Part shown: positions 1 through 64,000 of the stretch, in pieces
Numbering within the stretch: position 1 is the stretch's first letter
Layout: each line of letters begins with the position of its first letter
Origin: Geothrix fuzhouensis
Lineage (GTDB): Bacteria; Acidobacteriota; Holophagae; Holophagales; Holophagaceae
Direction of reading: 5' to 3'
NCBI RefSeq assembly: GCF_024609325.1
Contig: NZ_JANHMQ010000001.1
Coordinates: 558,001 to 622,000, forward strand
DNA: 64,000 nt
Made by a program: the position numbers and the translations under genes
Notes under the pieces: generated by a model
Databases searched by the model: none
The model's input: the letters and a program-made list of their open reading frames with translations, nothing else
Told to the model about the DNA's origin: nothing

Positions 1-425
1 GTGCGATTGGCGAATTGTGGCTTGGCCGGATGAATGGCGTCATAGGCCTTCATGATGGCTTGGTCTGGATCTGCGGCGACCGCGAACTTTCCTCGGCACT
101 CAGTGACAGAGAAGCGGTTGAGCTTCTCGATGTCGTCGTGGGACACGCCAATCACTGTCGCACCCAGAGCCTTGTACTGATCCACGGCGTCGGCGAATTC
201 ATGGGCCTCGATGGTGCAGCCCGGGGTGAACGCAGCTGGATAGAAGTAGAGGACCACGGGCCCCTGCTTCAGACTTTCGGCCAACGAGTAATCAAACACC
301 TTGCCGCCCAAAGAGGCCTTGGCATGGAAATCGGGGGCCTTGTCTCCGACCTTCAAGGCCGCGAAGGCCGGCGTCAACCAGAGCAAGGAAGCCAATGCGA
401 GTGAGATGTTTCCCCGGACCTTCAT
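1..425 (-). CDS. Peroxiredoxin, AhpC/TSA (Bcp-like) family, exported; 3' end outside window
   Basis: Thiol peroxidase that reduces hydrogen peroxide or organic peroxides. The reading frame begins at an ATG (425-423) and runs leftward off the window edge, so only about 141 residues are visible. Residues 1-22 look like a signal peptide (basic start, hydrophobic core, ending PAFA), so the protein probably acts outside the cytoplasm, which is unusual for Bcp-type enzymes. The mature part starts with the family's KVGDKAPDF motif. The peroxidatic cysteine sits in TPGCT, and a further Cys lies in the VTECRGKF segment. The fold assignment is secure; the exact subclass is not, because the C-terminus is missing. 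Confidence 0.85.
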   Translation of the reverse strand, partial: MKVRGNISLALASLLWLTPAFAALKVGDKAPDFHAKASLGGKVFDYSLAESLKQGPVVLYFYPAAFTPGCTIEAHEFADAVDQYKALGATVIGVSHDDIEKLNRFSVTECRGKFAVAADPDQAIMKAYDAIHPAKPQFANR

Positions 426-760
426 TCGCGTCTCCTTTCCCAAATTCCGTCATCCGAAGGATCCGACTGACGGGGGTGTGAATTCTGATCACACTGCGCC
501 ACCGCCGCAAGGTGGCGCGTCTTGGGGGGTGCCTGAAACCATTGGTCCGAGTTGACTTGGAAATTTGTCTATTCGATTTATTTTCGCTATCCTGATCCAC
601 CGCAAGGAAGTCCGATGGATCTCATTCCAACCTCGCAGCCAGGAATTCGCCAAGAGCCTTGTAGAGGGCAAGTGGTCCATCCAGGCCTGGTGATACGCAT
701 CGTGAATCGAAGGGATCTGCGGTGATCGAGGGTGGGCCCCTCGGCGCGGAGGGTATCCGC
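426..760. other. Intergenic region between divergent prx and dinB, with a small candidate ORF
   Basis: This stretch separates two divergent genes. It holds an AT-richer patch around 552-600 with a TTGACT box (552-557), but no convincing -10 element follows. A 36-codon ORF (614-725, plus strand) has an AAGGAAG ribosome-binding sequence a few bases upstream, and its TGA overlaps a GTG at 722 that is in frame with dinB. I recognise no protein family in it. It may be a short upstream ORF or chance. No LexA-like palindrome of the CTGT-N8-ACAG type is visible. Confidence 0.3.
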
Positions 761-1924
761 ATGTCGGGCCGGCCCCGTCGCATCGCCCACCTGGATATGG
801 ATGCCTTCTTCGCGTCAGTGGAGCTGCGAGAGCACCCGGAGTTGAAGGGCCTGCCTGTCGTCGTCGGAGGCCGGCGCCCCGTGGCAGCTGAGGATGGGAA
901 GGATTACCCGAGATTGAAGGACTACGTGGGCCGGGGCGTGGCCACCACGGCCACCTACGAGGCGCGTGCCTTCGGAGTGCACAGCGGAATGGGTCTGATG
1001 AAGGCGGCGACGCTGGCGCCAGAGGCCATCTTGCTGCCCGCCCACTTCGAGGCGTATGCCCAGGCGTCCCGGGCTTTCAAGGCCGCCGTGGCGGTAGTGA
1101 CACCCCTCATCGAGGACCGCGGCATCGATGAGATCTACCTCGATCTGACCAACGTTCCTGGCGAATCGATGGAGTTGGCTCGGCGCTTGAAGGAAGCCGT
1201 GCGCCAAGCCACCGGCCTCACTTGTTCCATCGGCATCACGCCCAACAAGCTGCTCTCCAAGCTGGCCTCTGAGCTGCAGAAGCCGGATGGCATAACCATC
1301 CTCGGGTTCGATGACATTCCGACCCGTATCTGGCCCCTGCCCTGCTCTGCCATCAACGGCATCGGACCCAAGGCCACGGCCAAACTGGAAAGCCTCCAAC
1401 TCTGGACCATCGGAGACCTGGCCAAAACCGATCCGGCCTGGCTGATCGAGCACTTCGGGCGTAGCTACGGGGCCTGGTTGCATGAGGCTGCGAATGCCAG
1501 GGACGATCGCCCCCTGGCGCTGTCCCGCAACCCCAAATCCATCAGCCGGGAAACCACCTTCGAGCGGGACCTGCATCCCAGGCTCGATCGGGAACAACTG
1601 TCGCGCATCCTGGTCGACCTGTGCGAGCGCCTCGCCGGAGACCTCGAGCGCAAGGGCTACCTGGCCTACACCATCGGAATCAAGCTGCGGTATGAAGATT
1701 TCAGCACGGTCACCCGCGACCAAACCCAGCCATCCCCCATCGCTGATGTGGCCTCCCTGCAAGGTGCCGCCAGGGCTTCCTTGAAACGGGTGGCGCTCGA
1801 TCACAGGCTGCGCTTGCTGGGGATTCGCGCCGGTTCACTTGTAAAAATTGGGGAGTACCGGTTGGGTCCAGGGATCGCATCTCGTGTGGCTGAACCAGGC
1901 CTCTTTGACCACCTGGATCCATGA
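761..1924 (+). CDS. dinB: DNA polymerase IV (Y-family translesion polymerase)
   Basis: Error-prone lesion-bypass polymerase, 387 residues. The palm motif HLDMDAFF carries the metal ligand Asp12. IDEIYLD carries the catalytic Asp-Glu pair (about 123-124). CSIGITPNKLLSKLAS is the conserved segment before the thumb, and a helix-hairpin-helix follows (INGIGPKATAKL). I chose the ATG at 761 because a GGAGG lies 8 bases upstream; a GTG at 722 would add 13 non-conserved residues. Between the VVVGG and RGVATTATYEAR motifs there is an insertion of about 20 residues compared with E. coli DinB. I associate this insertion with a beta-proteobacterial DinB type, so ancient horizontal transfer is possible. 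Confidence 0.95.
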   Translation: MSGRPRRIAHLDMDAFFASVELREHPELKGLPVVVGGRRPVAAEDGKDYPRLKDYVGRGVATTATYEARAFGVHSGMGLMKAATLAPEAILLPAHFEAYAQASRAFKAAVAVVTPLIEDRGIDEIYLDLTNVPGESMELARRLKEAVRQATGLTCSIGITPNKLLSKLASELQKPDGITILGFDDIPTRIWPLPCSAINGIGPKATAKLESLQLWTIGDLAKTDPAWLIEHFGRSYGAWLHEAANARDDRPLALSRNPKSISRETTFERDLHPRLDREQLSRILVDLCERLAGDLERKGYLAYTIGIKLRYEDFSTVTRDQTQPSPIADVASLQGAARASLKRVALDHRLRLLGIRAGSLVKIGEYRLGPGIASRVAEPGLFDHLDP

Positions 1925-2094
1925 CTTGCATTAAGCCTCAAACGTGAGTTCCAGGGTTCCCTCGATTCGGTGCGTACCTCATCCCCTGATTACCTTTATG
2001 GACTCATCCAGGATTCCGTGATCAATCCGGGGAACCAAAGTGGACTCAACCTCATCGGTAAACCAAGGGTCTATCCCTGAAACCGGAGGGCACC

Positions 2095-2553
2095 ATGCCA
2101 CGGGGCGCTTTGAAATCCTCGTTGTTGCTCGTGGGGACCTTGGGCATGGCTGAGGCGCCAGAAGATGCGACCCCCATGCCAGCAGCCCTGTCGGTCCGAT
2201 CGACCCCCCGCACGGATGGCATCGCTTCGGTGGTTGAGCACTGGGCGAAGGCTTGGCTTGACGGAAATTCGGAGGCGATGCTTGCCTGCCTCCATCCAGC
2301 CCTGGCCAAGCACATCCTTGGGTTGGAAACGCCCCCCAGCCAGGAAGCTCTGCAGCGCCTTATCGGAGTCCAGTCGATTCTCGGGAAGGCGGTACGCGAT
2401 CGTATTTCCGAAGCGGACGTAAAGGTATTGGACGTCCAAGGCCGAAGCGGGAGTGCTCGGGTGGACCTGGGGCCCTGGACGGCCTTCATCCATCTGGCTG
2501 CCCACCACGACGGTTGGGCGATCGCCAATGTGCTCTGGGAATGGCGGAGCTAG
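2095..2553 (+). CDS. Putative lumazine-binding/SnoaL-like (NTF2-fold) protein, possibly exported
   Basis: 152-residue protein of unknown role. Residues about 45-152 resemble the small alpha+beta NTF2-like 'lumazine-binding 2' family: an N-terminal helix (VEHWAKAWLDGNSEAML), a central segment and a C-terminal strand ending in DGWAIANVLWEWR. The N-terminus has a short hydrophobic stretch (LKSSLLLVGTLGMA) that could be a weak signal peptide. An ACCGGAGGG ribosome-binding site precedes the ATG. It is a single gene facing the convergent sensor gene at 2620. No catalytic residues can be assigned. Confidence 0.65.
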   Translation: MPRGALKSSLLLVGTLGMAEAPEDATPMPAALSVRSTPRTDGIASVVEHWAKAWLDGNSEAMLACLHPALAKHILGLETPPSQEALQRLIGVQSILGKAVRDRISEADVKVLDVQGRSGSARVDLGPWTAFIHLAAHHDGWAIANVLWEWRS

Positions 2554-2619
2554 GTTCGCATCGAGGAAAGCCCTGGAGGTTGCCGCTCGGGGTCGCCAGG
2601 AATTGGTCGGACGGACACG

Positions 2620-5163
2620 CTACTCTTCCGCCTCCGGTCGCCCCTTCCCCGCCCTGAACCTTTCGGGGTACATGGCTTGTGCGCAATCGGGGCAGATGCC
2701 GTGGGTGAAGTCGGCGTCGGAATGGGCGGAAATGTAATGCTCGAGCTGATTCCAGTAGCCCTTGTCATCGCGAATCTTCTTGCAGGTAGCGCAGATCGGC
2801 AGCAGGCCGGAGAGCTGGTTCACCTTGCCGAGGGCAGAGGACAGCTCTTCGTTCCGGGCCCGTAATTCCTCGGTCCGTCTGGCCACGAGAGCCTCCAGGT
2901 CGACCTTGCTGCGGGCCAGGGTCGCCACGCGGAACCGCAGGATGACGAAGCCGATTCCCAGGAACGCGAGCCCTCCGAGGCCCAGAGCCCACCATGTGCG
3001 CCACCAGGGAGGGAGAACGCGGAAGTCGAGGCCAGCCACAGGGCCGAAGACACCGTCCCTGCCCGCGGCACGGGCCTCGAACCGATAGTGACCGCCGGGC
3101 AGCGCGGGGTATCGCACCACGGGGGCATCCACTTCCCGCCAGGCATCTTCAAGGCCCAGGAGTCGCACCTGGAAGCGCGCCTGCCGCTCATCCAGGTAGG
3201 TAGGTGCCGCCACCCGGAATGTCACGGTGGCCTCGCGGTGCGCCACTGACGCCAAGGTTCCATAGGGTGGCTCCAGCTGCCTGGTCCCATAGGCGAACTG
3301 GAGGATATGCGCCTGCGCTGGCGGTATCTGGGCCTCGGTTCCAGGAGCTTCGTAACGCACCAGTCCTGCAGCCGTGCCGACCCAGATGCGACCTGTCTCC
3401 GCCAGCAGGGCCTGGATGGCGCAGTCCTCACTCACCATCCCATCCTGCTGCCCGATGTGGAGCGGCGGATCCAGGCGGTCCAGGCCTTGGTCCGTCGTCG
3501 CCCAGGACTGCCCCTGGGCGTCGACCTCGACCGCGTAGATCTGGTTGGATTGAAGGCCCTGGCCCTTGACGCGCTGTTCCAGCACCGTGAGCCGATCTCC
3601 GTCCACACGGATTCGCGTGAGCCCCTGAGGCTCCTGGTAGTGGACCCAGGCACTGCCATCGGGCAGGAAAGCCATGCCGTAGAGGCCGAAAGGAAGCAAG
3701 CCCTGCTTCTCCGTGAACAGCCGCCAGGGGCCGTTGGCGTCCTTCAGATACAACCCCGCGGTGGTCGCGGCCCAAAGGCGGCCCTGGGCATCCTCCCGGA
3801 TGCGAAAGGCCCCGAGGGCATCCGTTCCTGTGCCCTTCACTTCCTGGACAAGCCGGCGCGTGGCTGGATCCCAGCGGAGGATTCCGTAGCGGACGTGGCT
3901 CAGCCAGACCCGGCCCCTGGAGTCCTGCATCACGCTGTTCACGGCGAAGCCGAAGTCCCCCAGCGGGGCCGGCTCCGCTTCTCGGTGTCCAGGCCTGAGC
4001 CAGAGGGTAGGTCCGATGGTGCTGACCATCCAGAGGGTGCCGGTCCGGTCCAGGGCCAGGTTCTTGATGCGATGGCCGGCGGTGCCAGAAATGCGGGTTA
4101 CAGCCTTGGAACTCACCCGCACGGCGCCATCGTCCGTGGCCGCCAGCAGCTCGCCTCCCGGAGTACGTGTGATGGACCAGACCACTTCGCCGGAAGTTCC
4201 GGCCGCCAGGGCATGGTTCCAGACCCGACCGCCGCCCTGGAGCCGCGCCAAGGCCGTGCCGAGAATCCAGAGGGTGCCCTCCCGGTCGCGAAAGACCGTG
4301 CGGACCCAGCGGAACGGCAGACCCCCCGTGGCATCGAGGCGTTCGGTACCATCCCCCGAGAGGTGCAGGGCCCCGGCCTGGGTGGGCAGCCAGATGGAAC
4401 CATCGACATCCTTGAAGGGGACACTGTTGGGGGATAAGCTCGCGCCCAGACGTGCGGACTGGTCGGTGAACCGGGCCGCCTCAGGTGATTTCACAACCAG
4501 GCTCCGCCCGGAGCCTGCCCAGATGCGGCCGCTTCCGTCCTCCACAATCATGGCGATCCCATCCGCGGGGAGGCCCTGGGCCGGGCCCCAGTCCCTGCGG
4601 GTTCCATCCGGCAGGAAAGTGGTGATACCCGCCTTCGTACCCAGGTACATCACCCCACTGGATCCTGCGGCCAAAGTGAGGTTCAGACCGGCCGGCCTGG
4701 GGGCACGGAACCGGAACTGCAGCCCCTCCTCCTGGACGAACAATCCCTCGCGGGTCACAACCCAAAGCCGGCCCTTAGGGTCAAGGGCGATGGCTTCAGC
4801 GGGCGGGGTCCCCGGCAGATTGTCGAAGCGGGCCGGCTCGATCCGTCCCGCCCGAAGCCGCACCAGGCCCCGGAGGGTGGCTGCCCACACGCCCCCTTCC
4901 CGCGCCGGAAACACCCGGTGGATGAAGCCGGAGGGGAGCCCGTCTTCGCGGGTCCACCGGCGTGAGTGACCGCCCTCGTAGCGCAGCAGGCCGCTTTCCG
5001 TCCCCACCCAAATGAACCCATCCGCATCCTGGGTGAGGGTGGTGATGGCCCCAGAGGGCAGGCCTTGGGCTGGGCCCAGGATGGCAAAGGGCCGATGCCA
5101 GCCCTCGGAGGCCAGGCAGAAGACCCCCAGCAGCCCCGCCAAGATGACCCGAATCCACGGCAT
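2620..5163 (-). CDS. Reg_prop beta-propeller / Y_Y_Y sensor with C-terminal CxxC-CxxC domain, no kinase
   Basis: 847-residue membrane sensor. After a signal peptide come many two-component-regulator propeller repeats of the form DGFIWVGTESGLLRYEG (roughly residues 30-590). A Y_Y_Y-type Ig-like domain follows (about 610-710), then one transmembrane helix (WALGLGGLAFLGIGFVIL), a coiled coil (EALVARRTEELRARNEEL) and a short terminal domain. That last domain has LPICATCKKIRD and GICPDCAQ, four cysteines that could bind a metal. Proteins with this front half usually end in a histidine kinase, GGDEF or HTH domain; none is present here. The ATG at 5163 is preceded by GGGAG; a GTG at 5175 is the alternative start. 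The gene stands alone between convergent and same-strand neighbours. Confidence 0.8.
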   Translation of the reverse strand: MPWIRVILAGLLGVFCLASEGWHRPFAILGPAQGLPSGAITTLTQDADGFIWVGTESGLLRYEGGHSRRWTREDGLPSGFIHRVFPAREGGVWAATLRGLVRLRAGRIEPARFDNLPGTPPAEAIALDPKGRLWVVTREGLFVQEEGLQFRFRAPRPAGLNLTLAAGSSGVMYLGTKAGITTFLPDGTRRDWGPAQGLPADGIAMIVEDGSGRIWAGSGRSLVVKSPEAARFTDQSARLGASLSPNSVPFKDVDGSIWLPTQAGALHLSGDGTERLDATGGLPFRWVRTVFRDREGTLWILGTALARLQGGGRVWNHALAAGTSGEVVWSITRTPGGELLAATDDGAVRVSSKAVTRISGTAGHRIKNLALDRTGTLWMVSTIGPTLWLRPGHREAEPAPLGDFGFAVNSVMQDSRGRVWLSHVRYGILRWDPATRRLVQEVKGTGTDALGAFRIREDAQGRLWAATTAGLYLKDANGPWRLFTEKQGLLPFGLYGMAFLPDGSAWVHYQEPQGLTRIRVDGDRLTVLEQRVKGQGLQSNQIYAVEVDAQGQSWATTDQGLDRLDPPLHIGQQDGMVSEDCAIQALLAETGRIWVGTAAGLVRYEAPGTEAQIPPAQAHILQFAYGTRQLEPPYGTLASVAHREATVTFRVAAPTYLDERQARFQVRLLGLEDAWREVDAPVVRYPALPGGHYRFEARAAGRDGVFGPVAGLDFRVLPPWWRTWWALGLGGLAFLGIGFVILRFRVATLARSKVDLEALVARRTEELRARNEELSSALGKVNQLSGLLPICATCKKIRDDKGYWNQLEHYISAHSDADFTHGICPDCAQAMYPERFRAGKGRPEAEE

Positions 5164-5226
5164 TCCCACTCCCACCCAGTTCCAGCTCTATCGGAGACGC
5201 CATCACTCTGCCTGAATTCGGGGAGG

Positions 5227-6336
5227 TCAGGCCTGGTGCAGCACTCGCCGGTAGAGCGCTTCGTACCGATCCACGATGGGCCCTTCCGCGAAGGTGCCAA
5301 GGGCACGTTCGCGGGCGGCCTCGCCCATGGTGCGACGGAGTTGCTCGTCGCGGAGGAGCCTCAAAGCGTCAGCCGCCATGGCCTCCACGTCGCCCACAGG
5401 CTCCAGGAAACCGTCCACACCGTGGCGTACGACCTCCGGCAACCCGCCCACACGGCTGGCGATCACCGGCACCCGGTGGCCCATGGCTTCCAGGGCCGCC
5501 AGGCCAAAGCTCTCGGTGGCGCTGGGCAGCAGGAAGAGGTCGGAACAGGCCAGCACGGTGCCGATATCCAGCTGCTTGCCGGTGAAGCGGACTTCCGAGG
5601 CGAACCCGCGGTCACGGCAGTAGGCTTCGGCCTCGACCCGATCCGGCCCATCGCCCACCATCACCAGGCGGGTGGGAACCTCCTTGCGGACGAGTTCGAA
5701 GACCTTCAGCACGTCCATCACACGTTTCACAGGCCTGAAGTTGGAAATGTGGGTCAGCACTGAGGTGCCTCTGGGCGCCAGCCAGGCCCGGCAGTCCGGG
5801 CGTTCCTGGCCCGGCGGTTCGACGAAGTTGCTGATGACATCAATGGTGCGGTCCACGCCAAAGGTGCGGTAGGTCTCGTCTCGCAGATACTCTGAAACCG
5901 CGGTCACGCCATCGCTCTCCCGGATGGCCATCTTCACCATGGTCAGGTAGCTCGGATCGCTACCCACTACGGTGATGTCCGTGCCATGCAGGGTGGTCAC
6001 GACCTTCAGGGACGGGATGGCCATGCGAGCCAGCAGGGCCGCCATGGCATGCGGGATGGCGTAGTGGGCGTGGATGATCTCAAGCCCATGGTGCTCGGCC
6101 ACGTCCGCTATCTTGGAACCGAGGGCGATGGAATACGGGGCATCCTCGAAGAGCGGATAGGTCGTGGCTCGCACCTCATGGAAGCTGATGCGGTCCTCGA
6201 AGCCCACCAGGCGCGGCGGCACGCTGGGGCTGAGGATATGCACTTCGTGGCCCCGGGCCGCTAGGGCTTTGCCAACTTCGGTGGCCACGACGCCCGAACC
6301 GCCGAAGGTGCCATAACAGGAGATGCCGATGCGCAT
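5227..6336 (-). CDS. bshA: BshA-type glycosyltransferase (N-acetyl-alpha-D-glucosaminyl L-malate synthase)
   Basis: 369-residue GT4-family, GT-B fold enzyme. BshA joins GlcNAc from UDP-GlcNAc to L-malate, the first step of bacillithiol synthesis. The N-terminus [18 protein letters not shown] closely matches the BshA signature (YPT-GGSGVVA), as do HAHYAIPHA and [10 protein letters not shown]. The C-terminal nucleotide-sugar site has the [14 protein letters not shown] motif with the donor-binding Glu. Length is usual for the family. No bshB or bshC is visible nearby, so the pathway assignment rests on this gene alone. Its start is close to the divergent yggT gene. Confidence 0.85.
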
Positions 6337-6386
6337 GGAGAAGCCTCACTACCCGCTATGATGAACGGGTTCCCGGGATCCTGACC

Positions 6387-6644
6387 ATGCCCCTTCTCTT
6401 CCTCATTGCCTACTACCTGCTGACGGCCCTGAGCTGGCTGCTGATCGCCACAGCTCTGCTGTCCTGGTTCCCCATCGATCCGGGAAACAAATGGATCCGG
6501 TTCCTCCATGCCATCACCGACCCCATCCTCCACCCCATCCGGACACTCATTCCGCCCATCGGCGGCTTCAGCTTCGACATCCTCATCGCCTTGATGCTGC
6601 TTTGGCTGGTGCAAAGTGTCCTGGCAAAGGCCATCCATTCCTGA
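6387..6644 (+). CDS. YggT family integral membrane protein
   Basis: 85-residue protein with two transmembrane helices, around residues 3-28 and 62-82. Between them lies the family hallmark LLSWFPIDPGNKWIRFLHAITDPILHPIRTLIP, seen here as SWFPID, ITDPIL and RTLIPP. In many bacteria yggT sits beside divIVA-like and division or cell-wall genes, and here a DivIVA-domain gene follows after 11 bases. The biochemical function of YggT is not settled; roles in osmotic tolerance and in division or cell-shape gene clusters have been proposed. Confidence 0.9.
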   Translation: MPLLFLIAYYLLTALSWLLIATALLSWFPIDPGNKWIRFLHAITDPILHPIRTLIPPIGGFSFDILIALMLLWLVQSVLAKAIHS

Positions 6645-6655
6645 ACGGAGGTGCC

Positions 6656-7207
6656 ATGAAGTACACGCCCCTCGACATCCAGCGCCGGGAATTCGAGAAA
6701 GCCTTCCGCGGCATTGAGGAATCCGAAGTGCGGACCTTCCTCCACGAGGTGGCCGCTGAGTGGGAGGAACTCCTGGCCGAGAACCAGAAGCTGAAGGAGG
6801 AGATCCTGGATAACCGGGAACGCCTCCGCCAATACCAGGACCAGGACCGCATCTTCCGGGAAACGCTCCTGCAGGCCCAGCGCACTCGCGAGGACGTGCT
6901 GGACGGCGCCAACCGCGAGAAAGAACTCATCCTGCGCGAAGCCCAGTTCAAGGCCGATGAGGTCATCCGGGATGCCCAGCAGCACGTGGTAGAGCTGGAA
7001 GTCCAGATCCGCAACCTCAAGATGGAGCGCACCCGGTTCGTCCGGGAGGTGGAATCCCTCATGGAACGCACTCGCCGCCACATCCAGGATGAGGTGCCCG
7101 ATATTTATCTGGCCCCGCCACCGACCCTGAACCTGGAAGGACTGGATCTCAGCACGCTCGATGAGCCGCCCATCCCGTCTGTGCGCCGGCCGAAAGGCAC
7201 TAATTAG
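6656..7207 (+). CDS. DivIVA-domain coiled-coil protein
   Basis: 183-residue cytoplasmic protein. The N-terminus (KYTPLDIQRREFEKAFRG) is the DivIVA/GpsB membrane-binding domain, whose family consensus is TPLDI.-K-F. Residues about 35-150 form a long coiled coil rich in E, R, Q and L. The C-terminal tail is proline-rich and probably disordered. DivIVA-family proteins bind curved membrane and recruit division or pole-organising factors. The ATG at 6656 has GGAGG just upstream and lies 11 bases after yggT, so the two are likely co-transcribed. Confidence 0.85.
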   Translation: MKYTPLDIQRREFEKAFRGIEESEVRTFLHEVAAEWEELLAENQKLKEEILDNRERLRQYQDQDRIFRETLLQAQRTREDVLDGANREKELILREAQFKADEVIRDAQQHVVELEVQIRNLKMERTRFVREVESLMERTRRHIQDEVPDIYLAPPPTLNLEGLDLSTLDEPPIPSVRRPKGTN

Positions 7208-7235
7208 CTGTCGGATCTCACCTGATAGACGAACC

Positions 7236-7260
7236 CTGACGGCTGAGAGCTGATAGCCAT
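7236..7260. repeat. Copy of a short dispersed intergenic repeat (GCTGAGAGCTGATAGC type)
   Basis: The core GGCTGAGAGCTGATAGCC lies between the DivIVA gene and the thiolase gene. A near-identical core (GGCTGAGAGCTGATGGC) occurs at 54918-54934 between gcvH and gcvT. A related run of GCTGATAGCTGA units is found at 52333-52352. The internal AGCT/GATAGC units make it partly self-complementary. The function is unknown. Confidence 0.5.
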
Positions 7261-7274
7261 TTATTGGAGTCCCC

Positions 7275-8447
7275 ATGTCCCACGCCGTGATCCTGAAATC
7301 CCTTCGCAGCCCCATTGGCAAGTTCCAGGGGGGCCTGGCGGCCCTGGCCGCGCCGGACCTGGCGGCCCAGGTAATCAAGGCGGTGCTGGCAGCTGTCCCT
7401 GGAGCCGCACCCACGGAAGCCATCTTCGGCAACGTGGTGAGCGCCGGCGTGGGCCAGGCTCCGGCCCGGCAGGCCGCGCTGCGGGGCGGGCTGCCCGCCA
7501 GCGTCTCGGCGCTCACCATCAACAAGGTCTGCGGTAGCGGGCTCAAGGCCATCCAACTGGCAGCCAACGCTGTGCGCCTGGGGGATCATGAGATCGCGCT
7601 GGCCGGCGGCATGGAATCCATGTCGAACGCGCCCTATCTCATGCCCAAGTTGCGAGCCGGAGCGCGTATGGGGCATACCGAGGCCAAGGACGCCATGATC
7701 CTCGACGGCCTTTGGTGCGCCATGACGGATCAGCACATGGGCCTCACCGGTGAGCTGGTAGCCGCCAAATACGGCATCAGCCGCGAAGTCCAGGACGCGT
7801 GGGCCGCCGAGAGCCATCGCAAGGCTGTGGCCGCGATGCAGTCCGGTGCCTTCAATGCCGAGATCGTGCCCATCGCCGTGCCCGGGCGGAAGGGCGATGT
7901 GATTATCAGTGAGGATGAAGGTCCCCGTTCCGACACGACGCCGGAAACGTTGTCGAAGCTGCGCCCCGCCTTCAAGAAGGACGGCACCGTCACCGCCGGC
8001 AATGCGCCCAGCGTGAATGACGGCGCCGCGGCCGCCTTGGTGACGACCGAAGCCTATGCCAAGGCCCACGGCCTGCCCATCCAGGCGCGCATCCTCGGCA
8101 CGGCCACCGCCGGCCTGGATCCCGAATGGGTGCTCATGGCGCCCGTGGAGGCCATCCGCAAGCTCCTCGCCCAGATCGGCTGGGCCACGAGTGACGTGGA
8201 CCTCTGGGAGATCAATGAGGCCTTCGCCGTGCAGCTGGTGGCCACCATGAACGAGCTGAAGCTGCCTGCGGATCGCATCAACGTCCATGGCGGGGCCGTC
8301 GCACTGGGCCACCCCATCGGTGCCTCAGGCGCCCGCGTGATGGCCACCTTGCTCCATGCCCTTGAACTGCACGGGAAGCAGCGCGGCGTGGCTGCGCTGT
8401 GCCTTGGAGGCGGGAACGCCATCGCCATGGCGGTCGAGCGCGTGTAA
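7275..8447 (+). CDS. Acetyl-CoA C-acetyltransferase (thiolase)
   Basis: 390-residue type II thiolase that condenses two acetyl-CoA to acetoacetyl-CoA, or cleaves 3-ketoacyl-CoA in reverse. The nucleophilic cysteine is in [15 protein letters not shown]. The C-terminal motifs [23 protein letters not shown] (catalytic His) and [10 protein letters not shown] (second catalytic Cys) are all intact. Length is typical. It appears monocistronic, with a strong terminator about 22 bases after the stop. A role in beta-oxidation or polyhydroxybutyrate-type metabolism is possible, and the FadL-like porin lies immediately beyond the terminator on the other strand. Confidence 0.93.
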
Positions 8448-8469
8448 TCCGAAGCGAGGCCACTTGAAA

Positions 8470-8506
8470 GAGGAAGGGCCCGGCATGCCGGGCCCTTCCT
8501 CTTTTT
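8470..8506 (+). terminator. Strong intrinsic terminator after the thiolase gene
   Basis: A 15-bp perfect stem (GAGGAAGGGCCCGGC and its complement) with a 2-base loop is followed directly by TTTTT. It lies between convergent genes. On the minus strand the trailing sequence is only weakly T-rich, so it is mainly a plus-strand terminator but may stop both transcripts. Confidence 0.9.
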
Positions 8507-8517
8507 GGAACCTGGAA

Positions 8518-10017
8518 CTAGAAGCTGTAGCGCAGCGAGACACCCAGGATGTCGATGGTGGCCTTCATCGTGGCGTTGAGGCTACCCCGGGTGAGGTTGT
8601 CGCCCGCAGAGGTCAGGTTGATCTTGCTGTCACTGATGAACAGGTGGCTGTAGCCAACGTCAACAGCCGTCTTCTTGGAGAGGTTGTAGGTCACGCCGAG
8701 GGAGACCCACTTGCGATCATTGTCAGGGATGCGCGGGGTGCGGTGGTTCTCATCCACGGCGCTCTGGTCATAGGCCAGACCGCCCCGAATCGTCCAGTCC
8801 TGGTTCACCTTCCAGGTGCCGCCCACGGAGTAGAACCAGGTGTCCTTCCAGCTCTCATCGGTGACAGAATCCGCCAGCCCCGTATCGAACTTCACGCGGA
8901 GTTCCTTGAAGCGGGACCAGGTGCTCTGGGCTACCTCGCCCTGCAGCGAGAACGTGGGGTTCACCTTCCAGTCGAAGCCCAACGAAGCCGTGGCCGGCAG
9001 CGCGAGATCAGCCTGTCCTTTGCCGTTGCGGAGACCAGCACCCTGCAGGGCCGCCAGATCCGTGGCAGGCATGGTGGTGGGATACTCGAAGGTGGCGTCG
9101 CCCTTCAAGGTCATGGTCATGGCGGCGGAATAGGCGCCACCCAAGCGGAAGTCAGGGCTGGGCTGCCAGGTGAAGCCCGCCTTCCAGCCGTAGCCCCAGC
9201 CGTCGCCCTTCAGGCCGGCCTTGCCGTCCCATGCGCCGGGGATGGCGTAGCCGGGCGTGCCGAAGGTGGCGTTGGGCGCACCCATGGCGATGGTGGCCAC
9301 GGGGCTGTTCTGCGTGGGACTGGGCGCTGTGGTGGACAGGCCTGCTGCGGCAAGGCCGGAACCCACCTTCAGGGCCAGCGCCGTGCCGTAATCCACAGCA
9401 TTGGTCAGCTCGGCATCAGCCTTGCGGGCAATGAATGCCACGCCGAAAGAGAACTGGTCGCTCACCCGGTAGGCCAGGCTGGGCGTGATGTCGATGGTCT
9501 TCAGGTCGGACTTCAGGCCGTGGTAGCGGCCGATCCAGTTGGCGTCGTACTCGGTGGTGAGACCAAAGGGCACGTTCAGGGAGAGCCCGAGCTTCAGGTC
9601 CTTGTTGACGCTGTACATGATGTTGAATTCAGGCAGGACGGCGGAAACCCCGGAATTTTTGTGGCTGGGGTCGCCCGAGATGGTGCTCAAGCTAGTCGTG
9701 GTATTGGGAACCACATTGAAGCCGAGCGCGGTCAGGGCCGGCGTACGGCTGGCGGTCATGTCCTGGAGCTTCACGTCCAGACCGACGTAGGTGCCGCCGA
9801 AAGAGAACTGCCAGCCATCGTACTGCGTCATCACCGCGGGATTGAAGAAGAGGGCGCTGATGTCGGCGCCGCCCGCGCTGACGCCGGCGAAGGCGTTGCC
9901 CTGGGAACTGGGGCTCTGCTCGCGCAACTGGAAACCGGAGGCCTGGGCCTGGGGAGCGAAGGCACCGGCGGCGATGAGGGTCAAGGCCGTGAGGGTGAGA
10001 CGTGAACGGTGGATCAT
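8518..10017 (-). CDS. FadL/OmpP1/TodX family outer-membrane transporter
   Basis: 499-residue beta-barrel protein for uptake of long-chain fatty acids or other hydrophobic compounds. A signal peptide (MIHRSRLTLTALTLIAAGAF, cleaved after QAQA) leads to the family's N-terminal hatch, SGFQLREQSPSSQGNAFAG. The motif SALFFNPAVM matches the NPA signature of FadL. The C-terminus ends in alternating residues and a terminal Phe (LRYSF), the usual signal for outer-membrane insertion. The ATG at 10017 was chosen because it starts the signal peptide. It is downstream of trpA but separated by 153 bases, so it probably has its own promoter. Confidence 0.92.
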   Translation of the reverse strand: MIHRSRLTLTALTLIAAGAFAPQAQASGFQLREQSPSSQGNAFAGVSAGGADISALFFNPAVMTQYDGWQFSFGGTYVGLDVKLQDMTASRTPALTALGFNVVPNTTTSLSTISGDPSHKNSGVSAVLPEFNIMYSVNKDLKLGLSLNVPFGLTTEYDANWIGRYHGLKSDLKTIDITPSLAYRVSDQFSFGVAFIARKADAELTNAVDYGTALALKVGSGLAAAGLSTTAPSPTQNSPVATIAMGAPNATFGTPGYAIPGAWDGKAGLKGDGWGYGWKAGFTWQPSPDFRLGGAYSAAMTMTLKGDATFEYPTTMPATDLAALQGAGLRNGKGQADLALPATASLGFDWKVNPTFSLQGEVAQSTWSRFKELRVKFDTGLADSVTDESWKDTWFYSVGGTWKVNQDWTIRGGLAYDQSAVDENHRTPRIPDNDRKWVSLGVTYNLSKKTAVDVGYSHLFISDSKINLTSAGDNLTRGSLNATMKATIDILGVSLRYSF

Positions 10018-10091
10018 GGGCGCATGGCTCCTAATCCCGAATCCCGGGGTGGATGGCTGTTGGCAGCCGTTTCTGAAGGGCAAGATGGATC

Positions 10092-10119
10092 ACGATACCA
10101 AATCGCCTCGCCCTTGCAA
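10092..10119 (-). promoter_or_regulatory. Candidate promoter of the FadL-type gene
   Basis: On the minus strand a TTGCAA box (10119-10114) is separated by 16 bases from TATCGT (10097-10092). Each hexamer matches the sigma-70 consensus at four of six positions. The start codon is 75 bases further on. The match is by eye and modest. Confidence 0.3.
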
Positions 10120-10170
10120 CTTTCCTCAGGGTAGGATGAACCGCCCTCATTATTCACTACCTTTTGATCG

Positions 10171-10917
10171 TCATCCCAGCCCCCTAGAAAGCACTTCCAC
10201 CAGGCCCCTTCCATTTGCCAGGGCCTGCACCAGTGCGGAACCCACCACGGGCGTGGCGCCCATGCTCCGCACGACGGCGAGGCTGGCGGCGTCGGCCAAT
10301 CCGAAGCCAACGGCGAGGGGGCGGGCGGTGAGGGCCTGCAGGTCCAACACGCGCTCCCACACAGGTGCGAGATCGGTGCCGGAACCAACCCCCGTGACGC
10401 CAAGGCGAGCCACGATGTAGGCGAAGCGCTGGGCGAAGGGTGCCGAAGCTCCTGCGTCCGGGCGTTCCGACAGGATCTGCCGGGCCCGCTCCAACGTGGT
10501 CGTGGGGGCCAGCAACGGCACCATGGGATAGCCTGCGGCCCGCAACTCAGCCTCGAAGACCGCCTCTTCTCCGAAGGGCAGATCCACCACCAGCAGGGCC
10601 TTCACCGGTGTGGGAGCAAGCAGATCCTTCAGCCTCGATGCCCCGATCTGGAGCAGCGGATTCAGGTAGGTGAAGAGGATGAGGTCGGGACTGTCGGTGA
10701 TCCCGGCGAGGGCTTCCAAGACTCGGACTGGGGTGGCACCCCGTGCGATCGCCCGGTGCGCGGCCGCCTGAAGCACCGGCCCATCCGCGATGGGGTCCGA
10801 GTGGGGCAGTCCCAGTTCGACGGCCTCGAGGCCCAGGGCCTTGGCGTCAGCCAGCAGCTGTGGCAGTGCTTCCAGCGAGGGATCGCCTGCCATGAGGAAG
10901 GGAAGCAACGGGTTCAT
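10171..10917 (-). CDS. trpA: Tryptophan synthase alpha subunit
   Basis: 248-residue TIM-barrel enzyme that cleaves indole-3-glycerol phosphate to indole and glyceraldehyde 3-phosphate, passing indole to TrpB. The catalytic Glu is in AVELGLPHSDP and the catalytic Asp in the following IADGP segment. The phosphate-binding GVTGVGSGTD and GFGLADAA motifs are present. It is the last gene of the trp operon; its ATG follows the trpB stop by one base. At 248 residues it is slightly shorter than the E. coli enzyme (268). No obvious terminator follows it. Confidence 0.96.
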   Translation of the reverse strand: MNPLLPFLMAGDPSLEALPQLLADAKALGLEAVELGLPHSDPIADGPVLQAAAHRAIARGATPVRVLEALAGITDSPDLILFTYLNPLLQIGASRLKDLLAPTPVKALLVVDLPFGEEAVFEAELRAAGYPMVPLLAPTTTLERARQILSERPDAGASAPFAQRFAYIVARLGVTGVGSGTDLAPVWERVLDLQALTARPLAVGFGLADAASLAVVRSMGATPVVGSALVQALANGRGLVEVLSRGLG

Positions 10918-10918
10918 G

Positions 10919-12103
10919 TCAGATCCCCAGACGCGACTGATAGGTGGACAGATCCTTGTCGCCCCGGCCGCTGAGACCCAGCAGGACCGTGGCGGCGCCT
11001 TCCCTGGCCAGTGCGGGCAGCGCAGCCAGCGCATGGCTGCTTTCCAGCGCAGGGAGGATGCCTTCGGTTTCACAGAGCAGGCGGGCACCTTCGAGTGCTT
11101 CATCATCGGAGGCACGGCGCACCTCCACTCGGCCGTCGAGCGCAAGCGCCGCGAGTTCGGGACCCAGCGCGGGGTAATCCAATCCGGCGCTGATGCTGGC
11201 GGTCTCGGCCGTGTGACCGTGCTCATCCTGGAGCAGGAGGGTCTTGCAGCCGTGCAGCACACCCATGCGCCCCCCATCGAGGCGCGCAGCGTGCTCGCCG
11301 AGGGCTTTCCCGTGGCCGCCAGCCTCCACGGCGATGCGGCGTAGGTCATCGTCCAGGAAAGGCAGCAGCAAGCCCAGGCCGTTGCTGCCCCCGCCAGCGC
11401 AGGCGAGGACGATCTCAGGCAGGCCACCGGACTGCTCCAACACCTGGGCGCGGGCCTCCTCGCCAATGACGGTCTGGAAGGTCCGCACCATGGTCGGGAA
11501 GGGATGCGGCCCGAGGGCCGAGCCAAGGATGTAGTGGGCCCGATCGCAGCGGCCAGCCCAGGCCCGCAGGGCCTCATTGACGGCCTCCTTGAGGGTGCCC
11601 TGCCCCGCCGCCACGGGCTCGACCTTGGTGCCGAAGAGTCGCATACGGGCCACGTTGGGCGCCTGCCGGGCCATATCCGTGACGCCCATGTAGACGGTGC
11701 AGGTCAGGCCCAGGCGCGCACAGGCCGCGGCGGTGGCCACGCCATGCTGCCCGGCGCCAGTCTCCGCGATGATTTCCGTCTTGCCCATGCGCCGGGCCAG
11801 CAGGGCCTGGGCGAGGGCGTTGTTGATCTTGTGGGCGCCGGTGTGGGTCAGGTCCTCCCGCTTGAGGAAGAGGGCCTTGAGCCCCACCTTCGCCGCCAGG
11901 CGTGGCGCGGGCGTGAGGGGCGTGGGGCGACCCACGAAGTGCCGCAGTTCAGCCTTCAGTTCGATCAGGAACGCGGGATCAGCCCAGGCGGCGCAGAAGG
12001 CCGCTTCCAGATCAAGCAGCGGTTGCATGAGCGTTTCCGGGGCGTAGCAGCCGCCAAGCTGCTGCGGGCCGAACCGCGTGGGAAGCGCGAACGAATCAGT
12101 CAT
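10919..12103 (-). CDS. trpB: Tryptophan synthase beta subunit
   Basis: 394-residue PLP enzyme that joins indole and serine to make tryptophan. The PLP lysine is in HTGAHKINNAL. The indole-tunnel region, AETGAGQHGVATA, and the phosphate-binding loop ACAGGGSNGLG are present. The segment after the loop reads GLGLLLPFLDD rather than the common AIGMFYPFIDD, a mild family variation. It overlaps the upstream trpF by 8 bases and is followed after 1 base by trpA, so the two synthase subunits are tightly coupled in translation. Confidence 0.96.
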   Translation of the reverse strand: MTDSFALPTRFGPQQLGGCYAPETLMQPLLDLEAAFCAAWADPAFLIELKAELRHFVGRPTPLTPAPRLAAKVGLKALFLKREDLTHTGAHKINNALAQALLARRMGKTEIIAETGAGQHGVATAAACARLGLTCTVYMGVTDMARQAPNVARMRLFGTKVEPVAAGQGTLKEAVNEALRAWAGRCDRAHYILGSALGPHPFPTMVRTFQTVIGEEARAQVLEQSGGLPEIVLACAGGGSNGLGLLLPFLDDDLRRIAVEAGGHGKALGEHAARLDGGRMGVLHGCKTLLLQDEHGHTAETASISAGLDYPALGPELAALALDGRVEVRRASDDEALEGARLLCETEGILPALESSHALAALPALAREGAATVLLGLSGRGDKDLSTYQSRLGI

Positions 12104-12734
12104 GGGTTCCCTTTCCTGCCAAGGCTGCCTGTCTCGCGGCCGCGACGAACGCTGCCACCTTTGCTGGATCCTTCACGCCTGGGCCCGCCTCCAGACGGCT
12201 CGCCGCGTCGAAGCCGCGCAAGTACGGGCGAGTTTCGAGTGGGAGTGCGGCGACCCTGTCCGCCAGGTTGGCGCCATCCAGGCCACCGGCGAGCAGGAAG
12301 GGCCCGGGGGGCGGAAAGGCCATGGGATGGCCCTGCCCCGAGCCCCCGGGCACCCCAGTTTGGGCCGGGCTGGATTCCCACAGGTAGAGGTCTGCGGGCA
12401 CCGCGGTCTGGCCCGGTTCGTCCGCCCAGGGCAGCAGGACGAAGAGGCCTGCCGCTCGCAACAACGCGATGCCGCGTTCGCATTCCGCCTTCGGCAGATA
12501 GGGTTGAACGCGCCGGACATTATGGCGTCGGGCTGTTTCGAAGACTGCCTCCGCGATTTCAGTCACCATCACCAAGACCGCGCGGTCGGCGAAGGCCTCC
12601 GCCACCGCCAGATTCGCGCAGTGCCGCGGGCTGGGAGGATGGAACACAAAGCCCAGCAGGTCCGCGCCCTGCTCCGCGGCGAAGGTCGCGTCTGCCGCAG
12701 TGGTGAGGCCGCAGACCTTGGCCACCAGGCTCAT
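12096..12734 (-). CDS. trpF: Phosphoribosylanthranilate isomerase
   Basis: 212-residue TIM-barrel isomerase that converts phosphoribosylanthranilate to the carboxyphenylamino deoxyribulose phosphate. The catalytic Cys is in VAKVCGLTTAADA near the N-terminus, and the family motif ADLLGFVFHPPSPRH follows. The C-terminal Asp and phosphate-binding part is LAGGLDGANL...RGFDAASRLEAGPGVKD. It overlaps trpC by 4 bases (ATGA) upstream and trpB by 8 bases downstream. Confidence 0.95.
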   Translation of the reverse strand: MSLVAKVCGLTTAADATFAAEQGADLLGFVFHPPSPRHCANLAVAEAFADRAVLVMVTEIAEAVFETARRHNVRRVQPYLPKAECERGIALLRAAGLFVLLPWADEPGQTAVPADLYLWESSPAQTGVPGGSGQGHPMAFPPPGPFLLAGGLDGANLADRVAALPLETRPYLRGFDAASRLEAGPGVKDPAKVAAFVAAARQAALAGKGTHD

Positions 12735-13567
12735 TGCGCCTCCTGGCGGAGGTCTGCGAAAACGCGCTCCAGGAACCCTTTGGGATCCGGGCTGCGCATG
12801 AGGGCCTCGCCGATGAGTACGGCCTCGAAACCCGCCCGCAGGGAGGCCTGGGCATCCTCAGGGGTGGCGAGGCCGGATTCGCGGACCAGCACCGCATCGG
12901 GAAAGGCTTGGCGCAAGGGCGCGGCGGTGGGTTCACCCAGGGTGAACGTGGAGAGATCCCGGGCGTTGATGCCCACCAGGCGGGCCCCAGACTCCTGGGC
13001 GAAGGGGACTTCCGTGAGGTCGTGCAGTTCCACGAGTGCCTCCATGCCCCGCTGCCGGGCGGCTTCGGCAAAGGTGGCCGTATGCCCTTTCAGCACCCGG
13101 ACGATGAGCAGGACCGCCTCGGCGCCGCAGGCCTCGGCCTCCGCGAGTTGGGCCTCGGAGATGACGAAACCCTTGTAGAGCCTCGGCAGACCGAACTCTG
13201 CTGCGGCGGCGAGGTGAGCTGCGGCTCCGCGGAAATAGGCCGGTTCCGCCAGGATCGAGAAAGCCGTCGCGCCGCCGTCCTTGTAGGCCTGGAGCTGGGT
13301 CTGAAGGGGCGTGCCGGCAGCGAAGGGGCCGAGCGAGGGCGAAGCCTGCTTGTACTCGGCGATCACAGCTCCGCCCCGGGCCGCGGCTTCCCGTCTCAGG
13401 GCCAGCTCGAAGGGACCTGAGCCCTCCAGGGGCGCGCGAACCGGCGGTGCCGTTGGCGATGCCTGGGCGAGGCGGGCAAGTTCAGAGACCAGTACACGCT
13501 GGAGATGCGAACTTTTGGGCAGTCCGGTGCCCCGGACCAGCGATGCGGGATCAGGCAGGCGACTCAC
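12731..13567 (-). CDS. trpC: Indole-3-glycerol phosphate synthase
   Basis: 278-residue TIM-barrel enzyme that closes the indole ring with loss of CO2 and water. The catalytic Lys region is seen as AVIAEYKQASPSLGP. A second lysine lies in LYKGFVI, and the active-site segments LVGINARDLSTF and VRESGLATPEDA are intact. It overlaps trpD by 4 bases upstream and trpF by 4 bases downstream. It is monofunctional, not fused to TrpF as in E. coli. Confidence 0.95.
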   Translation of the reverse strand: MSRLPDPASLVRGTGLPKSSHLQRVLVSELARLAQASPTAPPVRAPLEGSGPFELALRREAAARGGAVIAEYKQASPSLGPFAAGTPLQTQLQAYKDGGATAFSILAEPAYFRGAAAHLAAAAEFGLPRLYKGFVISEAQLAEAEACGAEAVLLIVRVLKGHTATFAEAARQRGMEALVELHDLTEVPFAQESGARLVGINARDLSTFTLGEPTAAPLRQAFPDAVLVRESGLATPEDAQASLRAGFEAVLIGEALMRSPDPKGFLERVFADLRQEAQ

Positions 13568-14598
13568 GGCTGCACCCCCGCCATGGGAAACGGCAAGGTA
13601 AAGCCGTGATCCAGGATGGCCCGCAGCTCGCGGAAGGTTTGGGCCAAGCCGTCCAGCGAACCGCCCTGATGCAAGATCAGTCCCAACCCTGCTTGCAAGG
13701 CCACGGCATCTGCCACGGCCGGGCGGAACTCCGCGTGGCCGGCCCCACCGAAGATGCCGCGGGCCACGGCCAGGGCCTCGCCCCGGTCGGCCACCCGCAA
13801 GGCGTGACGGCTGGGCTGGGTGATGCCCAGTTCCCGGGGAACGATCACCTGGGGCGCCAGGACCCGTCCCTCTCTCACCGCCACCACCGTCGTGGGGCCT
13901 TCAATGGAGGCTTCATCGAGCCCCTTCCCTTCCGCGTCCTTGCCGTGGATGACGAAGGCCCGCTCCAGGTTGGCACGCCGGGCCAGGGCCCCTGCCATGG
14001 GAGCCAGCAGCTCTTCGCGCGCCACGCCGAGCACCTGCAGGGGCGGATGCCCCGGATTCAAGAGCGGTCCCAGCAGGTTGAAGATCGTGGGGATGCCCAA
14101 CCGGCGGCGGATCTCCCGGAGTCGGCCCATCAGCGGGTGGTAGGCCGGCGCGAAGAGGAAGACGAACCGGTGCTCCCGGAGGTCCGTCTCCAGGTCCGAG
14201 ACCGCTCTGGAGAGGTCGTAGCCCAGGGCCTCCATCAGGTCGGCGCTGCCGCAGACACCCGTGGCGGCGCGGTTCCCGTGCTTCACCACGGGTACGCCGA
14301 GGGTCGGGAGAAATAGCGCCGTGAGGGTGCTGAGGTTGGCGGTGGAAGCCCCATCGCCACCCGTCCCCACCACATCGATGGCGCCGTCGGGCGCTTGCGG
14401 GAACGGCACCGCGACCTCGAACAGCGAATCCGCAAAGGCCGCCAGCTCGTGGGCCTCGGGCACCCGCTGGGCCAAGAGGGCCAGGCAGGCACCCACCAGC
14501 AGCGCGTCCGTGTCCTGGTCGATGAAGATATGCATGAGCTCCGAGGCGGTGGCCTCCGGCAGCGGGCGGATGGGGTTGTGGGTGGTCAGCAGGGTCAT
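13564..14598 (-). CDS. trpD: Anthranilate phosphoribosyltransferase
   Basis: 344-residue enzyme that transfers phosphoribosyl from PRPP to anthranilate. The PRPP-binding glycine loop VGTGGDGASTANLSTLTA and the KHGNRAATGVCGSADLMEALG anthranilate-site region (HGNR) are present. So is the family LLGPLLNPGHPP motif. The ATG at 14598 forms an ATGA overlap with the trpG stop. A longer in-frame reading frame extends upstream only because it runs antisense-free through trpG in another frame. TrpD is not fused to TrpG. Confidence 0.95.
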   Translation of the reverse strand: MTLLTTHNPIRPLPEATASELMHIFIDQDTDALLVGACLALLAQRVPEAHELAAFADSLFEVAVPFPQAPDGAIDVVGTGGDGASTANLSTLTALFLPTLGVPVVKHGNRAATGVCGSADLMEALGYDLSRAVSDLETDLREHRFVFLFAPAYHPLMGRLREIRRRLGIPTIFNLLGPLLNPGHPPLQVLGVAREELLAPMAGALARRANLERAFVIHGKDAEGKGLDEASIEGPTTVVAVREGRVLAPQVIVPRELGITQPSRHALRVADRGEALAVARGIFGGAGHAEFRPAVADAVALQAGLGLILHQGGSLDGLAQTFRELRAILDHGFTLPFPMAGVQP

Positions 14599-15173
14599 CG
14601 TCGAGTTTCCTTGGCGAGGTGGAGGAAGTTCGCGAGCATCGCCGGACCGTCCGGCGTGAGGATGCTTTCGGGGTGGAACTGCACCCCCCAGCGGGGCAGG
14701 TCGCGGTGGGCCATGGCCATGATCTCGCCACCGGAACTGCGGCCCGTGATGCGCCAACAGGCGGGCAGCGTGGCCGGATCCGCGATGAGGCTGTGGTAGC
14801 GACCCACGAGAAGGCCAGGAGGCAACCCCTGGAAGAGTCCCGTCCCGTCGTGTTCCAGGGCTGTGGCCTCGCCATGCAGAGGCTCGAGGGCCCGGATGAC
14901 CCGGCCCCCGGTGGCCGCGGCCAGGGCCTGGTGACCCAGGCAGACGCCCAGCAGCGGGATGGTCCAGTCGGAACCCGCGAGGGCCATGTGCGCCGGGCTT
15001 TCCGTGGGGTGACCGGGGCCGGGCGAGAGCACCACGGCTTCGGGCCGGAGGGCCTTGGCCTCGTCGAGGGTGATGGTGTCGTGGCGGACGACCTTCACGG
15101 GAGCGCCCAGCGTCTCGAAGGCCTGCACCAGGTTGTAGGTGAAGGAATCCAGGGCATCGATAAGGAGGATCAT
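14595..15173 (-). CDS. trpG: Anthranilate synthase component II (glutamine amidotransferase)
   Basis: 192-residue class I glutamine amidotransferase that supplies ammonia to TrpE. The catalytic Cys lies in LLGVCLGHQALA, the oxyanion loop in VLSPGPGHPTES, and the His-Glu pair in VQFHPESILT. A GGAGG lies 7 bases before the ATG at 15173. That ribosome-binding site belongs to an inserted segment (15174-15276). The trpG start overlaps the stop of a 41-codon ORF carried by that insertion. TrpG could also serve para-aminobenzoate synthesis; no separate pabA is visible here. Confidence 0.95.
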   Translation of the reverse strand: MILLIDALDSFTYNLVQAFETLGAPVKVVRHDTITLDEAKALRPEAVVLSPGPGHPTESPAHMALAGSDWTIPLLGVCLGHQALAAATGGRVIRALEPLHGEATALEHDGTGLFQGLPPGLLVGRYHSLIADPATLPACWRITGRSSGGEIMAMAHRDLPRWGVQFHPESILTPDGPAMLANFLHLAKETRR

Positions 15174-15295
15174 GCCAACCTCCGCTCGGGAGCCGATGCC
15201 CTCTCCCTCCTATCGCGGCGCTCCTCCACGCCGCTCCTGTGCGCTTGGGCTGCGCCCTGCTCGCGCAGAGTCGGGACATCGATCAGGAGGATCAT
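15174..15295 (-). mobile_element. Small hairpin-rich insertion at the trpE/trpG junction with target duplication
   Basis: The first 19 bases of trpG (15173-15155) recur at 15295-15277 with one mismatch, directly overlapping the trpE stop as ATGA. Between the copies lie 103 bases with two inverted repeats: CTGCGC/GCGCAG (15268-15263 with 15255-15250) and GCGGCG/CGCCGC (15234-15229 with 15220-15215). The upstream copy opens a 41-codon ORF (15295-15170). Its TGA overlaps the real trpG ATG, so stop-start coupling is preserved. It has no transposase and looks like a REP- or MITE-like element. I infer an insertion event; the alternative is a tandem duplication that has since diverged. Confidence 0.6.
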
Positions 15296-16692
15296 CGGTC
15301 GGCTCCGGGCAATTGGACCCCAAGGGCCTGGGCGATGGCGCCCAGCTTGTGCAGGGTTTCGAAGTACTCGGACTCGGGTTTCGAGGCCCGCACCACGCCG
15401 GCCCCGGCCTGGATGTAGGCGGCGCCACCGGTGTAGACCGCCGTGCGCAGGATGAGGGCCGTGTCTAGGGCGCCATCGGTGCCCAGCCGCAGCAGGACGC
15501 CGCCGTAAGGCCCGCGCATCTCGCCTTCCAGTTCAGCGATCCGCTGACAGGCGCGCAGCTTGGGAGCGCCGCTGACCGTGCCGGCCGGGAAGGCCGCCGC
15601 CAGCACGTCCAGGGCATCCACGCCGTCTCGGAGCTTCGCCTTCACGGTCGTGGTGAGGTGCAGGACGTGGCTTGTACGCTGGAGTGCCAGCGGCAGTTCC
15701 ACCCGCACACCACCGGGAACGGCCACGCGGCCCAGGTCGTTGCGGGCCAGGTCCACCAACATTTGGTGTTCGGCCAATTCCTTGGGATCACGCTTGAGCG
15801 CCTCGAAGCGGGCAGTGTCTTCCTCGGCACTGCCACCCCGGGGCACGGTGCCGGCGATGGGCAAGGTCTCGGCCTCGTCATCCTGCACCCGCACCAGCAT
15901 CTCCGGCGACGCACCCACCAGTGCGAAGTCCTCCCATTCCAGCAGGAATCCATAAGGACTCGGGTTCAGGCGACGGAGGCGGCGATAGGCCTCCAGCGGC
16001 GGCGGCGGGTCCCCGATGCGGAACCGCTGGCTGGGCACCAGCTGGTAGATGTCACCATCCAGGATCAGTTCCTGGGCGGTCCGTACGGCTCCTTCGTAGG
16101 TTTCGCGGGTGATCTGGGCGGTGGCCCGAGGTGTCGAGGCGCTGGGGCCGGGATCGGCCACTCCCCCAAGGAGTCGTGCCCGGAGGTCGCGCAGGCGGCG
16201 GAAGCCGGCTTCGGCATCCACATCCACGGTTTGTAGCTCCGCCACCTGATGCAGGTGATCGAAGACCAGGGCCACATCGAAGCGGCGCACCCACAGGCCC
16301 GGCAGGCCCAGGCTGTCCCGGGCGGGCAGCGGCAGGGTGGGCTCCAAGGCGCCCACGGCCTCAAAGCCGAGATACCCGGCGCAGCCCACACCCACCGGCA
16401 ATGGTTCCCTCGGGGCCGGCAGTTCCGCGGCAGGATCACTCATCGCTCCGCTGGGCGAAGATCCCGCCAAGGCACGCAGGGCCTCGATCCAGCCGCTGGC
16501 GGGCGGGTCCAGGCGACATTCCGCCGGGCCCTCCAGCAGCACGAAGCTGTGGCGGCCTACGCGCTCGCCCTGGTCACACGACTCCAGCAGCAGGCTGGCG
16601 CCCACTGGGCGTAGAGCCAGGTAGGCGGCCAAGGGGGTCAACAGGTCCGCAGGAAAGGGATGGCGGAGCAGGAGCCTGGATTCAGGTGACAT
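15292..16692 (-). CDS. trpE: Anthranilate synthase component I
   Basis: 466-residue chorismate-using enzyme that makes anthranilate with ammonia from TrpG. The C-terminal catalytic domain shows IAGTVPRGGSAEED, DLARNDLGRVA, FPAGTVSGAPKLRACQ and GGAAYIQAGAGVV, all standard for TrpE/PabB. The N-terminal region has LLESCDQGERVGRHSFV, resembling the LLES element of the tryptophan feedback site. The ATG at 16692 lies only 19 bases after the attenuator terminator and has no strong ribosome-binding sequence. It is the first structural gene of the trpEGDCFBA operon. Confidence 0.95.
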   Translation of the reverse strand: MSPESRLLLRHPFPADLLTPLAAYLALRPVGASLLLESCDQGERVGRHSFVLLEGPAECRLDPPASGWIEALRALAGSSPSGAMSDPAAELPAPREPLPVGVGCAGYLGFEAVGALEPTLPLPARDSLGLPGLWVRRFDVALVFDHLHQVAELQTVDVDAEAGFRRLRDLRARLLGGVADPGPSASTPRATAQITRETYEGAVRTAQELILDGDIYQLVPSQRFRIGDPPPPLEAYRRLRRLNPSPYGFLLEWEDFALVGASPEMLVRVQDDEAETLPIAGTVPRGGSAEEDTARFEALKRDPKELAEHQMLVDLARNDLGRVAVPGGVRVELPLALQRTSHVLHLTTTVKAKLRDGVDALDVLAAAFPAGTVSGAPKLRACQRIAELEGEMRGPYGGVLLRLGTDGALDTALILRTAVYTGGAAYIQAGAGVVRASKPESEYFETLHKLGAIAQALGVQLPGADR

Positions 16693-16710
16693 GGCGATTC
16701 GTCCACATAC

Positions 16711-16737
16711 AAAAAAGCCCGACCATGGGGTCGGGCT
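16711..16737 (-). terminator. Attenuator terminator of the trp operon
   Basis: In the transcript, AGCCCGACC (16737-16729) and GGTCGGGCT (16724-16716) form a 9-bp perfect stem with a 4-base loop, followed by a run of T (16716-16711). It stands between the leader ORF and trpE, where it can only act as a conditional terminator of the operon. Confidence 0.88.
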
Positions 16738-16795
16738 CGGAGGGTCCGGGGTGGCGTTGGCCGCTAGGCCTCGCGCGAGGAGCCATCCGAGCCCG
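16732..16795 (-). promoter_or_regulatory. Predicted antiterminator of the trp leader
   Basis: CGGGCTCGG (16795-16787), immediately after the three Trp codons, is perfectly complementary to CCGAGCCCG (16740-16732). The latter shares 6 bases with the 5' arm of the terminator, so the two structures exclude each other. A further upstream segment, CCGACCC (16841-16835), could pair with the first arm with one bulge. GGCCTC/GAGGCC (16826-16821 with 16772-16767) could also enclose the Trp codons. Confidence 0.75.
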
Positions 16796-16856
16796 TACGC
16801 CACCACCAAGCCCCATGAAGGAGGCCCTGGCGAAGGGTCGGAAAGGACAGCGGCAT
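16764..16856 (-). CDS. trpL: trp leader peptide, 30 residues with three consecutive Trp
   Basis: A short ORF runs from ATG (16856-16854) to TAG (16766-16764). Residues 17-19 are Trp-Trp-Trp (codons at 16808-16800). Such tandem codons for the end product are the hallmark of leader-peptide attenuation: ribosome stalling at low charged tRNA-Trp favours the antiterminator. The position between a sigma-70-like promoter and the terminator fits. There is no Shine-Dalgarno sequence, and the predicted transcription start falls at or next to the ATG, so the leader may be translated leaderless. The peptide itself probably has no other function. Confidence 0.8.
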   Translation of the reverse strand: MPLSFPTLRQGLLHGAWWWRTGSDGSSREA

Positions 16857-16863
16857 AAGACCG

Positions 16864-16893
16864 ATGAAACCCCATCGGCGCGGGCCCTGTCAA
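16864..16893 (-). promoter_or_regulatory. Candidate promoter of the trp operon
   Basis: A perfect TTGACA (16893-16888) is followed after 18 bases by TTTCAT (16869-16864), four of six matches to the -10 consensus. The spacing would start transcription about 7 bases later, at the leader ATG. The region is shared with the divergent gene at 16904. Confidence 0.6.
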
Positions 16894-16903
16894 GTGTGGT
16901 TTG

Positions 16904-17860
16904 ATGAAGGATTGCTTGCGGACGGCCATGGAATTCGCTGAGGAACGCCCCACCACCATCCATACCGAGGATGCCCTGGCGCCCAGGGATCCCTGGAGCT
17001 TCTTCCGGCGTGCCCTGCCCGGCGGCTTCAGCCGCTGGGGCTGGGGTCTCATGGCGGGCTGGATGCTCGTGCTGCTCGGCCCGGTCCTGGGCTGGGCCGG
17101 CCATCTGCGCCGGGCCGCGGGCTGGAGCGCCCTGCCCAGCCACTGGGGCGAGCGCATCAGCGCCCGGGACATCTGGGAGCTGTGGGAAAACGGCGGGCTC
17201 CAGCACCGCCTGGCGAATTCCCCGACCGTGCATCTCTTCGGCCTGGGCCTCGTGATCCTGCTCTGGTGCGGCTGGCGCATGCAGGCGGAACGGGTGGGCC
17301 AGACGGCCCGCCTGGGTTCCTGGCTGCTGGGGGCCCTGGACACCGTGCTGGTCGGGTTCCTTCCCATTGGCGCTGCGGCCTGGCTGGGGGATGTGACGCT
17401 GACTTGGCTGGGCAGGCTCGGCATCGACGGGCTTGGCTGGATGGCCTTCTTCGGGCGCCCTCTGTTCTGGATGGCGGCGGTGGCTGCCCTGAACCTTCAG
17501 TGGTGGTTCTGCCGCCTGGGGCGAGCGGCGGGCCTGTCCCGAGGCTACCGGGCGCACCTGGTCGATTGTTTCCTGCGGCTGTGGACACACCCCGTCCAGT
17601 GGGGTCTGGTCTCCCTCGGCGGGGCTGCGCTGCGAGCACTCCTGCCCTTCCTGGTACTGCTCCTGGCCTGGCGGATGGGAGGAGGCACCGCGGCTCGCGT
17701 CTGGCTGTTCCTCGCCCTGCAGTTGACCGTCACCTTGCTCAACGGTTGGCTGATGGGATGGCTCCTGCGCCTCGCCGCCCTGTTCTGGACCCATGATGCC
17801 GCCGTGCGGAACGCCCGCGCCGAAGTGAAGGAAGCCTTCCGTGAAGCTCAAGCCCTGTAA
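16904..17860 (+). CDS. Polytopic inner-membrane protein of unknown function
   Basis: 318-residue protein that I do not recognise. It has about six hydrophobic segments, near residues 45-68, 108-126, 140-165, 185-205, 235-262 and 268-290. The N-terminus is acidic and soluble; the C-terminal tail (AAVRNARAEVKEAFREAQAL) is charged and helical. TTG at 16901 and ATG at 16928 are alternative starts. Its 3' end overlaps the next gene by 20 bases, so it is probably the first gene of an operon with the two 5'-nucleotidase halves. Its start is only 11 bases from the trp -35 box on the other strand. Confidence 0.75.
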   Translation: MKDCLRTAMEFAEERPTTIHTEDALAPRDPWSFFRRALPGGFSRWGWGLMAGWMLVLLGPVLGWAGHLRRAAGWSALPSHWGERISARDIWELWENGGLQHRLANSPTVHLFGLGLVILLWCGWRMQAERVGQTARLGSWLLGALDTVLVGFLPIGAAAWLGDVTLTWLGRLGIDGLGWMAFFGRPLFWMAAVAALNLQWWFCRLGRAAGLSRGYRAHLVDCFLRLWTHPVQWGLVSLGGAALRALLPFLVLLLAWRMGGGTAARVWLFLALQLTVTLLNGWLMGWLLRLAALFWTHDAAVRNARAEVKEAFREAQAL

Positions 17861-18641
17861 CGCATTCTTCTTCGCTTCGCTGCTTTCCCTTCACCTGGTG
17901 GCGCAGCCACCAGTCACGAAGGCCGAAGTCATCCCCATCACCGAGGCCATCGCCGACGATCCCGAGGTCCAGAAGGTCATCGAACCCTTGGCCGCGGAGA
18001 TCAAGGCCACCTTCGGCCAGCCGCTGGTGCAGGCGCCCCAGGGCGTGTTTCGCGGGCGACGGGGCGAGGAGAACCTGCTCGGGTACTGGGTCTCGGATGT
18101 CATGCGCCATGCCGCCCAGCCTCTGGTCGGCGTTCCAGTCCGCTTCGCCATTACCAATGCCGGCGGGCTGCGGGCCAACCTGCGCCCGGGCCAGATCAAG
18201 GTGGGGGATATCTTCGAGCTGATGCCCTTCGAGAACGAACTGGTGGTTGTTGAACTCACCGGAGCCGAGGTCATTCAGGTGGTGAAGGAGGGCCTGCTGC
18301 GTCGCGGTGGCGAGCCCTGCTCTGGCGTGAAGGTGAAGGTCGAAGGGACGCCGCAGCAGGCCACCCTCACCGTCACCTGGGAGGACGGCAGCGCCATCGA
18401 TCCCTCAGCCGTGGTGAAGGTCGCCACCACCGACTACCTCTATGCCGGCGGCGATTCCATTCCCACCCTGAAGAAGGGTCGCAAGCCCTTTACCACGGGC
18501 GTCACCCTCCGGCAGATGCTGTTGGACCAGTGCACCGCCATAGGCAAGGCTGGCAAGGAGCTCCTACCCCCGGCGCCAGGGCGCTACGTGGTGCCGGCCT
18601 CGATCCAGGAAGCCATCCGCGACAAGACGTTCAAGCTGTAG
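17841..18641 (+). CDS. 5'-nucleotidase C-terminal domain protein (separate gene)
   Basis: 266-residue exported protein carrying only the substrate-binding C-terminal half of UshA/5'-nucleotidase. Motifs are FAITNAGGLRANLRPGQIKVGDIFELMPFENELVVVELTG (seen as NAGGLRANL and PFENELV) and DYLYAGGDSIP, which surround the base-binding site in the family. A hydrophobic N-terminus (FFFASLLSLHLVA) should act as a signal peptide. It starts with GTG at 17841 inside the previous gene. The catalytic metallophosphatase half is encoded by the next gene, so the two proteins may assemble into one enzyme. Confidence 0.85.
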   Translation: MKLKPCNAFFFASLLSLHLVAQPPVTKAEVIPITEAIADDPEVQKVIEPLAAEIKATFGQPLVQAPQGVFRGRRGEENLLGYWVSDVMRHAAQPLVGVPVRFAITNAGGLRANLRPGQIKVGDIFELMPFENELVVVELTGAEVIQVVKEGLLRRGGEPCSGVKVKVEGTPQQATLTVTWEDGSAIDPSAVVKVATTDYLYAGGDSIPTLKKGRKPFTTGVTLRQMLLDQCTAIGKAGKELLPPAPGRYVVPASIQEAIRDKTFKL

Positions 18642-18649
18642 GGGAGTCC

Positions 18650-19582
18650 ATGGAACGCCGCACTTTTCTCGCCTCCCTCAGCGCTGCTGCCGCCGTTGCC
18701 TCGCGCGTGCCCCTGAAGGCCACCGAGGGGCCGGACTCGGGCCGCATCACCCTGCTGCACACCAACGATACCCATTCCCGCATTGAGCCCTTTGGCCCCG
18801 GCAATGGCGCCATCAGTGGCAAGGGCGGCATGGCCCGCCGGGCGACGCTGGTGAAACAGCTCCGGGGCCAGCTGGGCTCCATCCTGCTGCTCGACGCGGG
18901 CGATACCTTTCAGGGCACGCCCTACTTCAACCGCTACAAGGGCCGGCTCGACTACCAGCTCATGCGGATGATCGGCTACGACGCCACCACCCTGGGGAAC
19001 CACGATTTCGACAACGGCGTGGGGATGCTGGTCGAAGCCATCGAATCCATGGAACAGCTCAAGCATCGGAATCCGCCCTTCGCCTTCCTGAATTGCAACT
19101 TTGATTGCAAGGGCGCCCCGGCACTGGCCAAGCGGGTCCGTCCCTACCTGGTCCGCGATTTCCCCGGTGTCCGGGTGGGCATCACCGGCGTGGGCGTGGC
19201 CTTCGCGGGGCTGGTGGCTTCGAAAAACCACGAAGGCATCAGCTGGAACGATCCCTACGAGAGCCTGAAGCCGGTGGTGAAGCGTCTTCGCGAGGTCGAG
19301 AAGGTGGATCTGGTGGTGGTCCTCTCCCACCTTGGCTACGACAACAAGGATGGGGCTCCCGATGACCTGCGGATGCCCGGTCAGGTGGCGGGCATCGACG
19401 CCATCATCGGCGGCCACAGCCACACGTTTCTGGACGCGCCTGTGAAGGTTAAGCAAGCCCAGGGCGAGACTCTGGTCTTCCAGGTGGGCTTCGGTGGCGT
19501 GAACCTGGGCCGCATGGACTTCGCCTTGGCCCGCGGCGAGGTGAAGGCCGCCTCGGGAGCTGCCATGCCGGTGGTGGGATAG
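18650..19582 (+). CDS. Metallophosphatase / 5'-nucleotidase N-terminal domain protein, Tat-like signal
   Basis: 310-residue calcineurin-like phosphoesterase. Metal-binding motifs are HTNDTHSRIEP (Asp-x-His), LLDAGDTFQG, TLGNHDFDNG, VLSHLGYD and GGHSHTFL, all intact. The N-terminus MERRTFLASLSAAAAVASRV carries twin arginines before a hydrophobic stretch, suggesting Tat export in a folded, metal-loaded state. It follows the gene for the C-terminal half by 8 bases with a GGGGAG ribosome-binding site. Together the pair matches the two domains of one periplasmic 5'-nucleotidase, in reversed gene order. Substrates (nucleotides or UDP-sugars) are inferred from the family. Confidence 0.9.
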   Translation: MERRTFLASLSAAAAVASRVPLKATEGPDSGRITLLHTNDTHSRIEPFGPGNGAISGKGGMARRATLVKQLRGQLGSILLLDAGDTFQGTPYFNRYKGRLDYQLMRMIGYDATTLGNHDFDNGVGMLVEAIESMEQLKHRNPPFAFLNCNFDCKGAPALAKRVRPYLVRDFPGVRVGITGVGVAFAGLVASKNHEGISWNDPYESLKPVVKRLREVEKVDLVVVLSHLGYDNKDGAPDDLRMPGQVAGIDAIIGGHSHTFLDAPVKVKQAQGETLVFQVGFGGVNLGRMDFALARGEVKAASGAAMPVVG

Positions 19583-19669
19583 CTCGAGGGGCGTGACCGA
19601 AGTCCCAAATCCCCGTCCCCACAGGGAAAGCTGCTTGAAGGCTGGCATTCCCCGTGGGAGCCTGCCTGA

Positions 19670-21970
<2,301 letters not shown>

Positions 21971-22003
21971 TGCCCTGGCTCCGGAGCTGCGCTCCAGAGC
22001 ATG

Positions 22004-22035
22004 AAAGCGGCCCGCGAAGGCGGGCCGCTTTCTAT
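22004..22035 (+). terminator. Intrinsic terminator after icd
   Basis: AAAGCGGCCCGC and its exact complement form a 12-bp stem around GAAG, ending in TTT and a short T-rich tail (CTTTCTATGATTT). Confidence 0.85.
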
Positions 22036-22359
22036 GATTTCCAGCCTTCTGCCTGATCCCTTCCGGAACAACCGAAGGCAGCCGCTGGCTTTTTCGACCA
22101 AAACTCAGGCGCGGGGCGGAGCTGGCCGTCAAGTTGTTATGGCGTGCTTGCCCATCCCCGAGCCAACCCGGCGCCCTCCCGAGAATAAATTTGCCGGGCA
22201 TCGAATGTCTTAGGCAATTAACGCACCTGGTATAAATTTCCCATGAATATTCACAAATAATTTATGCAACCCTAACTGAAATGCCTCAGGTCTGAGACGA
22301 GGGAGCCACGAGGCGTCCTCGCTCATGTCCGCCCCTCTGGAAACCTCAAGGAGCCACAC
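22036..22359 (+). promoter_or_regulatory. AT-rich promoter region and structured 5' leader of the pilus locus
   Basis: This 324-base gap is the most AT-rich part of the neighbourhood. TATAAA at 22231-22236 is a good -10 element; the -35 (TCTTAG at 17 bases) is weak, hinting at an activator or alternative sigma factor. The presumed leader has a GC-rich stem, CGAGG-CGT-CCTCG (22309-22321), inside a wider GAGGG/CCCTC pairing. I compared it by eye with the c-di-GMP-I riboswitch and saw no match. CAAGGAG lies before the first pilin ATG. Confidence 0.4.
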
Positions 22360-22908
22360 ATGCACACGCTCTCCCGTATCTTCGCGGGCGCCCTTCTTCT
22401 GGCGGCGCCGGCTGCTTTCGCACAGTCCGCCACCGCCACGGCCTCCAACGTCCCCGCCTCGGCACGCATCTACGTGCCGATCACGGTGAGCCTCACCAAC
22501 GGCGGGATGAGCTTCGGTGACATCTTCACCGGAACCGCCAGCAGCGACGTGACCCTGGACCCGCAGTCCAACAACCGCTCGGCCACCGGTGATGCGACCC
22601 TGGCCGGAACCGGCACCGCCCGGGCCGCGGCCTTCGAGGTGAGCGGGAAGCGCAACGCCACCTATGCCATCACCCTTCCGACCGACGGCGCCGTCACGCT
22701 GACCGGCAACGGGGGCACTCCAATGCCCCTGAGCAAGTTCACCGCCTCGGTCAACAACACCGCCGCCACCGGAAGTGCCACGGGCCAGCTCCCCAACTCG
22801 GCGAGCGCCAAGGAAACCTTCACCGTGGGCGCCACCCTGACCGTCGGTGCCAACCAGACGGACGGCGACTACACCGGCACCTTCAATGTCACGGTTGCCT
22901 ATAACTGA
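22360..22908 (+). CDS. DUF4402 pilin-like surface protein
   Basis: 182-residue exported protein. A signal peptide (cleaved near AFAQ) is followed by a Ser/Thr/Ala/Gly-rich beta-sandwich. Motifs are NGGMSFGDIFTGT, AAFEVSGKRNATYAITLP and the C-terminal GDYTGTFNVTVAYN, which define the DUF4402 family, distantly related to Mat/Ecp-type fimbrial subunits. It is the first gene of the locus and is followed by a terminator-like hairpin. That hairpin should make this subunit more abundant than the chaperone and usher. It is the probable major subunit. Confidence 0.85.
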   Translation: MHTLSRIFAGALLLAAPAAFAQSATATASNVPASARIYVPITVSLTNGGMSFGDIFTGTASSDVTLDPQSNNRSATGDATLAGTGTARAAAFEVSGKRNATYAITLPTDGAVTLTGNGGTPMPLSKFTASVNNTAATGSATGQLPNSASAKETFTVGATLTVGANQTDGDYTGTFNVTVAYN

Positions 22909-22930
22909 GGCCCGCTGATCCGCTGGTCCA

Positions 22931-22958
22931 CCCAGGGCGTACCCGCGCCCTGGGTTTT
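22931..22958 (+). terminator. Intra-operon terminator/attenuating hairpin after the first pilin
   Basis: CCCAGGGC (22931-22938) pairs with GCCCTGGG (22947-22954) and is followed by TTTT. It lies between the pilin and the chaperone gene, a common place for partial termination that raises major-subunit levels. Confidence 0.7.
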
Positions 22959-22976
22959 CTCCGTACTCGAGGTCTC

Positions 22977-23822
22977 ATGCTTCGTCTTCGCTCCCGGGCC
23001 ATCTCCAGCCTGTTCCTCGGCCTGCTCGCGCTGGCCCTTCCGGCCCAGGCGCCACCCACTCCCGCTGACGGGGGCGTTGGCGATCTCCTGGTGGCCCCGA
23101 CCCGGGTGGTGTTCGAGGGCCACAAGCGGAGTGCGGAATTGAACCTCTCGAACATCGGGCAGGCCCGCGCCACCTTCCGGATTTCCCTCGTCCGCATGGA
23201 GATGGACGAGATGGGCGGCATCAAGGAACTGCCGTTCGACGCGGGAACCGAGAACCTCCGTTCACTGTTCCGCTTCTCCCCCCGGCAGGTGACCCTCGAC
23301 CCCCGGGAATCCCAGACCGTGCGTCTCCAGGTGCGCAAGCCGGCCCAGCTGCCCGAGGGGGAATACCGCCTGCACATGACCTTTCGCGCGGTGCCTTCCG
23401 AGGCGCCCGTGTCGCAAGCCGTGACGGAAGCGCCCAAGGGAATCGCCATCAAGCTCACGCCCGTCTATGGCATCGCCATCCCCCTCATCGTGCGGCACGG
23501 CAAGACCTCTGCCAGCGTGTCCATCACCGCGCCCACCTTTGATGTCAAGAACGGCGTGCTGCGCTTCCGCTTGGAGCGCAGCGGCAACCAGTCGGTCTAC
23601 GGCGATCTCAAAGCCACCCTCCTCCCAGCCGTCGGACCGGCGGAAGTCCTGGTTGAGGCCTCGGGCCTGGCCGTGTACACCCCAAATTCCAACCGGGTCG
23701 TTTCTCTGCCCATCCGGAAAGGCCGGTCCATTCCCCCGGGCAGCAGGATCCGCATCGCCTACTCCCAGCCCGTCCTGGAAGGCGGCCGCCTGTTCGCGGA
23801 AACCGTCATGACGACCCCCTGA
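22977..23822 (+). CDS. Periplasmic pilus-assembly chaperone (PapD-like)
   Basis: 281-residue exported protein. After a signal peptide (cleaved near PAQA), residues about 38-150 form the first Ig-like domain, with the chaperone features VAPTRVVFEGHKRSAELNLSN, FRFSPRQVTLDPRESQTVRLQVRKP (seen as SPRQVTLDPRESQTVRL) and GEYRLHMTFRAVP. A second domain follows up to the C-terminus. Such chaperones cap pilin subunits and deliver them to the usher. The stop codon directly abuts the usher start, so translation of the two is linked. Confidence 0.82.
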   Translation: MLRLRSRAISSLFLGLLALALPAQAPPTPADGGVGDLLVAPTRVVFEGHKRSAELNLSNIGQARATFRISLVRMEMDEMGGIKELPFDAGTENLRSLFRFSPRQVTLDPRESQTVRLQVRKPAQLPEGEYRLHMTFRAVPSEAPVSQAVTEAPKGIAIKLTPVYGIAIPLIVRHGKTSASVSITAPTFDVKNGVLRFRLERSGNQSVYGDLKATLLPAVGPAEVLVEASGLAVYTPNSNRVVSLPIRKGRSIPPGSRIRIAYSQPVLEGGRLFAETVMTTP

Positions 23823-26531
23823 ATGGGCCGCCTCGCCCTCCGCAAGGCCCTCCTGGGCCCGGCCCTCGTGGGGGTGGCGGCGATGCTGCAGGCCGGAGGC
23901 TTGGCTCCCGCGGAGGCCTCGGCTCTATCAGGGATGGTTGTGAACCGTTCCGAGGAGGAGGTCTTCCTCTTTGCCCTGCGCCTGGATCAGGCGACGGTCA
24001 GCAGCACCTTCCCGGGATTTCCCGCGAAGGACGGCGTGCTGGTGCCCCTGGGGGAGCTGTGCCGCCTGCTGGACCTGGCCATTGAGGTCGACCCCAACCG
24101 TGGACAGGCCTCAGGCTTCTTCATCAGCGAGAAGCGCCGCTTCAACCTTGATGTCATGGCCGGAACGGTGATGGTGGAGGGCCGCAGCCTGCCGCTCGAC
24201 CGGTCGTTGATGGAACTCCACGCGGATGACATCTACGTGGATACGCGCCTCCTCGCCAAGTGGCTGCCCCTGGATTTCCAGGTCGTCCTCCGCAGCTCAT
24301 CCATCGTCGTAACGCCCCGGGAACCCCTGCCCATCCAGGAACGCTGGAAACGGGAGCGCATGATCGGCCGGTTCCGTCCCTCGGAAGGCCCGAAGGCCTT
24401 CCCGCGATCGCCGGACCCCTACCGCATCCTCGAAGCGCCCATGGTGGACGAGACCCTGCGCCTGACGGCCCAGACGTCGCCCGATGCGGATCGGCACATC
24501 CGGGCCCAGAGCACCACGTTCGTCGCGGGGGATTTCCTCGGGCTGTCCTCCAATCTCTACGCGATCCTCGATACGGAGAGCGGCCTCTCAGAGTTCCGGA
24601 TGGCCCTGGGCCGCCGCGACCCTCACGCGGGCCTGCTCGGCCCGCTCAAGGCGACGGAGTTCGCCTTCGGGGAGGTGCTCGACCCGGGGCTGAATCTGCT
24701 CACCATGCCCATGGCCGGCACGGGAGCCCTGCTCACCAACTACCCGCTTCAGCGCGAGAATGCCTTCGACCGGCATTCCTTCCAGGGGAATCTGTCACCC
24801 GGATGGCAGGTGGAGCTCTACCGGAACCAGGCGCTGCTGGGCTTCCAGGCGTCCCGCCCCGATGGCCGCTATGAATTCCTGAATGTGCCGCTCAACTTCG
24901 GCTGGAACGATTTCCGCCTCGTGTTCTATGGTCCCCAGGGGCAGCGCCGCGAAGAGGTGGTGCGCTTCGATGTGAGCGAGAACCAGACACCGGAGGGCGA
25001 GTTCCAGTACCGGCTCGTGGGAGTGGACCCCAGGCTGGCCGGAAGGCGTGGGCAGGTCGAGGGTCGCTACGGGATCTCTCGGCAGGTCACAGCCGGTTTC
25101 TCCCTGTCGAGTCTGGACCTGGACGGGCGGCATCACGCCTATCGCGGGGTCGATCTCCAGGGGTTCTGGAAGCCTCTGTCTGCCGCGTTCAGCGCCGTCA
25201 GCGACCAGCTCGGAGGCAGCGTCGCCCAGCTCGGACTCCGGAGCCGCCTGGGCTCCACCAGCCTCACGGTCAAGCATGCGGAACTACAGGGTGGCTTCTC
25301 CAGTGAAGTGTTCCGGCCCATCTACGGCCCGATCCAGAGCCGCAGCGGCCTGGAGACATCCTCCCTGCTGCCCAGCCTGGAGCGCAGCCTCGTCACGCTG
25401 GACTTCGGCGCTTCGAGGGACCGGCTCAAGGCGGGGGGCAGCATCGACCGCCTCTACAACCGCCTCTCCACCTCCTTCCAGGGGTACTTCCTTTCCAACC
25501 AGGTCACCCTCACCGAGGGCCAGGGCACCGCGACGCCGTTTCCCGCCACCACCATCGGGGACTTTCTCGCCAGCAAGTTCTTCCGGACCTTCTCCCTGCG
25601 GGCGCAGGCAAACTACCAACTGAGCGGTGGCGCCCGGCGCCTGAACGCCTTGTCCACCTTCGTGGAGACGCCGGTTTTCGTCCCCTTCAACCTCCGGGCC
25701 GGGCTCACGCACTCGGTGGCATCCAATGACACCCTGGTGCAGCTCGGGGCCTACAAGACCCAAGGCGCCTATGCCCTCAGCGTGGAATTGGGCTACTCCA
25801 CCCGCAGCCGCCTGTCCCTGGACCTCACCTTCCGGGTGGGCCTGGCCAGGGAGCCCCGGAGCGGCCGGATCCACACGCAAGCCCAGAGCATCGCCAGCCA
25901 TGGCGCCGTCTCCGCCCGCGCCTTCCTGGATGCCAACGGGAATGGCTTGATGGACGCCGAGGAGAAGCCCCTTCAGGGAGTCGGCTTCCTGGCGAACGGT
26001 GCCTCGCAGCCAGCCAGCACCGACACGAAGGGCGTGGCCTTCCTCACCAACCTCTCCGGCGATCTCGACGCCAACCTGTCCGCCAACTCCACCACCCTTG
26101 AAGATCCGTTCATGCGGCCCCAGAGCCCGGGCCTGCGCGTCACCCCGCGCCAGGGCCATGTGGCCCAGATCGAGGTCCCTCTGGTGCTGTTCGGCGAGGT
26201 TACGGGGACGGCCTACCTGAAGCGTGACGGCAGCTCCGTGGAGCTTCCCGGCCTGCTCCTGGAACTCGTGGACAGCCAGGGCAAACCCATCAAGACCACC
26301 CGGACGGCCTTCGACGGTTTCTACACCCTGTCCGATCTCCCGCCCGGCGCCTACCACCTCCGGGTTTCAGACGCCGAGATCCAGCGTTTCGGGCTCTCGA
26401 AAGTGCCGCCCGTTCCCGTAATCGTGACCGCCGAAGGCACGGTCGTGGACGGCCTCGACCTCCTGCTCACCTCAGACCGCTCCAACCCGCTCCTTCCGGG
26501 GCAGGACGGCCGGAAAGAAGATCAACCATGA
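23823..26531 (+). CDS. Outer-membrane usher-like protein with C-terminal SdrD/CNA-B-type domains
   Basis: 902-residue exported protein. The N-terminal part has LVPLGELCRLLDLAIEV and LMELHADDIYVDTRLLAKWLPLDF, resembling the peptidoglycan- or plug-side domains of alternative ushers. The middle (about 230-650) is rich in alternating strands such as YRLVGVDPRLAGRRGQVEGRYG, as expected for a barrel. Near 690-712 there is a calcium-binding-like DANGNGLMDAEE motif followed by GVGF. Two Ig/CNA-B-type domains (about 690-780 and 800-895) end with YTLSDLPPGAYHLRV. It is longer than classic PapC (about 830) and clearly divergent. It overlaps the last gene by 4 bases. Confidence 0.75.
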   Translation: MGRLALRKALLGPALVGVAAMLQAGGLAPAEASALSGMVVNRSEEEVFLFALRLDQATVSSTFPGFPAKDGVLVPLGELCRLLDLAIEVDPNRGQASGFFISEKRRFNLDVMAGTVMVEGRSLPLDRSLMELHADDIYVDTRLLAKWLPLDFQVVLRSSSIVVTPREPLPIQERWKRERMIGRFRPSEGPKAFPRSPDPYRILEAPMVDETLRLTAQTSPDADRHIRAQSTTFVAGDFLGLSSNLYAILDTESGLSEFRMALGRRDPHAGLLGPLKATEFAFGEVLDPGLNLLTMPMAGTGALLTNYPLQRENAFDRHSFQGNLSPGWQVELYRNQALLGFQASRPDGRYEFLNVPLNFGWNDFRLVFYGPQGQRREEVVRFDVSENQTPEGEFQYRLVGVDPRLAGRRGQVEGRYGISRQVTAGFSLSSLDLDGRHHAYRGVDLQGFWKPLSAAFSAVSDQLGGSVAQLGLRSRLGSTSLTVKHAELQGGFSSEVFRPIYGPIQSRSGLETSSLLPSLERSLVTLDFGASRDRLKAGGSIDRLYNRLSTSFQGYFLSNQVTLTEGQGTATPFPATTIGDFLASKFFRTFSLRAQANYQLSGGARRLNALSTFVETPVFVPFNLRAGLTHSVASNDTLVQLGAYKTQGAYALSVELGYSTRSRLSLDLTFRVGLAREPRSGRIHTQAQSIASHGAVSARAFLDANGNGLMDAEEKPLQGVGFLANGASQPASTDTKGVAFLTNLSGDLDANLSANSTTLEDPFMRPQSPGLRVTPRQGHVAQIEVPLVLFGEVTGTAYLKRDGSSVELPGLLLELVDSQGKPIKTTRTAFDGFYTLSDLPPGAYHLRVSDAEIQRFGLSKVPPVPVIVTAEGTVVDGLDLLLTSDRSNPLLPGQDGRKEDQP

Positions 26532-27469
26532 GCTTCTCCGCCCTCTCAGCGCTCTCCCGACGGTTCTTCCTGGCGGCCCTGGCGGTCGCGACACTTCCCG
26601 CCCTCAGCCAGGCCTGGGTGCCGATCATCAACAAGTACTCGGACATCTCGCTGGGCTATGTCATCCCCAGCCCCTTCGGGGGAACGGTGGTACTCAGTTC
26701 GCCCTCCGGGAACCGGAGCGCCTCGGGCGGCACCGCCTTGGGTTCCTCCGCTGGCGTCAGCCTGGGCAGCTTCACCTTGTCCGGCAAGGTGGGCGACAAC
26801 TGGTTCGCCTCGGCGGGCAGCCCTGTTCCCTTCCCCCTCGTGGGGCCGGGCGGTGCAACGGTGGTCGTCACGGCCTTGGACTGCCAGCCCGCCACCAGCG
26901 GCACCTTCCCTTCCACGGGTACCACGGGCTACTACTACCTGGGCGCCACCATCTCGGTCGGCTCGAACGCCGCCACGCCTGCAGGAACCTACTCCGGCAG
27001 CTACACCCTGAATGTGATGGACCCCTTCAAAGGAGCCGTCACCGCCATGACCTTCTCGGTGCAGATCCAGGTCGCGCCGGTCATCAGCCTCACCGAGCTC
27101 ACGGGGTTGCGGTTCGGGGCGATCTTCACGAGCCCGGCCCCGGGAACGGTCGTCCTCAGCCCCGCCGGCACGCTCAGCACCACCGGTGGCGTGAGCCTGG
27201 GCACCCAGATCCCCGCCGGACCTGCCACCTTCTCCGTGACCGGAGCCGCCAACGCCACCTATGCCATCACCCTCCCCGGTAGCGTCGTCCTCAGCTCTCC
27301 CGATGGGACGCTCACGGTCACCGCCTTCACGAGTTCTCCAGACCTGACCGGACGCCTGGACCTGGCCGGGCGGCAGACACTTAGCGTGGGCGGCACATTG
27401 AACGTGCCCGCCAATCAACCTGATGGGGACTACGCCGGCACCTTCAGCGTGACCGTGGCCTACAACTGA
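26528..27469 (+). CDS. Two-domain DUF4402 protein, probable tip or minor pilus subunit
   Basis: 313-residue exported protein. A signal peptide (ending LSQA) precedes two tandem beta-sandwich domains. The second is a typical DUF4402 domain with LTGLRFGAIFTS, FSVTGAANATYAITLPG and a C-terminal GDYAGTFSVTVAYN almost identical to that of the first pilin. The first domain has LGSFTLSGKVGDNW and AGTYSGSYTLNVMD. Two-domain subunits at the end of such operons are often tip adhesins. The ATG overlaps the usher stop (ATGA). Confidence 0.8.
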   Translation: MSFSALSALSRRFFLAALAVATLPALSQAWVPIINKYSDISLGYVIPSPFGGTVVLSSPSGNRSASGGTALGSSAGVSLGSFTLSGKVGDNWFASAGSPVPFPLVGPGGATVVVTALDCQPATSGTFPSTGTTGYYYLGATISVGSNAATPAGTYSGSYTLNVMDPFKGAVTAMTFSVQIQVAPVISLTELTGLRFGAIFTSPAPGTVVLSPAGTLSTTGGVSLGTQIPAGPATFSVTGAANATYAITLPGSVVLSSPDGTLTVTAFTSSPDLTGRLDLAGRQTLSVGGTLNVPANQPDGDYAGTFSVTVAYN

Positions 27470-27470
27470 T

Positions 27471-27890
27471 CTAGAGAGAGACGGCCTGGATCGGCGCCCC
27501 CGAGGCGTCCCGGAGCCTCAGGACACCGCCGGCATGGCGGATTTCGCGGGCGAGGAATCGCTGCCGGCCATCGGCCATGCTCCTGGACGCGAGCACCTCT
27601 AGGGGGGTTCCCGCTTCGAACAGGCCGGAGGTGTTCCACGCGCCGGTATCCACCCGCAGCACCCCGGCAGCCAGACGGATCCGGAGCGACCGGCCCTCCC
27701 AGCCTTCGACCACGCCGCGGACGGTCACTTCCGTTGAAAGGTCATAGTCTGCCGCTTCGCGGGGCCGGATCCGGACGGCGCAAGTGGCGCTGGTCGTGCT
27801 CTGGGCCACGGCCACGACCCCCGAACCACCGGCCAGGACCAGCAGGAGCCCCAGGCGGCAGGTCGATCGGAAGGTTCCAAGGCGGCCCAT
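27471..27890 (-). CDS. Small exported protein of unknown function (possible OB-fold)
   Basis: 139-residue protein with a signal peptide (LGLLLVLAGGSGVVAVAQ). The mature part contains EVTVRGVVEGWEGRSLRIRL, GAWNTSGLFEAGTPLEVLASR and RFLAREIRHAGGVLRLRD, a strand-rich pattern like bacterial OB-fold proteins that process metal or nucleic acid ligands. I cannot name a family. It is convergent with the pilus operon, with only one base between the stop codons. The ATG at 27890 was chosen because the signal peptide starts there; the reading frame extends 28 codons further upstream. Confidence 0.6.
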   Translation of the reverse strand: MGRLGTFRSTCRLGLLLVLAGGSGVVAVAQSTTSATCAVRIRPREAADYDLSTEVTVRGVVEGWEGRSLRIRLAAGVLRVDTGAWNTSGLFEAGTPLEVLASRSMADGRQRFLAREIRHAGGVLRLRDASGAPIQAVSL

Positions 27891-28095
27891 CGGGCGCTCC
27901 TCGCAGGTGGTCAACCTTCTTTTCGACCCCGCGGAAGCCCGTGATAACACCTTCGAATTAAAAAATTGAATCAATCGAGGCAGGTGATCCTGTTATCGCA
28001 TTTGTTTCAATTGTTGTTAGTGAATACTTTAACAATTATTTGACGACTCGACAGGCTGTTTCAGGCCTGCTTTTGCCGGTCAGGATTTCATGTGA

Positions 28096-30003
28096 TCAGA
28101 ACAAACCGACCACGCGACCTGTTTCCGGATCGATGTCCACATCGTAGAAACCGGGTCGGGTCGGCAGTCCCGGCATGGTGGCCATCTTACCGAGCAGCGG
28201 ATAAAGGAAGCCGGCCCCGGCGCTGATGCGGATATCCCGGACGGGGATGCGGAACCCCGTGGGCACGCCCTTCAGTGCCGGATCGTGGCTCAGACTCAAG
28301 TGCGTCTTGGCCATGCAGATGGGCAGGCGGTCATAGCCCAGCCGCGTGTAGGTGGCGATTTTCGCCTCGACCTCGGGCGTGTAGTCCACGCCGTCGGCAC
28401 CATAGATCTCCCGCGCGATGGTCTCGATCTTCTGCTTGATGGGCTCGTCCACACCGTAGAGGAAACGGAATCCCGAGGGGCGCTCGCAGACACGCATGAC
28501 GGCGCGGGCCAGGTCCAGGGCCCCTTCCCCGCCCAGGGCCCAGTTGTGGCAGACCACGGCATCCTCGGCGCCGCTTTCCAGCGAGGTTCGGCGCACCAGC
28601 TCCAGCTCGGCGGGGCTGTCCGTCGCAAAGCCGTTCACGGCCACCACCACCGGCACGCCGAACTTCCGGGCGATGTGGATGTGATGCAGGAGGTTGGGCA
28701 AGCCCTTAGGCAGGAGGTCCAGGTTCTCCTCGACATACACCGGATCCAGTGGCTTTCCGGCCACCACCTTGGGGCCGCCGCCATGCATCTTGAGGGCACG
28801 CACTGTCGCCACCAGCACAACCGCATCGGGCACCAGACCCGACACGCGGCACTTGATGTCGAAGAACTTCTCCATGCCCATGTCAGCGCCGAAGCCCGAT
28901 TCGGTGATCACGTAGTCCGCGAGCTTGAGGGCGATCTGGTCGGCCAGGATGGAGCTGTTGCCGTGGGCAATGTTGGCGAAGGGCCCCGCGTGGACGAAAA
29001 CCGGTGTGCCTTCGAGCGTTTGCATGAGGTTCGGTTTGATGGCGTCCTTCATGAGGACGGTCATGGCGCCTGCCACGCCGAGGTCTTCGGCTGTCACGGC
29101 CTCACCCCGGCAGTCCAGGCCCACCACCATGTCGCCCAGGCGCCGGCGCATGTCCTGGAGGCCCGTCGTGAGGGCCAGCACCGCCATGATTTCGCTGGCC
29201 ACGGCGATATCGAAGCCCGTCTCCCGGGCGAAGCCCTGTTCTTCCTCGCCCCGGCCCACGGTGATGCCGCGCAGGAAGCGGTCGCTGGTATCCAGGACAC
29301 GACGCCAGGTGACGGCGGTGGGATCGAGGTCCAGGCGACAGATCCGGCTCCGCTCCTCGGAAGTGAAGGATTCGGGATTCCCCTTGGTGATGGCCAGCTT
29401 CGCGCAGCGCAGCTGGAGCGACCGGGGGAACTTCCGCCCGGTCTTCGTCTTCGGGAAGATGCGCTCGAACAGCTGCTCATCCGTAGCACCGGCCTCGTGG
29501 AGGATGCGGGCGTCAATGGCGGCCGCGCAGAGGTTGTGGGCCGCGGTGATGGCGTGAATATCCCCGGTGAGGTGGAGGTTGAAGTCCTCCATGGGGATCA
29601 CCTGGCTGTAGCCGCCCCCCGCAGCGCCGCCCTTGATGCCGAAGGTGGGGCCCTGGCTGGGTTGGCGGATGCAGGTGATGACGCGCTGATTGAGATGCGC
29701 GCCCAAGGCTTGGCTGAGGCCCACGGTGGTGGTGGTTTTGCCCTCGCCCATGGGCGTGGGGGTCATGGCGGTCACGTCGATGTACTTGCCATTGGGGCGC
29801 GCCCGCAGGCGCTCCAGCACCTCTAGCCGCACCTTGGCCTTGGTGGGTCCGTAGAGTTCCAGTTCCCCCTCCTCAAGACCCAGTTCCGCTGCCAGCAGAC
29901 TGATGGGCTTGAGGGTGGCGGCTTGGGCGATCTCCAGGTCCGACGGTACGGGATCCCTGCGACGCAGGGCCGTGGGAGTGAAGGGCCGCGTGACGGTACC
30001 CAT
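28096..30003 (-). CDS. fhs: Formate--tetrahydrofolate ligase
   Basis: 635-residue ATP-dependent enzyme that makes 10-formyl-tetrahydrofolate from formate. The P-loop [14 protein letters not shown] lies near residue 80. [28 protein letters not shown] (seen as [19 protein letters not shown]) and [14 protein letters not shown] are strongly conserved. The length is somewhat above the bacterial norm (about 555-560), with an extra block around residues 180-215. GAGGAG precedes the ATG at 30003. It supplies one-carbon units; gcvT/gcvH are elsewhere in the window. Confidence 0.95.
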
Positions 30004-30068
30004 GCCGTCTCCTCGAAAAGATCCACTTCAAGTATAGGTAAACACCACCGCATGGTCGACATTGGTCC

Positions 30069-30719
30069 ATGTCTGTTGATTCCCGTCACAGCGGCATCCA
30101 TGCTGGATTCATGCGTCGGTTGAAAGAAGTCGCGGTCCACCGTTTCCGGGAGAAGGCCTCCGTCTTCCTCACTGAGTTGCATCCCGCCCGCGACGCGGCG
30201 GAACGCACGGCCGTGCTGGCTTCTCTGCGCAAGCGCGACTTCGACGCCACGCACCATTGCAGTGCCTGGCGTGAAGGTGTGCCGGTCACCGCGTTCGGGG
30301 CCGACGATGATGGCGAGCCAGCGGGCACGGCCGGGCGGCCCATGCTGGCCGTGCTGGAAGGTGCCCAGGCCACGGATCTCATCGCCATTTGCATCCGTTG
30401 GTACGGCGGCACCAAGCTCGGCACGGGAGGCCTGGTGCGGGCCTATACCGAAGGCGTGCAGGGTGCGCTGGCCGAGGCGGATGCCCAAGGCGTGTGGGAG
30501 GAGGTCCGGATCCTCCGCAGAGGCGAGATCCGCGTGCCCGCGGCCCAGGCTCACCTGCCTTTCACCCTGCTGGGAGCCTTCCCGGGGGCGGCCATGGTGG
30601 ACCAGACCTTCGACGGCGAATGGGCCATCCTGCGCTTCGAATGCCCTCCTGTGATCTGCCCAGCCCTCGACCACGCCTGGCAGGAACGCAGCCGAGGCGG
30701 GGTGATCGCCTGGGACTGA
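30069..30719 (+). CDS. IMPACT/YigZ family protein
   Basis: 216-residue protein. The N-terminal domain has the UPF0029 hallmark DGEPAGTAGRPMLAVLEG and ICIRWYGGTKLGTGGLVRAYTEG, followed by a ferredoxin-like C-terminal domain. The family is linked to translational or proteolytic control in other organisms, but the bacterial function is not settled. The in-frame ATG at 30111 fits the usual family start (KEVAVHRFREKASVFL) better than 30069; neither has a clear ribosome-binding site. Confidence 0.88.
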   Translation: MSVDSRHSGIHAGFMRRLKEVAVHRFREKASVFLTELHPARDAAERTAVLASLRKRDFDATHHCSAWREGVPVTAFGADDDGEPAGTAGRPMLAVLEGAQATDLIAICIRWYGGTKLGTGGLVRAYTEGVQGALAEADAQGVWEEVRILRRGEIRVPAAQAHLPFTLLGAFPGAAMVDQTFDGEWAILRFECPPVICPALDHAWQERSRGGVIAWD

Positions 30720-30809
30720 CCGCTCGCCGGTCCCCGCCACCCGTTCGCCGATCCTCCCAAGGATTCCTGTCGAGACGCCCGTAGCTTGGTCATGTGGAAG
30801 GAGACGGAC

Positions 30810-30923
30810 ATGATCCAGGCGGGATGGTTCCTCGACAGCCCCTGGTGGTGGTTGGCGTTGTGGCTGCCCTCCCTCGCGTTCGTCATCCCCTTCGGTTCGG
30901 AAAGAAAGGAACACCGCTCATGA
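30810..30923 (+). CDS. 37-residue Trp-rich small membrane protein
   Basis: A short ORF with AAGGAG 8 bases before its ATG. The TGA overlaps the ATG of the next gene (ATGA), as for other gene pairs here. It encodes one hydrophobic segment with five tryptophans (WF...SPWWWLALWLPSLAFVIP) and a charged C-terminal tail (SERKEHRS), typical of a single-pass small membrane protein. An upstream in-frame ATG at 30792 is possible. It heads the operon of LiaF-like and LytS/LytTR genes. I cannot assign a function. Confidence 0.55.
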   Translation: MIQAGWFLDSPWWWLALWLPSLAFVIPFGSERKEHRS

Positions 30924-31345
30924 ACGCCCAGGAACACCCCCCGGTCTTTTCGGTGAAGCTGGTCCTCGGTCTGGTGGTCATCGCCACCGGTCTCATCCTC
31001 CTGGCTGACAGCCTCCACTGGTACGACGCCTGGTACCTGCTGGCCTGGTGGCCGCTGGCTCTGGCCGCCTTCGGGCTTGCCCGCCTGATCCAGGACGGTC
31101 CCCTCAGGCTGCGTGGCCACATCTGGCTAGGTTTCGCCGTCGCCGGGTTCATCTCCCAGTTCGGGCCCTGGGGTCTGCTGGAGCGCTGGTGGCCGGCCTT
31201 CCTCGTCTGGGGCGGCACGGTGGTGACCCTTCGGGCCATCTTCCCCCAACCCAAGCTGGCCCGCAGGGGGCGACGGAATCCCCCGTCGCCGGAACCCGCA
31301 GTTTCCTGTGATCCTGACAACGAATCCACGCAGGTGAAGTCATGA
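30920..31345 (+). CDS. Small membrane protein, LiaI/DUF5668-like
   Basis: 141-residue protein with about four closely spaced hydrophobic segments: KLVLGLVVIATGLILLAD, LLAWWPLALAAFGLARLI, LGFAVAGFISQFGPWGLL and WWPAFLVWGGTVVTL. The tail is charged and proline-rich. This pattern matches the 'LiaI-LiaF-like transmembrane' domain, which also opens the next protein. It overlaps both neighbours by 4 bases, so it is translationally coupled in the operon. It may be a partner of the LiaF-like protein in sensing envelope stress. Confidence 0.7.
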   Translation: MNAQEHPPVFSVKLVLGLVVIATGLILLADSLHWYDAWYLLAWWPLALAAFGLARLIQDGPLRLRGHIWLGFAVAGFISQFGPWGLLERWWPAFLVWGGTVVTLRAIFPQPKLARRGRRNPPSPEPAVSCDPDNESTQVKS

Positions 31346-32052
31346 ACGCCCCCAATGACGCCAAGGCCCCGAGCCCCTTCAGCCCCAAGCTGGTGGTGGG
31401 CGTGGCCATCATCGTAGCGGGCCTGGTGCTCACCCTCGACAACCTCGGGCTCATCGAAGCCCACACCATCTTCAAGCTCTGGCCCCTGGTCTTGGTGGCC
31501 ATGGGTGTGGCGAAGATCCGTCAGGACCGAGGTGGCAGCAACCTGGGTGGCTGGTTCCTGGTGCTGGGCGGTGCCTTCCTTCTGCTCTTCACCTTCGGCC
31601 ACGGCCATCTGGCCGACGCCCTGGGGCCCATGCTGGTGGTCGCCGTGGGCATCCTCATCGTGACCAAGGCGCTCAAGCAGAACCGGGGCGTGCCCCCGGA
31701 ACTGGCCCGCTCTGAAGACTTTCTCCAGGGCACGGCCATCTTCGGCGGCTTCAAGCGGCGGGTCTCCACCCAGACCTTCAAGGGCGGTGAACTGACGGCC
31801 ATCTTTGGCGGCTACGAGGTGGATCTCCGCCAGGCAGTCCTCGAAAACGGCCAGGCCCGCATTGATGTGTTCGTGCTCTTCGGGGGCGGCGAGATTCGTG
31901 TGCCCGAAGGCTGGGAGATCTCCAACCGTGCCACCGCCATCGCCGGTGCCCTCAACGACAGCACCCACCACGGCCCGGCCTCCCCGGACAGCCGGCCTCG
32001 GCTGGTGGTCACGGGTCTCATCCTCTTCGGTGGCACCGAGGTCAAGAGCTGA
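31342..32052 (+). CDS. LiaF-like membrane protein (cell-wall-active antibiotic response type)
   Basis: 236-residue protein. Residues about 10-110 contain four transmembrane segments of the LiaI/LiaF type (VVGVAIIVAGLVLTLDNLGL, LWPLVLVAMGVAKI). The C-terminal soluble domain (about 125-236) has the repeated FGGFKRRVSTQTFKGGELTAIFGGYEVDLRQA pattern (seen as IFGGYEVDLRQA), the right-handed beta-helix of LiaF. In Bacillus LiaF inhibits the LiaRS system. Here the neighbours are a LytS-type kinase and a LytTR regulator, which suggests the same logic with unrelated kinase partners. Stop and start of the next gene overlap by one base. Confidence 0.82.
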   Translation: MNAPNDAKAPSPFSPKLVVGVAIIVAGLVLTLDNLGLIEAHTIFKLWPLVLVAMGVAKIRQDRGGSNLGGWFLVLGGAFLLLFTFGHGHLADALGPMLVVAVGILIVTKALKQNRGVPPELARSEDFLQGTAIFGGFKRRVSTQTFKGGELTAIFGGYEVDLRQAVLENGQARIDVFVLFGGGEIRVPEGWEISNRATAIAGALNDSTHHGPASPDSRPRLVVTGLILFGGTEVKS

Positions 32053-33116
32053 TGCATCCGTTACTGGCCAGCCGGGCACGACTGGGGGCCTACCTCCTCG
32101 GGTGGGTCCCCATCGCCCTATTGCTCACCGGCATCGCGAGAAGCCAGGGCTGGAGCTGGGTCGAGGCCGGCATCCTCGCCCTGCCCCTCTGCCTGCTGGC
32201 GGCCTTCCTGTTCCTTTCTGCGTGGTTCCTTTGTCGTGCCCTGCCGCTGGGCCGGAGAGTGGAGACCCTCGGCTCCCATGGCGCCGCCTGGGGCCTGGCG
32301 GCCGTGCTCATGGGTGGCATCTGGGCGGGACTGGCCTGGCTCCTGTCCCGGGCCCTGGTCTGGCTTCCCGGTCTAAGCGGCCTGCCCCGGCGGGTGGACA
32401 TCGCCCTGCCCGTGCTCACGGGCCTGGGCATCCTGCTCTACCTGGCCTCCGTAGCCCTCAGCTACCTCATGCTGGCCCAGGACCGGGCCCTGGAGGCCGA
32501 GCGCCGAGGTGCGGAGCTGCAGCTGCTGGCCCAGGAATCCGAGCTGAAGGCCCTGCGCGCACAGCTCAACCCCCACTTCCTCTTCAACAGCCTGAACTCG
32601 CTGTCGGCGCTCACAGCCGTGGATCCGGCCCGAGCCCGGGAGATGTGTGTGCTCCTGTCCGACTTCCTCCGCCGCAGCCTGGGGCTGGGTGAGCGTCGCC
32701 TGGTGGCCTTGCGGGAGGAATTGGACCTGGCCCGCGCCTATCTGGCCATCGAGCAGATCCGCTTCGGCTCCCGGCTGAAGCTGGACTGGCGCATCGAGCC
32801 AGCCGCCGAATCGGCCCTCCTGCCCACGCTGCTCCTGCAGCCCCTGGTGGAGAACGCCATCAAGCACGGCATCGCTGCCCTGGCCGAAGGTGGCACCCTC
32901 CTTCTCGCCGCGGAGACCGCGGAAGGTCATGTGACCCTTCGGGTGGAGAACCCTGCGGATACGGATGCGCCAGCCCCACAGGGCCTGGGGCTCGGGTTGC
33001 GGCAGGTCCGCCAGCGCCTGCTGGGCCGCTTCGGCAACCGGGCCCGTTTCGAGGCTGGGGTGCAGAATGGCGTCCATCGTGTGACCTTGGTCTTCCCCCT
33101 GGAGACGGAACCATGA
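32052..33116 (+). CDS. LytS/YehU-family sensor histidine kinase
   Basis: 354-residue membrane kinase. Four transmembrane helices span roughly residues 10-35, 40-62, 80-105 and 118-142. The His_kinase domain has RAQLNPHFLFNSLNSL with the phosphorylated His near residue 175. The ATP-binding part shows LLLQPLVENAIKHGI (N-box) and GLGLGLRQVRQRL (G-box). There is no extra input domain, so sensing is by the membrane part or through the LiaF-like neighbour. It is the cognate kinase for the next gene, 13 bases downstream. Confidence 0.92.
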   Translation: MHPLLASRARLGAYLLGWVPIALLLTGIARSQGWSWVEAGILALPLCLLAAFLFLSAWFLCRALPLGRRVETLGSHGAAWGLAAVLMGGIWAGLAWLLSRALVWLPGLSGLPRRVDIALPVLTGLGILLYLASVALSYLMLAQDRALEAERRGAELQLLAQESELKALRAQLNPHFLFNSLNSLSALTAVDPARAREMCVLLSDFLRRSLGLGERRLVALREELDLARAYLAIEQIRFGSRLKLDWRIEPAAESALLPTLLLQPLVENAIKHGIAALAEGGTLLLAAETAEGHVTLRVENPADTDAPAPQGLGLGLRQVRQRLLGRFGNRARFEAGVQNGVHRVTLVFPLETEP

Positions 33117-33129
33117 AAGGCCTGATCCC

Positions 33130-33885
33130 ATGAAAGCCCTCATCATCGACGACGAGGATCTGGCCCGCGCCGTGGTGCGCGAGCACCTGGGCGCCCACCC
33201 GGACGTGGAGGTCGTTGGCGAGTGCGCCAATGGATTCGAGGCCCTGAAAGCCGTCGCCCAGCACCAACCCGATCTCATCTTCCTGGACATCCAGATGCCC
33301 AAGCTGGACGGGTTCGAGGTCCTGGAGCTGCTGGAGGCCGAAGGGAAGCGTCCTGCCGTGGTCTTCGTTACGGCCTACGACCAGCACGCCTTGCGGGCTT
33401 TCGAGGCCCATGCCGTGGACTACCTGCTGAAGCCCTTCTCCAAGGAGCGCTTCGACGCCGCCCTGGCCAAGGCCCGGGCCCTGCACGCGACCCAGCCTGC
33501 GGTGCTTCCGCCTCCGGCCACTGAACTCGCCGCTGCGGCCCGCCAGGGAAAGCCCCTGGAGCGCATCGTGGTGAAGGATGGTCCCAAGGTGACGGTGATC
33601 CACCTCGACCGCCTGGACTGGGTGCAGGCCCAGGACGACTACGTGCTGCTGCGGACCGAGGGCCGGAACCTGCTCAAGCAGCAGACCCTGGCCAATCTGG
33701 AATCTCAGCTTGATGCAAGTCGTTTCATCCGCATCCACCGCAGTTACATTCTGAACCTCGACCGCCTTGTTCGTGTTGAGCAAGACTCCAAGGAACATCG
33801 CGACGCCATCCTTCGCGACGGTACACGCCTGCCTGTCAGCCGGGCCGGCTACCAGCGGCTACGGGAACTTTGGGAAGGAATCTGA
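33130..33885 (+). CDS. LytTR-type response regulator (LytR/AlgR family)
   Basis: 251-residue regulator. The receiver domain has ALIIDDEDLAR, the phosphoacceptor Asp53 in LIFLDIQMPK, and KPFSKE. A linker leads to a LytTR DNA-binding domain (about 150-250) with DYVLLRTEGRNLL, LESQLDASRFIRIHRSYILNLD (seen as RFIRIHRSYILNL) and DGTRLPVSRAGYQRL. It probably controls the upstream operon and envelope genes. It is the last gene of the operon and is followed by a terminator hairpin. Confidence 0.93.
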   Translation: MKALIIDDEDLARAVVREHLGAHPDVEVVGECANGFEALKAVAQHQPDLIFLDIQMPKLDGFEVLELLEAEGKRPAVVFVTAYDQHALRAFEAHAVDYLLKPFSKERFDAALAKARALHATQPAVLPPPATELAAAARQGKPLERIVVKDGPKVTVIHLDRLDWVQAQDDYVLLRTEGRNLLKQQTLANLESQLDASRFIRIHRSYILNLDRLVRVEQDSKEHRDAILRDGTRLPVSRAGYQRLRELWEGI

Positions 33886-33896
33886 GAGCACCCAAC

Positions 33897-33927
33897 CAAA
33901 CCCCGCACACGGCCTCGTGGGTTTTTG
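33897..33927. terminator. Bidirectional terminator between the LytTR gene and a convergent small ORF
   Basis: AAACCC...CAC and GTG...GGTTTTT form a stem around a C/G-rich loop, ending in TTTTT on the plus strand and in a T-rich run on the minus strand. A longer outer pairing, ACCCAAC/GTTGGG, encloses it. Confidence 0.55.
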
Positions 33928-33941
33928 TTGGGCGCTCTGGT

Positions 33942-34169
33942 TCAGATCCCGCCGTGGAGACGGCAGGGGTGATGATGGCAGTGTCCGCAGCGCCCTTCAC
34001 ACGGCACCCCGGGGGCAAGATCCTCCTCGGGGTCGTGCATGACCTTGTTCTCAACTTTTGGGGCAGTCATCGGGACGATGCACTTGGCCACGCGGATCGT
34101 ACCTGCGGCCGCCTTCCCTGGCTTCGGGCCCGGGGTCCTCTTGCGGGAGGGGGCGGCGGGAGGCGTCAC
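33942..34169 (-). CDS. Small basic protein with C-terminal Cys/His cluster
   Basis: A 75-residue ORF that starts with GTG 7 bases after the SCP2 gene stop on the same strand. The N-terminal half is rich in Lys, Arg and Pro. The C-terminus carries a tight CEGRCGHCHHHPC cluster, which looks like a metal-binding site. I recognise no family. The arrangement behind the SCP2 gene and before a terminator-like hairpin supports a real gene, but there is no independent proof. Confidence 0.4.
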   Translation of the reverse strand: MTPPAAPSRKRTPGPKPGKAAAGTIRVAKCIVPMTAPKVENKVMHDPEEDLAPGVPCEGRCGHCHHHPCRLHGGI

Positions 34170-34176
34170 GGCAGAC

Positions 34177-35391
34177 TCAGGCCTCAGGTCGCTTGAAGCT
34201 CTTCGCGACCTTCTGCATCAGCAGCGGGTCGCCTTCGATCTGGATCTTGCCGGTCATGAAGGCCTCCTGGGCATTCAGCGTTCCGGTACTCATGGCAATG
34301 AAATCGTCGGCCTTGGCTTTGAGCAGCGTATCACAGGGTTTCATCAGGCGGGGGAAGACCAAGCAGGCGCCATTCCTGATGAAAAGCGTGTAGCCCAGAT
34401 CATCAATCTGATAACCCACGGCAGCTTCAAGATCTCCGGCTTTTTCGGCGTTGAAACGCTCAGGCATGGACTCCAGGAGTCCCTGGGCGGGGTTCACATC
34501 CGCATCGAAGTGGGCCGTGTAGGCCGCTACCTGGCTCATGTCGCCCTTCACGGTGATGGCGCCGCCCAGCAGGGCCGCCACCAGATTCAGCTTGCCCGCG
34601 TTGAGGGCCGCAAAGTCCGCATCCGAGATACCCAGCGCGGCACCGCCCTCCACTTCTCCGGGGCGCACCGACAGGCCTTCGGGGCTGAAGTCCAGGCGGT
34701 AGGGCACGCCGTCCACCTTCACTTCCAGGGTGCCGCTGGCGCCGCCTTTGTAGCGCTTGCGCAGCGTCGCCAGGGCCTTGCCGCCGGGCGTGTCGGGGAA
34801 GGTGATCTCGGGCTCAGCGGACCAGGTCTTCCAGGCCTTTCGAAGGAGACTCATGTCGCCTGTGTAACGGATCTGGCCGCCCAGCAGGGCCGGGCCTGGA
34901 TCGGAAATGCCGCAGACCAGCCCGCGAAGGGCGGCCTCCTCGCCGGACACTTCCGCGCCGTCACCCCAGCTTTCAGCTCCGACCGTCACCTTGATCCCCG
35001 TCCCGGCCAGCGCGAGCCGCGCCGGCACCAGGTCCTTCAGTGGCTTCACCGGGCCGCTTTCCTTCTGGGGCTTCTTGAAGAACTTCGGGAATTTCTGGAG
35101 CAGGCCGAGATCCCCGGTGCCCTTGAGCTTGCCCGTCATGAAGGCCTGCATGGGATCGAGCTTGCCCTCGTTCAGGGCGATCCAGTCCTCGGCGCCGATC
35201 ACCACCACGGAAGTGGCGTCCGGCTTGGCTTCCCGCTTCATCGAGAAGGCCCCGTTCTCGATCAGGCAGGTGTAGTCGCCACCGCCTTCGCCCGTCACCT
35301 GGTAGTAGACGGAGACCGTGAGGCCCTGCGCCTTCTCGGGCAGGAAGAGCTCGGGCATGAGCGAGAAGATGCCATCCACCGTCAAAGCCAT
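34177..35391 (-). CDS. SCP2-domain repeat protein
   Basis: 404-residue cytoplasmic protein built from about four tandem SCP2-like sterol/lipid-carrier domains. Recognisable repeat ends are LDPMQAFMTGKLKGTGDLGLLQKFPKFFKK, seen as AFMTGKLKGTGDL (about 80-95), PALLGGQIRYTGDMSLL (about 155), AALLGGAITVKGDMSQV (about 265) and EAFMTGKIQIEGDPLLMQKV (about 380). Single SCP2 domains bind lipids or acyl-CoAs; a four-unit array is unusual. The ATG at 35391 begins the first domain. The longer reading frame upstream would run into the palindrome at 35484. The role is unknown; lipid transfer or storage is an inference. Confidence 0.75.
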   Translation of the reverse strand: MALTVDGIFSLMPELFLPEKAQGLTVSVYYQVTGEGGGDYTCLIENGAFSMKREAKPDATSVVVIGAEDWIALNEGKLDPMQAFMTGKLKGTGDLGLLQKFPKFFKKPQKESGPVKPLKDLVPARLALAGTGIKVTVGAESWGDGAEVSGEEAALRGLVCGISDPGPALLGGQIRYTGDMSLLRKAWKTWSAEPEITFPDTPGGKALATLRKRYKGGASGTLEVKVDGVPYRLDFSPEGLSVRPGEVEGGAALGISDADFAALNAGKLNLVAALLGGAITVKGDMSQVAAYTAHFDADVNPAQGLLESMPERFNAEKAGDLEAAVGYQIDDLGYTLFIRNGACLVFPRLMKPCDTLLKAKADDFIAMSTGTLNAQEAFMTGKIQIEGDPLLMQKVAKSFKRPEA

Positions 35392-35483
35392 TTGATCACC
35401 TCGGAATGTGGGATCGAGCATGGCCGGGCGGCCGGACTCCGCGCAACGGTTACCACAGGTCAAGCTCCTGCCTGCTTTTCTCA

Positions 35484-35519
35484 TGACGCAGAAGGGGCCA
35501 GCTGGCCCCTTCTGCGTCA
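35484..35519 (-). terminator. 36-bp perfect palindrome after the M56/TonB gene
   Basis: TGACGCAGAAGGGGCCAG and its exact reverse complement meet with no loop bases, giving an extremely stable cruciform or hairpin 12 bases past the stop of the M56 gene. No long T-run follows on either strand (only GAGAAAAGC on the minus strand), so termination would rest on the stem alone. Confidence 0.6.
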
Positions 35520-35530
35520 GAGTGACAACC

Positions 35531-36847
35531 TCATCTCAGCCGGAACGGCATGGTGAGCTTGAACCTCGCAGGCACAGGCTTGCCCTTCACTTTGGCGGGT
35601 TCGAACTCCCAGGCCTTCGCGTAATCGACAGCGCAGGCGTACAGTTCAGGGGGACCGGAGATGGCCTTGGCGCTGGTGACCTTGCCTTTGGTGTCGATGA
35701 CCAGGACCACCACCACGATGCCCTGAATGCGGGCGGCCTTGGCGTCGGGAGGATAAGCAGGCGCCTCGGGCTGATGCTTGACGCGGATCTGCTTGAAGTC
35801 CATCTCCACGGGGTCAGATGCCGCTGGTGCAGGCTTGGGCGCATCGGTGGCCGAGAGCGTGGTGACACCCAGAACAATTGCCAGCAGGAGGGCAGACATG
35901 AAAGCGGCCAGGGGCGCGGCTGGAACATGCGTGGATTGTGGGCGCAACAGTCGTTGAATGCGGGACATGAGGTGGCCTCCACTGGCCGCGGGGGCCAGAT
36001 CGGGAATCAGGTTCGGTTGGGTGCGGAGTTCCTCCAGCCCGACGAGGGCGGAGGCATAGAGGAGCGGATCACCGCAGGCACGCACGGCTGCGTCATCGCA
36101 GCAGTGCTCGCGCTCCTGGCGGATGCGCCGGGAGAGCCACCAGACGGCGGGGTGATAGAACAGCAAGGCTTCCGCGAAGGTCTGGAGGACATTCGCAAGG
36201 AAGTCCCCGCGGCGGACATGGGCCAGTTCGTGGGCCAGCAGGGCCTCCAAAGCCTCGGGGTTCAAGGCCAGGAAAGCCGCAGCCGGGACCAGCACCACGG
36301 GCTTCAGCCAGCCCAAGACCGCGAGTGAATCCACCTGGTCGGACAGCCCCAGGCGGACGGGTGCTTGCACGCGGCTGCGGATTCGCAAGCATTCGAACCG
36401 TGCCAGCCACTCGGCGGGCGGGGGCTGGAGGTTTCCCAGGCAGGGCCCATAGAGCCAGACCATGCCTCGTCCCACCTGCACGAGTCGCAGGCTGAAACCC
36501 AGAATCCAGGCCAGGAACAGCCAGGGTATCCAGGGGCCGAATACCCAGTGAAGCCGAACCATCCAGGTCAAGGTGCCCTGGCCTTCAGCCATGGGGACGA
36601 CGGCCAGGGTTCCAGACACGGGCAGCGGATCACCGCTGAGCGAGATCCAGACCAAAGTTCCCGCGAAGACGAGGACCAGCAGGCCGAGGGTCACGAACGC
36701 GAGGGCATAGCGAAGTTCCGCGGAACGGCCTCGCGCCAGCCAGAGGGCCGCCGCCGCCAGCAGGGCCAGCAGCGCGCCCTGCCAAAGGCTGTGAAGCAGG
36801 GCCCAGCCGATGGCCTGCAGCAAAGGTGAGGTGGCAAGGTCGATCAT
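35531..36847 (-). CDS. BlaR1-type M56 metallopeptidase with C-terminal TonB domain
   Basis: 438-residue membrane protein. Four transmembrane helices surround a cytoplasmic zinc peptidase domain with HELAHVRRGD (residues 206-215) and a third ligand Glu in REHCCDDAAV (about 247). Instead of the penicillin-binding sensor of BlaR1, the outside part ends in a TonB C-terminal domain (about 350-438: YPPDAKAARIQGIVVVVLVID...KAWEFEPAKVKGKPV). By analogy it should sense an envelope signal and inactivate the BlaI-type repressor encoded just upstream, which it overlaps by 4 bases. The inducing signal is unknown. Confidence 0.9.
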   Translation of the reverse strand: MIDLATSPLLQAIGWALLHSLWQGALLALLAAAALWLARGRSAELRYALAFVTLGLLVLVFAGTLVWISLSGDPLPVSGTLAVVPMAEGQGTLTWMVRLHWVFGPWIPWLFLAWILGFSLRLVQVGRGMVWLYGPCLGNLQPPPAEWLARFECLRIRSRVQAPVRLGLSDQVDSLAVLGWLKPVVLVPAAAFLALNPEALEALLAHELAHVRRGDFLANVLQTFAEALLFYHPAVWWLSRRIRQEREHCCDDAAVRACGDPLLYASALVGLEELRTQPNLIPDLAPAASGGHLMSRIQRLLRPQSTHVPAAPLAAFMSALLLAIVLGVTTLSATDAPKPAPAASDPVEMDFKQIRVKHQPEAPAYPPDAKAARIQGIVVVVLVIDTKGKVTSAKAISGPPELYACAVDYAKAWEFEPAKVKGKPVPARFKLTMPFRLR

Positions 36848-37230
36848 CGAGCCCTCCCTTTAGCGTCCTTCAGCAGCTTCCGGATGTCCTCCAGTTCCTC
36901 GGCCGAGGCGGGCTCGGTTTCGAGGGCCTGGAGAACCAGTTCCCGACGATTGCCGGCGAAGGCCTTCTGCAGAAGTTCCTTCAACAGGCAACGCTGGGTT
37001 TCAGCCTCCCCCTGGAGGGGCCGGTAGGTGTGGGAACGCGCGCGTTCGTCCCGGGCCACCAGCCCCTTCTCCACCATGATCTGCATGAGCTTCAACACGG
37101 TGGTGTAGCCCATCTCCCGGTCCTTCGACAGCTCGGTGTGCACATCCCGAACCGTCGAGGGGCCCTGCGACCAGAGGACCCGCAGGATGGCGAGCTCGCC
37201 ATCGGACGGGCGGATGGGCGCGGTGGACAT
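36844..37230 (-). CDS. BlaI/MecI/CopY-family repressor
   Basis: 128-residue winged-helix repressor. Motifs are SDGELAILRVLWSQGPSTVRDVHTEL (seen as ELAILRVLWSQGPSTVRDV) and MGYTTVLKLMQIMVEKGLVARDERARSHTYRP, closely matching BlaI. The C-terminal helix mediates dimerisation and contains the likely cleavage region. GGAGG precedes the ATG. The gene lies directly behind a promoter with a large palindrome, so it is almost certainly autoregulated. It forms an operon with the M56/TonB gene. Confidence 0.93.
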   Translation of the reverse strand: MSTAPIRPSDGELAILRVLWSQGPSTVRDVHTELSKDREMGYTTVLKLMQIMVEKGLVARDERARSHTYRPLQGEAETQRCLLKELLQKAFAGNRRELVLQALETEPASAEELEDIRKLLKDAKGRAR

Positions 37231-37251
37231 GAAGCCTCCAGGGGGTCTGGA

Positions 37252-37297
37252 GACAACATACGAATCGATTCGTAAGTTGTCAACGAATTGGTTCGTA
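37252..37297 (-). promoter_or_regulatory. blaI promoter with two repressor operators
   Basis: On the minus strand TTGACA (37283-37278) and TATGTT (37260-37255) are separated by exactly 17 bases. The spacer contains TACGAATCGATTCGTA (37259-37274), a perfect 16-bp palindrome. This extends with one mismatch to a 30-bp dyad (GACAAC...GTTGTC, 37252-37281). A second dyad, ACGAA-TTGG-TTCGT (37283-37296), lies just upstream of the -35, with centres 23 bp apart. This is the geometry expected for steric repression by a BlaI dimer. Confidence 0.82.
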
Positions 37298-37305
37298 CTT
37301 TTTGC

Positions 37306-38469
37306 TTACCTGGATGATTGGACGAACAGCTTGACGCCCTTCCGGGTCGTGGCAACGTCGAACGGCATGGGCTTGGCCGGGGCGGAATCCTCGGACCACT
37401 GCACGAGGTACCGGGAACCGAACATCTGGATGCCTTGGCCGAATCTGGCTTCGACCCCAGCGGTGAGAGGGAAGGCGAACCCTCCAGTGGCCGGCGCAAC
37501 GGTGCCCACATGTCCCATGACGTTCTGGCCCGCACCCGCCACCGAGTAGAGGGTGACACCCGTGGTGGCTGCCTTGGCCTTGAGTGAAGCCTGCAGAAGG
37601 GTCATGTCCCGTGTGGCGAGGGTTGCCGCCTCGGCAGGCCCACCCGCATCACCCCGCTCGCGCTTGAAATTCTGGGACATGGCCCGCTTCACCGTGGGGT
37701 GGGTCATGTCATCGGCCTCGCATCGTGAGAAGACGATCAAGTGCTTCTGTCCGGGCGTCCCAGCCACCAGATCGAGGATGGATTCCAGCGCCTTCGCCTC
37801 CCGGCTGACCGTGGCCAGCAGGCCCGTGACAAAGGAGGTGCTGCTGAAGTTCAATCGGTCCAAGGCATTGACTCCCCTCTGCTCGATCGTACCCTTGGCC
37901 CAGCCCGAAGCCCCAGCCCTGAAGCTTGCCAGCAATGCGTTCAGGGCGTCCTGGCCGGCATCCCCGTCTGGAACATCCGTGAAGTCCGCGCGGAAACCTG
38001 CGCCCTGCAGACTCTCCTTCGGTGAGCCCACCAGGCTCTCGGGAAGAAGGCTGGGAACTTTGGCCAAGGCCTCGGCCCACAAGGTCCGACGGACCGAGAA
38101 GCCTGGCATCAGAGACTCCAGGGAGTCCTTGCCCCGGGCCACGATCAGCACCCGATCCCCACCGGGAACCTTGGTGAGGAAATCCGCCGCAGCCAGAAAG
38201 GCCATGGCCCGGTGCCCCGTATCTCGGATGGGTTCGAACACAAGCACCCATGACTGAGGAGCATCCGCAGTCTGGGCCGGGTTCTTCAACTGGATGACGG
38301 GACGCAGCTTCCCGTCCACCTGGACTTTGAACTCCCCGGCCGTGAGGTCGCTCACCAAGGCTCCGCGCTCGTCGAGGGCCAGCACCCAGGCCTGGGTCCG
38401 AGGCGAGGCGGGCTGGCCAGCTGCCAGGGCGACTCCAAGGGTCAATCCGATGCACCACCGATGGAACAT
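37306..38469 (-). CDS. Acidobacterial-type VWFA-related protein, exported
   Basis: 387-residue exported protein. After a signal peptide (IGLTLGVALAAG) comes the family start, QAWVLALDERGALVSDLTAGEFKVQVDG (seen as DLTAGEFKVQVDGK), and a von Willebrand A-like alpha/beta domain (about 70-300). Motifs are SWVLVFEPIRDTGHRAMAFLAAADFL (seen as WVLVFEPIRD) and KHLIVFSRCEAD. The metal-ion site (DxSxS) of true VWFA domains is not intact. The family is abundant in Acidobacteria and its function is unknown. The polysaccharide deacetylase upstream (59 bases) may be in the same transcript. Confidence 0.75.
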   Translation of the reverse strand: MFHRWCIGLTLGVALAAGQPASPRTQAWVLALDERGALVSDLTAGEFKVQVDGKLRPVIQLKNPAQTADAPQSWVLVFEPIRDTGHRAMAFLAAADFLTKVPGGDRVLIVARGKDSLESLMPGFSVRRTLWAEALAKVPSLLPESLVGSPKESLQGAGFRADFTDVPDGDAGQDALNALLASFRAGASGWAKGTIEQRGVNALDRLNFSSTSFVTGLLATVSREAKALESILDLVAGTPGQKHLIVFSRCEADDMTHPTVKRAMSQNFKRERGDAGGPAEAATLATRDMTLLQASLKAKAATTGVTLYSVAGAGQNVMGHVGTVAPATGGFAFPLTAGVEARFGQGIQMFGSRYLVQWSEDSAPAKPMPFDVATTRKGVKLFVQSSR

Positions 38470-38528
38470 GCGAGGCTCCTGTTTTGTGGATGGGTCGATC
38501 CCCATTGAAGCACAGGTGCGAATCCGGC

Positions 38529-39470
38529 TCACAGCCCCAGTTGGTCCATCCGTGCCCTGAGGCGCCCTTCGGAGAACAGGAGGTCGTCGGGATCCTTGGC
38601 CTGCTCTCGCCAGGCTTTGACGAAGCCCTGCTGACCGCGCTCGGCGGCCACGGCATCAGCCAGGGCTTCGCCGCCCGGCAGGTTCTTCGGCATGAGGGCG
38701 TAGGCGGGATCCTTGAAGGCTTCCGCAGGATCGATCCATCGCCAGCCCTTGGCCCGAAAAAAGTCGATGACATCACCCAGAAACAGCGCGTTCAGGAGGC
38801 GGCTGTGCATGAGGATCACGTGGGGAATCTCCCGACCGAAGGTCACGCGGCTCCAGGCCTCGTAGAACCGGGCACAAGCCCAGAGGTGTTGCAGGTAGAG
38901 GTCGCGGTAAGGCCCCAGGTCGGCCTTCGGCTCTTGCTCCAGCCGCTTCCGCAACCGCTCGTCCAGCAGGTAGTCGGCCGTATCGATGCTCACATGGCCG
39001 ATGGCGTAGCCGTGAACTTTCAGGAAAGCGTAGAACCCATCCCGCTTGGCCACGGTGTTCCCAGCCCGCAGGAAGGGGTAACGATAGAGGCGCGTGAAAC
39101 CCGGCAGGTCGCGAATCACGGCTTCGCCTTTCAGTAGATCGGCCTCGTAGGCCGCCAGTGTCACGTCGTCTCGGTTGAGATCCCAGTGGCTGTAGCTGTG
39201 GTTGGCGATGAGATGCCCGGCCTGGCCCCAGGTCCTCAGGATGGCCTTCCCTTCGGGGGTATCGCCGCCGTTCACGCCGTTGGCGAAGAGGATGGCCCGA
39301 ACCTTCCGGTCCTGCAGGATCGCCAGCATGGCCCGGTGTTGGGCCGGGGCCTCCAGACGAGGCGAAGGCCGCAGAAAGGGCGCATCGTCCAGGCTCAGGG
39401 CCACCTTCTGCGCCGCCAACGAAAGGGAAAGGGGAATGGCGAGCAGCAGGCCCAGGACGCGTCTCCGCAT
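38529..39470 (-). CDS. Polysaccharide deacetylase family protein (NodB-like), exported
   Basis: 313-residue carbohydrate esterase family 4-like protein. A signal peptide (LGLLLAIPLSLSLAAQ) precedes VALSLDDAPFL (the catalytic Asp-Asp motif), ANHSYSHWDLNRD (the H-x3-H metal site) and YRYPFLRAGNT. The last conserved His appears as VILMHSRL. It should remove acetyl groups from a cell-wall or matrix polysaccharide. The ATG at 39470 starts the signal peptide. It diverges from ppx/gppA with 53 bases between them. Confidence 0.85.
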   Translation of the reverse strand: MRRRVLGLLLAIPLSLSLAAQKVALSLDDAPFLRPSPRLEAPAQHRAMLAILQDRKVRAILFANGVNGGDTPEGKAILRTWGQAGHLIANHSYSHWDLNRDDVTLAAYEADLLKGEAVIRDLPGFTRLYRYPFLRAGNTVAKRDGFYAFLKVHGYAIGHVSIDTADYLLDERLRKRLEQEPKADLGPYRDLYLQHLWACARFYEAWSRVTFGREIPHVILMHSRLLNALFLGDVIDFFRAKGWRWIDPAEAFKDPAYALMPKNLPGGEALADAVAAERGQQGFVKAWREQAKDPDDLLFSEGRLRARMDQLGL

Positions 39471-39523
39471 GGATCCTCCAAGAATTGTTTCGCCGGGGTG
39501 GCTGCACTGGCCACAATCGTCCC

Positions 39524-41020
39524 ATGCGGATTGCGGCTGTGGACGTTGGATCGAACTCCATTCATCTGGTGGTGGTAGATGCGGATCCCATGGGCGGGCA
39601 GCAGGTCCTGGCCCGGGAGAAGGCCATGGTGCGCCTGGCCCGCGGTGAGGCAAACTCCGGCGAGATCGGCCCGGAGGCGTTCCAGGCAGGCCTTGACGCC
39701 CTGGCCCAGATGGCGAAGGTCATCCAGGGCTTCGCCTGCGAGACCGTCATGGCCTGCGGTACGGCCGCCCTGCGTGACGCGAAGAATGCCCAAGCCTTTG
39801 TCATGGCGGCTGAGGCGCTCGGCATCTCCATCCAGGTGATCTCGGGCGAGGAGGAGGCCCGGCTCATCCACCTGGCCGTGTCCCACGCCATCCCCTTCCC
39901 TCTGGAACCCGTGACCTTGGTGGATATCGGCGGCGGCAGCACTGAGCTGACCTGGGTGCAGGCCGGGCGTGTGGCGGCCAGCATCTCCCTGCCCTGGGGC
40001 CTCCAGCGGCTGGCGGACGCAGCCCACACGGCCGACCCGCCCTCGGCACCCGACCTCAAGCGAGTGCGGAAGATGATCCGCCGCATCCTGAAGCAGGCCC
40101 GCAAGAACCTGCCCACGCAGCTACCGGAACCTACGCTGATCCTCGGCACCTCGGGTACGTTGGAGGACCTGGCGAAGGGCTCCAGCGACGGGCGCGCCTT
40201 CACGGCAGAGGAACTCCGAGCCTACGCCCTGAAACTATGGCGGTTGGATGCCCAGCAGCGTATCGACCGGTTGGGTGTGGAGCCCAAGCGCGCCGAGGTC
40301 CTCCACGTAGGTGCCATCTGGGCCCTGTCCCTCATGGAGTGGCTGGGCACGCCGCCCTTGCGCCATCTCCCCGTAGGCTTGCGCGAAGGCATGATTTGGG
40401 AAGCCCTCAAGCACGGTGGCGCGGCCATCCCACCTCTGGCCGACCGCCGCCGAGCCTCCATTGAACAGTTGGCCTCCCGTCTGGATCCCGATCCCGACCA
40501 CAGCCGCCACGTGGCGCGGCTGGCGGACCAGCTTTTCCTGGCCCTCCAGCCGCACTTCGAACTCGGTGACACGGAACGCCAGTGGCTGGCCTTCGCCGCG
40601 CGGCTGCATGACATCGGTTTTTCCCTTTCCGAGAAAGACCATCACAAGCATGGCGAGTATCTGGTGCGCAACGCCTCTCTGCCCGGATTCTGGCCTGAGG
40701 AGGTAGAAGTGCTGGCCCAGGTGGTGCGCTTCCATCGGGGCAAGCCCCCGCATCACGCCAAGCACGAAGCCTTCCGCTCCCTGGCGCCCTGGCACCGCCA
40801 GGTGGTGCGCAAGCTGGCCGCACTCCTGAGGGGCGCAGATGCGCTCGACCGTCATCGCCACCAGACGGTGCGGGACCTGTCAGTGGAGATCGATGACCAG
40901 ACCCTGCGGGTGCGACTGGAGGCTGAGGAAAACGTGGATGCGGAAATCGCGGCCTTCCGCGACAAGGCCAGCCTTCTGGGCACCCTGCTGGACCGCAGCA
41001 TCGAAGTCACCGTAATCTGA
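39524..41020 (+). CDS. ppx: Ppx/GppA exopolyphosphatase / guanosine pentaphosphatase
   Basis: 498-residue enzyme of the actin-like ATPase superfamily that hydrolyses polyphosphate or pppGpp. The N-terminal motif AAVDVGSNSIHLVV, the ISGEEEARLI segment with the catalytic Glu, VDIGGGSTEL and LGTSGTLEDLA are intact. The C-terminal half carries an HD-type domain with ARLHDIGFSLSEKDHHKHGEYLV (seen as LHDIGFS and HHKHGEYL). This long form occurs in Ppx/GppA of many bacteria; I cannot tell by eye which substrate is preferred. The next gene follows after 7 bases. Confidence 0.9.
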   Translation: MRIAAVDVGSNSIHLVVVDADPMGGQQVLAREKAMVRLARGEANSGEIGPEAFQAGLDALAQMAKVIQGFACETVMACGTAALRDAKNAQAFVMAAEALGISIQVISGEEEARLIHLAVSHAIPFPLEPVTLVDIGGGSTELTWVQAGRVAASISLPWGLQRLADAAHTADPPSAPDLKRVRKMIRRILKQARKNLPTQLPEPTLILGTSGTLEDLAKGSSDGRAFTAEELRAYALKLWRLDAQQRIDRLGVEPKRAEVLHVGAIWALSLMEWLGTPPLRHLPVGLREGMIWEALKHGGAAIPPLADRRRASIEQLASRLDPDPDHSRHVARLADQLFLALQPHFELGDTERQWLAFAARLHDIGFSLSEKDHHKHGEYLVRNASLPGFWPEEVEVLAQVVRFHRGKPPHHAKHEAFRSLAPWHRQVVRKLAALLRGADALDRHRHQTVRDLSVEIDDQTLRVRLEAEENVDAEIAAFRDKASLLGTLLDRSIEVTVI

Positions 41021-41027
41021 TTCCTCC

Positions 41028-42227
41028 ATGACTCTGGACGAACTGATCAACGACTGGAATGGCCCGCTGACGGAAGGCCGCATCCCGGCGCTTCTCGATG
41101 AGACCCTGCGCGATGGGCTCCAGAGCCCCTCGGTGAGAGACCCGGACATCGCCGCCAAGCGCGATCTCATCCACCGTCTGGCGAGCCTGGGTGTGGACGC
41201 GGTGGACCTGGGCATGCCTGGCGCGGGTCCCAAGGCCCTTGCGGCCGTGCGAGCGCTCATGGTGGAGATCCGGGATCATCGCCTGCCCCTCCAGCCCAAC
41301 GTGGCCGTGCGGACCTTGGAGGCCGACCTGGTCCAGGTGGCGGAAATCCAGCAGCGGGTGGGATTCCCTTTGGAAGCCGGCGCGTTCCTGGGCTCCAGCC
41401 CCATCCGCATGGATGTGGAAGGCTGGGACCTCGCCTTCCTTGTGGACACGGCACGCAAGGCCGTAGCCTTCTGCCGCCGCCACGAGGTTCCCGTGATGAT
41501 GGTGACGGAAGACAGCACCCGGGCCCGGCCGGACGTGCTGAAGGCCATCTACAGTGCGGCTCTGGACGAGGGTGCGCAAACCATCTGCCTCTCGGACACC
41601 TGCGGCCATGCCACCCCCGACGGCGTGCGGCGGTTGGTGCGTTTCATCAAGGACGAGGTGATTCGGGACCGCTCAGTGCTCATCGACTGGCATGGGCACA
41701 ATGACCGGGGCCTGGGCGTGGCCAACGCCATCGCCGCCTTCGAGGCCGGCGCGGACCGGCTCCACGGCACCATCCTGGGGATCGGGGAGCGCTGCGGCAA
41801 CGTGGCCCTGGACCAGCTCATGATCAATCTGCATCTCATGGGCTTCCCCAAGGGCGATCTCTCGGACTTGCCGGCTCTGGCGGAACGCGTGGCAGAGCTG
41901 TGCGACGTGGAAATCCCTGCCAACTATCCGGTGTTGGGTCGCGACGCCTTCCGAACGGGCACCGGCGTCCATGCCGCGGCCATCGTCAAGGCCCTGCACC
42001 GCGGCGACGTCGAGCTGGCGGACGCTGTCTACTCCGGCGTTCCCGCCGCCCTGGTGGGCCGACGACAGGAGATCGAGATCGGCCCCCTGGCCGGCCACAG
42101 CAATGTCATCTACTGGCTGGAGATGAATGGCTACGACCCGAGTCCCGACCGCGTGGACCGGATCCTCCAGACCGCCAAGAACAGCCCCAGGATCCTGAGT
42201 GAGGCAGAGATTCGGGCGGTGGTCTGA
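41028..42227 (+). CDS. LeuA/homocitrate synthase-like acyltransferase (HMGL family)
   Basis: 399-residue TIM-barrel enzyme that condenses acetyl-CoA with a 2-oxo acid. Motifs are LLDETLRDGLQSP (metal Asp and catalytic Arg), DAVDLGMPGAG, WHGHNDRGLGVANA (metal His-x-His), GIGERCGN and TGTGVHAAAIVKAL. It lacks the C-terminal allosteric domain of classic LeuA (about 500 residues), so it is more like homocitrate synthase, citramalate synthase or an orphan 2-isopropylmalate synthase-like enzyme. The substrate cannot be fixed from sequence. It is likely co-transcribed with ppx. Confidence 0.85.
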   Translation: MTLDELINDWNGPLTEGRIPALLDETLRDGLQSPSVRDPDIAAKRDLIHRLASLGVDAVDLGMPGAGPKALAAVRALMVEIRDHRLPLQPNVAVRTLEADLVQVAEIQQRVGFPLEAGAFLGSSPIRMDVEGWDLAFLVDTARKAVAFCRRHEVPVMMVTEDSTRARPDVLKAIYSAALDEGAQTICLSDTCGHATPDGVRRLVRFIKDEVIRDRSVLIDWHGHNDRGLGVANAIAAFEAGADRLHGTILGIGERCGNVALDQLMINLHLMGFPKGDLSDLPALAERVAELCDVEIPANYPVLGRDAFRTGTGVHAAAIVKALHRGDVELADAVYSGVPAALVGRRQEIEIGPLAGHSNVIYWLEMNGYDPSPDRVDRILQTAKNSPRILSEAEIRAVV

Positions 42228-42233
42228 GCCCGA

Positions 42234-42905
42234 TCAGCCCAATCCCGTCACGTCACCGGCGCTGAGCCGCCGGACTCCCTCCGAAGTGGCCACCTTCAGC
42301 CGGCCATCCGGTTCCCAGCCCAGGCAGGTGCCCTGGCCGTCTTCCCAACGCAGGGGCATTCCAGCCTCGGGCCAGCGGAAAAGAGGTTGAAGATCCAGCG
42401 CCAAGTTATTCCATTCTTTGGTGATGCGAACTGCTAATGTGGACGTTGCTGGAGCCGCCAAGCCCAGATCAAGCAAGCAAGCCGGCGGGATGGCTCGACC
42501 GGGGATAGCCGGGGCCGAAGTCAGGTTCACGCCCAAACCCAGGATGAGACGACCCCCGATCTGCTCGCCCAGGATGCCCCCCAGCTTCACCAGGCGGTCG
42601 TCTTTCCAGGCCACGAGATCATTCGGCCACTTCAGGCCCAGGGTCCGGCCTTTGGGATCCAGCACCCGCGAGGCGGCGGTCATGGCGCGCTGGAGCACCA
42701 GGCCCGGGGCCACACCCGAGGGCGCCGGCAGCACGGCGGACATCCAGAGCCCCGCGCCAGCGGCGCTTTCCCAGCGGTTGCCCTGGCGCCCACGGCCCTC
42801 GGTCTGGCGGTCCGCCAGCACGGCACAGCAGCCCAGGTGGGGGTTTCGGCGCAGAAAGGCCTGAGTGGAATCCACCTCGGCCAGCCGGATCAGGGGCCAA
42901 TCCAC
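42234..42905 (-). CDS. birA: Biotin--[acetyl-CoA carboxylase] ligase without DNA-binding domain
   Basis: 223-residue ligase that attaches biotin to carboxylase carrier domains. It has TEGRGRQGNRWES (ATP/biotin loop), LGLKWPNDLV (catalytic Lys) and KLGGILGE. The N-terminal winged-helix of E. coli BirA is missing, so it should not act as a repressor. The GTG at 42905 follows the coaX stop by one base and fits the family's N-terminus (WPLIRLAEVDSTQ). A longer in-frame start exists inside coaX but adds non-conserved residues. Confidence 0.92.
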   Translation of the reverse strand: MDWPLIRLAEVDSTQAFLRRNPHLGCCAVLADRQTEGRGRQGNRWESAAGAGLWMSAVLPAPSGVAPGLVLQRAMTAASRVLDPKGRTLGLKWPNDLVAWKDDRLVKLGGILGEQIGGRLILGLGVNLTSAPAIPGRAIPPACLLDLGLAAPATSTLAVRITKEWNNLALDLQPLFRWPEAGMPLRWEDGQGTCLGWEPDGRLKVATSEGVRRLSAGDVTGLG

Positions 42906-42906
42906 G

Positions 42907-43701
42907 CTATTTCCGGCTGCCCTGGTTGCGGAGCCAGAGGATACGCAAGCCATCCAGGGTGAGATCCGGCGCCTCCAGGCGGATGGCCCGGGTGTGGGGC
43001 CCGATCACCTTCGCCAGACCACCGGTGGACACCACCTTCGCTTCGGGGCACTCGGCCAGCAGGCGCTCCAGGATGCCGTCCACCATGCCGACGTAGCCGT
43101 AAAAGATGCCGGCCTGCATGGCCTGGACGGTGTTGCGCCCCACCAGGCGGTCGGGTTCGGCCACCTCCACCCGCGGCAGGCGGCTGGCCCGCTGGAAGAG
43201 AGCGTCCGCGCTGATCTTCAGGCCGGGGCAGATGAGACCCCCCAGGTACTCCCGCTTGGCATTGACCACATCGAACGTGGTGGCCGTGCCGAAATCCACG
43301 ACGATGACGGGCGCCCCGTAGGCTTCGATGGCCGCCACCGCGTTCACCAGCCGGTCTGCGCCCAGTTCTGCGGGGTTGTCGATGAGCACCTTCACGCCGG
43401 TCTTGACGCCGGGTTCGACATAGAAGGCCTCCACACCGAAGTAGATCGAGGCCAGGCTCATGAGGATGGGGTGCAGAGGCGGCACCACGCAGGAGATGGC
43501 GACGTGCTTGATCTGGCTGGCCTCGATGCCCTGATGGCGCATGAGGGCCAGGGCGGAGACACCGTACTCGTCCACGGTGCGCTCGCGGCTGGTGGCCAGG
43601 CGCCAGGAACAGACGAGGGGCGAGTCCGGACCTTTTGACAGATCGTAGATTCCCAGCACCACGTTGGTGTTGCCCACATCGACAGCCAACAGAAGACTCA
43701 T
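42907..43701 (-). CDS. coaX: Type III pantothenate kinase
   Basis: 264-residue actin-fold kinase that phosphorylates pantothenate in the first step of CoA synthesis. It has LLLAVDVGNTNVVLGIY (phosphate loop), NPAELGADRLVNAVAA and IVVDFGTATTFDVV (catalytic Asp), plus VSTGGLAKVIGPH, all standard for CoaX. It is co-directional with birA, a frequent bacterial pairing. A long open frame continues far upstream on this strand, but only the ATG at 43701 starts the domain. Confidence 0.96.
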   Translation of the reverse strand: MSLLLAVDVGNTNVVLGIYDLSKGPDSPLVCSWRLATSRERTVDEYGVSALALMRHQGIEASQIKHVAISCVVPPLHPILMSLASIYFGVEAFYVEPGVKTGVKVLIDNPAELGADRLVNAVAAIEAYGAPVIVVDFGTATTFDVVNAKREYLGGLICPGLKISADALFQRASRLPRVEVAEPDRLVGRNTVQAMQAGIFYGYVGMVDGILERLLAECPEAKVVSTGGLAKVIGPHTRAIRLEAPDLTLDGLRILWLRNQGSRK

Positions 43702-43809
43702 GCGCACTCCGAGCGTTCCAGGATCGCCTGACGGGGCCCGGCCCGCCACCCCCTTGTGATGCCGATTCGTCGACCGTCCATTACCCTGGGGGTTCCGCCT
43801 GGAGCCGCC

Positions 43810-45180
43810 ATGCCTCGTACCATGATCGAACCCTTCCGCATCAAGTCCGTGGAGCCCATCCGAATGACCAGCCACCAGGAGCGCCTGGAGATGCTGGAGG
43901 CCGCCAAGCTGAACGTCTTCAAACTGCGGGCCGAGGACGTACTGCTGGACTGGCTGACGGATTCCGGCACCGGCGCCATGAGCTCGGCCCAGTGGGGCGC
44001 CATCATGGTGGGCGACGAAAGCTACGCCGGCGCCCGGAGCTTCTTCCGCCTGGAGGCGGTGCTCCAGGACATCACGGGCATGGCCCACTTCATCCCCACC
44101 CACCAGGGCCGCGCCGCTGAGAAGGTGCTCTTCACGGCCGTGTGCAAGCAGGGCGATCTGGTGCCCAACAACTGCCACTTCGACACCACCCGCGCCAACT
44201 TGGAGTACAACGGCGTCGAGGCCGTGGATCTGGTGATCCCCGAGGGCCTCCAGCCCAGCCTCATCCACCCCTTCAAGGGCAATATCGATCTGGCTCGTGT
44301 GGAGGAGGTGCTCAAGAAGGAAGGTCACCGCATCCCCTTCGGCATGATCACCGTGACGAACAACACCGGCGGGGGTCAGCCCGTTTCCATGGCCAACCTC
44401 CGGGCTTACGCGGCCCTGCTCAAGCAGTACGGCAAACCGCTGATCATGGATGTCTGCCGCTTCGCTGAGAACGCCATGTTCATCAAGCTCCGTGAGGACG
44501 GCTACCAGGACACGTCCATCAAGGCCATCTGCCAGGAGATGTTCAGCTATGCCGATGGCTGCACCATGAGCGCCAAGAAGGATGCCCTGGTGAACATGGG
44601 CGGCTTCATCATGCTGCGCAGCGACGAGTGGCTGGACCCGGTCCGCAACATGCTGATCCTCACCGAGGGCTTCCCCACCTACGGTGGTCTGGCCGGGCGG
44701 GATCTGGAGGCCATGGCCGTGGGCCTGGAGGAGGGGATGCACGAGGATTACCTCCGCTACCGCCTGCGCACGGCCGAGTACCTGGGCGAGAAGCTGGAGG
44801 CCGCGGGCGTGGGCTTTGTGAAACCCACCGGCGGCCACGCCGTCTACATCGACGCCAAGACCGTGCTGCCAGACATGCCCGTGTCGCAGTATCCCGCCTG
44901 GGCCCTCTGCAACGCCCTCTACCTGGAAGGTGGCATCCGCGGCGTGGAGATCGGCTCCGTCATGTTTGGCAAGCACCTGGACGACGGCACCGAGACCTAC
45001 CACAGCATGGAGCTGGTGCGCCTGGCCTTCCCCCGCCGCATGTACACCCAGAGCCACTTCGACTTCGCGGCCGAGGTGATCGCCGACGTGAAGGCTAAGG
45101 CCAAGGAGATCCGCGGCGTGAAGATCGTGAAGCAGAGCAAGTATCTGCGGCACTTCACCGCCGAGATGGCCTGGGTTTGA
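43810..45180 (+). CDS. tnaA: Tryptophanase (tryptophan indole-lyase)
   Basis: 456-residue PLP enzyme that splits tryptophan to indole, pyruvate and ammonia. The N-terminus EPFRIKSVEPI, LTDSGTGAMS, PTHQGRAAEKV and the PLP lysine in CTMSAKKDALVNMGG are intact. Three positions separate it from tyrosine phenol-lyase: Asp in HFDTTR (Thr in TPL), Ile in RGVEIGS (Arg in TPL) and His in YLRHFTA (Phe in TPL). All three are of tryptophanase type. GGAG precedes the ATG at 43810. I see no TnaC-like leader ORF with a regulatory Trp codon. It diverges from coaX. Confidence 0.93.
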   Translation: MPRTMIEPFRIKSVEPIRMTSHQERLEMLEAAKLNVFKLRAEDVLLDWLTDSGTGAMSSAQWGAIMVGDESYAGARSFFRLEAVLQDITGMAHFIPTHQGRAAEKVLFTAVCKQGDLVPNNCHFDTTRANLEYNGVEAVDLVIPEGLQPSLIHPFKGNIDLARVEEVLKKEGHRIPFGMITVTNNTGGGQPVSMANLRAYAALLKQYGKPLIMDVCRFAENAMFIKLREDGYQDTSIKAICQEMFSYADGCTMSAKKDALVNMGGFIMLRSDEWLDPVRNMLILTEGFPTYGGLAGRDLEAMAVGLEEGMHEDYLRYRLRTAEYLGEKLEAAGVGFVKPTGGHAVYIDAKTVLPDMPVSQYPAWALCNALYLEGGIRGVEIGSVMFGKHLDDGTETYHSMELVRLAFPRRMYTQSHFDFAAEVIADVKAKAKEIRGVKIVKQSKYLRHFTAEMAWV

Positions 45181-45191
45181 AAAGGAAACAG

Positions 45192-45261
45192 TCAACCGCA
45201 GATGTCGCAGATTCACGCAGATGAAAGCTCAAGAAAGGCTATCTGCGATATCTGCGGTTAA
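45192..45261. repeat. Inverted repeat built from CGCAGAT units
   Basis: Three CGCAGAT units spaced 9-10 bases apart (45198-45221) are followed by an inverted pair, ATCTGCG ATATCTGCG (45241-45257). AACCGCAGAT...CGCAGAT (45194-45212) pairs with ATCTGCGATATCTGCGGTT (45241-45259) with one mismatch, making a long hairpin about 65 bases across. I associate this CGCAGAT family with widespread intergenic repeats of unknown function. The segment up to 45313 (including CCATTCGTGGTGAATCC) has the same appearance. Confidence 0.65.
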
Positions 45262-45313
45262 TCCTCCTTCCTTGAAAGACGATTCGGTCCATTCGTGGTG
45301 AATCCTTTGTAGG

Positions 45314-46744
45314 ATGAGCGGAACCCCCGTACCTGGAGCGCCCGTGACCTCCGAGCTGGAAGCCCTCTTCGCCCGCCAGCAAGCCGCCCGTTGGCGGGTG
45401 GCGGCCACTTCCGCCGACCAGCGCAAGGCCAAGCTCCGGGCCCTGCTGGAGGCCCTCATGGCCCACCGGGAGGAGGCCCATGCGGCCTTGGCGGCTGACT
45501 TCCGTAAATCCCCCGAGGAGGTGGACCTCACGGAGCTGTACCCCGTCATCTCTGAGATCAAGGAGGCCCTGCGCCGCCTGCCCCGCTGGATGAAGCCCCG
45601 GCGCGTGCCAACACCCATCGGCCTCTTCGGCAGCGCGGGAACCATCGTCCACGAGCCCAGGGGCGTGGTTCTCATCATCAGCCCCTGGAACTACCCCATC
45701 TACCTCACGCTCGGCCCCCTGGTCTCGGCCATCGCGGCGGGCAACTGCGCCATTCTGAAGCCTTCGGAATTCACGCCCCACACCACGGCCTTCTTGCAGA
45801 AGCTCCTGGGAGGCCTGTTTCCCGACGAGGAAGTGGCCCTGGTGGAAGGGGACGCCGAAGCCGCGAAGGCCCTGCTCGCCCTGCCCTTCGACCATGTCTT
45901 CTTCACGGGGAGCCCCGCTGTGGGCAAGGTCGTGATGAAAGCCGCCGCCGAGCACCTGGCGTCCGTAACCCTGGAACTGGGCGGCAAATCTCCCGTGCTC
46001 GTGGACGCGGACGCCAACCTGCGCGAGGCCGCCCGCAAGATCGCCTGGGGCAAAGGTCTCAACGGCGGCCAGACCTGCGTGGCCCCGGATTATGTGCTGG
46101 TGCACACGCAGGTGCAAGACGCCTTCATGGACGAGCTGAAGGGCGCCTTCCAGGCCTTCTACGGCGCCACGCCCGAAGCCCGCAGGGCCAGCCCGGACCT
46201 GGCGCGGATCATCAACGACCGGCACTTCACGCGGCTCCAGGCTCTGTTGAGCGGGTCCAGCGCCCAGATCGTCTTCGGCGGCGAAACGGACGAAGCCTCG
46301 CGTTACGTCGCGCCCACGATCCTGGCGAGGGTCGATCCCGCCTCGCCCGTCATGCAGGAAGAGATCTTCGGCCCCTTGCTGCCGGTGCTGGGCGTGAAGG
46401 ACCTGGACGAGGCCGTGGCCTTCGTGAATGCCCGGCCCAAGCCGCTGGCCCTCTACGTCTTCAGCCGCAGCAGACGGAATGCGGAAGCCCTTGTGGCCCG
46501 CACCACGGCTGGCGGTGGCTGCATCAACGACACGGTGCTGCACTTCGCCCACACGGGCCTGCCTACGGGCGGCGTGAACACTTCCGGCTTCGGCAAGGCC
46601 CACGGCCGTCACGGCTTCGAGGCCTTCTCCAATGCCCGGGGCATCCTGCGCCAGCCCACGCGATTCTCGGCCATCCAGCTCATGTACCCGCCCTACACTC
46701 ATTTCGTGCGGCGTATGATCGACCTGACGCTGAAGTATTTCTGA
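45314..46744 (+). CDS. Aldehyde dehydrogenase, class 3-like
   Basis: 476-residue NAD(P)-dependent aldehyde dehydrogenase. Motifs are VVLIISPWNYP, NCAILKPSEFTPHT, FFTGSPAVGK, the catalytic Glu in TLELGGKSPVLVD, the catalytic Cys in NGGQTCVAPDYVLV, and EEIFGPLLPVLGV. The C-terminus (FSAIQLMYPPYTHFVRRMIDLTLKYF, seen as IQLMYPPY and FVRRMID) is the class 3 tail. Class 3 enzymes act on medium- and long-chain or aromatic aldehydes. An additional short copy of this tail lies downstream at 48095-48196. An ATG further in is an alternative start. Confidence 0.92.
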   Translation: MSGTPVPGAPVTSELEALFARQQAARWRVAATSADQRKAKLRALLEALMAHREEAHAALAADFRKSPEEVDLTELYPVISEIKEALRRLPRWMKPRRVPTPIGLFGSAGTIVHEPRGVVLIISPWNYPIYLTLGPLVSAIAAGNCAILKPSEFTPHTTAFLQKLLGGLFPDEEVALVEGDAEAAKALLALPFDHVFFTGSPAVGKVVMKAAAEHLASVTLELGGKSPVLVDADANLREAARKIAWGKGLNGGQTCVAPDYVLVHTQVQDAFMDELKGAFQAFYGATPEARRASPDLARIINDRHFTRLQALLSGSSAQIVFGGETDEASRYVAPTILARVDPASPVMQEEIFGPLLPVLGVKDLDEAVAFVNARPKPLALYVFSRSRRNAEALVARTTAGGGCINDTVLHFAHTGLPTGGVNTSGFGKAHGRHGFEAFSNARGILRQPTRFSAIQLMYPPYTHFVRRMIDLTLKYF

Positions 46745-46799
46745 ATTGACCCGGGCGCCAACCTTTTCGCGAGGCCCCGCGGGCCCATAGAGATTTTCC

Positions 46800-48068
46800 A
46801 TGCAACTCAGGCACCTCCTCCAGTCGCGAGCCAAGCGCAGGAACCTCCGGGTCCTGGCGCACGGCCGCCGGATCCTCTTCCTCATGCTCCCCCTGGGCGC
46901 TTTCACAGGGTGGATGATGGGGCTGGCCGTGGCCGCCTACCTCGCCCTCTTCGAATGGTTCCGGCAGAGCCTCACCCAGAACCATCTCGTCCTCCTGCTT
47001 CCCCTGATCGGCCTGCCCCTCGCCACCACGATCCTGGCGCTGGGCGGGGTCGGCGAGGTGACCCTGGCCGAGGACATCGAGATCTCCCACAAAGATCCCT
47101 ACAGCGCCTTCCCCTTCCGGAAGTCGTTCATCAAGGTGCTGGCCTGCTTCGCCACTATCTTCCTCGGGGGGAGCGCGGGCCTGGAGGGGCCGGGAAAGTG
47201 GTTCGGCGCCGCCGTCGGACTCCAGTGCCACCGGCTGGTCCGCTCCCTCTCCCGCCGGCTCCAGTTCTTCCGCAGGCTCCTGATGGACGCGCACACCATG
47301 GTGGCCTGTGGCGCGGCGGGGGCCCTGGCCTCGGTCTTCCGGGCGCCGCTGAGCGCGGCCCTGTTCGCAGCCGAGCATGACGGCACCATCCGTTCGCTCA
47401 ACCTAGTGCCCACCCTGGTGGCCTCGGCCTCCGGTTACCTGGTCTTTGCCGCGATGATGGGGCATCAGCCCCTGCTCATCCTCACCCGCCCCTACACCTT
47501 GGCCTGGCACGAGATCTGGATGGCCCTTCCGCTTGGCTTGGCCTGCGGCCTGGGCTCCAGCTTCTTCAGCGCGGCCCAGGCCACCTTCCGCAGACGGCTC
47601 GCCTGGATCCCCCTTCCCCTGCGCGGCTTGGCGGGCGGAGTGGGACTGGTGGTCCTCATGCTGCCAGGGCACCTCTTGCTGCCCGGCATCCCTGTGGCGC
47701 GCGGCGGGGGCGTGGAACTCGTGAACCACCTCCTGATGACCCCACCCGACCTGCGCCTGGCCCTCATCTTCCTGGGCGTGAAGATCCTGGCCACGGCCCT
47801 GACCCTAGGATCCGGGGGCATCGGAGGCACCTGGCTGCCGGCTGTGGCCATGGGCGCCTGCCTCGGCTCTGCCTTCGATGCGTGGTTCCTGCCGGGCTAT
47901 CCCGGACTGCTCACGATGCTCGGAGCCACAGCCTTCGCTGGAGCCTTCAACGAGACGATGCTGGTCCCAGTGGTGTTCCTGGCAGAGACGACCGCCCAGG
48001 CCGCCCTGGTGGTACCGGCCCTGGTGGCCACGACGGTGGCCTATCTGGTGGCCCGGGAATGGGACTGA
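46800..48068 (+). CDS. ClC-family chloride channel or transporter
   Basis: 422-residue integral membrane protein with about ten hydrophobic helices. It has FLGGSAGLEGPGKWFGAAVG (the GxEGP filter with the gating Glu), AAGALASVFRAPLSAALFAAE and SGGIGGTWLPAVAMGACLGS (GxFxP-like region), and ends in a short hydrophobic tail. No CBS domains are present. Ion selectivity and coupling (Cl-/H+ antiport versus channel) cannot be settled by eye. It sits between a complete aldehyde dehydrogenase gene and a second aldehyde dehydrogenase tail. Confidence 0.88.
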   Translation: MQLRHLLQSRAKRRNLRVLAHGRRILFLMLPLGAFTGWMMGLAVAAYLALFEWFRQSLTQNHLVLLLPLIGLPLATTILALGGVGEVTLAEDIEISHKDPYSAFPFRKSFIKVLACFATIFLGGSAGLEGPGKWFGAAVGLQCHRLVRSLSRRLQFFRRLLMDAHTMVACGAAGALASVFRAPLSAALFAAEHDGTIRSLNLVPTLVASASGYLVFAAMMGHQPLLILTRPYTLAWHEIWMALPLGLACGLGSSFFSAAQATFRRRLAWIPLPLRGLAGGVGLVVLMLPGHLLLPGIPVARGGGVELVNHLLMTPPDLRLALIFLGVKILATALTLGSGGIGGTWLPAVAMGACLGSAFDAWFLPGYPGLLTMLGATAFAGAFNETMLVPVVFLAETTAQAALVVPALVATTVAYLVAREWD

Positions 48069-48094
48069 AACCGCCACCCATCCTGAGCCTTGGC

Positions 48095-48196
48095 CCTTTC
48101 CGCCAGCGCACCGGGCGCTCGGTCATCCAGCTCATGCAGGCGCCCCAGACGGGCTTCGTGCGGCGGATGATCGATTTGACGGTGGACGACTTCTGA
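48095..48196 (+). pseudogene. Leftover aldehyde dehydrogenase C-terminal tail
   Basis: 33 codons plus stop directly after the ClC gene align with the last 33 codons of the aldehyde dehydrogenase at 45314-46744. By my alignment 20 of 33 residues match, including RSVIQLM (against FSAIQLM) and FVRRMIDLT. The upstream codons in the same frame do not align. It has no start codon of its own. It is most likely the end of a lost second aldehyde dehydrogenase gene or a duplicated fragment. Confidence 0.7.
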
Positions 48197-48244
48197 GCCG
48201 CCTGGTCCGAGGGCTGGAAACCACCCGAGGTCCGCAGGTAGGCC

Positions 48245-48274
48245 TTGACAGGGCCAGATTCCTGTCTGCAAATT
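48245..48274 (+). promoter_or_regulatory. Candidate promoter and operator of the marR gene
   Basis: TTGACA (48245-48250) is a perfect -35 box; the -10 region 17-18 bases on (GCAAAT) is poor. GACAGG-N8-CCTGTC (48247-48266) is a 20-bp dyad overlapping the -35 box, in a position where a MarR dimer could block it. A weaker TTGA-N7-TCAA dyad follows (48273-48287). Confidence 0.45.
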
Positions 48275-48302
48275 GATTCGTGTTCAAACAATGTGAAGTC
48301 AA

Positions 48303-48785
48303 ATGAAAAAGGCGCCTCTCGAGAAGACTCGATTGATCGAGGAGGTCATGCGGAACCTCCGACGCATGGTAAAAGCCCTGGAGGCCTACTCCATGGCCGT
48401 GGAAAAGCGGTACGGCCTGACCGGACCGCAGCTCTGGGCGCTCTGGGAGCTGAGCCGGAGCGGGCCCATGGGACTGAAGGATCTCGCCGAGCGCATGTAC
48501 CTCAATCCGAGCACGGTCGTGGGGGTGGTCGACCGCCTGGTGGAGAAGGGCCTGGTCGCGAGGGACCCGGATCCTTCTGACCGGCGCCGGGTGTCGCTGG
48601 ACCTTACCCCCCGCGGATCCGAGCTCCTGAAGGATTCCCCCCATCCCGCCCAGGGCCAGCTTCTGCACGGCCTCCAGGGCATGAGCCTGAAGGAAGTCCA
48701 GGACCTGCATGCCTCCACCGCCACCCTCGTGAAGGTCATGGAGGCCGAGAACCTTGATGCCACGTTCTTCTTCGCCGACGGATGA
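48303..48785 (+). CDS. MarR-family transcriptional regulator
   Basis: 160-residue winged-helix regulator. It has a dimerising N-terminal helix, then SGPMGLKDLAERMYLNPSTVVGVVDRLVEKGLVARDPDPSDRRRVSLDLTPRG (seen as LAERMYLNPSTVVGVVDRL and DPSDRRRVSLDLT), the wing with the DRR motif. The C-terminal helices complete the fold. It probably represses itself through the dyad at 48247-48266. The next gene is the Pal lipoprotein 59 bases on; a link between them is possible but not shown. The effector is unknown. Confidence 0.92.
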   Translation: MKKAPLEKTRLIEEVMRNLRRMVKALEAYSMAVEKRYGLTGPQLWALWELSRSGPMGLKDLAERMYLNPSTVVGVVDRLVEKGLVARDPDPSDRRRVSLDLTPRGSELLKDSPHPAQGQLLHGLQGMSLKEVQDLHASTATLVKVMEAENLDATFFFADG

Positions 48786-48844
48786 CGCCGGGCCAAGCTG
48801 CTCGACGACCCGCCCTCTTCCACCTCATCTCGAGAGGAATGCCC

Positions 48845-49396
48845 ATGAGACCCACCCTGATCCTTCCTGCCCTGGCCACGGGAGTGGTTTTGCTGTGCCT
48901 GTCCGCCTGCAAGAAGCCCGCGCCGGCTCCCGCGCCAGTCCCGGTCGAGGCCCCTGCTCCGGCGCCGGCACCAGCTCCCGTCCCTGCACCGGCCCCTGCC
49001 CCGGCCCCGGCTCTCGAACAAGCCCCCGCTCCCGTGCAGGATGCGGCCTACTGGAATGCCCAGGATGTCTGCCGGGACATCCACTTCGACTTCGACAGGT
49101 CCGACATCCGCCAGGAAGACCGACCGCTTCTGCAGGCGACCGCGGACTGGATGAAGGCCCACCCGGGGTTCAAGGTCCAGGTCGAAGGGAACTGCGACGA
49201 GCGCGGCACCAACGAGTACAACCTGGCGCTCGGCAATCGCCGGGCTGCCGCAGCCTTGCATTTCCTGGCGGGCCTCGGCGTTCCCGAGTCCAGGATCACC
49301 ACCCTCAGCTACGGCAAAGAGAAGCCGGTTTGCTCGGAATCCAACGAGGGCTGCTGGCGCCAGAACCGCCGCGACCACTTCGTGGTCAAGCACTGA
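48845..49396 (+). CDS. pal: Peptidoglycan-associated lipoprotein (OmpA/Pal family)
   Basis: 183-residue outer-membrane lipoprotein. The lipobox is LSAC (Cys around residue 21). It is followed by a Pro/Ala-rich linker of about 50 residues with many APAP repeats. The OmpA-like domain (about 80-183) has IHFDFDRSDIR, VQVEGNCDERGTNEYNLALGNRRAAAAL (seen as NCDERGTNEYNLALG) and SYGKEKPVC, which bind diaminopimelate in peptidoglycan. Three cysteines (in GNCDERG, KPVCSE and GCWR) may form a disulphide. GAGAGG precedes the ATG at 48845. No tolB/tolA neighbours are present. Confidence 0.92.
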   Translation: MRPTLILPALATGVVLLCLSACKKPAPAPAPVPVEAPAPAPAPAPVPAPAPAPAPALEQAPAPVQDAAYWNAQDVCRDIHFDFDRSDIRQEDRPLLQATADWMKAHPGFKVQVEGNCDERGTNEYNLALGNRRAAAALHFLAGLGVPESRITTLSYGKEKPVCSESNEGCWRQNRRDHFVVKH

Positions 49397-49415
49397 CGCA
49401 GCGCTGCGGGACCCA

Positions 49416-49456
49416 CGGCACCAGGGCGGCGCTCTCGGCGTCCCGCCCTGGTGCCG
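49416..49456. terminator. Bidirectional hairpin between pal and the SDR gene
   Basis: CGGCACCAGGGCGG (49416-49429) and its exact complement (49443-49456) form a 14-bp stem with a 13-base loop between convergent genes. No T-run follows. Confidence 0.6.
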
Positions 49457-49468
49457 ATTCGCGCCAGC

Positions 49469-50284
49469 TCAATGCCCCTGCCGTCCCACGAAATCATCCA
49501 TGCTGCGATTCACGCCGAAGAAGCCGAGTACTGCGTCGAAGAGGAAGGGCGGCAGCACGCGGATGACCGGCACAGTCATCACAAAGCGGGGCATGACCAG
49601 GCGTGAGCGGTTGCTTTCGATGGCACCCAGGATGCGGCGCACCACGTAGTCCGGTTTGAGGATGGGCAGCAGCCATGCGAAGCGGGTCTTCACGCCCTCG
49701 AACATGCCGGTGTCGATGAAGAAGGGGCAGACCACGGTGGTCCGCACGGGACTGCCCAGGCGTTTCAGTTCCATGCGCAGTGATTCGTCGAAGCCCACCG
49801 CCGCGAATTTAGAGGCTGAGTAGTCCACCAATCGCGAGGTGCCTACAAGGCCGGCGGCGGAGGCCACGGTGACGATGTGCCCTTTCCCTGCGGCCAGCAT
49901 GCCCGGCAGGAAGGCCCGCACGGTCCAGAAGCCTGCCAGGACGTTCACCTGGAAGGTGCGCTCGATGGCCTCGTCACTGCATTCCAGCAAGGTCTTCCCG
50001 GAGACGATGCCCGCGTTGTTGATGAGAATGTCCACCCCGCCCCGGGCATTTTGCACCTCGGCACAGGTAGCCTGGAGCGCCGCCCGGGCCGAGAGATCCA
50101 CCACGAAACCCTGGCCGTCGCCTTGCTCGGCCTGGATGGCCGCACAGACCTCAGTCAAGCCCTGCGCGTCGCGATCCAGCAGGCTCACGCGGGCTCCACG
50201 ACGCACCGCGTCCAGGGCCATGAGGCGGCCCAGGCCACTGGCCGCACCGGTAATGAGGACATGGGCGCCACGGAAATCGGTCAT
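49469..50284 (-). CDS. Short-chain dehydrogenase/reductase
   Basis: 271-residue classical SDR. The cofactor site is TGAASGLGRLMALD, the NNAGIVSGKTLLE motif follows, and the catalytic Ser-Tyr-Lys is in VASAAGLVGTSRLVDYSASKFAAVGF (seen as VDYSASKFA). After the catalytic Lys the chain continues with PVRTTVVCPFFIDTGMFEGV. The C-terminal extension has several hydrophobic stretches, as in SDRs that act on lipophilic substrates. The substrate is unknown. It lies downstream of the ABC-F gene by 35 bases. Confidence 0.9.
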   Translation of the reverse strand: MTDFRGAHVLITGAASGLGRLMALDAVRRGARVSLLDRDAQGLTEVCAAIQAEQGDGQGFVVDLSARAALQATCAEVQNARGGVDILINNAGIVSGKTLLECSDEAIERTFQVNVLAGFWTVRAFLPGMLAAGKGHIVTVASAAGLVGTSRLVDYSASKFAAVGFDESLRMELKRLGSPVRTTVVCPFFIDTGMFEGVKTRFAWLLPILKPDYVVRRILGAIESNRSRLVMPRFVMTVPVIRVLPPFLFDAVLGFFGVNRSMDDFVGRQGH

Positions 50285-50319
50285 GGGAACCTCGGGGTTT
50301 CCCCGATGCTACCAGCCCC

Positions 50320-52293
50320 TCAATGCTGTGCATCCTCCAGGGCGCCCTGGGCGGCTTCCCAGTCACTCATGGCGTAGGCCAGGTCCGCTTCCAATGTCTT
50401 CTGGGCGTCCAGTTTCGCAGTGAAGGCCTGCCAGTCGGCAGGATCCATGGCGGCCATCTCCTTTTGGATATCGGTGAGTTTCGCCTCCAGGTCCGCCACC
50501 TTGGCCTCGGCCTCAGCCACCTGCTTCTCGAAACGTTTCACGGCCCGCTGCTTGTCCTTGTCGATGGCGGCGGGTTTGGGAGGCTGGATCGGCGCGGTGG
50601 CAGGGCCCTGCGACTTCGCCTGTGATGAAGGGAGCTTCCTGGTGGTTTCGGGCTCGGGGCTGCCGGATTCCGTCTCGGCGCTCAGATCCAGATCCACCCA
50701 GGCTTGGTGGTCCTCGTAGCCGCCTTCGCGGAACTCGGCCTTGCCCTCGTGGATGCGCAACAGCGAGTCCGCCACGCGGCCCAGCAGGTAGCGGTCGTGG
50801 GTCACGACGATGGCCGCACCTGTGAAGCTCAGGATGGTGTCTTCCATGGCTTCCATGCTGGGGATGTCCATGTGGTTGGTGGGCTCATCCAGCAGCAGCA
50901 GGTTCACGCCGTGGCGAATCAAGGTGGCGATGCTGAGGCGAGCCCGCTCGCCGCCGGAAAGCGCCGTCACAGGCTTGTCCACGTCGTCGCCGCGAAACTG
51001 GAACTTGGCCAGGAACCCCAGCACGTCCTGTTTCATGGCCTGGGGCGTCACCCCATGGATCTGCTGGAACACCGTGTTCCGAGGATCCAGGTTCCGGTGG
51101 TGCTGGTCGAAGTAGCCCAGCTTCACCTGGCTACCCAGACGAGCGCGGCCTGTGATGAAGGGGATCTCCTCGGAGATGGCCTTCAGCAGGGTGGACTTGC
51201 CGGTGCCGTTGAGGCCGACGATGCCCATCTTCTGGCCACGCTTGATCTGGAGCTGCTCCAGTGGCGCGTAGAGGGGCTTCCCATCCCAGCCCACGCTGGC
51301 GTTCTCCAGCACCAGCGCGACATCGCCACTGCGCTGGGTCTCGGGGAAGGTGAACTTGACCTTGCGCCGGTCCTTCAAGGGCTTCTGGATCCGGTCCAGC
51401 TTTGAAAGATGGGTGCGGCGACCGCGGGCCTGCTTGGTGTTCTGGCCGGCGATATTGCGACGGATGTACTCTTCCTGGTTCTTGATATAGGCCTGCTGTT
51501 GCTCGTAGTGCCTTTCCAGCAGCGCCAGCTCCTGTTCCTTCTTCTCCATGAACTCGGAGTAGTTGCCTTCGTAGGCCCGGGAGCGGCCCAGTTCCAGTTC
51601 GAGGATCTCGGTGGCGATCTTGTCCAGGAAGTAACGGTCGTGGCTGATGACCGCCACCGTTGCATCCGTGTCCTGGATGAAGCCTTCGAGCCAGCGCAGG
51701 CTCGGCAGGTCCAGGTGGTTGGTGGGCTCATCCAGCAACAGCAGATCCTGGCCCTGAAGAATGGCCTTGGCCAGCATCACACGGCTCTTCTGGCCGCCAG
51801 ACAGCGTCTCCACTGGGCGATCGAAATCAGCAGGGCCGAAACCCAGTGATTGAAGGATGCTTTCGGCCCGGGCACGAATGGTGAAGCCATCCAGGTGCTC
51901 GAAAGTCTCCGTCACCTTTTGATAGCGTTCCATGACTTCATCCAGATCCCCGCCGGCCTCGCCCATGCGGTGCTCCAGTTCCCGCATCTCGTGCTGCAGC
52001 TTTTCCACGTCGCCGAAGGCCGCCAGGGCCTCCTCGAGCACGCTTCCTTGCGTGTCCGGCACCAGATCCTGGGCGTAGTGGCCCATGCGGATGCCGCGTT
52101 CCTTCGTGGGTCGCACGACGGTGCCGCTGTCGGCCTCCAGTTGGCCCAGCAGCAGCTTGAAGACCGTGCTCTTCCCCGCGCCGTTGCGACCGATGACGCC
52201 CCAGCACTCGCCTTCCTGGATGGCCCAGGTGACATCCTTCAGCACCTCCTGGGGGCCGAAGCCGAGATCAACGTGATTGAGAGAGGCGAGCAT
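50320..52293 (-). CDS. ABC-F family ATPase (Uup/EttA-type)
   Basis: 657-residue soluble protein with two ABC domains and no membrane part. Walker A sequences are GRNGAGKSTVF and GLNGTGKSTLL; the signatures are LSGGQKSRVMLA and LSGGERARLSIA; Walker B is LLLDEPTNHLD/MD. Between the domains lies the P-site tRNA-interacting linker (about 240-300, ending GRRTHLSKLDRIQKP). The C-terminus (about 560-657) is a charged coiled coil like that of Uup. Such proteins act on the ribosome and in some cases give antibiotic protection. Which subtype this is remains open. Confidence 0.9.
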   Translation of the reverse strand: MLASLNHVDLGFGPQEVLKDVTWAIQEGECWGVIGRNGAGKSTVFKLLLGQLEADSGTVVRPTKERGIRMGHYAQDLVPDTQGSVLEEALAAFGDVEKLQHEMRELEHRMGEAGGDLDEVMERYQKVTETFEHLDGFTIRARAESILQSLGFGPADFDRPVETLSGGQKSRVMLAKAILQGQDLLLLDEPTNHLDLPSLRWLEGFIQDTDATVAVISHDRYFLDKIATEILELELGRSRAYEGNYSEFMEKKEQELALLERHYEQQQAYIKNQEEYIRRNIAGQNTKQARGRRTHLSKLDRIQKPLKDRRKVKFTFPETQRSGDVALVLENASVGWDGKPLYAPLEQLQIKRGQKMGIVGLNGTGKSTLLKAISEEIPFITGRARLGSQVKLGYFDQHHRNLDPRNTVFQQIHGVTPQAMKQDVLGFLAKFQFRGDDVDKPVTALSGGERARLSIATLIRHGVNLLLLDEPTNHMDIPSMEAMEDTILSFTGAAIVVTHDRYLLGRVADSLLRIHEGKAEFREGGYEDHQAWVDLDLSAETESGSPEPETTRKLPSSQAKSQGPATAPIQPPKPAAIDKDKQRAVKRFEKQVAEAEAKVADLEAKLTDIQKEMAAMDPADWQAFTAKLDAQKTLEADLAYAMSDWEAAQGALEDAQH

Positions 52294-52302
52294 CGGGATG
52301 CC

Positions 52303-52357
52303 TGTCAGCTATCGGTTGGAGAGGCGTCTGGCAGCTGATAGCTGAAGGCTGACAGCG
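52303..52357. repeat. Partly palindromic member of the GCTGATAGC repeat group
   Basis: CTGTCAGCTATC at one end and GATAGCTGAAGGCTGACAG at the other form an imperfect inverted repeat across about 50 bases. The repeated core GCTGATAGCTGA resembles the repeats at 7236 and 54911. It sits between the ABC-F gene and the tRNA-Ala hairpin. Confidence 0.4.
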
Positions 52358-52383
52358 CGAAGGCCACCTTCCGGTGGCCTTCG
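52358..52383 (-). terminator. Hairpin directly after tRNA-Ala
   Basis: CGAAGGCCACC and its complement form an 11-bp stem closing a GGAA tetraloop 5 bases past the tRNA CCA end. On the minus strand no T-run follows; on the plus strand TTTT follows. Confidence 0.65.
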
Positions 52384-52387
52384 GTTT

Positions 52388-52463
<76 letters not shown>

Positions 52464-52513
52464 AATCGGGAAGACCCAGTATCACACTCCTTTTCAGCTT
52501 CTGCAAGCACAGA

Positions 52514-54496
52514 TCATCGAGGAACCAGGCGGAGGCGCTGGCCAGCCCGAAGGTGGTCACCCTTCATCCTGTTCCAGACCTTGAGCTCCTTGGGCTCCAG
52601 ACCGTACTTCCTGCCGATGCTGGCAAGGGTCTCGCCCCGCTGCACCACATGAATCCGCGGTGCGGCCTCAGCGCGCTTCGAGGGACTGGAAGGCGCAGAA
52701 CCAGGCAACCGGACCGTGTCGCCAGGGTGCAGTGCCTTCACGGCCTCCGGATTCAGCCCCATCAGCTGGCCAAGAGGGATCCGCTGTGCTCGGGCAATCT
52801 TGGCGAGGGTATCGCCTGGTTTCGCCCGGTACGTTGCGTGTGCAGGATCGGACCCGGCGGCCGTGAGGACAGGCGGATCCACCTTCTCCTGGGGCAGAGG
52901 CTCGCGAGTCACAGGTGAAGGGGAACCGACATTCGAAGCGGCGGGCGGAAGAGCGTCCATGGCGACGGCCGTCCCGGCAGCGCCCGCTGCGGTTGTTGAA
53001 GGGCCAACTGGGCCGGGATCAGCGGGAACCACGGGGAGAGGCTCCAACGGTCGATCCCCAAGCAGCTTCACGCGCTCGATCTTGGGTGCGAGATCACGGC
53101 TATCCAAGGCGAGACTGGGCGCGGGCGGAACCAGCAGGCGCTTTCCGGGTCTGAACTGCCGTACTGTGATGTCGTTCGCATCCAACAAATCGTCCGGCGC
53201 CAGCTTGAAGCGCTTGGCGACCTTGGCGAGCGTGTCCCCTCTGCGGATGGTGTAGTGCTGAAAATTGAGTCGCTTGCCGGCCGGCATGCGGGCGAGTTGG
53301 CGCATGCACTCCAGGGCCTTGCCCGGGGGCACGCGCAGCGTGTAGCTCCCGGGGGGTGTAGAACCGCGCAGCAATTCGGGGTTCAACGCCTTCAGCGTGG
53401 CGGAATCCGTGCCGGCGCAGCGGGCCAGCACGGCGAGGCTGGTCATGGCAGAGACGGTCACCGTCTCGTAGACGTACGGTGCCAGCGGCACGATATTCAA
53501 CCCGTACTGCCCGGGGTTGCGCCCGACCAGGATCGCCGCGCAAAGCTCGGGCACGTAGTTCTTGGTCTCGGTGCGCAGCCAGCGGGAACGAGCCAGGTCC
53601 CAGAAGTTCCTGGTGCCGATGTTCTGGATGGCGCGTTCCAGGGTCAGAGGGCCTGCGTTGTAGCCCGAAGCCGCCAGATACCAATCACCGGAGATCTCAT
53701 AGAGCCGCTTCAGGTAGCGGGCGGCAGCCCGGGCGGATTTGACTGGATCCCGACGCTCTTCGATCCAGGCGTTGGCGGTCAGACCGTAGATGCGCCCCGT
53801 GGAACGGATGAACTGCCACATGCCCACGGCCTTGGCCCGGCTCTTGGCTTCGTTCCGGAAGCCGGATTCGATGACGGCTAGGTAGGCCAGATCCTGCGGC
53901 ACGCCTTCTTCAGCGAAGACTTGGCGGATCATCGGCATGAACACCGAGGCACGACCCAGCGCATTTTCCATGAAGCCGCGCTTGGTGGTGGTGAAGAGAC
54001 TCACCCAGGTGAGTACCTTGTCATTCAGGTCGATGGGGAAATCGTAGGTCGCGCCATGCTCGGCCGCCCGGACCTTTTCCAGCTCATTCCGAAGTTCCTC
54101 ACCACTGATGGAGATCACCTCCTCAGGGGCCTTGAGACCCGGCTCCGCCTCCCCTGGTGCCTCGGGTTCCGCTGCAGACATCTGGTCCTGGACCTCCTTC
54201 AACCGTTGGAGAAGATCCTGCACCGTGAGGCTCCGGAGCAGTTCCGGCGACCAATCCGCCGTGAGGACATCAGCTTCGTCGGCGCGAGCCTGAGCCGAAT
54301 CTTCGTCCTCCGCTTCCAGGGCCTTTTCCGCCGACCCCACGAGGGACCGCAGGCGGGCGAGGCGAGCCGCATCCGATTCCGGTGCCCTGGGTGGAGCAAC
54401 CGCCACCTGGGGTGCCACCTGCGGCTGGGGTGACGGCGGCGGTCCCAGGACCGGCGCCATCCCCCAGAGCAGGGTTGTCAGAAGCGGCAGCGGCAT
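52514..54496 (-). CDS. MltD-type lytic transglycosylase with three LysM domains
   Basis: 660-residue exported peptidoglycan enzyme. A signal-like N-terminus is followed by a charged, disordered region. The SLT catalytic domain (about 180-320) has the Glu of AVIESGFRNEAKS, AVGMWQFI and ASGYNAGP. Three LysM modules follow near 420-465, 570-612 and 618-660 (HYTIRRGDTLAKVAKRF, YRAKPGDTLAKIARAQ, HVVQRGETLASIGRKYG), separated by Pro/Ala/Thr-rich linkers. It cleaves glycan strands with 1,6-anhydro product formation. The ATG at 54496 is 4 bases after gcvH; GTG at 54517 would overlap gcvH. Confidence 0.9.
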   Translation of the reverse strand: MPLPLLTTLLWGMAPVLGPPPSPQPQVAPQVAVAPPRAPESDAARLARLRSLVGSAEKALEAEDEDSAQARADEADVLTADWSPELLRSLTVQDLLQRLKEVQDQMSAAEPEAPGEAEPGLKAPEEVISISGEELRNELEKVRAAEHGATYDFPIDLNDKVLTWVSLFTTTKRGFMENALGRASVFMPMIRQVFAEEGVPQDLAYLAVIESGFRNEAKSRAKAVGMWQFIRSTGRIYGLTANAWIEERRDPVKSARAAARYLKRLYEISGDWYLAASGYNAGPLTLERAIQNIGTRNFWDLARSRWLRTETKNYVPELCAAILVGRNPGQYGLNIVPLAPYVYETVTVSAMTSLAVLARCAGTDSATLKALNPELLRGSTPPGSYTLRVPPGKALECMRQLARMPAGKRLNFQHYTIRRGDTLAKVAKRFKLAPDDLLDANDITVRQFRPGKRLLVPPAPSLALDSRDLAPKIERVKLLGDRPLEPLPVVPADPGPVGPSTTAAGAAGTAVAMDALPPAASNVGSPSPVTREPLPQEKVDPPVLTAAGSDPAHATYRAKPGDTLAKIARAQRIPLGQLMGLNPEAVKALHPGDTVRLPGSAPSSPSKRAEAAPRIHVVQRGETLASIGRKYGLEPKELKVWNRMKGDHLRAGQRLRLVPR

Positions 54497-54500
54497 GGGC

Positions 54501-54887
54501 CTAGTGGCTTTCCGCACTCACCAGAGCTTGATAGGCGGTGGCGTCGAGTAGATCGCCAGCCAAGGCACCGGTCAGCTTGATCTTGACCATCCAGCCCTTG
54601 CCGTAGGGATCCTCATTCACAGCTTCCGGATGGTCCGCCAAGGTCGCGTTCACCTCAAGGACTTCGCCGGCCGAAGGCATGTTCAGCTCGGAGACGGTCT
54701 TCACGGATTCCACCGTGCCGAATTCCTCGCCCTGGCCGAAGGCAGCGCCGGCTTCTGGCAGGTCCACGAAGACCACGTCGCCCAGCGCGTCCTGGGCGTA
54801 GTGGGTGATCCCCACCAACGCGGTACCGTCACCCGCGGGCTTCAGCCATTCGTGGTCCTTGGTGTACTTCAGGTCGGCAGGGAACAT
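54501..54887 (-). CDS. gcvH: Glycine cleavage system H protein
   Basis: 128-residue lipoyl carrier protein. The lipoylated Lys is in TVESVKTVSELNMP, and the hydrophobic core motifs YTKDHEWL, VGITHYAQDALGDVVFVDLP and GKGWMVKIKL are intact. It carries the aminomethyl group from GcvP to GcvT. Its partner gcvT lies upstream after 47 bases, and the glycine decarboxylase gcvP is not in the window. GGAGG precedes the ATG. Confidence 0.96.
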   Translation of the reverse strand: MFPADLKYTKDHEWLKPAGDGTALVGITHYAQDALGDVVFVDLPEAGAAFGQGEEFGTVESVKTVSELNMPSAGEVLEVNATLADHPEAVNEDPYGKGWMVKIKLTGALAGDLLDATAYQALVSAESH

Positions 54888-54910
54888 GGATCCTCCAGTG
54901 GGGTCTTTGT

Positions 54911-54934
54911 TGACGGATGGCTGAGAGCTGATGG
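54911..54934. repeat. Copy of the GGCTGAGAGCTGATGGC dispersed repeat between gcvT and gcvH
   Basis: The core differs from the 7236-7260 copy by one base (ATGG for ATAG), with the same TGACGG prefix. It fills most of the 47-base gap between two co-transcribed genes. Confidence 0.5.
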
Positions 54935-56050
54935 CTATTTCGTCCGCTTGTAGAACGGTGTGGGGATGATTTCCGCGTCCACGGCCCGGCCGCGGATCTC
55001 GATCTGGATGCGCCCGCCGATTTTGGCAAGGTCTGTAGGGACATAGGCCAGGCCGAGGTTGATGCCACAGGTGGGCGAGGGCGCGGCGCTGGTGACGAAA
55101 CCGATCTGCTTGCCCCCCTGGACCACGGGCATGTGGTCCCGGGCAATGTCGCGCTTCTCCAGAGTCTTGAAGCCCACCAGCTTGCGGGGGGCAGGCGCGG
55201 CTTTGGCGGCCAGCAGGGCATCGCGGCCGACGAAGTCGCCCTTGTCAAGCTTCACGATCCAGCCGAGGCCGGCTTCCAGGGCATGGATGGTGTCGTCGAT
55301 CTCGTGGCCGTAGAGGGCCATCTTGCACTCCAGGCGCAGGGTGTTGCGGCAACCCAGGCCCGCTGGGATCAGGCCGATGGGCTTCCCGGCCGCCAGCACT
55401 GCGTTCCACAGCTTCTCGGTGTCGCCCGCGGCGCAGTAGAGCTCGAAGCCGTCCTCACCGGTGTAGCCCGTGCGGCTGATGAGGCATTTGATCCCGGCCA
55501 CTTCACCATGGGTGAAGAAGTAATAACCGATGGGCTCCAGAGGGGTCTTCGTCAGGGGCTGGAGGATGCTCACGGACAGTGGGCCCTGCAGGGCGATCTG
55601 GCCTGTGGCGGGGCTTTCGTTCACCACGGTGCAGTCGTAGCCCTTGGCCTGCTGCTGTACCCAGGCGAAATCCTTGTCGGAGTTGCCGGCGTTCACCACC
55701 AGCAGGAACTCCTGCTCACCCTCACGGTAGACCAGCAGGTCATCCACGAAGGTCCCGTTCTCATAGAGGAAGGCCGTGTAGTGGACCTGCCCAATGGCCA
55801 GTTTCGAAACCGCGTTGGGAGTCATATGCTCCACCAGGGCCAAGGCACCGGGTCCCTTCACGCGGATCTCGCCCATGTGGCTGACGTCGAAAAGGCCCGC
55901 CTTGGTGCGCACCGCCTCATGCTCGGCGAGGATGCCCGCCGGATACTGCACAGGCATGTCCCACCCGCCGAAATCCACCATCTTGGCGCTCAGGGCGCGG
56001 TGGGCGGCGTTCAGCGGCGTCTTCATCAGCTCGGTGGCGGAAGTGGACAT
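54935..56050 (-). CDS. gcvT: Aminomethyltransferase (glycine cleavage T protein)
   Basis: 371-residue folate-dependent enzyme that releases ammonia and makes 5,10-methylene-tetrahydrofolate from H-bound aminomethyl. It has TPLNAAHRAL, MVDFGGWDMPVQYPAG, the DVSHMGEIRVKGP motif with the catalytic Asp nearby, and RTGYTGEDGFELY. The ATG at 56050 begins the family N-terminus; a longer reading frame continues into sfsA. It is downstream of sfsA by 26 bases. No glycine riboswitch fits in that gap. Confidence 0.95.
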   Translation of the reverse strand: MSTSATELMKTPLNAAHRALSAKMVDFGGWDMPVQYPAGILAEHEAVRTKAGLFDVSHMGEIRVKGPGALALVEHMTPNAVSKLAIGQVHYTAFLYENGTFVDDLLVYREGEQEFLLVVNAGNSDKDFAWVQQQAKGYDCTVVNESPATGQIALQGPLSVSILQPLTKTPLEPIGYYFFTHGEVAGIKCLISRTGYTGEDGFELYCAAGDTEKLWNAVLAAGKPIGLIPAGLGCRNTLRLECKMALYGHEIDDTIHALEAGLGWIVKLDKGDFVGRDALLAAKAAPAPRKLVGFKTLEKRDIARDHMPVVQGGKQIGFVTSAAPSPTCGINLGLAYVPTDLAKIGGRIQIEIRGRAVDAEIIPTPFYKRTK

Positions 56051-56076
56051 GGGAATCTCCAGTGCGAAGTCCCAGT

Positions 56077-56817
56077 CTATCGCCGGGGAACCCAAGGCAG
56101 AAGGCCCTGCAATTCCCAACCCAGGCTCCACAGACCGCCCGGTTCCTGTCCTGGGATAAGACGCACAGCCAGGGGCAGGACCGTCACGCCGGTCTCCGCC
56201 GCACGATCGAGTTCCGCCGCATAGGCGGGATCAATCTCCCGGGCCGCATCGAAGCGATCCACATCGGTCCGATGGACGAACAGGGCGATGGCCGCCCGGT
56301 GGCCTTCGCGTACCATGGCCTGGAGTTCCCGCAGGTGCTTGGTGCCGCGCTCGGTGACCGCATCGGGGAACAAGGCCCAGGGCCCGTCCTTCAGGGTGGT
56401 GTTCTTCACCTCGATGAAGACCTGGCGCCCTTCCCCATCCAAGGCCAGCACATCGATACGGCTGTTCTCGGCACCATATTTCACTTCCGTTCGAACGCTC
56501 TGCAGACCCGGCAGGCCCGGAAGAACATCCCGCCTGGCAGCTTCGGCCACCACGCGATTCGGCATGCCCGTCTCCACCCCCACCCAGCCACCGGGGCGTT
56601 CCACGGCCAGCCAGGTGAATTTCAGCTTGCGCTCCGGGTTGGCGGCGGGCTCCAGCAGCACCCGATCGCCAGGCTCCCAGCAGGTCTTCATGGAGCCCGT
56701 GTTGGTGGTGTGGGCGGTGACGAGAGAACCATCCGCCAGCCGCACGTCCGCCAGGAACCGCTTGTACCGCTGGATCAGGGTGCCTGGCACCAGACCGGTC
56801 TTCTCGATCAGAATCAT
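56077..56817 (-). CDS. sfsA: SfsA family protein (sugar fermentation stimulation)
   Basis: 246-residue protein. It has the family motifs FLADVRLADG, AHTTNTGSMKTC, NPERKLKFTW, YGAENSRIDVLAL and VFIEVKNTTL (PD-(D/E)XK-like), and FPDAVTERGTKHLREL. SfsA was named for effects on maltose gene expression, but the fold resembles nucleases, and the function is not settled. Its ATG overlaps the stop of the GmhB-like gene (4 bases). Confidence 0.93.
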   Translation of the reverse strand: MILIEKTGLVPGTLIQRYKRFLADVRLADGSLVTAHTTNTGSMKTCWEPGDRVLLEPAANPERKLKFTWLAVERPGGWVGVETGMPNRVVAEAARRDVLPGLPGLQSVRTEVKYGAENSRIDVLALDGEGRQVFIEVKNTTLKDGPWALFPDAVTERGTKHLRELQAMVREGHRAAIALFVHRTDVDRFDAAREIDPAYAAELDRAAETGVTVLPLAVRLIPGQEPGGLWSLGWELQGLLPWVPRR

Positions 56818-57365
56818 GGCCACTGGGCCAGGATGCGGTCCACGACCTCGGCCAGGTCCGCCGCCACCAGGTCGGCCAGGGATCCGTCCACCCCTGCCCC
56901 ATAGCCCGTGCGGACCAGAGCCACCCGGCACCCCGCGCGGCGACCGGCATCCAGATCGATGGCCTTATCACCCACCATCCAGGAACGGGGGAGGTCAAGA
57001 TCATGTTCCTCCGCCGCCCTCAGCAGCATCCCCGGGTTCGGTTTGCGCTCAGGGTGGTCCGCCACGGCATAGTCCCCCTGCCCCTTCTCGTGGTGCGGCG
57101 AGGCGTAGATGGCGTCGATATGGGCGTTTTCGAGGGCCATCAGCGTGCCCATGCGGCTCATGACGGCAGCGAAATCCTGCCAATCGTACTTGCCCCGGCC
57201 GATGCCGCTCTGGTTTGTGACCACCACCACTGGGATGCCCTTGGCGTTCAACCTCGCCACGGCCGCCGCTGCTCCGGGGATCATCACCAGGCGGTCGGGG
57301 TCGCTGAGGTAGTCCACCTCCTCGTTGAGGGTGCCGTCACGATCGAGGAAGACGGCCGGCCTCAT
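56814..57365 (-). CDS. GmhB/HisB-N-like HAD phosphatase
   Basis: 183-residue HAD phosphatase. The nucleophile Asp is in AVFLDRDGTLNEE, motif II is VVVVTNQSGIGRG, and motif III/IV are ERKPNPGML and WMVGDKAIDLDAGRRAG. GmhB removes the 7-phosphate of heptose bisphosphate in LPS synthesis. The zinc loop of E. coli GmhB normally has Cys residues (CxH...CxC); here the loop SPHHEKGQGDYAVADHPERKP has none. A metal-free GmhB or a histidinol-phosphatase-like enzyme is possible. It overlaps neighbours by 4 bases on both sides. Confidence 0.8.
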   Translation of the reverse strand: MRPAVFLDRDGTLNEEVDYLSDPDRLVMIPGAAAAVARLNAKGIPVVVVTNQSGIGRGKYDWQDFAAVMSRMGTLMALENAHIDAIYASPHHEKGQGDYAVADHPERKPNPGMLLRAAEEHDLDLPRSWMVGDKAIDLDAGRRAGCRVALVRTGYGAGVDGSLADLVAADLAEVVDRILAQWP

Positions 57366-58435
57366 GGGAGCCACTCTGCGACGCACACGTCGAACTGGCG
57401 GGGTCCGCGGGGACTCCGGCCACTCACCCAGAGCAGCTGCTTCCCGTCCGGGCTGAAGTGGGGGAAGGAATTGAAGAGGCCAGTCCAGGTAATCCGCTCC
57501 AATCCGGTCCCATCCAGATTGACTCGGAACAAGTCGAACTCCCGCCCCTTGCCCTCGTGGTCATGGTGGTTCGTGGCGAACACAAGACCCTTGCCGTCCG
57601 GCGTGAAAATGGGCGCGAAGGCCGCGCCTGGCAATCTCGTGACCTGGCGTTTCCCGGTGCCATCCGAGTTCATCAGCCAGATGTCCATCTCCATGGGTTC
57701 GACCAGGTGCTGCTTGAGGAGTTCCCGGTACTTGGCTGTGGCGGCCTCACCCTTGGGGTAGTTCGTACGCCAGGCGATGAGCTTCGAATCGGGGCTGAAC
57801 ACGGCTCCGCCGTCATAACCCACCCCGTCGGTGAGGCGCAGTAGGTGGTTTCCGTCGAGATCCGCCCGCCAGATATCCACGTCACCGCCCCGCTCGCTGG
57901 TGAAGACGACCCACCTTCCGTTGGGCGCGACTGTGGCCTCGGCGTCATAGCCAAGTGATGGGAGGAAGGGTTCCGGCTCGCCGCCCTCGACGGGAATGGC
58001 ATAAAGGTCGAAACCCTGGAAGACAGGCCACTGGTACTTGCCGGGCGTGAAAGGCGGCGCTGGCGGGCAATCCGGCCCGGCCCCATGGGTACTGGCGTAG
58101 AGGATCTTCCGGTCGCCCGGCAGGAACCAGCCGCAGGTGACGCGCCCCTTGCCCGTGCTGACCCGCTTCTGATCCATGCCATCAGCGTTCATGGTGTAGA
58201 GCTGATCACAGGGATAGCCGTCCCGGGTGCTCTGGAAGACGATCTTCTGCCCATCGTTGGACCAGTAGGCCTCAGCATTGGAACCCGTGTCCGTAAGCTT
58301 CTTCACGTTCCGCAGGTGGATCTCCCGGGAATCCCTCCATTCAACCCCGAGCCCCGGCCGGGCTTCCGCCGTCGGGGGAGCTGGCAGGGCCCAAAGGGCC
58401 AGCGGATAGAGACAGGTAAGCACCGTTCGTTTCAT
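57362..58435 (-). CDS. TolB-like beta-propeller (PD40) protein, exported
   Basis: 357-residue secreted protein. After a signal peptide (LTCLYPLALWALPAPPTAEA), five or six PD40 repeats follow, such as AYWSNDGQKIVFQSTRDG, LYTMNADGMDQKRVS, VAPNGRWVVFTSERGGDVDIWRADLDGNHLLRLT (seen as VFTSERGGDVDIW) and FTPDGKGLVFATNH. The C-terminus ends FDVCVAEWLP. No peptidase domain follows, unlike DPP4-type proteins. It is the first gene of the leftward run that includes gmhB, sfsA, gcvT, gcvH and mltD, and it diverges from the CoA-transferase gene. Confidence 0.85.
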   Translation of the reverse strand: MKRTVLTCLYPLALWALPAPPTAEARPGLGVEWRDSREIHLRNVKKLTDTGSNAEAYWSNDGQKIVFQSTRDGYPCDQLYTMNADGMDQKRVSTGKGRVTCGWFLPGDRKILYASTHGAGPDCPPAPPFTPGKYQWPVFQGFDLYAIPVEGGEPEPFLPSLGYDAEATVAPNGRWVVFTSERGGDVDIWRADLDGNHLLRLTDGVGYDGGAVFSPDSKLIAWRTNYPKGEAATAKYRELLKQHLVEPMEMDIWLMNSDGTGKRQVTRLPGAAFAPIFTPDGKGLVFATNHHDHEGKGREFDLFRVNLDGTGLERITWTGLFNSFPHFSPDGKQLLWVSGRSPRGPRQFDVCVAEWLP

Positions 58436-58516
58436 GGTCGCCTTCTTCCAGTGCAAACAGGGACTGGAGCAGGATGCCAGAGATGGCACACTGTTGGGCC
58501 GTTCTGAGGTCCACCC

Positions 58517-59227
58517 ATGATCGACAAGCGCATCAGCACCGCCCTGGAAGCCGTAAAGGACATCCCCGACGGTGCCCACCTGGCTGTGGGGGGCTTTGGC
58601 CTCTGCGGCATCCCTGAGCACCTCATTGCGGCCCTGGCCCGAACCGGTGTGAAGGGGCTCACCTGCTACTCCAACAACGCCGGGGTGGATGATTTCGGGC
58701 TGGGCATCCTCCTTGGGAATCACCAGATCCATAAGATGGTCAGCAGCTATGTGGGCGAGAACGCCGAGTTCGCGCGGCAGTTCCTCAGTGGGGAGCTGGA
58801 GGTCGAGCTGGTGCCCCAAGGCACGCTGGCCGAGCGCATGCGGGCCGGGGGCGCGGGCATCCCCGCCTTCTTCACCCCCACCGGCGCAGGTACGAACGTC
58901 GCCGAGGGCAAGGAGACCCGGCGGTTCCACGGGCGGGAATGCGTGCTCGAGGCGGGCATCTTCGCCGACTTCGCCCTGGTGAAGGCCTGGAAGGCCGACC
59001 GACTGGGGAATCTGGTCTATCGGAAAACGGCCCGGAACTTCAACCCCGTGGCGGCCACCTGTGGAAAGGTGTGCATCGCGGAGGTGGAGGAGATCGTCGA
59101 AGTGGGTGAACTGGATCCCGACACCATCCACACGCCCGGCATCTTCGTCCATCGGCTGGTCCTGGGTACCGCCTATGAGAAGCGCATCGAGAAGGTGGTG
59201 ACGCGGGTCAATCCATTGGAAGGCTGA
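58517..59227 (+). CDS. scoA: 3-oxoacid CoA-transferase subunit A (no subunit B gene)
   Basis: 236-residue subunit of the succinyl-CoA:3-ketoacid CoA-transferase family. It has [49 protein letters not shown] and [19 protein letters not shown]. The catalytic Glu normally resides in subunit B, encoded immediately downstream in most bacteria. Here no B gene follows: the 3' end overlaps a convergent signalling gene by 20 bases. Unless B is encoded elsewhere, this subunit alone should be inactive. A weak GAGG lies upstream of the ATG. Confidence 0.9.
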
Positions 59228-61028
59228 GCCGGACGATGGAACCCTGCTGGGTGGTCAGAAGCTGGACGGTGCCCCCGTAAGCGCTCATGAGGTGGGCGCA
59301 GGAGGGCAGTCCGGCACCGGGTTGTCGGCCCGGCAATGGAGCCGGTTCTTCGGGCCGCAACCCGGAGAAAGGTTCGAAGGCCCGCTCGATGGGCTCAGGA
59401 AGAATGGGGCCACCAACATCCTCCAGCTCAAGGCGGAAGTGGCGCTTCCCACCCCAGGATCGGAGAAGGATCTGGCCAGGACTCCCCCCCTGGGCGTGGG
59501 AGACGAGGTGCCCCAGAAGCTCGGTGAAGTCCGTATAGACGCCGAAGATCAGATCCCGGGGGGCCTGCAGGTTGAGCTCCAGCGGAAACTCCGGAGCCAG
59601 GGTCCCGTCCGCCTGGAGGATCTCCAGTTCCTGCTTGAGGAGATCGTGCAGGTGGATCCACTCGGGGGCGCTGGCCCCGGCCTGACCCGCCCGACGGAGC
59701 AGGGCACCCACCAGATCGTCCACCTCGGCGATGGCGTTCCGGATCGACTCCATGGACTGGTGGCAAGCCTCCCGGTCCCCCGTTGGCGGGTTGTCGGTCT
59801 GTTCCATGTAAACAGACAGTGTGTGGCTCTCTTCTTTCAGGGTCCGGACCGGCAACTGGAGTCGCTGGGCCATCTGCAGGAAGAGACCACCCAGGGCTGT
59901 CTTACTGTCCTGGGCACTCAAGGCGCGCTGGGCGTCTTTGAGGGCCACATAGGTAGATTCGAGCCCTTCGTAACTGGTGCCGAGGGCACGGCTGGTCTCG
60001 TCCAGATGCGCGATGAGTTCAGCGTTCTCCAGGCTCACCTGCAGAAGCCCTGCGTACATCGCCGCCATCTCCATCTCGAAGGGCTGAAAGACCTGTCCGG
60101 CACGGTCCGCGGCGAGAAACCCCCAAAGGCGATCCTCGCCCGAACGGCTGCGCATGGGCAGGAGCAGCGCCTGGAATTTAGGGTCCCACAGCCCGAGATC
60201 GATCCCCCGCTCCCAGACGATGGTCTGGCGAAGTTCCGCGTCCATGAGCACCGTGCCCCGGGGGAGGGCCTCTACGCCCTCGGCCAAGGGCTGCTCCTTG
60301 GGCAGGACCGGCGTTTCCTCGAAGCCACCGGGTCTCCAGATCCGCCCCTGGAAATAGGCTCCACTCGGATGGAGGCGGTAGGCGCTCAGGTGGTCGAGGG
60401 CCAGTTCCTCACGCAGCTGACCGAGGACGCGCGCCAGGATCTCGTCGGGATTCCGGACGGGGATGGTGTCGTTGCTGAGCGCCAGCAACCTGGAGAGGTG
60501 ATGGCTGCGCGCTTCCAGGGCCTCCTGAGCCACCAGAAGTTTCCGGTTGCCCTCCTGGGCTTCCCGGAGCTGGGCTTCGAGGTGTTCCACCACTTGATGG
60601 GTGAACTGTCGGAGGGCCGCCCCTTCCCGACCCTGCTCGAGCCGGTCCCGATGGCCGCCCAGATAGGACTCCACTTGCCCAACGAACAGAAAGGGGTCTA
60701 TGGGCTTGGAGATGAACCCGTCGCAGCCCGTCACCAGGGCGGTCTCCCGGTCGCTGCGCATGGTCTTGGCGGTGAGCGCGACAATGAGGACTCCAGCCAT
60801 GGCCGGGTTCTGACGCAGCTTGGTGGCCACCTCGAACCCCGATAGGCCCGGCAGGTTGATGTCCAGCAGGATCAGGGCGGGTTTGAGCTGCACGGCCAGC
60901 TCGTAACCCTTGAGCCCGTCGTCCGCCCAGTGCGGCTCGAACCCGGCCTGTGAAAGGAGGCGCTGGACCAGCCGCCAGTTCATGGCGTTGTCTTCGATGC
61001 AGAGGATCTTCTGGGCTGGGCCGCTCAT
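59208..61028 (-). CDS. Receiver-GAF protein with degenerate HATPase-like C-terminus
   Basis: 606-residue cytoplasmic protein. The receiver domain has [13 protein letters not shown], phosphoacceptor Asp56 in [10 protein letters not shown] and Lys108 in FISKPID. A coiled coil (about 125-165) leads to a GAF domain (about 175-335). The C-terminal 170 residues resemble a histidine-kinase ATP-binding domain ([32 protein letters not shown]). No His box (HELRTPL type) is present, and the N-box Asn appears to be replaced (LLGHLVSHA). So it is probably not an autokinase. It overlaps the upstream kinase gene by 4 bases and may be its target. Confidence 0.75.
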
Positions 61029-62695
61029 GCGGACCCCCGGGGGGCGAGGGGCATGTCCACGACAAAGACGCTGCCTTCACCCTTGCGGCTGGTAGCCCGG
61101 ATGCGCCCATTCATCAGCCCCATGAACCGCTGGCTGATGGCCAGGCCCAGGCCAGTGCCGCCGAAGCGACGGGAGATGCTCCCATCCACTTGCTGGAACG
61201 GCCGGAATAGACGGCCGAGATCCTCCTCGGTCATCCCGATGCCCGTGTCTTTGATGCTCACGAGGAACCGGTCCTCGATGACCTCCGCGGAGATGCGCAC
61301 GGACCCGCTCTCCGTGAACTTGATGGCGTTGCCCACGAGATTGGTGAAGACCTGCCGGAGTCGATCCCGGTCGCCCATGACCCGGACCGGGCTGTCGGGC
61401 CGTTGGTAATCGAGGCGGATAGAGCGGGCCTGCACCAGGCCCGCCGCCATCGCCTTCACCTCGTCCAGCAGCAGCACGGGATCCACCTCCTCCAGCTCCA
61501 GTTCCATCTTGCCCGCCTCGATCTTGGAGAGGTCAAGGATCGAATCGATGAGCCCCAGGAGGGAGCGTCCGTTCTGGTAGATGATCTGGAGATCCTCCTT
61601 CGCCTCCTCGCCGAGGCGCCCCTCTGGATCCTGCATGAGCATCCCCGAGAAGCCAATGATGGAGTTCAGCGGAGTCCGCAGTTCGTGGCTCACGTTGGCC
61701 AGGAACTCGTCCTTCAATCGATCGACCTCCTTCAACTTCTGGTAGCTGGTGACCAGGTTGTCATTCAGCTCCCGCAATTCCTGGGTCTTCTCCTGAACCT
61801 TCTCTTCCAGCGTGCTGGCCCAGGCCCGGAGTTCCACCCGGCTTTGTTCGAGACCGCGGGTGCGCTCCTGGACGAGCTGTTCAAGGTTGGCCCGGATCTC
61901 CTCCAATTCCCAGATGGTCTCCATGAGCTGGCGGGTGCGTTCCTGGACCCGGTATTCCAGCAGGCGGTTCTGGCGCTCGATCTCGTCCCGGGAGACTCGG
62001 AGTTTGTCGGTCATCACTTCGAAGGACTGGCTCAAATCCTGAATTTCGTCTCGGGTGTAGACCTTCACCGAGACCGTTTCCAAATGACCCTGGGCCACCT
62101 TCTGCGCGGCCTCAGTGAGCTGAATCACGGGCCGGAGGTAGCGATTGGAGAGGAAGACCGCCACACCGATACCCAGCACCAGGGTCACCAGACCCACGGC
62201 CAAGCTGGCGCGGATGTTCTCGCGCACGGCCCGCTGCGTTCCTTCCGTGGTGAAGCCGAGGACCAGGGTGCCGACCTGATCGGCTCGGGGCTCCTCGTAG
62301 AAGACCGGCGCCACGGCCACCAGCATGTTGCTTTCCCGGCGGGTATACGTGCGCGAGATGCCATCTTGCAGGACCTGGCCTGTGGCCCATTCCGGGGTGG
62401 TCGGGGTGCTGTCCAGCGCTTCCCCGTTGGCGCCATAAACCGCGCTGAACCTGAAGGAGGGGATGTTCTGGACGCCCTGGAGCACCTTGGCGATGTCCCG
62501 GGTGTTCCCCGCGCTCACGGCCGGGCTCAGCGCATAGCTCGCCGTCTCAGCCACCTGCCGGGCGCTCAGTTCAGCCTGGGTGCGGATCTGCTGTTCCACC
62601 CAGCGTGGGTAGTACAGCAGGTTGAAGGCGATGAACGAGAGGACCAGGATGCTGATGACAGCGCTCAGCTTGGTCTTGATGGACAGACGATACAT
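61025..62695 (-). CDS. Membrane sensor histidine kinase with periplasmic sensor, HAMP and coiled coil
   Basis: 556-residue hybrid-free kinase. Transmembrane helices lie at about 10-30 and 163-182, with a Cache/4HB-like periplasmic domain between them. HAMP (about 183-238) is followed by a long coiled coil (240-325). The HisKA domain has FLANVSHELRTPLNS (His337). The ATPase domain has NLVGNAIKF, DTGIGM and GTGLGLAIS. It should phosphorylate the downstream receiver protein or another regulator. It sits 45 bases after the MCP gene, so the three form a probable chemosensory or signalling operon. Confidence 0.93.
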   Translation of the reverse strand: MYRLSIKTKLSAVISILVLSFIAFNLLYYPRWVEQQIRTQAELSARQVAETASYALSPAVSAGNTRDIAKVLQGVQNIPSFRFSAVYGANGEALDSTPTTPEWATGQVLQDGISRTYTRRESNMLVAVAPVFYEEPRADQVGTLVLGFTTEGTQRAVRENIRASLAVGLVTLVLGIGVAVFLSNRYLRPVIQLTEAAQKVAQGHLETVSVKVYTRDEIQDLSQSFEVMTDKLRVSRDEIERQNRLLEYRVQERTRQLMETIWELEEIRANLEQLVQERTRGLEQSRVELRAWASTLEEKVQEKTQELRELNDNLVTSYQKLKEVDRLKDEFLANVSHELRTPLNSIIGFSGMLMQDPEGRLGEEAKEDLQIIYQNGRSLLGLIDSILDLSKIEAGKMELELEEVDPVLLLDEVKAMAAGLVQARSIRLDYQRPDSPVRVMGDRDRLRQVFTNLVGNAIKFTESGSVRISAEVIEDRFLVSIKDTGIGMTEEDLGRLFRPFQQVDGSISRRFGGTGLGLAISQRFMGLMNGRIRATSRKGEGSVFVVDMPLAPRGSA

Positions 62696-62740
62696 GCAGG
62701 GAGGCCCGGGATGCGGCTTCCAGCCTAGCAGGTAGCTGGG

Positions 62741-64000
62741 TTACAGCTTGAAGAGGTTCACTTCCCGGTTGAGCATGTGGACCTGGACACCCAATTGCTC
62801 CACGGCGCCGCTGGAGGCGCCGATGGCACGCTCGCTCTCCACCGCCTTGCCGAGCACCCGGTTCATGGTCTCTTTCAGGGACAACACGTGGTTCTCCTGC
62901 CGGGCCAGGATCTCGTGGAGGCTGCTGGCCAGAGCCCGAACCTGCTCAGTGGCCCTCGCGATCTCGTCGCTTCCCGCACTCTGTTCCCGAGTGGAATCCC
63001 GGACCACACTGGTGGCCTGCTGGACGTTCATGGCCAGCGACAGAATGTAGTTGCTGGTCTGTTGCTGCTCCTCGATGACCGAGCGGATCGTCTCCACCTG
63101 ATGGTGGATGTTGCGGTTGGCTTCGTGGATGAGGCTGGCCTGGCCGCCCTGCTGCAGGGTCTCGCTGAGGATGCTCTCGACCACCCGATCCATCCCGCCC
63201 ACGGATTCGAGGATGGCCTGGAGGGCTTCCTCGCTCTGGCCCACGGATTCGGCCCCATCCCGTACGGCGTCGATCCCCAGCTCCACCTGCTGATAGGCCT
63301 TCCTGATCTCGGCCTGGAGCCTTCCGATGATCTGCTGGATCTCCTGGGTGGATCGTCCGGTCTGCTCGGCAAGCTGCTTGATCTCATCCGCCACCACTGA
63401 GAAGCCCTTGGCCTGGCCGTCCCCATCCGTACCGCTCTGGGAGGCGATGATGGCCGCGTTCAGGGCGAGCAGGTTGGTCTGCTGGGCATGATCCCCGATG
63501 TAGTCCAGGATCTTGGCGATGTCCGACCCCTGCTGGAGCAAGGTGCGGGTCGTGGCGTGGAAGTCCTGGACGACCCGGTCGATCACCTGGATCTTGTCCC
63601 GGTTCCGGGCCACCACCTCCATGCCCCGGCCGACGGTGTGGATCACGTTCTTGGCGTAGCGCTGGGCGATCTTCACGTTGTCGTCGATGGCGGAGGTGCT
63701 CTGCTCCAGGTTCTCCGCAAACTCCCGCGTGTGCTCCGCGTGACCGGCGAGGTGGTCCACGTTCTTGGCGACATTCTTGATGGAAAGGTCAAAGTCCCGG
63801 ATGGCGGATGTGATCCCCTCCACCACCATCAGCAGTTCGTCCATGCTCTGGTTGATCTGCTGCACGCTGCCGGCCATCTGCACGATGGTGGCGTTGGTGC
63901 TCTCGGAGGCCAGGCTCAGTTCCATGGAGCTCGCGCTGATGCTGATGGAGGTGTCTGTCAGCTCGTTGATCTCCTGATGGAAAGACTCGATCAGCTCACG
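62741..64000 (-). CDS. Methyl-accepting chemotaxis protein, cytoplasmic part; 5' end outside window
   Basis: At least 420 residues of a chemoreceptor signalling domain that continues past the window edge; no start codon is visible for the full protein. The hairpin-tip region reads GDHAQQTNLLALNAAIIASQSG...GFSVVADEIKQLAEQTGRSTQEI, a variant of the usual AEQTNLLALNAAIEAAR core with IASQSG in place of EAARAG. Heptad-like helices on both sides form the coiled-coil bundle. The C-terminal tail lacks a CheR-binding pentapeptide. Its location next to a kinase and receiver protein suggests a non-flagellar or mixed signalling role. Confidence 0.9.
   Translation of the reverse strand, partial: RELIESFHQEINELTDTSISISASSMELSLASESTNATIVQMAGSVQQINQSMDELLMVVEGITSAIRDFDLSIKNVAKNVDHLAGHAEHTREFAENLEQSTSAIDDNVKIAQRYAKNVIHTVGRGMEVVARNRDKIQVIDRVVQDFHATTRTLLQQGSDIAKILDYIGDHAQQTNLLALNAAIIASQSGTDGDGQAKGFSVVADEIKQLAEQTGRSTQEIQQIIGRLQAEIRKAYQQVELGIDAVRDGAESVGQSEEALQAILESVGGMDRVVESILSETLQQGGQASLIHEANRNIHHQVETIRSVIEEQQQTSNYILSLAMNVQQATSVVRDSTREQSAGSDEIARATEQVRALASSLHEILARQENHVLSLKETMNRVLGKAVESERAIGASSGAVEQLGVQVHMLNREVNLFKL

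Follow-up and report, generated by a model that had tools for sequence, protein, structure and literature searches.

A predicted ribosome-mediated attenuator upstream of the trp operon of Geothrix fuzhouensis, with similar leaders in other Acidobacteriota

The region upstream of trpE in Geothrix fuzhouensis very probably encodes a ribosome-mediated transcription attenuator of trpEGDCFBA, in which ribosome stalling and the response to tryptophan are predicted from sequence and folding models. This reading is based on the conservation of the Trp codons and of both alternative pairings, with compensatory changes, and on a computed switch that falls at the Trp codons. The locus has a short open reading frame (ORF) in which codons for the operon's own amino acid product are clustered, an antiterminator and a terminator that share bases and exclude each other and, by computation only, a ribosome position at the control codons that chooses the fold.

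Geothrix is a soil and sediment bacterium of the phylum Acidobacteriota. When Naville and Gautheret surveyed attenuators in 2010, leader peptides were known only from Proteobacteria and Actinobacteria; their study added his leaders in Firmicutes and reported almost no acidobacterial attenuator with an associated function (PMC2965389). No earlier report of a leader-peptide trp attenuator in Acidobacteria was found in the literature searched, subscription papers lying outside it. The mechanism is therefore known, and as far as we searched the phylum is new for it. A phylum-wide trp attenuator would fill this gap and provide a ready-made prediction of regulation in a phylum of major importance in soil. 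For specialists, the interest lies in such a phylum-wide spread, a probably leaderless leader, transfer across phyla and leaders with both Tyr and Trp codons.

Results

The trp operon and its leader

The DNA analysed, referred to as the window, is a 64-kb stretch of the genome (64,000 nucleotides). The first structural gene, trpE (15292..16692, minus strand), was identified by its best NCBIfam match (TIGR00564 trpE; 397 bits, under the cut-off of 517.7 for this model) together with its operon context. It is followed on the same strand by trpG, trpD, trpC, trpF, trpB and trpA (10171..15173), and these genes form a genuine trp operon, trpEGDCFBA. The closest named relatives of the window are Geothrix species and other Holophagaceae, as anticipated in a preliminary description that had guessed an acidobacterial genome from the letters alone.

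All elements of the attenuator could be confirmed on the minus strand between 16893 and 16711. A 30-codon ORF, trpL (16764..16856), runs from the ATG at 16856 to the TAG at 16766-16764 and encodes the peptide MPLSFPTLRQGLLHGAWWWRTGSDGSSREA. Its control codons are three tandem Trp codons at 16800..16808, and every relative has two to four. Segment 2, the 5' arm of the antiterminator (CGGGCTCGGA, 16786..16795), lies inside the ORF, and a gap of 4 nt separates it from the last Trp codon. It forms 10 bp with segment 3, the 3' arm (TCCGAGCCCG, 16732..16741), which is its exact complement. The intrinsic terminator (16711..16737), recognised by a terminator scan and by conserved pairing, consists of a 9-bp stem with a CCAT loop (AGCCCGACC-CCAT-GGTCGGGCT at 16737-16716) and a T-run to 16711; 18 nt separate the T-run from the trpE ATG at 16692. 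Since six bases (16737-16732) are common to the antiterminator 3' arm and the left arm of the terminator, the two structures are mutually exclusive. In the computed fold, as long as segment 3 is still missing from the transcript, segment 2 can pair with the 5' part of the leader, a pairing that is a candidate for the 1:2 protector or pause hairpin of such attenuators.

The promoter, the 30-codon ORF, the Trp codons, the 9-bp terminator stem with its T-run and the six shared bases are thus all present as the preliminary description had them. For the antiterminator, the exact complementarity that it claimed stands, and the helix is one base pair longer than the length it gave; the 5' arm does follow the Trp codons, not immediately but after the gap of 4 nt. 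The leader stop, placed there about 20 bases past this arm, is exactly 19 nt past it. Around the stop, the stretch GAGGCCTAGCGGCC (window 16759-16772) is near-invariant in Geothrix, synonymous positions included. It can fold as a 4-bp hairpin (GGCC/GGCC) or pair with an upstream GGCCTC, and is perhaps a pause or delayed-release element.

When both strands of the window were searched for ORFs of 10-60 codons that contain the pattern W.?W and have a strong terminator within 130 nt, this was the single site, and ten dinucleotide-shuffled windows yielded none. In the whole Geothrix genome the leader motif occurs once, as the trpE leader. We also searched upstream of ilvB, leuA and hisG (at most 900 nt, in up to five Holophagaceae genomes) and found no attenuator there, so that among the operons tested the control is specific to trp. 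In one genome (G053), a short ORF starting LVSWWF lies just upstream of both ilvB (L142) and leuA (L147), without a terminator.

Promoter and 5' end

For comparison we used the 61 of 77 genomes of the same family that had a TrpE match, here called the relatives. The TTGACA -35 box (16888..16893, minus strand) is conserved: 53 of the 61 have an exact TTGACA 29-33 nt upstream of the leader start, and in 44 the distance to the leader ATG is exactly 31 nt. The -10 box, TTTCAT (16864..16869), is weak; it follows an 18-bp spacer and ends 7 nt before the ATG. A consensus promoter scan does not call it, although it is conserved: the 44 genomes in which TTGACA lies at 31 nt all have T, A and T at hexamer positions 1, 5 and 6. 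In 51 of the 61 relatives, the leader start is not preceded by any recognisable Shine-Dalgarno-like motif. The fixed spacing of TTGACA and the missing Shine-Dalgarno motif point to a 5' end on the ATG itself or on the base preceding it, and the leader ORF is probably leaderless, as is known for trpL of Sinorhizobium meliloti (PMC7298713). The leaders of the more distant genera g3, g7 and g9 do not keep the fixed TTGACA spacing; in most of them the start codon is GTG or TTG and is preceded by GGAG or AGGAG.

Inheritance and transfer of the module

A Trp-rich short ORF with two to four clustered Trp codons is found upstream of trpE in all 61 relatives, and a T-run after the leader was recognised in 59, the remaining two having a hairpin with an interrupted T-run. 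Within Holophagaceae, the attenuator module is inherited with its operon. Genera g9, g7 and g3 (L055-L062) have a different TrpE (40-45% identity), yet their leaders are Trp-rich too; in g9, TrpB is still at 78% identity and a DAHP synthase gene lies within the operon.

Outside Holophagaceae, the closest TrpE proteins belong to Lysobacteraceae and Opitutaceae (about 62-70% identity), as compared with 40-45% for TrpE of other Holophagaceae genera. The upstream regions in Lysobacteraceae (L194, L196-L198, L200) and Opitutaceae (L203, L204) have the same kind of promoter, leader and attenuator: TTGACA is present, the leader reads, for example, AWWWRRGSGDSPGA, and the GGCTCGG/CCGAGCC arms and those of the terminator recur. 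Lysobacter also keeps the TTGACA-TTTCAT-ATG spacing of Geothrix to within a base, and Lysobacter silvestris shares the gene order trpEGDCFBA. Evidently, judging from these sequences, the complete switch has moved together with its operon between Holophagaceae, Lysobacteraceae and Opitutaceae.

This common promoter, leader, attenuator and gene order would also be expected if Geothrix had imported attenuator and operon from Gammaproteobacteria. We regard such an origin as improbable, because among 151 sampled genomes of the Lysobacter order this TrpE type was present in the seed only, 146 others having matches at 37-45% identity, and because Lysobacteraceae are placed beside the Holophagaceae genus g5 in the trees (98/88 for TrpE; 90/92 for concatenated E, G, D, C and B), with an AU p of 0.047 against a Holophagaceae clade in the concatenated tree. 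In the order of the Opitutaceae locus, the type occurs in 1 of 86 genomes. The isolated occurrence in both orders and the position of Lysobacteraceae beside g5 make transfer out of Holophagaceae the better reading, and this was probably its direction. To speak of a proteobacterial layout in an acidobacterium, as the preliminary description did, is thus misleading: trp leaders occur across Acidobacteriota, and Lysobacteraceae probably acquired theirs from Holophagaceae. With a probably leaderless ORF and a switch left intact by transfer across phyla, such switches may be able to work in foreign transcription-translation machinery.

Conservation of the pairings

Helix conservation was counted on 52 aligned leaders. 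The antiterminator pairs were kept in 96.0% of cells, against 54.2% and 48.8% on a slide by one column, and the terminator pairs in 99.6%; these counts are inflated by relatedness, while changes on both sides of the helices are visible in the alignment. They include a double-sided change from C-G to U-A in seven sequences of the antiterminator and 12 compensatory cells across 4 pairs of the terminator. Among the relatives, the first Trp codon is sometimes replaced by Tyr or Ser and the middle one by Arg, Tyr or Phe.

A terminated leader could also serve mainly as a source of a short RNA or peptide that acts in trans, like rnTrpL and peTrpL of Sinorhizobium, attenuation of trpE being secondary. 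S. meliloti trpL, also leaderless, does give rise to an RNA and a peptide that work in trans (PMC7298713). In the leaders studied here, however, it is the Trp codons, the two helix arms and the T-run that are most conserved, and the N-terminal half of the peptide is more variable, which makes a principal role in trans very unlikely.

Computed switch point

To model the effect of the ribosome, we moved it codon by codon along the leader and folded the RNA downstream of its edge, which was set 12 nt beyond the first base in the A site; segment 4 was left out, as if still to be transcribed. In the window, the probability of the antiterminator was 0.99 at the first Trp codon, 0.79 at the second and 0.48 at the third, and 0.00 at all later codons up to and including the stop. 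Among 59 relatives, the same folding gave 58 with a probability above 0.5 when the ribosome was on the first Trp codon, and none once it was two or more codons beyond the last Trp. Ribosome-masked folding and an alignment upstream of trpE were the checks proposed with the original suggestion of a leader-peptide attenuator. Both bear it out: the fold switches at the Trp codons, and these codons and both pairings are retained in the family with compensatory changes.

Equilibrium folding of the whole RNA is less clear-cut. With a ribosome on the first Trp codon, the terminator often wins (family mean probability 0.65), and without a ribosome the antiterminator is favoured in the full-length RNA of the window (0.93) and the terminator in that of 56 of 59 relatives. 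Such folding is noisy and not decisive as a test of the switch, and for this the folding before segment 4 was used. The model hence depends on segment 2:3 forming before segment 4, that is, on co-transcriptional order.

In the proposed mechanism, transcription would start at the leader ATG or a single base upstream. Under a shortage of charged tRNA-Trp, the ribosome would stall with the first Trp codon in the A site, and its front edge would reach just about to the start of segment 2 (16795-16786). Segment 2 could then pair with the emerging segment 3 (16741-16732), occupying the left arm of the terminator, and RNA polymerase would read into trpE. With plentiful tryptophan, the ribosome would cover segment 2 no more than one codon after the last Trp and would move on to the stop. 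Segment 2 being covered, segment 3 would pair with segment 4, and transcription would end in the T-run before trpE in what we infer to be a Trp-dependent manner. A ribosome waiting at the leader stop would sit between the two arms and should therefore hinder their pairing.

A ribosome stalled on the last Trp codon partly covers segment 2, whose start is 4 nt further on. An inverted logic, in which the stalled ribosome masks segment 2 so that low tryptophan brings termination and ribosome release brings readthrough, could draw on this short distance and on the masking of most of segment 2 by a stall on the third Trp codon, but it is scarcely credible, as segment 2 is free during a stall on the first, E. 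coli ilv shows the same geometry, and the trp genes would be switched off during tryptophan shortage.

Comparison with known attenuators

Like the Geothrix leader, trpL of E. coli has tandem Trp codons and a choice between antiterminator and terminator in front of a trp operon. In E. coli trpL, however, the Trp codons lie 14 nt ahead of segment 2, the stop precedes segment 2, and a Shine-Dalgarno-like stretch stands before the ATG, which the Geothrix leader lacks. The closer parallels in geometry are E. coli ilvL and leuL, in which the leader ORF also runs through segment 2, with the stop 23 nt (ilvL) and 25 nt (leuL) past it, as compared with 19 nt in Geothrix. With the same folding approach, the transition in E. 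coli K-12 came about three codons after the last Trp for trpL, two to three codons after the Leu run for leuL and on the Ile codons for ilvL; the ilv and leu leaders thus switch, as in Geothrix, on their control codons or no more than three codons away. The likeness seen is one of geometry; ilvGMEDA and leuABCD are other operons with Ile, Val or Leu control codons. The stop past segment 2 in all three leaders suggests a ribosome logic of the ilv/leu rather than the trp kind. An expected departure from E. coli logic therefore holds with respect to trp and is no novelty, given the ilv and leu leaders.

Scored against Rfam, the region did not reach the Trp_leader family RF00513 (17.8 bits against a threshold of 41 bits). 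No match to a T-box or other riboswitch was obtained upstream of trpE, and at gathering scores the window holds only a tRNA. Other Rfam families gave no match at gathering and permissive thresholds, and the best weak ones fit the terminator hairpin.

S. meliloti trpLE(G) resembles the Geothrix locus in its leaderless trpL (PMC7298713) and consecutive Trp codons; it differs in a 14-codon leader, in trpE(G) and in a 5' end that is mapped there and inferred in Geothrix. Actinobacterial trp attenuators (Corynebacterium, Streptomyces; PMC1262725) share leaders with double or triple UGG and GC-rich terminators, in another phylum and with other sequences.

Leaders in other acidobacterial families

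In other acidobacterial families, we scanned 67 regions upstream of trpE, and in 24 a strong terminator lay near the gene. Of these 24, 20 had a leader with paired Trp codons, as compared with a mean of 0.85 and a maximum of 2 in shuffles. Most, not all, of 19 such leaders have an antiterminator that switches at the Trp codons or a few codons after them. Many ORFs with a Trp pair before trpE, where no terminator follows, were set aside as a recurring C-terminal sequence (...LDMLVAQA..FEWWTG...), which we take to be the end of AroE, and not leaders.

Of the 114 residues beside Trp codons in the 19 leaders, 28 are Tyr; among the 324 other residues, Tyr occurs 9 times. Leaders from four genomes with tyrA in the operon have three to four Tyr codons beside Trp, against none to two in 18 with no tyrA in the stretch read (Mann-Whitney p 0.0007), a test that overstates independence, since one family contributes two of the four, and in which this stretch stops soon after trpA for a few of the 18. 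The four leaders contain RYYYWWYM (L300/G128), NYYFWWYY (L303/G132), QGYYWYWRW (L307/G229) and GYDYWYWRG (L309/G244), and the tyrA-containing trp operons mostly carry a DAHP synthase gene too. The Tyr codons suggest mixed sensing of Trp and Tyr in tyrA operons, and these leaders offer a test case for control codons that evolve with operon content. Whether trp attenuation in Acidobacteriota is old and phylum-wide, with codons that track the operon (Trp, or Trp/Tyr with tyrA) and a promoter-leader-operon unit that crosses phyla, we judge to be evenly balanced. For G082, which has the leader motif YYTYYWW and a contig that ends early, we predict an operon with tyrA.
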